Assembly: GCA_937858455.1 (NCBI GenBank)
Contig: CALLYN010000864.1
Span: forward strand, 1-24,882
DNA: 24,882 bases
From: an uncultured Kouleothrix sp.
GTDB taxonomy: Bacteria > Chloroflexota > Chloroflexia > Chloroflexales > Roseiflexaceae
Direction: 5' to 3'
The notes below the pieces were generated by a model, which was not told the origin of the DNA, made no database searches, and saw only the letters and a program-made list of their open reading frames with translations. A program made the translations under genes and the position numbers. Position 1 is the first letter of the stretch, and every line of letters starts with the position of its first letter. Shown here piece after piece: positions 1-24,882 of the stretch.

Positions 1-163
1 CGTTCGGCGCGCTGGCCGCCAGCATCGCCAGGGCGTGCCCGCCGCCGCCGAGCGTCGCGTCGATATAGCTGCCGCCGTCGCGCGGCGCCAGCCCGGCGAT
101 CACCTCGCTCAGCAGCACCGGCACGTGCCGGAATTGCAGATTGAGTGGCTCGCGGTTATCCAT
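1..163 (-). CDS. rsmH: 16S rRNA (cytosine-1402-N4)-methyltransferase RsmH, N-terminal fragment
   Basis: Only the first 54 codons lie in the window; the gene continues past the left edge. Reading leftward from the ATG at 161-163, the peptide contains HVPVLL near residue 13 and then [12 protein letters not shown] near residue 35. These are the start of the fold and the glycine-rich SAM-binding motif I of RsmH (MraW). The family methylates N4 of C1402 in the decoding centre of 16S rRNA, using S-adenosylmethionine. The start lies 23 bases after the mraZ stop, the usual mraZ-rsmH order of division/cell-wall clusters, so both are probably one transcript. No strong Shine-Dalgarno sequence is visible before the ATG. 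The family call is secure; the length and the rest of the operon cannot be seen. Confidence 0.9.
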
Positions 164-186
164 AGCTCAAGCTGCAACTGGCGGGG

Positions 187-618
187 TCAAATCCCCAAGG
201 CGGAAAGCTGCTCGGCGATCGTGCTGGCGCTGGTGTCGAGCGACTCGAGCACCTGGCCCCAGTTGCCCATCGCCCAGATTTCAAAGTGCGTGCTCAGCCC
301 GGCCACAATCACCTGGTCGCCAAGGCCGGCGTACTCGCGCAGGTTCTGCGGGATCAAAATGCGCCCCTGCCGGTCGAGCGCCAGGTCGGCCGCGCCCGAG
401 AACAGGTGCCGGCGCAGATTGCGCGCCTCGGCCTGCCCCAGCGACAGCTCGTTCACACGCTGGGCCAGCCCTTCCCAGGCGCTACGCGGAAACCCCATCA
501 GACAGCGGTCGAAGCCGCGTGTGACCACTACGCCGTCGCCCAGCTCGTCGCGGAAGCGCGAGGGGACGGCCAGCCGGCCTTTGTCGTCGAGGTTGTGCTC
601 GTACTCGCCTAGAAACAC
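187..618 (-). CDS. mraZ: Transcriptional regulator MraZ
   Basis: A 143-residue protein, the usual MraZ length, starting with GTG and the typical MFLGEY N-terminus. It has two tandem SpoVT/AbrB-like swapped-hairpin halves, each with the family D-x3-R signature: D11-R15 in the first and D82-R86 in the second (DRQGRILIP). MraZ is a ring-forming DNA-binding protein that binds TGGGN direct repeats upstream of its own gene and controls the division and cell wall cluster. Here rsmH follows 23 bases downstream, and three TGGGG repeats with 10-base period lie upstream (657-681), so autoregulation is likely. A GAAC-N4-GTTC palindrome also lies in its leader. The AAAGG near 634 is rather far from the GTG, so translation initiation is not obviously strong. 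Confidence 0.96.
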   Translation of the reverse strand: MFLGEYEHNLDDKGRLAVPSRFRDELGDGVVVTRGFDRCLMGFPRSAWEGLAQRVNELSLGQAEARNLRRHLFSGAADLALDRQGRILIPQNLREYAGLGDQVIVAGLSTHFEIWAMGNWGQVLESLDTSASTIAEQLSALGI

Positions 619-635
619 AGTGCGCGCTTGCCTTT

Positions 636-649
636 AGAACATAAGTTCT
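636..649. promoter_or_regulatory. LexA/SOS-box-like palindrome in the mraZ leader
   Basis: The sequence AGAAC-ATAA-GTTCT is a GAAC-N4-GTTC inverted repeat, the form of the LexA operator in Gram-positive bacteria; with flanking bases the arms are six bases (TAGAAC and GTTCTA). It lies about 40 bases downstream of the predicted mraZ start point and 17 bases before the GTG codon, so a bound repressor would act as a roadblock. A second copy of the same palindrome lies at 1432-1445 inside another promoter. That LexA is the binding protein is an inference. Confidence 0.5.
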
Positions 650-656
650 ACTGCTT

Positions 657-681
657 CCCCACTTTGCCCCACAATTCCCCA
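657..681 (-). promoter_or_regulatory. MraZ box: three TGGGG direct repeats
   Basis: On the minus strand TGGGG occurs at 681-677, 671-667 and 661-657, each exactly 10 bases from the next. This is the TGGGN-N5 direct-repeat array known as the MraZ-binding site in other bacteria. It lies just downstream of the predicted start point of the mraZ promoter and 38 bases or more before the mraZ start codon, which suits autorepression. Confidence 0.85.
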
Positions 682-692
682 TAAGTTTGCAC

Positions 693-721
693 ATTATATA
701 CCACTAACCCCGCTTTTTCAA
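693..721 (-). promoter_or_regulatory. Sigma-70-type promoter for mraZ-rsmH
   Basis: Minus-strand hexamers are TTGAAA (721-716) and TATAAT (698-693), 17 bases apart. The -10 is perfect and the -35 has one mismatch. The predicted start point is near 686, giving a leader of about 68 bases that holds the MraZ boxes and the GAAC-N4-GTTC palindrome. Confidence 0.8.
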
Positions 722-796
722 TAGAGATGCACGTGATTTTAGGGAATATCTTGTAATATTGGGCTTACGAGCGGCTTTAGCAAGGGCATGGCTATC

Positions 797-825
797 TTGA
801 CCGCGCCAGGCGTGATTGCTATAGT
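797..825 (+). promoter_or_regulatory. Sigma-70-type promoter for moaC
   Basis: TTGACC at 797-802 and TATAGT at 820-825 with a 17-base spacer, each one base off consensus. The start point would be near 832, leaving a leader of about 88 bases. I see no recognisable riboswitch in the leader; its last 20 bases contain two GCAAAG repeats running into the ribosome binding site. Confidence 0.7.
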
Positions 826-920
826 GACGCACCGCAAGCGCTGGTCGCTGTGCTTCGGGCTGGCGCTCGCACCTGCAATGGCGAATACAGAATGCCGAAG
901 GCAAAGGCAAAGGAGCAGCT

Positions 921-1418
921 ATGAGCGAGCATGAGCTAACCCACCTCGACGCGGCCGGCCGCGCGCGCATGGTGGATGTGGGCGAGAAAGACAGCACCCG
1001 GCGCGAGGCAGTGGCGCGTGGCGCCGTGCTGATGCAGCCGGCCACGCTGGAGCTGATTGTGGCCGGTGGAATGCCCAAGGGCGATGTGCTGGCGGTGGCG
1101 CGGGTAGCCGGCATCATGGCCGCCAAGCGCACGCCCGACTTGATCCCGCTGTGCCACCCGCTGATGCTTACGCACGTAGCGCTGGAGCTGACGCCCAAGG
1201 CTGCGGCCGGTGCCGACGGCGCGGCCGTGCTGATCGAGGCCACCGTGCGTACCACCGGCAAAACCGGTGTCGAGATGGAGGCGCTGACGGCGGTGAGCGC
1301 GGCCGCGCTGACGATCTACGATATGTGCAAAGCCGTCGATCGCCAGATGCGTATCAGCGATATTCGCCTGGCCCAGAAACGTGGGGGGAAAAGTGGGGAA
1401 TGGATCCTTGAATCGTGA
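921..1418 (+). CDS. moaC: Cyclic pyranopterin monophosphate synthase MoaC
   Basis: This 165-residue protein matches MoaC in length and motifs from end to end. With MoaA, MoaC converts GTP to cyclic pyranopterin monophosphate, the first step of molybdenum cofactor synthesis, in the cytoplasm; MoaC does the rearrangement of the 3',8-cyclo intermediate. Visible motifs are LTHLD near the N-terminus, MPKGDVL with K53, LIPLCHPL with H79, and [12 protein letters not shown] followed by YDMCKAVD with D134 and K137. These agree with the catalytic Lys, His, Asp and Lys of the family. The start is set by AGGAG at 911-915, five bases before the ATG. No other molybdopterin gene is in the window; it appears to be a single-gene unit with its own promoter. 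Confidence 0.96.
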
Positions 1419-1425
1419 TCCAATA

Positions 1426-1453
1426 TTGACAAGAACAAATGTTCTGATATACT
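1426..1453 (+). promoter_or_regulatory. Promoter of the small two-gene operon
   Basis: TTGACA at 1426-1431 (perfect) and TATACT at 1448-1453 (one mismatch), 16 bases apart. The spacer is almost entirely occupied by the palindrome at 1432-1445. The start point would be near 1460, 36 bases before the first ATG. Confidence 0.8.
1432..1445. promoter_or_regulatory. LexA/SOS-box-like operator
   Basis: AGAAC-AAAT-GTTCT is a perfect GAAC-N4-GTTC inverted repeat placed exactly between the -35 and -10 hexamers. This is the classic position for a repressor that blocks RNA polymerase, and the arm sequence is that of Gram-positive LexA boxes. It is the stronger of the two such sites in this window. The lexA gene itself is not in the window. 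Confidence 0.7.
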
Positions 1454-1495
1454 ATACGCAGAGCTTGCCGACGATGAACAGAAGGACAATGCGCC

Positions 1496-1786
1496 ATGGT
1501 TCAGCGAATCAGCGCACTCGCTCCGGCGCCTGCGGGGCTGCTTGGCCGTGTGCTATCCGGTCTCGGCGCACTCTGGCGGCGCGCCGAACCGGTCGACGTG
1601 GTCGATCAGCGGTTCAACTTTTTGCCGCACCGGTTTCGCTGGCGCGGCGACCTGCGGCGTGTGCGCGTGGTCGCGCGTGTGTGGGAGCGCTCGGGCCGGC
1701 GCTATTTTGAGGTAATCTGCGGCCCGGAGCAGTGCTTTGTGCTGTTTCAGGATGTCCGGCTAGGGACGTGGCATGTGAGCGTATAG
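1496..1786 (+). CDS. Small DUF6504-like protein, probable SOS operon member
   Basis: A 96-residue, strongly basic protein. After a leader of about 30 residues it has alternating hydrophobic and charged residues consistent with a small beta-barrel or SH3-like fold: HRFRWRGDLRRVRVVARVWER, then a cysteine-containing strand (EVICGPEQCFVLFQD) and a final GTWHVSV. The pattern F-x-W-R-G ... V-x-x-V-x-x-V-W ... F-x-D ... G-x-W resembles, from memory, DUF6504 proteins, which in some actinobacteria sit near Y-family polymerase genes. That link is unverified. The ATG at 1496 is preceded by AAGGAC at 1482-1487. Its promoter carries a LexA-like box, and a second small gene follows after 10 bases. It has no signal peptide or membrane segment. 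Function unknown. Confidence 0.65.
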   Translation: MVQRISALAPAPAGLLGRVLSGLGALWRRAEPVDVVDQRFNFLPHRFRWRGDLRRVRVVARVWERSGRRYFEVICGPEQCFVLFQDVRLGTWHVSV

Positions 1787-1796
1787 GAGGGCAGGT

Positions 1797-2015
1797 ATGT
1801 ATCTCGGGTGGTTCGACGACAATCCTAAAAAATCGGCGTCGATCAAGATCGAAGAGGCGATCCACGCCTACACCGATCGTTTCAAGACGCGCCCAAACGT
1901 CGTGCTGGTCAACGAGGCCGATCGCGCCGAGATCAGCGGCGTGCTTGTGCGCAGCGAGGGCTACATTCGGCGCAATAATTTCTGGGTTGGCTGGGAAGAT
2001 GCGAAGCGTGTGTAG
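1797..2015 (+). CDS. Small conserved-looking protein of unknown function
   Basis: This 72-residue protein is the second gene of the operon. A strong ribosome binding site, AGGAGG at 1785-1790, overlaps the stop codon of the previous gene and lies six bases before the ATG, so the two are almost certainly translated from one message. The sequence reads as a real small soluble domain: an N-terminal GWFDDNPKK, a helix around residues 16-29 (KIEEAIHAYTDRF), then RPNVVLVNEADRAE and a C-terminal IRRNNFWVGWE. I do not recognise a family. Its message ends at a clear terminator at 2064-2096. By position it should be co-induced with its partner, perhaps in the DNA damage response; that is inference. Confidence 0.7.
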   Translation: MYLGWFDDNPKKSASIKIEEAIHAYTDRFKTRPNVVLVNEADRAEISGVLVRSEGYIRRNNFWVGWEDAKRV

Positions 2016-2063
2016 CCGCGCACCAGCGGTGCGGCCACATAACCTACCAGGCTATCGGTGCTA

Positions 2064-2096
2064 ATCACGGGGGCGGCGCAGCCCTCGTGATTTTTT
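2064..2096 (+). terminator. Rho-independent terminator of the small operon
   Basis: Arms 2064-2074 and 2081-2091 form an 11-base stem with one mismatch around a six-base loop, followed directly by a run of T to 2096. It lies 49 bases after the stop at 2015. Confidence 0.85.
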
Positions 2097-2107
2097 ATGC
2101 CCGCGAT

Positions 2108-2136
2108 TTGACCACCCCCTGTGCCTCGGGTACAAT
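2108..2136 (+). promoter_or_regulatory. Promoter for the GT39-like gene
   Basis: TTGACC at 2108-2113 and TACAAT at 2131-2136 with a 17-base spacer, one mismatch each. The start point near 2143 leaves a leader of only about 30 bases with no evident Shine-Dalgarno sequence. Confidence 0.7.
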
Positions 2137-2172
2137 CCGGCGATTGCTCCGTCGGCTTGCCTCGATACGACC

Positions 2173-4422
2173 ATGTACGCCATGAACCAGCCCGATCACA
2201 CGCCTGCGCGCCTTGCCCTGGCCCCCGTGCTGCGGCTGTGGCGCCAGCACAGCCAGGCCGTTGTCGGCGTGCTGCTGTTTGCATTGGCGCTGGCGCTGCG
2301 GCTCTACCGCCTGGGCGCGCAGAGCCTGTGGCTCGACGAGGGCGGCACCTGGGCTGAGGTGACTGGCAAGGGCTGGGCGGCGCTGCTGGCCGACCTGTTC
2401 AGCCCGAATGCGGCCTACCCGCTGTACCACCTGCTGCTCAAGGGCTGGGTGGCGCTCGCCGGCGACTCGGAGTGGGCGCTGCGCTTTCCCTCGGCGCTTG
2501 CCGGCGCCGCCGCAGTGGCGGCGAGCTATCTCGCGGCGCTCGAGCTGGGAGCGATGCAGGGCCGGCCGCGTGGCTCGCGGCTCCTGGCCCTTGGCGCTAC
2601 GCCGGCGCCGCTGCTGCTCGCCACCGCGCCGTTCGCGCTGTGGCAAGCCCAGGATGCCAAGGTGTACAGCTTGCTCCTGCTGTGCGCGGCGCTGCTCGGC
2701 TGGGCGCTGCTGCGGGCGCTGCGCAGCGCCGCCGCGCGCGACTGGCTGGTGCTGCTTGTGGTGGCGCTGGCGAGCATCTTCGTGCACCGCCTGGCGCTGC
2801 TGGCGATCTGCGCGGCGATGCTCGCACTGGTGCTGGCCTGGCCGTTTCCGCGCGATCGGCTGGGCGGGCGCTGGATGCTGCTGGCCGGCGCGCTGCTGGG
2901 CGCGGCGGCGGCGGTGTTCGGCACTGTGCGCGCCGTCGGCGTCGAAAGCCGTGGCGGCAGCGGGCACATACCCGCCGGGCCGCTCGCCGGCTTGTGGCTG
3001 TCGTTCGCCCATTTCGCGCTCGACCGCGGCGATATCGGCGGCTGGCTTGGCCTGCCACTGCTGGCGTGGGCGCTGCCCGCGCTGGCGCTGACGCTGGTGG
3101 GCCTGGTGCTGCTGGCGCGCGACGCCTGGCGCGGCGACCGCGCGGCGATTGCGATCACCTGCCTATTCGCCGCGCCACTGCTGCTGTTTGCCGCTGCCCT
3201 GAGCCTGGTGCGCCTGTTCGAGTCGCGCTATGTCACGGTCGCGTTCCCCGCCTGGGCTATGCTGCTGGCCTACCCGCTAGGCTACGCCGCCCGGCGCGCG
3301 CCGGGCCGGGCTGCTGCGGTCGCGGCGCTGCGGCCACGGCTGCCATTGCTGCTGCCAGGCAGCGCCTACGCCGCCGTGCTGCTAGTGAATGCGGCGGTGC
3401 TGCTGCAGCCCGAGCACGGCCTGTTCTCGGGCGCGCCTGTGAAAGAGCAATGGCGCGACGGCATTGCGGCGATTGCCGCGCGCGCTCACCCCGACGATCT
3501 GCTGATCCTGCACCCATACTACGTCGAGCCGCTGTGGCGCTACTATGCGCCCCGCGTCACGCCCGACCCGCTGCCCCAGCCGGTGCGGTTTAACGTGTTG
3601 GGCCAGGGCGACTGCATGCGCCAGCGCGTGCCGGTCGAGTGCTACCGCCGCGAGTACGAGAAAGATTTCGACGCCGCGGCGCGCGGCCACACGCGCATGC
3701 TGATGCTGATTGCGCCCGAGCATGCCCGCACGATCGACCCGCCTAAGACGCTGGCCGAACTGCGCGCCGCGTGGGAGCAGCTGCCCGCCGAACAGCGCCA
3801 GCGCGTCGACCCGCCCAGCCGGCCCGATAAGTACGGCGTGCTGGGCCTGCGCTTCCAGTATGCCAGCAACCAGCGCACCTGGCCGTGCGGCGGCGATGTA
3901 TTTGTCGGCGTCGAGGTGATGTGCGCCAGCTTCCCCTCGCGCTATCAGCAGAAAGGCGCGGCGGCCATCCCGCAGCCGGCCGTGCCGCTGGATGCGGTGT
4001 TTGGCGGCGAGATCGGCCTACGTGGCTACAGCATCACCCCGCTTGGCGGCAGGCTACGCCCCGGTGGGCGCCTGCCGATCACGCTGTTCTGGGCCGCCGC
4101 CACCCCGCCCACGCGCGACTACACCATGTTTCTGCACCTGTGCCGCGACTGCGATGCCCCTCCGCTCGCGCAGGACGATCGCCGGCCGCTCGACGGCTAC
4201 TACCCCGCCGGGCAAACCAGCACCTGGCACGTGGGCGATCCGCTGCACGACGAGCGATCGATTGCGCTACCAGCCGCCCTGCCGCCTGGGCGCTACACCC
4301 TGCTGCTGGGCGTGTACCCGGCGGGCAACCCGGCCGAAGAAGCCCGGCTGCCGGTGCGCAGCGCCGGCCAGGTGATCGGCGGTACGCGCCTGGTGCTCGG
4401 CCAAGTCGATGTTGGCGAGTAG
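2173..4422 (+). CDS. GT39/PMT-like membrane glycosyltransferase with C-terminal extracytoplasmic domain
   Basis: A 749-residue polytopic membrane protein of the GT-C type (dolichyl/polyprenyl-phosphate sugar dependent, ArnT/PMT-like). Residues 30-45 form the first membrane segment, directly followed by SLWLDEGGTW (51-60), whose D55-E56 pair is the usual catalytic acidic motif in the first outer loop. Roughly ten further hydrophobic segments run to about residue 410. The rest is soluble, and from about residue 610 contains a beta-rich domain with GLRGYSITPLGG, PGGRLPITLFW and DYTMFLHL, a module common at the end of Chloroflexota glycosyltransferases. The likely role is transfer of a lipid-linked sugar to protein or glycan on the outer face; the substrate is unknown. 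The start is uncertain: ATG at 2173 or at 2182, neither with a Shine-Dalgarno sequence. It has its own promoter. Confidence 0.8.
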   Translation: MYAMNQPDHTPARLALAPVLRLWRQHSQAVVGVLLFALALALRLYRLGAQSLWLDEGGTWAEVTGKGWAALLADLFSPNAAYPLYHLLLKGWVALAGDSEWALRFPSALAGAAAVAASYLAALELGAMQGRPRGSRLLALGATPAPLLLATAPFALWQAQDAKVYSLLLLCAALLGWALLRALRSAAARDWLVLLVVALASIFVHRLALLAICAAMLALVLAWPFPRDRLGGRWMLLAGALLGAAAAVFGTVRAVGVESRGGSGHIPAGPLAGLWLSFAHFALDRGDIGGWLGLPLLAWALPALALTLVGLVLLARDAWRGDRAAIAITCLFAAPLLLFAAALSLVRLFESRYVTVAFPAWAMLLAYPLGYAARRAPGRAAAVAALRPRLPLLLPGSAYAAVLLVNAAVLLQPEHGLFSGAPVKEQWRDGIAAIAARAHPDDLLILHPYYVEPLWRYYAPRVTPDPLPQPVRFNVLGQGDCMRQRVPVECYRREYEKDFDAAARGHTRMLMLIAPEHARTIDPPKTLAELRAAWEQLPAEQRQRVDPPSRPDKYGVLGLRFQYASNQRTWPCGGDVFVGVEVMCASFPSRYQQKGAAAIPQPAVPLDAVFGGEIGLRGYSITPLGGRLRPGGRLPITLFWAAATPPTRDYTMFLHLCRDCDAPPLAQDDRRPLDGYYPAGQTSTWHVGDPLHDERSIALPAALPPGRYTLLLGVYPAGNPAEEARLPVRSAGQVIGGTRLVLGQVDVGE

Positions 4423-4449
4423 CCTGAAACAAACCACCCGCATCGGGAG

Positions 4450-4455
4450 TATAAT
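4450..4455 (+). promoter_or_regulatory. Candidate -10 element for pgsA
   Basis: A perfect TATAAT lies 30 bases before the GTG start of the phosphatidyltransferase gene. No good -35 hexamer is visible; the best match, TGAAAC at 4425-4430, is too far upstream. Transcription may also read through from the gene ending at 4422. Confidence 0.45.
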
Positions 4456-4484
4456 GGTCGCAGGCTCGCCAACAGGAGGTTCTA

Positions 4485-5150
4485 GTGCTAGCACGTAGTT
4501 TGCCTAACTTGCTCGGAATCTTTCGGATCGTCACGACGCCGCTGCTCGTGTGGCTGATCCTGCTGAATACCGCTGCGGGCTACTATAGCGCCGTGGTGCT
4601 GCTGCTGGTGATGGCGATCAGCGATATTGCCGATGGCCCGCTGGCCCGGCGTATGGGTGTGGTTTCGCCGTTGGGCGTGTTTCTCGACACGATCTCCGAT
4701 AAAATCTTCGTCGCGGGCGCGCTCATCCCCATGGTCGAAGCCGGCCTGATTTCGGGCTGGATCGCGCTGCTGATCATCGTGCGCGACTTTGCCGTGTCGG
4801 GGCTGCGCTCGTTCGCCGCAGCCGAGGGCGAGGTGATCTCGGCGCGCCAGTATGGCAAGCAAAAGCTGGTGATTACGGTGACGGCGCTGGTATGGTGCCT
4901 GCTGGCCGCTGCGTTCAACGGCCCCGATGCTGTGGCCTTTCGCGCCGCCCCCGCATATGCTGGCCTGGCTGCGGTGATCTCGTGGCTATTCAGCCTGTGG
5001 CCGGTGCCGATGTTCCTGACGATCGTCTGGACGGCATTCTCAGGCGCCGAGTACTTCTGGAAAGCCTGGCCGCTGCTCAGCGGCAAGCTGGCCCCCGAGG
5101 CCCGCCCACCCGCGCCGGTGGCCCCGCCGCGCAAGCCCGCCTCCAAGTAG
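4485..5150 (+). CDS. pgsA: CDP-alcohol phosphatidyltransferase, probable PgsA
   Basis: A 221-residue membrane enzyme with the complete CDP-alcohol phosphatidyltransferase signature D-x2-D-G-x2-A-R-x8-G-x3-D-x3-D: D47, D50, G51, A54, R55, G64, D68 and D72. The aspartates bind two metal ions and CDP-diacylglycerol. Length, the N-terminal LPNLLGIFRIVTTPLLV and the general pattern fit PgsA, which makes phosphatidylglycerophosphate from CDP-diacylglycerol and glycerol-3-phosphate; other acceptor alcohols cannot be ruled out. About five or six membrane segments are visible, and the last 25 residues are a Pro/Ala/Lys-rich cytoplasmic tail. The GTG start is fixed by AGGAGG at 4474-4479, five bases upstream. 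It follows the GT39-like gene by 62 bases. Confidence 0.87.
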   Translation: MLARSLPNLLGIFRIVTTPLLVWLILLNTAAGYYSAVVLLLVMAISDIADGPLARRMGVVSPLGVFLDTISDKIFVAGALIPMVEAGLISGWIALLIIVRDFAVSGLRSFAAAEGEVISARQYGKQKLVITVTALVWCLLAAAFNGPDAVAFRAAPAYAGLAAVISWLFSLWPVPMFLTIVWTAFSGAEYFWKAWPLLSGKLAPEARPPAPVAPPRKPASK

Positions 5151-5179
5151 CGCGCCGCCGCGTCGCGGCGGTTTTGCGT

Positions 5180-5185
5180 TACAAT
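5180..5185 (+). promoter_or_regulatory. Candidate -10 element for the first MFS gene
   Basis: TACAAT lies 41 bases before the ATG at 5227. The region where a -35 would sit is GC-rich and shows no good match, so this is a weak call. Confidence 0.35.
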
Positions 5186-5226
5186 ACTCCCATCCACTGT
5201 ATGCCTGGTTGAACAAGGAGCACGTC

Positions 5227-6564
5227 ATGGCCGACGCGATCGCCCCTTCGATTTCTGCGCCCATCGATCGGCCGCGCATGAGCACCTGGCAGCAGGCCGC
5301 GTTGAGCCTGTACTGGTTCGCCACCAACGCGCACTGGACGGCTATTCTGATCACGCTGCTGCCGCTCCAGGCCGAGCTGATCGGCGGCGCCGAGTTCAAG
5401 GGCACCACGCTCGGCCAGATCTTGTCGATTGGCGCCTTTGCCTCGATGATCGTGGCGCCGCTGTTCGGCGCGTGGAGCGACCGCGTGCGCACGCGCTGGG
5501 GCCGCCGCAGGCCGTTTCTGGTGGCCGGCACGCTCGGCAATGTGCTGGGCCTGGTGGCGCTGGCGCTTATTCCCAGCGCGCCGTCGGCGCTGGTGCCGTA
5601 TATTCTGGCGTTTATCTGGATCGAGCTGCTGAACAACCTGGCTACCGCGCCGTACTCGGGTATGATCCCCGATCTGGTGCCGCCCGCGCAGCGCGGCTCA
5701 GCCAGCGGCTGGATGGGCCTGATGCTGATGCTCGGCAACTTCCTCGGCGGTATCACTGGGCTGGTGCTGCCGCTGATCGGCGGAATCACCGGGGCGTATG
5801 CCATTATCGCCGCGATCATGCTGATCGGCATGCTCGGCACCGTGCTCACAGTGCACGAGCCCGAGCCGCCCAGCGTGCCGCCGTTTCGCTGGGGCGCGTT
5901 TCTGCGCGGCCTGGTCGAGCCGTTCCGATCGCGCGATTTTAGCTGGGTGTTCTGGACGCGCTTTCTTATAACGTTGGGCACGTTTACCGTGCAGTCGTTT
6001 CTCCTGTTCTATATGAAGGATGTGATCGCCGGCGGCGCGGCGCAGTTCAACTACACCTTTTTCGGCGTGAAGCTGGCCGGCGACGCGGCCGGGGCCACGT
6101 CGTTCTTTGTGCTGCCGCTGCTGCTTGGCGCGATCCTCAGCTCGCTGGTGGCTGGCGTGCTCTCCGACCGCTACGGCCGCAAGCGCATCGTCTACCTGAG
6201 CGGCGGCCTGCAGGCGGCGGTGGTGCTGGTGTTTCTGTTCGCCAGCGGCTTCGAGCTGGCGGTGCTGATGGGCTTTGTGTTTGGCCTAGGCTACGGCGCC
6301 TACCAGGCCGTCGACTGGGCGCTGGCCAGCGATGTGCTGCCGAGCGAAGATGATTACGCCAAGGACATGGGCGTCTGGCACGTGTCGTTTACGCTGCCGC
6401 AAGTGCTGGCCGTGCCGATCGGCGGCGTGCTGCTCGACACGTTTCAGCGCGTCGGGCATGGCGCCGGCTGGGCGAACCTTGGCTACACCGTGCTATTCGC
6501 GCTCGCGTTTGTGTACTTCGTGCTTGGCACCGTGCTGGTGCATCAGGTGAGGGGCGCCAGGTAG
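5227..6564 (+). CDS. MFS transporter, GPH/SLC45-like
   Basis: A 445-residue, 12-segment major facilitator. The first cytoplasmic loop carries GAWSDRVRTRWGRRRPFL (81-98), a form of MFS motif A typical of the glycoside-pentoside-hexuronide and SLC45 sugar-transporter group. The second half repeats it as GVLSDRYGRKR. AYQAVDWALASDVLP followed by KDMGVWH in the C-terminal half is also characteristic of that group. A sugar or glycoside symporter is the likeliest role, but the substrate cannot be read from sequence. The frame is open from a TTG at 5209, but AAGGAG at 5215-5220, six bases before the ATG at 5227, places the start there. trpA follows after 35 bases, so the two may share a message despite unrelated roles. 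Confidence 0.85.
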   Translation: MADAIAPSISAPIDRPRMSTWQQAALSLYWFATNAHWTAILITLLPLQAELIGGAEFKGTTLGQILSIGAFASMIVAPLFGAWSDRVRTRWGRRRPFLVAGTLGNVLGLVALALIPSAPSALVPYILAFIWIELLNNLATAPYSGMIPDLVPPAQRGSASGWMGLMLMLGNFLGGITGLVLPLIGGITGAYAIIAAIMLIGMLGTVLTVHEPEPPSVPPFRWGAFLRGLVEPFRSRDFSWVFWTRFLITLGTFTVQSFLLFYMKDVIAGGAAQFNYTFFGVKLAGDAAGATSFFVLPLLLGAILSSLVAGVLSDRYGRKRIVYLSGGLQAAVVLVFLFASGFELAVLMGFVFGLGYGAYQAVDWALASDVLPSEDDYAKDMGVWHVSFTLPQVLAVPIGGVLLDTFQRVGHGAGWANLGYTVLFALAFVYFVLGTVLVHQVRGAR

Positions 6565-6599
6565 CGCCTGCCAGGCCGTTTGAATAAGCTGAGGTAGCT

Positions 6600-7385
6600 A
6601 TGAGCCGAATTTCCGAAACCTTCGCGCGCCTCAAGGCCGAGGGCCGCGCCGCGCTGATGCCATACCTGATGGTCGGCTTTCCCGAGCGCGACACAGCGCT
6701 CGACCTGGCGCCCGCGCTCGAGGCTGCCGGCGCCGACCTGTTCGAGCTGGGTGTGCCATTCTCCGACCCGCTGGCCGATGGCGCGACCATCCAGCGTGCC
6801 GCCGAGCGCGCGCTGGCCAATGGCGTGCGCCTAGGCACCTGCATCGAAACGGTCGCCGAGCTGCGCCGCCGTGGCGTGCGTGCGCCGCTGGTGATGATGG
6901 GCTACTTCAACCCGTTCCTGCGCTATGGCCTGCCCAGGCTGGTGGCCGACGCCGCCGCTGCCGGCGCCGATGGCCTGATCATCCCCGACCTGCCGCCCGA
7001 AGAGGCTGGCGAGTGCCAGGCGCTGTGCCGCGCTGCCGGCCTCGACCTGATCTTCTTCGTGGCGCCCACCACCCCCGACGAGCGCCTCGCCACTATCGCC
7101 GGCATGGCCAGCGGCTTCATCTACTGCGTGTCGCTCACCGGCGTCACCGGCGCGCGCCGCGAGCTGTGGCCGGGCTTGCCCGATTTCCTGGCGCGGGTGC
7201 GCCGCCACACCGATCTGCCACTTGTAGTCGGCTTTGGCATCAGCAGCGCCGCGCATGTGCGCCAGGTGGGCGCCTACGCCGACGGCGCGATCGTCGCAAG
7301 CGCGCTGATCAACCAGATCGAAGGCGCGCCGCCCGATGGCCAGGTTGGTGCGGCCGAAGCTTTCGTGCGCGGCCTGAGGCTGTAA
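6600..7385 (+). CDS. trpA: Tryptophan synthase alpha subunit
   Basis: This 261-residue TIM-barrel protein has all TrpA hallmarks. It cleaves indole-3-glycerol phosphate to indole and glyceraldehyde-3-phosphate and passes indole to TrpB, with which it forms the alpha2-beta2 complex. The catalytic acids fall at E49 ([10 protein letters not shown]) and D60 (LADGATIQ), the same numbers as in the Salmonella enzyme. The phosphate-binding region is VVGFGIS, and loop 6 is [14 protein letters not shown] ribosome binding site (6591-6594) precedes the ATG. Unusually, no trpB or other trp gene is adjacent: upstream is an MFS transporter and downstream a RAM-domain protein, so the trp pathway must be scattered here. 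Confidence 0.97.
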
Positions 7386-7405
7386 CCTGCCCGTCCAGGG
7401 CGCTG

Positions 7406-7414
7406 TGCTATAAT
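7406..7414 (+). promoter_or_regulatory. Extended -10 promoter for the RAM-domain gene
   Basis: TGC directly precedes a perfect TATAAT (7409-7414), giving an extended -10 element that can work without a -35. No clear -35 is present; the start point would be near 7421, 66 bases before the ATG. Confidence 0.6.
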
Positions 7415-7486
7415 GTGCCGCAGTTGCCAGCCGTAATCGGGCGGCGCGTGCGTGCCGCTTGCGGCGCTCGAGTCCAGGAGCACGCT

Positions 7487-7717
7487 ATGCAAGCCAGGGC
7501 GTATGTGCTGATCGAAGCCGAGGCCGGCCAGGTTGCTCAGGTGATCGCCGCGCTCGCGAGCCTGCCAGGGGTAACGCACGTCGATGCGGTGACTGGCCCC
7601 TACGACGTGATCGTCACGATCGAAACCGCCGAGTCGCGCGATGTCGGCCGCCTGGTGATGAACGACTTCCACGCTGTCGCAGGTATCAAGCGCACCGTAA
7701 CATGCCTTGCTATCTAA
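7487..7717 (+). CDS. Stand-alone Lrp/AsnC ligand-binding (RAM) domain protein
   Basis: A 76-residue protein that is just the RAM (regulation of amino acid metabolism) domain of Lrp/AsnC regulators, with the beta-alpha-beta-beta-alpha-beta ferredoxin-like order. ARAYVLIEAEAG forms strand 1, GQVAQVIAALASLPGV helix 1, and VDAVTGPYDVIVTIET strands 2 and 3 with the family GPYDVIV turn. The DNA-binding HTH half is absent and no start lies upstream that could add it. Such small proteins usually form multimers and bind amino acids; they may partner a full-length Lrp. Placement just after trpA hints at an amino-acid link, but it has its own promoter. The ATG is set by AGGAG at 7476-7480. Confidence 0.88.
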   Translation: MQARAYVLIEAEAGQVAQVIAALASLPGVTHVDAVTGPYDVIVTIETAESRDVGRLVMNDFHAVAGIKRTVTCLAI

Positions 7718-7727
7718 CAATAAAGAG

Positions 7728-7773
7728 CGAATGAGAAAGGACGAACCGCCCGGCATTCGTCCTTTCTCATTCG
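7728..7773 (+). terminator. Strong hairpin after the RAM gene, probable terminator
   Basis: A perfect 18-base stem (7728-7745 with 7756-7773) around a 10-base loop starts 11 bases after the stop codon. The tail after the stem (TGCTTATT) is only moderately T-rich, so termination is likely but not textbook. Confidence 0.6.
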
Positions 7774-7787
7774 TGCTTATTCCGACG

Positions 7788-7885
7788 TACGCAGTTGCAT
7801 TATCCGGCATCTCAATGAAGCACGTTTGCCTGCGGCAGCATGGCACTCCGATGCTCCGCCGCAGGCTGAGCGCGCCAACTGCGTA
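7788..7885. repeat. 98-bp palindromic intergenic element (element C)
   Basis: TACGCAGTTG at 7788-7797 is the exact inverse of CAACTGCGTA at 7876-7885. Inside is a second stem: GCCTGCGGC plus AGCAT on the left, ATGCT and GCCGCAGGC on the right, with a two-base bulge. The core GCCTGCGGCAGC (7828-7839) recurs at 15924-15935 and, inverted, at 19892-19903. The element lies between the RAM gene hairpin and citrate synthase and probably includes that gene's 5' region. I could not assign a promoter in it. Confidence 0.7.
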
Positions 7886-7921
7886 AGCCACGCTATCGGC
7901 TGCTGAAAGAAAGGGAAACCG

Positions 7922-9037
7922 ATGGGCAAGGGCCTTGAAGGCATCGTCGCGGCCGCGACGGCGATTAGCTACATCGACGGCATCAACGGCCGTTTGTTCT
8001 ATCGTGGCATTGATATCAACGACCTGGCGCAGCACTCGACATTTGAAGAAACCACGGCGCTGCTGTGGTATGGCAAGCTGCCCACGGCCGGCCAGTTCGA
8101 GAGCTTTCAGCGCAAGTTTCTCGAGAACCGCCAGATCCCCAACGAGATCCTCGCCCTGCTTATGTCGCTGCCCAAGAAGACCGCGCCCATGGAAGTGCTG
8201 CGCACCGCCGTGTCGGCGCTTTCTTCCTACGACCCCGACGACCTCGATAATTCGCTCGAGGCGAATGTGCACAAATCCACGCGCCTGACGGCCTCGATGC
8301 CGACGATCGTGGCGGCCTGGGATCGCATTCGCAAGGGCCAGTGGCCGATTCTGCCGCACAACACGCTTGGGCACGCCGCCAACTTCCTGTATATGCTCAC
8401 CGGCAAGGAGCCCGACGCGAAATCGGCCCAGGTGCTCGATACCTGCCTGATCTTGCACGCCGATCACGGCCTGAACGCCTCGACGTTCTCGGCGCGCATC
8501 ACCGCCTCGACGCTCTCGGATCTGCACTCGGCGATTACCTCGGCGCTTGGCACGCTCAAAGGCCCGCTGCACGGCGGCGCCAACGAGCAGGTGATGCACA
8601 TGCTGCGCGAGATCGGCCAGGTCGACCGCGTCGACCAGTACATTCGCGGGGCCGTGAACGCCAAAAAGAAGATCATGGGCTTTGGCCACCGCGTCTACAA
8701 GGCCGACGACCCGCGCGCCGCGTGGCTGCAGCGGCTTTCGCGCGAGCTGGCCGAGTCGTCGGGCAATCGCAAGTGGTACGATATGTCCGAGCGCATCCGC
8801 GTGCTGGTGCAGGAATCCAAGCCGCTGCCGGTAAATGTCGATTTCTACTCGGCCTCGGTGTACTATACGCTGGGCATACCGATCGACCTGTTCACCCCGA
8901 TCTTCGCGATCAGCCGCGTTGCCGGCTGGACGGCGCACGTCTACGAGCAGTATAGCGACAACCGCCTGATCCGGCCGGAATCCGAGTATATTGGCCCAAT
9001 GGACGTGCAATACACGCCAATGGCCGAGCGCCGCTAG
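7922..9037 (+). CDS. Citrate synthase
   Basis: A 371-residue citrate synthase of the short form common in bacteria and archaea, condensing oxaloacetate and acetyl-CoA to citrate. It begins KGLEGIVAAATAISYIDG and carries YRGIDINDLA, the usual N-terminal features. Catalytic residues are all present: H217 (GPLHGGANE), H256 (GFGHRVYK) and D307 (NVDFYSA); ADHGLNAS around H182 and the arginine in the C-terminal ISRVAGWTAHVYEQ also fit. A 2-methylcitrate synthase activity cannot be excluded by sequence. AAGGGA (7911-7916) lies five bases before the ATG. An acyl-CoA dehydrogenase follows after 101 bases on the same strand, consistent with acetyl-CoA metabolism but not proof of an operon. Confidence 0.95.
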   Translation: MGKGLEGIVAAATAISYIDGINGRLFYRGIDINDLAQHSTFEETTALLWYGKLPTAGQFESFQRKFLENRQIPNEILALLMSLPKKTAPMEVLRTAVSALSSYDPDDLDNSLEANVHKSTRLTASMPTIVAAWDRIRKGQWPILPHNTLGHAANFLYMLTGKEPDAKSAQVLDTCLILHADHGLNASTFSARITASTLSDLHSAITSALGTLKGPLHGGANEQVMHMLREIGQVDRVDQYIRGAVNAKKKIMGFGHRVYKADDPRAAWLQRLSRELAESSGNRKWYDMSERIRVLVQESKPLPVNVDFYSASVYYTLGIPIDLFTPIFAISRVAGWTAHVYEQYSDNRLIRPESEYIGPMDVQYTPMAERR

Positions 9038-9138
9038 CGCGGTGTGCGCTCGGGCGCTCTGCGGCAGCCTGATCTTGCCGGGCCGCCGACTAGCCAGCGC
9101 GGCCGGCCAATACCAATACGATACAAGGAGGTATCATT

Positions 9139-10278
<1,140 letters not shown>

Positions 10279-10290
10279 CACAGGGCTACG

Positions 10291-10351
10291 GCGCGCGAAA
10301 AGCAGATACCGCCGTGGCTTCAGGCCACGGCGGTATCTGCTTTTCGCGCGC
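10291..10351. repeat. Perfect 28-bp inverted repeat after acyl-CoA dehydrogenase
   Basis: Left arm 10291-10318 pairs perfectly with 10324-10351 around a five-base loop (TTCAG). There is no T-run on either side, so it is not a standard terminator, although it lies just after the stop at 10278 and may stabilise or end the message. Confidence 0.85.
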
Positions 10352-10376
10352 TTGTCCGATGGCGTATGATACCAAA

Positions 10377-10504
10377 TTCGCTTGATTACTTACACTTTGG
10401 TGGGGGTTTGGGGGCGGCGAAGCCGCCCCACCCAAATTTCTTTTTGTATTGCGCTGCGTGGCAAAGCCACGCAGCGCAATACAATCTATACGTGATCAAG
10501 CGAA
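10377..10504. repeat. 128-bp MITE-like element with 13-bp terminal inverted repeats (element E)
   Basis: The ends TTCGCTTGATTAC (10377-10389) and GTGATCAAGCGAA (10492-10504) are inverted copies with one mismatch. Inside are two hairpins: GGGGCGGC-GAA-GCCGCCCC near 10411-10429 and an 18-base perfect stem, 10445-10462 with 10466-10483, with an AAA loop. It lies between two convergent genes. It contains no coding capacity. The end sequence GCTTGATTACTT recurs at 17347-17358. Confidence 0.7.
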
Positions 10505-10511
10505 GAGCGTA

Positions 10512-11540
10512 TTAGCGGATCGATAGGCAAATTGGTGGGCACAGCGCCGGCAGCAGCGGCGGGGCGGGTAGCACCGGCGTGTCGGTCGGCGGTTCCGGCG
10601 TGTCGGTCGGCGGCACCGGCGTGTCGGTCGGCGGTTCAGGCGTGTCGGTCGGCGGCACCGGTGTGTTCGTCGGTGGCACCGGCGTGTCGGTCGGCGGCAC
10701 CGGTGTGTTCGTCGGTGGCACTGGTGTGCTCGTCGGTGGCACTGGTGTGCTCGTCGGTGGCACCGGTGTGCGCGTCGGCGGCACCGGTGTGCTCGTCGGT
10801 GTCACTGGCGTGCGCGTCGCAGTCGGCGTGCGTGTCGCAGTCGGCGTGCGCGTAACCGACGGCGTGAATGTCGGCGGCACTGGCGTGCTGCTTGCTGGTA
10901 TGCTGGTGGATGATGGCGCTACGGCCGTGCTGCTAGGCACCTGCGTCGTCTGCGGGCGCGTGGTGGGGCTCGGCTGGGCTGTGCCGCGGCCCGGCAGCAC
11001 CGGCGTGCTGGTAGCCGGCGGGCTGGTCGGGGTGGCGCGACGCAGGATCCCCGTCGAGCCGGTGTCGGTTGGCTGGCCTGGCGATGCGCTGGTGCCGCTG
11101 GTGCTGGTAGGCTGCGAGCCGCCGCCGGCAGCCGGGCTTGCGCTGCCGGGCTGGGCGGTGCTGCCGCTTGGCACAGTTGGTGTTGCGCTGGCGATGACTG
11201 GCGGCCGGATGAGCGTCGGCTCAACCTCGAGCTGCGCCGAGTTGCCGAATGGCCCGGCCTCAGCCGCGATATACGCGGTAGCGGTCGGCTCGGCGGCCTG
11301 GGCGGTAGGGTCGTCGAATAGCGTGTTGGCCAGGCCAGAGCGCTCGCTCTCGGCGCCAAGAAACGCCGGGTCGAGCAGGCCGCCACTCGAGCTTCCTGAG
11401 CCACCGCCCAGCAGCGGCACGTAGCCGCCCGAGGCCAGGATGGCAATATTAGGTGTGATCAGGTCGGTGAAGCCGATGGTTACAAGTATGACGACAAGAC
11501 ACACAGCGATTGTTATTGCGACTCGTTGCCTTCGTTCCAC
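10512..11540 (-). CDS. Membrane-anchored Thr/Pro-rich repeat protein
   Basis: A 342-residue protein with an N-terminal membrane anchor (hydrophobic residues 8-26 after a basic start, MERRQR) and a long low-complexity exterior. Residues 100-245 are Ser/Thr/Pro/Ala-rich, and residues 251-320 are exactly ten heptads of the form TPxPPTx (x = V or E, then R, S, N or D). The last 20 residues include two cysteines and an LPAPPLLP segment. Such Thr/Pro stalks are typical extracellular, often O-glycosylated spacers in Chloroflexota; here no folded domain is attached, so the role is unknown. The GTG start has GAGAGG seven to eight bases upstream (minus strand). It is divergent from the small lipoprotein-like gene. 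Confidence 0.75.
10581..10790 (-). repeat. Ten tandem 21-bp repeats within the Thr/Pro-rich gene
   Basis: Ten 21-base units encode the heptads at residues 251-320. Units differ mainly in two codons, giving V or E and R, S, N or D. Such an array is prone to slippage, but since the unit is a multiple of three the reading frame survives copy-number change. Confidence 0.85.
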
Positions 11541-11797
11541 TGTTGATCCTCTCTACGAGGCAGAAAGTAAAAATGTAAGCTCGACAAATGCCTCATTTGT
11601 GTTACTCGTAAGGCTCGTGCGGGTGATGTGCCCCCAGACATCCCGCGCTGAAGGCGGCCGCGTACGTTCTGTTAATGATCCAGAGTAGCGTACCCAGATG
11701 CGCAAACTGTGATTGTTACGATAATGCAAAGTTATCAATTTTGTTATGCGCGGCAGATGGTATGGCTTTGTAATAGCCTTTAGCCAATTGGCGTACG

Positions 11798-12388
11798 ATG
11801 AATCTTTGTTCACAGTTTGTACGCGAGCCAATGCGGCTGGTAGGCCGTAGCGCCGGGCTGCTGCTCGCCGGGCTGCTGCTCGTTGGCAGCTGCGTGTCGA
11901 TCGGCATGCTCTCGTGGTCGGCCTCGCCGGCCCAGCGCCGCGCTGAGGCGCAGCAGCGCTGGGTCGCGCGCGCGTTTGCCAGCTATCGTATCGCCATTCG
12001 GATTGAGTATGGCGGTAATTCATGCGCGCAGGAGCTCGAGACCGACGGCGAGCGGCTGCGGCGCATCGTGGCGAATAGCTGCAGGGTTTCGTGGATCGGG
12101 GTGACGACAGTGGCGCGGTTGTTCGAGATCAGCGAGCTGCTGGATCGGCCAACGCCGTGCTACAGCTCGCTGCAATCGTGCTCGTGCTATCGGGTGGTGC
12201 AGGGCAGCGTCGCCTACGATCCGCAGCTGGGCTACCCAACAAGCATTGTCTACCGCCGGCAGGTGCAGCCAAATGTAACCGATTTTGAATATTGGCGGCG
12301 GCTGCTGAGTACGCGCCGGCTACCAACCTGCGGGCCGAACAACTACGACGTGACGATCAACGTGGTTGCACTCCGCCCGATAACGTAG
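11798..12388 (+). CDS. Small secreted or lipoprotein-like protein, DUF6174-like
   Basis: A 196-residue protein with an N-terminal hydrophobic segment (about residues 19-33, GLLLAGLLLVGSC) ending in a plausible lipobox VGSC with C32, then an exported domain. That domain has RRWVARAFASYRIAIRIEYGGNSCAQELETDGE and ends in a VAYDPQLGYPTSIVYRR segment and NYDVTINVVALRP, with several cysteines that could pair. The W ... SYRI ... C opening and Y-x-P-x-x-G-Y-P-T-S ending resemble, from memory, DUF6174 proteins; unverified. The start is uncertain: neither ATG 11798 nor ATG 11831 has a ribosome binding site. It is convergent with uvrA, only six bases between stops, with no terminator visible. Confidence 0.6.
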   Translation: MNLCSQFVREPMRLVGRSAGLLLAGLLLVGSCVSIGMLSWSASPAQRRAEAQQRWVARAFASYRIAIRIEYGGNSCAQELETDGERLRRIVANSCRVSWIGVTTVARLFEISELLDRPTPCYSSLQSCSCYRVVQGSVAYDPQLGYPTSIVYRRQVQPNVTDFEYWRRLLSTRRLPTCGPNNYDVTINVVALRPIT

Positions 12389-12394
12389 CTGGTA

Positions 12395-15300
12395 CTATAG
12401 CATGTTTCGCAGAAATGCGCCGGTATGCGACTCGGCCACTTTGGCAAGCTGCTCGGGCGTGCCTGCGGCCACAACCCGCCCGCCTGCGTCGCCGCCCTCC
12501 GGCCCCATATCCACGATCCAGTCGGCGCTTTTGACCACATCCAGGTTGTGCTCGATCACCAGCACGGTGTTGCCGGCGTCGACGAGCCGCTGCAGTACGT
12601 GCAGCAGCCGCTCGATATCGGCGAAATGCAGGCCGGTGGTCGGCTCGTCGAGGATGTAGAGCGTGCGCCCGGTGGCGCGGCGCGCCAGCTCGGTAGCCAG
12701 CTTGATACGCTGCGCCTCGCCCCCCGAAAGCGTTGTCGCCGATTGCCCGAGCCGCACGTACCCCAGCCCGACGTCCATCAGCGTCTGCAGCTTCTCGCGC
12801 AGGGCCGGCACGCGCTCGAAAAATGCCAGCGCCTCTTCGACGGTCATGTCCAGGATCTCCGCAATATTCTTGCCACGGTAGCGGATGTCGAGCGTCTCGC
12901 GGTTATAGCGCGCCCCGCCGCATACTTCGCACGGCACGAAGATATCGGGCAGGAACTGCATCTCGATCTGCATCAGCCCCTCGCCATTGCAGTGCTCGCA
13001 GCGCCCGCCTTTGACATTGAACGAGAAGCGGCTGGCGTCGTAGCCGCGCGCGCGCGCCTCGGGCACCTGTGCAAACAGCTGGCGGATCGGGTCGAATGCC
13101 TTGGTGTAGGTGGCCGGGTTCGAGCGCGGCGTGCGGCCGATCGGCGATTGGTCGATGTCGATGACTTTGTCGAGGTGCTCGATGCCGTAGATGCTGTCGT
13201 GCGCCCCGGCGCGCGCGCGGGTGGTGTAGAGCGCCTGGGCCAGGCGCGGGTACAGCGTGTCGGTCACGAGAGTCGATTTGCCCGATCCGCTCACGCCGGT
13301 GACGCAGATCAGCGTGCCAAGCGGCAGGGCTACGTCGATATTCTTGAGGTTATGCTCGCGCGCGCCTTTGACGACCAGGCTTTTGCCGTTGCCGGCGCGC
13401 CGCCGCCGCGGCACCGGGATGCGTCGCCGCCCGCTCAGAAACTGGCCGGTCAGCGAGCGCGGCTCGGCCACGATCGCCGCGAGCGGCCCGCTGGCGATCA
13501 GCTCGCCGCCGTGCTCGCCCGCGCCTGGCCCGATGTCGATGATCCAATCGGCCGCGCGGATGGTGTCTTCGTCGTGCTCGACGATCAGCACGGTGTTGCC
13601 CAGGTCGCGCAGGCGCTGGATGGTCGCCAGCAGGCGGTGATGGTCGCGCGGGTGCAGCCCAATGCTCGGCTCGTCGAGGATGTACAGCACGCCCATCAGC
13701 CCCGAGCCGATCTGCGTCGCCAGCCGGATGCGCTGCGACTCGCCGCCCGAGAGCGTGGCGGCGGTGCGGTCGAGCGTCAGGTAGCCAAGGCCCACATCGG
13801 CCAGAAAGGCCAGCCGGGCGCGCACTTCCTTCAGGATCGGCGTGGCGATCATGCGCTCGCGCGATGTCAGCTCGGCCACCGGCGAAGGACCAAGGGCCAA
13901 AGATGAGGCATCGCCCCCTGACGACGCGCTTTGGTCGTTGGTCGTTGGTCGTTGGTCTTTGAGCAGGGTCTCACTCCAGACAAGCGTTTGCTCCACCGGC
14001 AGCGCCGCCACCTGGGCGATATTCTGGCTGCCGATCGTCACGCCGAGCACTTCGGGGCGCAGCCGCGCGCCGTTGCAGGTGGTGCAGGTACGCGGCGTCA
14101 TATACTGGTCGATCTCGGCGCGCTCGGCCTCGTCGGTCGCCTCCTCGAGCCTGCGGCGCAGGCTGGGGATCACGCCCTCGAACGGGCCGTTGACGACGCG
14201 CTCTTCGCCGCGCATGTGGTAGCGCAGCGGCATAATATCGCCGTTCGAGCCGTACAAGATCGTGGCGATCGCGTCGGGCGGCAGCTCGCGCACCGGCGCC
14301 TGCATCGAGAAGCGCATATGCTCGGCCAGCGACTCAAGCACGTCGTCGAAGTAGCGGCGCTGCGCCCGGCTCATGCGGCTCCAGGGCACGATTGCGCCCT
14401 CGGCCAGCGTCAGCGCGCGGTCGGGTAGCACCAAGTCGGGGTCGATCTCGCGGATCACGCCGAGGCCGCCGCAGGTTGGGCAGGCGCCGTTTGGGTTGTT
14501 GAACGAGAAGTCGCGCGGCTCGAGGTTGCCCAGGCTGATCGGCCCGTGCACCGGGCAGGCGTACTGCTGCGAAAAGGTCAGGTCGCGCGCCGCGCCCTCG
14601 CCGACGATCTGCGCCACCAGCATGCCATTGCCCAGCTTGAGCGCCGTCTCAACCGAGTCCGACACGCGGATGCGGTCGGGGTGGTTGGTAGCCGGCGCAG
14701 GGCGCAGGGCCGATGGCGAACTGCTTGCCGCCTGGGCTTTGCTCTTTCGCCCTTCGTCGTCGGCGGCTGGATGGCGGATCACCAGCCGGTCGACCACGAC
14801 CTCGATCGTATGCGGCTTGTATTTTTCGAGCTTGATCTCCTCGTCGAGGTCGCGCACCGCGCCGTCGATCCGCGCCCGCACAAAGCCGCTCTTGCGCGCG
14901 TCGTCGAGCACTTTCTGGTGCTCGCCTTTTTTGTCGCGCGTCACCGGCGCCAGCAGCAGCAGGCGGGTGGCGTCGGGCAGCGCCAGAATTGCGTCGACCA
15001 TCTGCTGCGTGGTCTGGCGCTCAAGCGGGCGGCCGTCGATCGGGCAGTGCGGGTGGCCGATCCGCGCGAACAGCAGCCGCAGGTAGTCGTAGATCTCGGT
15101 GACAGTGCCGACGGTCGAGCGCGGGTTGCGGGTGTTGCCTTTCTGGTCGATCGCAATCGCCGGCGAAAGCCCGTCGATCGCGTCGACGTCGGGCTTGTTC
15201 AGCTGGCCCAGAAACTGGCGGGCATACACCGAGAGCGACTCAACATAACGTCGCTGGCCTTCAGCGAAGATCGTGTCGAACGCGAGCGTCGATTTGCCCG

Positions 15301-15409
15301 AGCCGGAGAGCCCGGTGATCACCACGAGCTGGTCGCGCGGGATGGTGACATCGATGTTCTTGAGGTTGTGCTCGCGTGCGCCGCGCACAACGATCTGGTC
15401 GCCGGGCAT
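12395..15409 (-). CDS. uvrA: Excinuclease ABC subunit A
   Basis: UvrA scans DNA for bulky damage and loads UvrB in nucleotide excision repair. Both ATPase halves are complete: Walker A GLSGSGKS (33-40) and GVSGSGKS (704-711), signatures LSGGESQR (553-560) and LSGGEAQR (894-901), and Walker [11 protein letters not shown] and [10 protein letters not shown]. The C-terminal zinc site is C804, C807, C827, C830. The first zinc site reads C285-x2-H288 ... C310-x2-C313, with His in place of the usual second Cys. The protein has 1004 residues, about 50-60 more than usual, explained by two low-complexity inserts at about 214-243 and 484-514. No GAAC-N4-GTTC box is near its start; the ribosome binding site is weak. 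It ends six bases from the convergent gene's stop. Confidence 0.96.
13877..13960 (-). repeat. Low-complexity heptamer insert 2 inside uvrA
   Basis: This stretch codes for a Gln/Thr/Ser/Gly-rich segment (about residues 484-511) absent from the canonical UvrA frame. On the plus strand 13933-13960 is four heptamers, GGTCGTT three times then GGTCTTT; 13882-13902 is a degenerate heptamer run of the opposite purine bias (GCGAAGG, ACCAAGG, GCCAAAG). A short centre beginning GATG and ending CCCCCTG separates them. The arms are thus inverted heptamer arrays. Confidence 0.75.
14681..14767 (-). repeat. Low-complexity heptamer insert 1 inside uvrA
   Basis: This codes for an Ala/Ser/Pro/Lys-rich segment (about residues 215-243). 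On the plus strand 14694-14707 is GGCGCAG twice, and 14734-14761 reads as heptamers GGGCTTT, GCTCTTT, CGCCCTT, CGTCGTC, purine-rich on the other strand. The centre again begins GATG and ends GCCTG. The layout matches insert 2 although the sequence differs. Confidence 0.7.
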
Positions 15410-15450
15410 GAATGTTGCGCTCTTTCATCTGTATGCTGTCACAAACTCGT

Positions 15451-15479
15451 ATCGTAGCATAGGTTGGGCATGCCGACAA
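15451..15479 (-). promoter_or_regulatory. Candidate uvrA promoter
   Basis: Minus-strand TTGTCG (15479-15474) and TACGAT (15456-15451) with a 17-base spacer, four of six matches each. It gives a leader of about 35 bases. Spacing is ideal but the hexamers are mediocre. Confidence 0.45.
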
Positions 15480-15512
15480 ATGCGCCGTCGCGTGCATCGG
15501 CCCAAGGGCCGA

Positions 15513-15540
15513 TTGCCCGCCGTCGCCGCTGTGCTACACT
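15513..15540 (+). promoter_or_regulatory. Candidate promoter for the gene stub at 15574
   Basis: TTGCCC at 15513-15518 and TACACT at 15535-15540, 16 bases apart, four of six matches each. It is followed by a purine-rich Shine-Dalgarno stretch (GAGGGAGGG) and an ATG, which makes the assignment more believable than the hexamers alone. Confidence 0.45.
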
Positions 15541-15573
15541 GGTGCAGCAATCGACGAGAGGGAGGGCGCGCAC

Positions 15574-15636
15574 ATGGCAGCCACTACGAACAACTTTGGG
15601 CTTTCTTCGGCCTCCATGCGGGGAATGCCCGTCTAA
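15574..15636 (+). pseudogene. 5' stub of a truncated gene, possibly a PRC-barrel protein
   Basis: A promoter-like pair and a strong ribosome binding site (GAGGGAGGG, about 8 bases upstream) lead to an ATG and only 20 codons before TAA. The peptide opens [12 protein letters not shown] and ends SMRGMPV. The S-x-R-G-M-P-V end resembles the start of PRC-barrel domains, where a strand would continue. Here the coding sequence instead runs into palindrome-rich non-coding DNA a few bases after the stop. I read it as the front end of a gene whose body was lost or displaced by repeat elements; a genuine 20-residue peptide is the alternative. Confidence 0.4.
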
Positions 15637-15659
15637 GCGCACCTTCCGGCCAATCATAC

Positions 15660-16030
15660 CAACTTCGTTGGATTGCTGTGGCTTCTGCTGCACTGCGGCA
15701 GAAGAAGGGAATTCGTGGGCGGCGCGCCGCCCGCGAGCTTCCGCCTGACGCACCTCGCACGAAGTTGCCCACGTACGATCTTGAACCTGTGGCCACGGGC
15801 GCGCGCCTGTGGCTTTCGTATACCTGGCGGCCACGAGCATACCCGTTTGGCAAACGGATGCGCGCTGGCCGCTCGCTGTATTGTCACAAGCTACGCGCTC
15901 GCCCGCAATAGAGGCTGATTTCAGCCTGCGGCAGCGTGGTACGTACGCGCTTCTGTGCGCCGATTCTGGTCGCCATACAGAACAAGAGGCGCGCCCTGCC
16001 GAGGGCAAAGCCCCGGCCGCGTACGGCATA
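15660..16030. repeat. Palindrome-rich intergenic block (element D)
   Basis: About 370 bases with no credible gene, made of clustered palindromes: CAACTTCGT (15660-15668) inverse to ACGAAGTTG (15759-15767); CTTCTGC/GCAGAAG (15682-15704); the perfect 16-base palindrome at 15717-15732; CCGTTTG/CAAACGG near 15843-15857; AGGCTGA/TCAGCCT (15912-15927); and CCGAGGGC-AAA-GCCCCGG near 15998-16016. GCCTGCGGCAGC at 15924-15935 is the core shared with elements B and C. Open frames here lack coding character. Confidence 0.6.
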
Positions 16031-16047
16031 TTTATTGAGGAGCACCT

Positions 16048-17352
16048 ATGCTTCGCCATCGCAGAAGGCTCGACGCCTTCTTTGTCTATCTGGTTATCAG
16101 CGGTGTATCTACGTTCGCCAGTGCGCTTATGTTTACCGTGCTGGCGGTCTACTATGTCAGCGCCGTCGGCATGAATCCATTCCAGCTTGTGCTGGTCGGC
16201 ACGGTTTTAGAAAGCGTCATTCTGCTGTTCGAGGTGCCAACCGGCGTTGTGGCCGACACATACAGCCGCCGGCTGTCGGTGATCATTGGTACGGTCATCC
16301 TTGGGGCCGCCTTTGTGCTCGAGGGCGCGGTGCCGCTGCTGGCCGGCGTGCTGGCAGCCGAGGCGATTCGTGGCGTTGGGGAGACCTTTCTCAGCGGTGC
16401 CACCGATGCCTGGCTGGCCGACGAGGTTGGCGAGGAGCAGGTCGGGCGGGCCTACCTACGCGCGGCTCAGGTCGGCCGGGGCGTCGGCATTTTAGGCGTG
16501 CTCGCCAGTGTCGGCCTGGCGAGCGTCCAGCTGGCGCTGCCGGTGATCCTGGGCGGCGCGCTCTACCTGGCGCTTGGCGTCTTTCTGGCGCTGTATATGC
16601 CCGAGCGTGGCTTTCGGCCGGCCCCGCAGGCCGAGCGCGCCTCGTGGCGCGCGATGTTTGGTACGTTCTCGGCTGGTGCGCGCGTTGTGCGCGCCAGCCC
16701 GGTGCTGCTGGCGCTGCTGGCCGTGAACCTGGTTGGCGGCGCAGCCAGCGAGGGCTTCGATCGCCTGTGGGAGGCGCACATCCTGCTCGATTTCAGCTTC
16801 CCGTCGCTTGGCGCGCTCAAGCCGGTGGTGTGGTTCGGCATCATCAACATCGGGACGGCGATCGTCAGCATGGCCATCACGGCGGCGTTCCAGCGCCGGC
16901 TGGACTCGATCAGCCAGAGCAGCCGGTCGACCGCGCGCGTGCTCTTGGTGTTGAATGGCCTGATCGTCGCAAGCGTGATCGCCTTTGCGCTGGCCGGCAG
17001 CTTCGCGCTGGCCTTCGCTATGCTGGCGCTCAAGGCTGTGCTGCACTCGCTCAGCGGCCCGCTCTACAGCGCCTGGCTGGTTCAGCAGACCGGCCCTCAG
17101 ACGCGCGCGACCGTGCTCTCGATCGGCAGCCAGAGCAACGCGCTCGGCCAGACTGTGGGTGGGCCAGTGGTTGGTGCGATCGGTACGTTCTTCTCGTTGC
17201 GGGCCGCACTTGCGGTGGCTGGCGCGCTGCTGGCGCCAACTCTGGTGCTTTACGCGCGCACCCTCCGGCACGCGGGGCTGAATGGCGATGCAGCAGTGGC
17301 GGCCGAGGTGCGTTCCGAGGGGGCGCTTGGCGAAGCCGAGCGCAGAGCTTGA
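16048..17352 (+). CDS. MFS transporter, DHA3-like efflux family
   Basis: A 434-residue major facilitator with about 12 membrane segments. Residues 62-75 (EVPTGVVADTYSRR) are the loop 2-3 motif in the form E-x-P-T-G-x-x-A-D-x-x-S-R, typical of DHA3-type drug/macrolide efflux-like proteins, and TDAWLADEVGEEQ follows in the loop after segment 4. The C-terminal half has SGPLYSAWLVQQTGPQTRATVLSIGSQ, also usual for this group. Substrate unknown. GAGGAG at 16036-16041 lies six bases before the ATG. The stop codon falls in GCTTGATTACTT, sequence shared with the end of the 10377 element, so the gene's last codons may have been fixed by a repeat insertion. Confidence 0.83.
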   Translation: MLRHRRRLDAFFVYLVISGVSTFASALMFTVLAVYYVSAVGMNPFQLVLVGTVLESVILLFEVPTGVVADTYSRRLSVIIGTVILGAAFVLEGAVPLLAGVLAAEAIRGVGETFLSGATDAWLADEVGEEQVGRAYLRAAQVGRGVGILGVLASVGLASVQLALPVILGGALYLALGVFLALYMPERGFRPAPQAERASWRAMFGTFSAGARVVRASPVLLALLAVNLVGGAASEGFDRLWEAHILLDFSFPSLGALKPVVWFGIINIGTAIVSMAITAAFQRRLDSISQSSRSTARVLLVLNGLIVASVIAFALAGSFALAFAMLALKAVLHSLSGPLYSAWLVQQTGPQTRATVLSIGSQSNALGQTVGGPVVGAIGTFFSLRAALAVAGALLAPTLVLYARTLRHAGLNGDAAVAAEVRSEGALGEAERRA

Positions 17353-17480
17353 TTACTTGACGACATACGCAGCTGGCGCGCTCTACCTTCGGCAGAGCGC
17401 GCCGTGACTATTGCTCCAAGTGCGATTTTCCGCATTCCGCGCGGAAAATCGCACTTGGAGCCACCGCAGGCAAATGTGTC
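17347..17480. repeat. Two-hairpin intergenic element (element A)
   Basis: It starts at the MFS stop with GCTTGATTACTT, continues with TACGCAGCTGGCGCGCTCT, and forms a perfect 10-base stem (17375-17384 with 17394-17403) and a perfect 21-base stem (17413-17433 with 17441-17461). The second hairpin's centre is TTTTCCGC, loop ATTCCGC, then GCGGAAAA, shared with element B. CCGCAGGCAAA at about 17464 is also found inverted in element C. It lies between convergent genes and could end both transcripts, though no T-run follows. Confidence 0.75.
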
Positions 17481-17510
17481 TCATTGCGGTGCCGAACGAC
17501 GCACGTGGTA

Positions 17511-19064
17511 CTACGCGGCCGGCGCCGATGCTCGCCCGGCGCGTGCCACCAGCGAGCGTGGGCGCGGCGCGAGCTGGCGGCGCCGATTCGCGCGCACCGG
17601 CTCAGGCCGCACGGCCGGCATCGGCCGCGCAACCGGCTCCAGCTGCTCGGTGGCGTAGCCCAGCAGGCTCATGATCGCGCCCAGGTTTTGTGGGGCAACC
17701 TCGCGCACCACCAGCGCGTCGTCGTCCTGCTCGATAATGATCCGCCTCATCTCGGGGTTGAGGCAGTGGTGCGCGCCGCCGCGGCCCGAGATCATCTGCT
17801 GGTAGGCGCCTACGCCGAACACCGCTACCGTCAGCCCTGCGCCGGCATCGGGCAGCATCAGCGGCGGCTGCGACGGCCGCGGAAACATGTCGTCCGAGTC
17901 GCAGGTGCGCCGGCCGCCCAGCCGCACGCCGCGCGCCTCGGCATCCCAGCGCTCGAGCGGCAGCACAATGAACTGCTGGTCTTCGACGATCAGCGTATCG
18001 GGCAGCGACACCATCATGCTGCCATTGACCAAGTACCACGGCTCGGCCTGGGAGGCCTGCGCGGCTTTCACCGCGCCAACCTCGAACAGGTAGACGCTAT
18101 GGTTCGCCACGGTGTAGCGCCCAAACTCGCCGATAATGTCGGGCTGGGGCACGCCGTGCTCGGCGCACACCGTCGCGAGGCTGGCCATCAGGCGGCGTAG
18201 AAATGCCGGGTAGTCGAAGGCGAAGCCGAGCGCGTACGCCGAGGTGGGCATGCCGCCGCCAAAGTTAAACGCGCGCAGCGTCGGCACCTGCTGGCGCAGC
18301 CGGCAGTAGGCTGCCGCCGAGCGCTCGAGCCGCGCCATCCAGCCGTCCATATCTTCGAGCTGGCTGCCGACCATCGCGTGGTACACCACCAGCTGGTGCG
18401 GCGTGCCGGCCAGCCGCCGTGCAACCTCGGCGATCTCGTCCTGGGTCAGCCCAAAGCGCTCGCCGCCGGGATGGGCCGGATTGACGACATCGGCGAAGTG
18501 CCGCTCGCGCACGCCGAGCAGCAGCGGCTCCGTGCAGCGCGCCAGGTATGCGTCGAGCTCGGCCAGGTCGTCGAGGATCGGCACCACGCGCGCGTAGCCG
18601 GCCTCGCGCAGCGCCACGATCGCGTCGACGTAGCTCGCCTCTTTTGAGCCGTTGCAGAACAGGTAGCGCGTGTCGGGCAACACGCCCTGCCGCCATAGAT
18701 GGTGCGCGATCAACACGTCGGCGGTGGCGGATGTCTCGTAGTGCGCGCCAGCCGCAAGGGCGGTGCGCACGACCTCTTCGGCGAAGTTGGCCTTGGTGGC
18801 GTAGGCGTACAGAAACTCGCCCTCGTAGCCACTTTCCGCGCGCGCGCCGGCCGCCCAGCCGAGCATGCGCTCAACCTGGGTGGTGATCAGCGGGCAGTAG
18901 GCGATCTCCAGCGGTGCGCCGTAGCGTTCGGCCATGGCGCTAAGGTCGATGCGGTCTGCAAGCAGCAGCCGCCCATCCCGGCGACTGAGAAAATCAGTCA
19001 GCATACCTTCGGACTCAATGCCGTACCGATTCTGAATGTAGTCGAGATAGGACTGCTTGCTCAA
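17511..19064 (-). CDS. speA: SpeA-type arginine decarboxylase (fold III PLP enzyme)
   Basis: A 517-residue alanine-racemase-fold PLP decarboxylase. The PLP lysine is K91 in YAYATKANF; H-Y-E-T-S-A-T-A-D follows, then VYHAMVGSQLED, the glycine loop FNFGGGMPT, GEFGRYTVANH for the phosphate side, and CDSDD near the C-terminus, where Cys and Asp bind the substrate of the paired subunit. Length and pattern fit the biosynthetic arginine decarboxylase clade, making agmatine for polyamines; a related ornithine or carboxynorspermidine activity is less likely. The C-terminal 40 residues are Arg/Pro-rich and lie near element A. The start is TTG at 19064, set by AAGGAGGG at 19080-19073; the open frame upstream is poor. 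A long leader or separate RNA lies upstream. Confidence 0.8.
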   Translation of the reverse strand: MSKQSYLDYIQNRYGIESEGMLTDFLSRRDGRLLLADRIDLSAMAERYGAPLEIAYCPLITTQVERMLGWAAGARAESGYEGEFLYAYATKANFAEEVVRTALAAGAHYETSATADVLIAHHLWRQGVLPDTRYLFCNGSKEASYVDAIVALREAGYARVVPILDDLAELDAYLARCTEPLLLGVRERHFADVVNPAHPGGERFGLTQDEIAEVARRLAGTPHQLVVYHAMVGSQLEDMDGWMARLERSAAAYCRLRQQVPTLRAFNFGGGMPTSAYALGFAFDYPAFLRRLMASLATVCAEHGVPQPDIIGEFGRYTVANHSVYLFEVGAVKAAQASQAEPWYLVNGSMMVSLPDTLIVEDQQFIVLPLERWDAEARGVRLGGRRTCDSDDMFPRPSQPPLMLPDAGAGLTVAVFGVGAYQQMISGRGGAHHCLNPEMRRIIIEQDDDALVVREVAPQNLGAIMSLLGYATEQLEPVARPMPAVRPEPVRANRRRQLAPRPRSLVARAGRASAPAA

Positions 19065-19296
19065 TGCTGGTGCCCTCCTTGATATGCGCGTGTCACGCGC
19101 GACGCAATCTGAAAAAACGGCAGCCTGAAGCCGGCACACGGCGCGCGGCGCGCAGTGCGGCGGCTTGCTTGTCGAATATGGTTTGGGTAGGCCGGGCGAA
19201 GAGATTGTGTGATCTTGGGTTTCTCCATCCTGGTTTCAGGGCGCAATGACGCGCCGTGGCGCATCCAGTCGAGCGACGGGCGCAGGCCAGGCTGAA

Positions 19297-19334
19297 GGGC
19301 AAGAAGAAGCCCCTACACCGGCTGGTGCAGGGGC
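19297..19334 (-). terminator. Rho-independent terminator of the RNA candidate (minus strand)
   Basis: On the minus strand an 11-base stem with one G-U pair (19334-19324 with 19319-19309), loop AGCC, is followed by TTCTTCTT. It would end a transcript begun near 19621 or attenuate one running on into speA. Confidence 0.6.
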
Positions 19335-19621
19335 GCGTGCGGCAGAGGCAGGCGTCGCTTAGCGACGCTGGGGCAGGGCGGCAGGCGCCGACTCACCAGG
19401 TGGGTGATTCAGCGTGGCACAGCGTGAAAAGTCGCGGTGCTGTAAGTTGGCCTTACCGTCCATAATCCCTCTGGGAAAGCTCGCCGGACCCGCCACCCGG
19501 ATGGCTGGCCCAATGCAATGGGCGCCATCTCCCCTGGCGGTAACACGTCGGTCAGTTGCCTCGCGGGGCGGTCGCCGCGTGCCGGAGAGCCCGAATAACG
19601 TCTGGTGAATTCGTTCACCAG
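19300..19621 (-). ncRNA. Structured RNA candidate, about 320 bases, family not recognised
   Basis: Between a consensus promoter and a terminator, both minus strand, lies a stretch with no coding character but many helices: an 8-base stem with a four-base loop (19601-19620); a long hairpin at about 19538-19480 with CCGCCA/TGGCGG, GATGGC/GCCATC and GCCCA/TGGGC stacked; GTCC/GGAC enclosing TCCC-AGA-GGGA; GTAAG-GCCAA-CTTAC; GAATCACC/GGTGAGTC (one mismatch); and GCGTCGC-TAA-GCGACGC. I looked for signatures of RNase P RNA, tmRNA, SRP RNA, T-box and cobalamin riboswitch and found none that convinces. It could be a free RNA or an attenuated speA leader. The opposite strand forms the same helices and has its own terminator at 19633-19674, so orientation is not certain. 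Confidence 0.5.
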
Positions 19622-19627
19622 TGCGAA

Positions 19628-19655
19628 ATTATAGCGCGTTTTACCTGTTTGTCAA
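19628..19655 (-). promoter_or_regulatory. Consensus promoter for the RNA candidate or speA leader
   Basis: Minus-strand TTGACA (19655-19650) and TATAAT (19633-19628), both perfect, with a 16-base spacer: the strongest promoter in the window. The -35 lies in the loop of the palindrome at 19633-19670. Confidence 0.8.
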
Positions 19656-19674
19656 GAGGTAAAACGCGCTTTTT
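19633..19674 (+). terminator. Perfect hairpin with T-run, overlapping the minus-strand promoter
   Basis: A perfect 14-base stem (19633-19646 with 19657-19670), 10-base loop and TTTTT (19670-19674) make a textbook plus-strand terminator. No plus-strand gene lies upstream after 17352, so it either ends a plus-strand RNA or is really a palindromic operator over the minus-strand promoter. Confidence 0.6.
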
Positions 19675-19770
19675 GCTAGAAGCAAATTTGGATGCCGAAA
19701 CCGATTGCAAAGCTCAATTTGGCATTCCGCGTATGAAGCCGTCTTCGATTGGCTCGATTGTTCAATAATG

Positions 19771-19910
19771 ATTAGGACTTGCGCAGTTGGCGGGCTCTGC
19801 CAAAGGCAGAGCGGTACTGTTCTCTGTATCGTGAACGGTTTTTCCGCGTTCCGCGCGGAAAAACCGTTCACAGAAGATGAACAAGTACCCTGCTGCCGCA
19901 GGCTCAATCT
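19771..19910. repeat. Two-hairpin intergenic element (element B)
   Basis: It has TGCGCAGTTGGCGGGCTCT, a GCTCTGCC-AAA-GGCAGAGC hairpin (19794-19812) and a perfect 17-base stem (19831-19847 with 19855-19871) with loop GTTCCGC flanked by TTTTCCGC and GCGGAAAA, the same core as element A. GCTGCCGCAGGC at 19892-19903 is the inverse of the core in elements C and D. It lies just downstream of the VWA gene. The bases 19675-19770 before it are less GC-rich and show no feature I can name. Confidence 0.75.
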
Positions 19911-19986
19911 CGTACCGTGAGGAACCCGAAGCACGCAAGTGCGTAACTCCTAATGATCTACGCGGCTGGCGCGGCAGGGTTTCATG

Positions 19987-22872
19987 CTACTGCTGGCGCT
20001 GTTTGCGGGCGCGCTGCTTGGCAGCCATCAGCCGGGCGAACTGGTCGTCGTCGCTCGGGGCTGGCGCTGGCGCGGCTGGCTCGGCTGGCGCTGTGGGCGG
20101 CTGGTCGGCTGGCTCGGCGGCAGCCTGAAAGATTGGTGCGGCTGGCTCGGCCGGGCGTGCTTGCAGCTCGGGCACGGCCCGCAGGTCGCGCGCGCGCTGC
20201 TTGGCGGCGCCAAGCCGGCTTAGTGTCGCGCCGCGCTCTGGGCTGGCCGGGCGCGCGCCTGGCCTGGGGCGGAGCGCCGCTAGCCAGGGCGCGAATTCGC
20301 CCAGCCGCGGGAACAGTCGGCGCAGGCCAATGTCGAGCGGCCAGAGCAGCAGCGCCAGCCACAGCAGCGGCAGGCTGATCTCGGTGACAGTGCCGACAGC
20401 CTGTGCCGGCGAGTCGAACACTGTCTCGGCGGCAGGGTCGGCGCGCCCGCCAGTGAGGCTCGCCAGGTCGCGCAGCAGCTGTGGGTTGTCGCGCGTCTCG
20501 CCATACTCCGGCGAGTAGTTCACCACCAGCCCAGTGGCGGCTGTGCCAATAGGCTGGCCATCGGCGTTTGTAGCCGCCAGCCGCGCCAGGTATACGCCCG
20601 GCGTGTCGGCGGGGGCGGTGGCGCGGTAGCGGCCGGGGCCGATCTGGCTGAAGTTCAGCGGGGCGCTGGTATTATCGGGCGCGACCAGCTGCGCCCGAAT
20701 CGCGAGCTGGTTAACCGTGCGGCCCTGGTCGTCCTGCGCGTCGAGCTCAAACGCGGTCTGGCCGGCGCTGGCGCTGGCTCGCAGCGTGAGCGTGCCGGAC
20801 GGGCGCGGCGGCAGCAGCATATCGGCCAGGCCGCCCACGAAGCGCGGGAACTGATCCCAGCCGACCCACTCGCGGCCCCACTGGCCTTTGAAGTCGCTCG
20901 TCCACGCCACCGCGCGCCCCAGGCCATACTGCCACTGCGCCAGGATCGGCTTGCCGTCGGGTGTCACCAGAATGGCGCGCGCGGCCTGCTTGATCTCGGT
21001 GCCATTGTAGCCATACAGCGGTGGCAGCCCGCCAAGCCCGCGCACCACCGGCGCCTGCAGCGCCACGGCCGGCGTGAATTTGCCTTCGATGATGTCGCGC
21101 CCGGCCACGATCACGGTTTCTTGCAGAAAGATCCGCGGGATGGCGGCGGCGTTTTCCACCTTATAGTAGCGCCCGCCGCCTTGCGTGGCAATGTCTTCCA
21201 GGTTTGGGTTCGCGTCGCTGCCGATCGCCACAGTCGAGATCGTCACACCCGCCGCGCGCAGCTCGTCGACCTGCTGGCTGTAGTTGCTGGGCGCCAGGCC
21301 GTCGGTCATCAGAATAATATGCTTGATCTTGGCGTTGGCTCCGCTGATCGCGTTCGCCGCTGTCTGCAAGCCAGGCAGAATATCGGTGCCGCCGCCCTGG
21401 TCGAAGCGGCCAAGCGCCTGCTCGATCTCCACGGTCGATGGCAGCTTTTGCAGCGGCAGGATCGTCTCGGCCGCGTCGTCGAACACCACCAGGCCCACCT
21501 GGTCGCGCTTGCTCAGGCCGAGCGTGGCCTGGTATACCGCCTCCTTGGCCAGATCGAGCTTGGTGCGGCTACCGCCGCCTGGCTCGCCCATGCTGCCGCT
21601 GCGGTCGATCACCAGCATCAGCGCCAGGTCAGGCTGCTGCGCAGTGTCAAGCGGGTCGAGGTTCACCGGCAGCGCGTCTTCGATGCTTGCCCCGCTGTTG
21701 TCCTGCACCGCGCGCCGGTAGCCGCCGGCGCCGAACGATTCGCCGCCGCCGATCATGGCCAGGCCGCGCCCCAGGTCGCGCACATAACTGGGCAGCGCGC
21801 GTAGCAGCTCGCGCGGCACGTCGCGCGCGGGCGTATCGACGAGCACCACCCCGGCGTAGTTGCTCAGCTGGTCGAGGCTGGCGGGGGCCTGGTTCGGCGC
21901 GCGTAGGTCGGTTCGCACGCCAGTCGACTCAAGCGCGGCCTGGAGGTTCGCGGCGCGCGTGGGGTCGGCGGCGATCAGCAGCACGCGCGGCGGCCCGAGC
22001 ACTTCGGTGAAAGCCCCGGCGCGGTTATTCTGTGGCTCGGTGTCGCCATCGGCCGCGAGCCTGGCCTCGATTCGCCGGAAGCCCGCCGTGCCGGATGGCA
22101 GCCGCACCGCCACGCTGCTCGCCCCGGCCGGGATGGCGACGTCCAGCTCGCGCGCTAGCTGCCCGTCGACGAGGATCTGCAGGCGGCCGCGCGTGGCTAT
22201 GTTCGAGGTCAGCGCAACTGTCAGCGCGACCTCTTGCCCCTCGCGCGCCTGCGCCGGCATCTCGACGGCGGTAAGAATGACGTCGGCGCCGCGCTCGCTG
22301 CGGAGCGTCACTACGTCGAGCGGCACGCCGCGCGCGAGCGCCAGCCGCGCGGCCTCGACCGCGTGGCCGCTGTTTTCGCCACCATCCGAGAGCAGCACCA
22401 GCCGCTTCTGCGAGTCGGCTGGCAGCAGCGCGATCCCGAGCTGCATAGCCTCCTGAATGTTCGTGCGGGTGCTGACCGGCAGCGAGTTGATCTGGCCTAG
22501 CGCCGATAAGCGGGCTGGAGCGCGCTCGACCAGCGCGCCGGCGCCGAAGACCACCACGGCCGCGCGGTCGCCGCTGGGCAGCTTGCGCAGCGCCTGGTCG
22601 ATATATTGGACCGCGCGCTCGCGCTGGCTTGGGGCGATCGAGTCCGAGGCGTCGAGCAGAAACACCGTGGTGAGCGCGCGCACCGGCTGCACTAGCTGTG
22701 CGCCGGCTAGCCCAAGCACCAGCGCCACGAGCATGGCGCTGCGCAGCAGCAGGCTCGCCCAAAAGCGCCAGCGCGCAACGCGGCGGGGCGTCAGCAGCGC
22801 CAGCGCCCACAGCAGTGGCGCGAGCGCCAGCAGCGCGAGTGCTGCCGGTGTCACAAACGACAGGTGCGGCAT
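19987..22872 (-). CDS. Membrane protein with two VWA domains and a glutamine-amidotransferase-like middle
   Basis: A 961-residue protein. Two N-terminal membrane segments (about 9-27 and 37-60) precede a VWA domain whose metal site is D74-A-S76-D-S78, with STRTN and SDGGEN. A beta-sandwich (200-290) and a class I glutamine-amidotransferase-like Rossmann part follow (292-400, RVLLIAADPT, LAMIGGGESFGAGGY). A second VWA domain has D423-R-S425-G-S427, T496 in GGGTD and D524 in MTDG. A membrane segment lies near residue 840; the Pro/Ala-rich tail repeats AAKQRAR twice. This resembles BatA/BatB-like and DUF1355-type VWA proteins, with unknown partners; no MoxR ATPase is nearby. The open frame runs upstream to 23040, but GAGG before ATG 22872 and the hydrophobic start put the start there. 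Confidence 0.83.
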   Translation of the reverse strand: MPHLSFVTPAALALLALAPLLWALALLTPRRVARWRFWASLLLRSAMLVALVLGLAGAQLVQPVRALTTVFLLDASDSIAPSQRERAVQYIDQALRKLPSGDRAAVVVFGAGALVERAPARLSALGQINSLPVSTRTNIQEAMQLGIALLPADSQKRLVLLSDGGENSGHAVEAARLALARGVPLDVVTLRSERGADVILTAVEMPAQAREGQEVALTVALTSNIATRGRLQILVDGQLARELDVAIPAGASSVAVRLPSGTAGFRRIEARLAADGDTEPQNNRAGAFTEVLGPPRVLLIAADPTRAANLQAALESTGVRTDLRAPNQAPASLDQLSNYAGVVLVDTPARDVPRELLRALPSYVRDLGRGLAMIGGGESFGAGGYRRAVQDNSGASIEDALPVNLDPLDTAQQPDLALMLVIDRSGSMGEPGGGSRTKLDLAKEAVYQATLGLSKRDQVGLVVFDDAAETILPLQKLPSTVEIEQALGRFDQGGGTDILPGLQTAANAISGANAKIKHIILMTDGLAPSNYSQQVDELRAAGVTISTVAIGSDANPNLEDIATQGGGRYYKVENAAAIPRIFLQETVIVAGRDIIEGKFTPAVALQAPVVRGLGGLPPLYGYNGTEIKQAARAILVTPDGKPILAQWQYGLGRAVAWTSDFKGQWGREWVGWDQFPRFVGGLADMLLPPRPSGTLTLRASASAGQTAFELDAQDDQGRTVNQLAIRAQLVAPDNTSAPLNFSQIGPGRYRATAPADTPGVYLARLAATNADGQPIGTAATGLVVNYSPEYGETRDNPQLLRDLASLTGGRADPAAETVFDSPAQAVGTVTEISLPLLWLALLLWPLDIGLRRLFPRLGEFAPWLAALRPRPGARPASPERGATLSRLGAAKQRARDLRAVPELQARPAEPAAPIFQAAAEPADQPPTAPAEPAAPAPAPSDDDQFARLMAAKQRARKQRQQ

Positions 22873-22936
22873 GTCCTCACCGTTACACAGGTTACGCGGT
22901 GGGGCGTGGGGCGGTGCACTCGCCACCGAAAACCGC

Positions 22937-22977
22937 CTTTTGCCGTTTGCAGCCATAGCGGCAGCGAACGGCAAAAG
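22937..22977. repeat. Inverted repeat upstream of the VWA gene (element F)
   Basis: CTTTTGCCGTT (22937-22947) pairs perfectly with AACGGCAAAAG (22967-22977) across a 19-base loop. It lies in the 271-base space between the divergent VWA and GT39-like genes, upstream of the VWA start. A small ACGCGG/CCGCGT hairpin follows near 23013-23029. I found no good minus-strand promoter; TATACT at 23074-23069 is the best -10 but has no matching -35. Confidence 0.55.
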
Positions 22978-23103
22978 ACCATCGTAGAGGGCCGTGCCCT
23001 CAGAACATCTCTTTACGCGGGCCTCCGCGTACTTATGCACCGTTACGAAGCTGTATCGTTGCGCAGCAGTATAACATGAGATTGTGCGTTTTGGCGCTGG
23101 CGG

Positions 23104-23109
23104 TATAAT
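23104..23109 (+). promoter_or_regulatory. Candidate -10 element for the second GT39-like gene
   Basis: A perfect TATAAT lies 34 bases before the ATG at 23144. The sequence 16 bases upstream, TTGTGC (23082-23087), is only a weak -35. Confidence 0.5.
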
Positions 23110-23143
23110 GCGCGCATCAACCGCGCCCTGTTGATGAGAGACG

Positions 23144-24733
23144 ATGAACCGCTACTGGCATCTGCCGTTGGCCCTGCTGGGCCTGTGGGCCGCGCTGCTG
23201 CTGGTGTTGAGCGCGCAATCGCCGATACGCTGGGCCGACGTGCGCGGTTGGTATGCCCAGCAGGGCGATCAAACCTCCTATCGCTGGACGGGCGACCGCC
23301 TGGTAGTGCCGATCTGGCGTAGCTCGGCGCCGATCGATATTCAGCTGACGCTGGCCGCGCCACGCTGGCCTGGCCGGGCGCCGCCGCATGTGGCGCTGCT
23401 AGCCGATACGCAGCCCCTGGCGGCGTTCGATGTGCCAGAGCTGCCTACCAGCTACCATGCCGAGCTACCGCCCGGCACAGCGGCGCTGGTGCTGCGTAGC
23501 ACCGCCGATCGCTCGCCGTTCGACGACCATCGCTACCTCGGCGTGCAGGTTGTCGAACTGCGCGCGTATCCCCTTGGCTTTTCGCCGCGCCTGGTGGCGG
23601 CAGCGCTGCTCGCTACGGCGCTGCTGGGCTTGGCGGCGCTGCTCGGGGCCTGGTGCGCGGCCCATGGGCTTGGCCCACAGGCGGCGCTGTTTGTGCTGGC
23701 GCTGGCGCTGCGCCTGGCCGCGCTCTGGCGATCGCCGATTGCGCTTGGCCCGGCCGAGGCCGTAAGCCTGGCCGACGCCTGGCACCTGCTGGCAACCGGG
23801 CGCGATCACCTCGGCCAGGTGCTGCCGATCGCCGCGATCGAGGGGCTGGGTGGGTGGGATGCTCCACTGCTGACCTACCTTGAGCTGCCGCTGGTCGCGC
23901 TGCTCGGCGCTACGCCGCTTGCTGGGCGGCTGGTTGCCGCGCTTGCCGGCGCGCTGCTGGCCCCGCTCTGCTACGCCCTCGCGCTGCGGCTGCAGATCCC
24001 GCGTGCCGCCGCTGCCCTGGCCGGGCTGTTTGCTGCTGCGGCGCCTTGGCTGATCGGCCTTGGGCGCGTCGCCGCGCCGCAGGCGTTGGCGCCGGCGCTG
24101 TGGGTGCTGGCGCTGCTGGCGGCGTTGCGGTTCGTTGGGTATGCCGGCCGTGCCTCGGCTTCCGGCTTGGCGCTGGCCGCTGGCGTTGCGGTGTATGCCG
24201 ATCGCTCGCTGCGCCTGGCGCTGCCGCTGCTGGTGCTTGTGGCTTTGCTGCTGGCGCGGCTCCGGTATGGCCGGGGCTGGTTTGCGCGCTGCTGGCCGGC
24301 ACTGGCGCTGCTGGCGCTGCTCTGGCTGCCATTTGGCTATGCTGTGTTGGCGAACCCGGCCATTGGCCTGAGAATGAATGCCGAGCCGAGCCGGCTCGCG
24401 GCCTGGTGGCAAGCCTACGGTGCTTTGTTGAGGGCGCCAGGCGGCCCCGCCACCGGCATTGGCGGCCGCGCCGATGCGCTCGGCGGCTACCCGCCGGTTG
24501 CTAGCGCCGCCGTTCCATTGCTGCTGCTGGGTCTGGGGCTGTTTGCCTTGCGGCTGGCCCTTGGTCTTCGCCGCGCACCTGGGCCGCTAACGCCGCGCCC
24601 GGCTGTGCCCGCCGGTTGGTGGCTGCTGGCAGGCGCGCTGCTGATTGCGCCGCTTCCAGCCGGCGCGGCGCCATGTCGGGATGGTCGAGCAGTCCGTGCA
24701 GCGACGGCAGCAGCCGCGGAAACACGTGAATGA
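23144..24733 (+). CDS. GT39-like membrane glycosyltransferase, 3' end probably replaced
   Basis: A GT-C type polytopic membrane protein. After a first membrane segment (about 6-24) comes an extracytoplasmic domain to about residue 140, then roughly ten membrane segments. LGPAEAVSLADAWHLLATGRDHLGQVLPI (about residues 198-226) matches the outer-loop motif of Chloroflexota GT39 proteins (dEA ... TGrD-x-x-G-x-x-LP), but the usual first acidic residue is Ala here. The family character stops at about residue 507 (LLIAPLPAG). The last 20 or so residues are a frame through unrelated DNA, and no C-terminal domain follows, so the native gene was longer. The ATG is weakly preceded by GAGAG. It is divergent from the VWA gene; substrate unknown. 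Confidence 0.65.
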   Translation: MNRYWHLPLALLGLWAALLLVLSAQSPIRWADVRGWYAQQGDQTSYRWTGDRLVVPIWRSSAPIDIQLTLAAPRWPGRAPPHVALLADTQPLAAFDVPELPTSYHAELPPGTAALVLRSTADRSPFDDHRYLGVQVVELRAYPLGFSPRLVAAALLATALLGLAALLGAWCAAHGLGPQAALFVLALALRLAALWRSPIALGPAEAVSLADAWHLLATGRDHLGQVLPIAAIEGLGGWDAPLLTYLELPLVALLGATPLAGRLVAALAGALLAPLCYALALRLQIPRAAAALAGLFAAAAPWLIGLGRVAAPQALAPALWVLALLAALRFVGYAGRASASGLALAAGVAVYADRSLRLALPLLVLVALLLARLRYGRGWFARCWPALALLALLWLPFGYAVLANPAIGLRMNAEPSRLAAWWQAYGALLRAPGGPATGIGGRADALGGYPPVASAAVPLLLLGLGLFALRLALGLRRAPGPLTPRPAVPAGWWLLAGALLIAPLPAGAAPCRDGRAVRAATAAAAETRE

Positions 24734-24881
24734 ACTCCGCGAGCATCCGGTGCTGCGCGATCGTCATGGCCGTCTCCCTGTCACCCACCCGAAGAGCGGC
24801 CATGAGGGCGATCACCATGGCCTGCGAGGTGAGCCCGGTGTTGCCCAGCAATCCGGGAAGCAACCGGCGCGCGTCCTCCAC
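24665..24881 (-). CDS. Partial unknown protein entering from the right edge
   Basis: On the minus strand, from the window edge leftward, about 72 codons read as a convincing helical protein (RLLPGLLGNTGLTSQAMVIA, then ETAMTIAQHRMLAEFIHVFPRLLPSLHGLL). Beyond about 24,665 the frame continues only as the reverse of the GT39-like gene. Codon use (CGG, GGA, TTG) looks different from the neighbouring genes. I do not recognise the family. It has neither a natural start nor a stop here, so it is an internal fragment joined to the GT39-like gene tail. Confidence 0.45.
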
Positions 24882-24882
24882 G

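Follow-up and report, generated by a model that had tools for sequence, protein, structure and literature searches.

Which kind of RNA is encoded between the speA-like gene and the VWA gene of an uncultured Kouleothrix sp.? The window, i.e. the whole stretch of 24,882 nucleotides that was analyzed, had been read by eye as carrying a strong promoter at this place, followed by a structured RNA of about 320 bases without protein and by a terminator about 230 bases upstream of speA. Scanning of positions 18900-20000 revealed a single promoter-like site, on the minus strand at 19655-19628, which agreed with TTGACA-16-TATAAT in 12 of 12 positions (shuffled sequences: mean of 0.4 sites). A minus-strand terminator-like site with a T-rich tail was found at 19334-19309, one of four such sites in the same interval (1.5 expected), and about 237 nt separate the end of the terminator from the TTG start of the speA-like gene. 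The minus-strand RNA from 19624 to 19297, which comprises the approximately 320 nt between promoter and terminator, folds with -158 kcal/mol, better than all 100 shuffled versions (z = -3.78). For the plus strand, z was -1.88 and 5 of 100 shuffled sequences folded equally well. Promoter, structured RNA and terminator of the original prediction were thus recovered. In contrast, the RNA is not devoid of coding potential. It contains an upstream open reading frame (uORF) of 34 codons, MDGKANLQHRDFSRCATLNHPPGESAPAALPQRR, at 19463-19359, which is preceded by AGAGGG at 19472-19467 and whose openness is conserved in relatives. The positions of all elements are compiled in Table 1.

Table 1. Elements of the speA leader and the following gene, in window coordinates.
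Element	Position	Strand	Basis
Promoter TTGACA-16-TATAAT	19628..19655	-	12 of 12 matches; sigma-70-type match upstream of the element in 56 of 59 element-bearing loci
P1 hairpin, 5′ end of the RNA	19603..19620	-	swap test over leaders
J1, conserved segment 5′ of P2	19591..19598	-	pairing with the Shine-Dalgarno sequence unsupported
P2, 5′ strand	19582..19590	-	compensatory changes
Variable domain enclosed by P2	19488..19581	-	length and sequence vary among families
P2, 3′ strand	19479..19487	-	compensatory changes
Shine-Dalgarno sequence AGAGGG of the uORF	19467..19472	-	coordinates; core alignment
uORF, 34 codons and stop	19359..19463	-	open frame kept in relatives
Potential antiterminator, 5′ strand, in the last third of the uORF	19377..19400	-	-27.4 kcal/mol; shuffled -16.6 ± 3.2
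Hairpin whose loop is the uORF stop codon	19352..19371	-	coordinates
Potential antiterminator, 3′ strand, overlapping the 5′ arm of the terminator	19321..19344	-	pairing search
Intrinsic terminator	19301..19334	-	terminator scan; T-rich tail
Arginine-decarboxylase-like gene speA, fold type III, probable TTG start	17511..19064	-	below NCBIfam SpeA cut-offs

No class had been recognized for this RNA by eye, and none emerged from Rfam. In the window, no family matched the leader at the gathering score, and only irrelevant matches appeared near it up to E = 10. Scans of the speA leaders of relatives, at the gathering score or with E-value limits of 10 or 1, likewise yielded no fitting family, their weak matches being chance-like. 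The RNase P, SRP, T-box and cobalamin classes were covered by these scans, and a tRNA/tmRNA search of the window found neither. Two inverted repeats lie nearby. One (19633-19670; 17 nt, 94%, 4-nt gap) spans the -35 box of the leader promoter and extends as far as its -10 box; it is a possible operator and, judged by eye, is not conserved in relatives. The other (19805-19897; 44-nt arms, 73% complementary) is located behind the VWA gene and is perhaps its terminator.

The product of the downstream gene is a fold-III PLP decarboxylase with the Pfam domain Orn_Arg_deC_N. Biosynthetic arginine decarboxylases are its best matches both among NCBIfam models and in the PDB, but its scores remain far below the NCBIfam SpeA cut-offs (118.7 of 624.1 and 131.1 of 369 bits). 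From its sequence, the gene likely serves to make polyamines. An agmatinase-like gene seen by eye directly upstream in two loci of one family (L175 and L176) fits an agmatine route. Of the predicted leader for polyamine synthesis, the leader itself is supported, and the polyamine product is likely. The assembly of the window harbors a second speA-like gene (G000:C415:89-1555; 54% identical, one in-frame TGA), possibly an assembly contaminant. Between terminator and speA, five loci (L009, L011, L020, L023 and L025) have another GGAG-type site with ATC or ATA behind it, well ahead of the gene and, in several of them, by eye in frame with it; this might be a non-canonical start or a second uORF.

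A DNA search with the leader as query retrieved relatives upstream of speA in two genomes of the family. Scanning genome contigs with a SpeA alignment provided 68 loci with record titles. Four of them have less than 450 nt upstream (L060, L062, L091 and L097), and four, remote relatives that belong to other phyla, lack the element (L098, L099, L100 and L105). In 59 of the 60 usable loci (at least 450 nt upstream), the element TATG[GA]ACG is located 217-668 nt upstream of speA, the exception being L094. These 59 share a common plan consisting of promoter, hairpin P1, the long-range helix P2, a core with TATGGACG, the uORF and a terminator. According to the record titles they belong to Roseiflexaceae, Chloroflexaceae, Herpetosiphonaceae and a few otherwise-labelled MAGs. 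Many of the loci L008-L037 are identical to loci among L038-L105. The 84 leaders were reduced to 61 that are unique in the first 200 nt, a step at which L082, L086 and L089 were dropped (no promoter match). As the leaders were located via TATG[GA]ACG, the conservation of the start codon and of the second residue is partly by construction.

Among the Chloroflexota genomes scanned, matches to the leader core were confined to the order of the window. R1, a 54-nt sequence model of the core, was applied to 400 Chloroflexota genomes and at E up to 0.001 matched 38 of 40 genomes of the order and none of the 360 others. Thirty-eight of 40 matches lie on the same strand less than 1 kb upstream of speA and an open frame is kept inside, which speaks against the abundant non-coding RNA that had also been envisaged. 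At E up to 0.5, matches were obtained in 77 of 82 genomes of the order, many of the weak ones probably by chance. An exact match to the pattern GTGAGGNNNTATGGACG is present in 31 of these 82 genomes (reversed control: 2), and in two of the 31 (G036 and G044) it is found away from speA. Six genomes of the same class outside the order encode speA at 40-47% identity; those included in the 400-genome scan showed no R1 match. Viral contigs contained no relative of the SpeA alignment. Five upstream regions from the out-of-order genomes were read by eye. In another family of the class (L171-L174; four of the regions read, of five genomes), a short ORF ending in VRHPSTTAG or VRHPSATAG plus stop directly precedes speA. 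With its synonymous third-position differences, this ORF looks like a conserved leader peptide.

Since the helix arms are out of register in the sequence-only alignment A2, from which RNAalifold predicted 0 pairs, we assessed the helices by a swap test. Strands are exchanged between species, and true partners should pair better than strangers. Representative sets of 34 and 36 leaders were chosen by eye. With 34 leaders, none of 20000 permutations was as good as the true pairing for P1, P2 or the antiterminator segment. Within eight Roseiflexaceae, 652 (P1), 6 (P2) and 6 (antiterminator) of 20000 were, and within 18 leaders from L063 upward, mostly Chloroflexaceae, 0, 0 and 969. In 11 leaders, two-sided changes affect nine of the ten P2 pairs, and 96.4% of the cells pair compared to 30-48% when the strands are slid, a regularity that is overstated because the set was picked for an ungapped 10-base P2 in the best-pairing register. 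One of five measures on this alignment, further pair types, gave no signal (420 of 500 shuffles). Sequestration of the Shine-Dalgarno sequence by J1, spotted by eye, was not supported (7527 of 20000). Covariation, for which the original prediction had suggested a test, was found in both P1 and P2. Together with the position upstream of the decarboxylase gene and the lack of an Rfam family, it upholds the notion of a new regulatory leader. The core around UAUGGACG is nearly invariant and contains the ribosome binding site and the start codon, while the variable domain inside P2 is not common to different families. In the Chloroflexaceae L065-L104, about 90 nt of this domain are more conserved than their surroundings and constitute a candidate ligand or protein site.

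The reading frame following the conserved AUG is free of stops before codon 20 in all 61 unique leaders (22-42 residues), whereas the other two frames are interrupted before codon 20 in 33 and 31 of them. Among 36 representatives the first stop falls on codons 22-42 in all cases, compared to 5 and 8 in the other frames and to a mean of 8.4 and a maximum of 17 in 1000 simulations; the relatedness of the leaders means that these counts do not represent independent cases. The uORFs of 12 Roseiflexaceae leaders form a gap-free alignment, each with 33-34 residues. A conserved peptide is ruled out by the equal change at codon positions 1, 2 and 3 (429/552/524 and 935/929/915, with no third-position excess) and by the Chloroflexaceae uORFs, whose alignment has 8% of its positions out of frame. 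Arginine is not enriched (0.108 versus 0.116 and 0.091 in the other frames). The only clearly enriched residue is asparagine (0.058 versus 0.018 and 0.013), which is conserved at codon 6. A Pfam scan of seven uORF peptides, six of them from speA leaders, returned nothing above the cut-off, including DUF2618 (PF10940). Equal codon-position change, no arginine enrichment and no Pfam family indicate that a frame of bounded length is maintained rather than a peptide. As in ribosome-mediated attenuators, a short ORF with a ribosome binding site precedes an intrinsic terminator; a run of regulatory codons is lacking, arginine not being enriched. The distance from the uORF stop to the T-run of the terminator is 45-92 nt, two misplaced terminator calls excluded.

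A terminator was called by script in 58 of 61 leaders (none in L017, L024 and L045), the calls in L034 and L065 being seemingly misplaced. The terminator strands showed little signal in the swap test (mean rank 0.43). In the window, uORF bases can pair with a segment that includes the 5′ arm of the terminator, and this potential antiterminator (-27.4 kcal/mol; Table 1) compares with -23.8 kcal/mol for the terminator hairpin. The corresponding preset segment, to which the search was confined, pairs in 12 of 12 Roseiflexaceae leaders with z-scores from -0.9 to -4.0 (-3.3 or below in four of them). When partners of the bare terminator arm were sought without such confinement, no general antiterminator emerged and the result was overall not above chance; for the window, the best partner lay upstream of the uORF and did not exceed chance either. 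Another clade has a strong potential antiterminator in six of six leaders, where a segment around codons 8-14 pairs with the terminator arm (-23 to -32 kcal/mol); in four of the six, none of 200 shuffled versions pairs as well. Thirteen leaders were folded at equilibrium with the ribosome footprint held unpaired. For three of the codon 8-14 clade, the terminator probability was 0.02-0.28 without ribosome, 0.76-0.93 with a ribosome at codon 8 or 14 and 0.51-0.91 with a ribosome at the stop codon. In nine of the 13, including the leader of the window, it was at least 0.79 in every ribosome state. According to these calculations, it is plausible that the codon 8-14 clade would switch at equilibrium and the leader of the window only during transcription.

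Taken together, the speA leader is probably a cis-acting transcription attenuator that is operated by translation of its uORF. Promoter, helices, open frame, terminator, pairing potential and conservation can be read from the sequences, and from them we infer that the uORF is translated in the cell and that its translation affects termination. The 5′ part of the leader would fold up to the ribosome binding site of the uORF, P1 first and then P2 around the variable domain. Occurrence and extent of translation would subsequently select between two downstream structures, the terminator and the antiterminator, which has its 5′ strand inside the ORF. The act of translation and not the peptide would matter. 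Translation of the uORF may respond to the pool of the product as signal, either to polyamine or to the polyamine/Mg2+ balance. As to the direction, ribosomes on the uORF favor termination in the folding of the codon 8-14 clade, and uORF translation would thus repress.

The nearly invariant core and the covarying helices would also suit a metabolite riboswitch, in which an aptamer for polyamine, agmatine or arginine, made of P1/P2 and the core around UAUGGACG, drives the terminator directly, the AUG being conserved as RNA and not as start codon. The strongly conserved 90 nt in the variable domain of Chloroflexaceae point in the same direction. An aptamer, however, has no need for a frame that in all 36 representatives runs without a stop to at least codon 22, the conserved core includes ribosome binding site and start codon, and the variable domain differs between families; we regard a riboswitch as unlikely. 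Even less probable is classic amino acid attenuation or an arrest peptide, with ribosomes stalling at arginine codons or at a nascent-peptide motif. The enzyme is closest to arginine decarboxylases and a neighboring family has a uORF with conserved C-terminus before speA, but only asparagine and not arginine is clearly enriched and the codon positions change equally. We give very little credence to a trans-acting small RNA that merely resides upstream of speA. Such an RNA would have its own promoter and terminator, as observed, and one copy of the uORF part in genome G001 has no visible co-oriented gene behind it, yet the leader is tied to speA across the whole order and its frame is kept open.

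An attenuator operated by uORF translation may not be confined to speA. The genome of the window contains a further R1 match (G000:C425), which, like G001:C1646, follows an M-box riboswitch (each M-box with 113 bits and E = 6e-25). M-box covariance matches occurred only in these separate loci (L178 and L179) and not in speA leaders. A survey yielded 25 M-box loci (L192-L216) in 23 of 82 genomes of the order. In 23 of the 25, a uORF starting with ATGGA, found through ATGGA[CA], begins 66-97 nt behind the M-box end as set by us and has its first stop at codon 21-45. A stop at codons 20-46 occurs in 23 of 23, compared to 3 of 23 in each other frame. A second terminator was called by script behind 22 of 23 uORFs, in 20 of them 46-56 nt behind the stop. 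From sequence, these loci appear to combine a riboswitch with a uORF attenuator in tandem. The next long ORF is by eye MgtE-like in several, and an alpha/beta-hydrolase-like gene comes first in G000, G006 and G007. The peptides often have an acidic start and then turn basic (MDEGGHRSQRR..., MDDGSHRSQRRR...), partly by construction. The M-box and speA uORFs seem to follow a common plan; common descent is not claimed because only the G000:C425 and G001 copies matched the speA core model. A rather doubtful extension is that Chloroflexales use one ribosome-based cation sensor, a short ORF with a terminator about 50-90 nt behind its stop, both at the polyamine enzyme and behind the M-box of Mg2+-transport operons. 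If so, polyamine synthesis and Mg2+ uptake would answer to the same ribosome state.

A limited literature search found no description of this speA leader, and the text of a study on RNA regulons including Chloroflexi (PMC3766115) mentions neither speA nor polyamine. The conserved attenuator leader of an arginine-decarboxylase-like gene is apparently undescribed, and adds a structured leader RNA absent from Rfam 15. That nearly every examined member of the order carries this leader points to a so far undescribed switch for polyamine synthesis. Mg2+ and polyamine levels of Salmonella are coordinately regulated by mechanisms that PMC12421838 calls unknown. An order-wide speA uORF attenuator and a similar plan at M-box uORFs would allow such a link to be tested with short reporter constructs.

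Four published systems invite comparison. The spermidine riboswitch, a SAM-I variant, is likewise a transcription-terminating leader of polyamine genes (PMC10853860), but neither the window nor its relatives contain a SAM-I-type match. An M-box controlling a uORF in mycobacteria was reported in 2026 (PMC12810186) and is similar as a structured leader RNA acting on a uORF; the leader of the window differs in having no M-box match and in ending with an intrinsic terminator. In the mgtA leader, translation of the MgtL uORF sets transcription of a cation-homeostasis gene (PMC11282234), the same type of control as proposed here. MgtL of Salmonella and E. coli acts through ribosome destabilization at acidic residues in low Mg2+ and through Rho (PMC11282234), whereas in the speA uORFs position 2 either holds a single acidic residue or is not acidic. 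Closest among published systems is the speF leader of Salmonella and E. coli, in which translation of the 34-codon orf34/SpeFL controls premature termination (PMC6386406, PMC8429421). Its peptide is conserved (DUF2618, two arginine codons) and termination is Rho-dependent (PMC6386406). The speA leader deviates by its lack of a conserved peptide, its intrinsic terminator, its P1/P2 domain and a different enzyme and phylum, yet both are long leaders of a decarboxylase that makes, or in our case likely makes, polyamines, and the uORF of the window's leader has 34 codons like that of speF.
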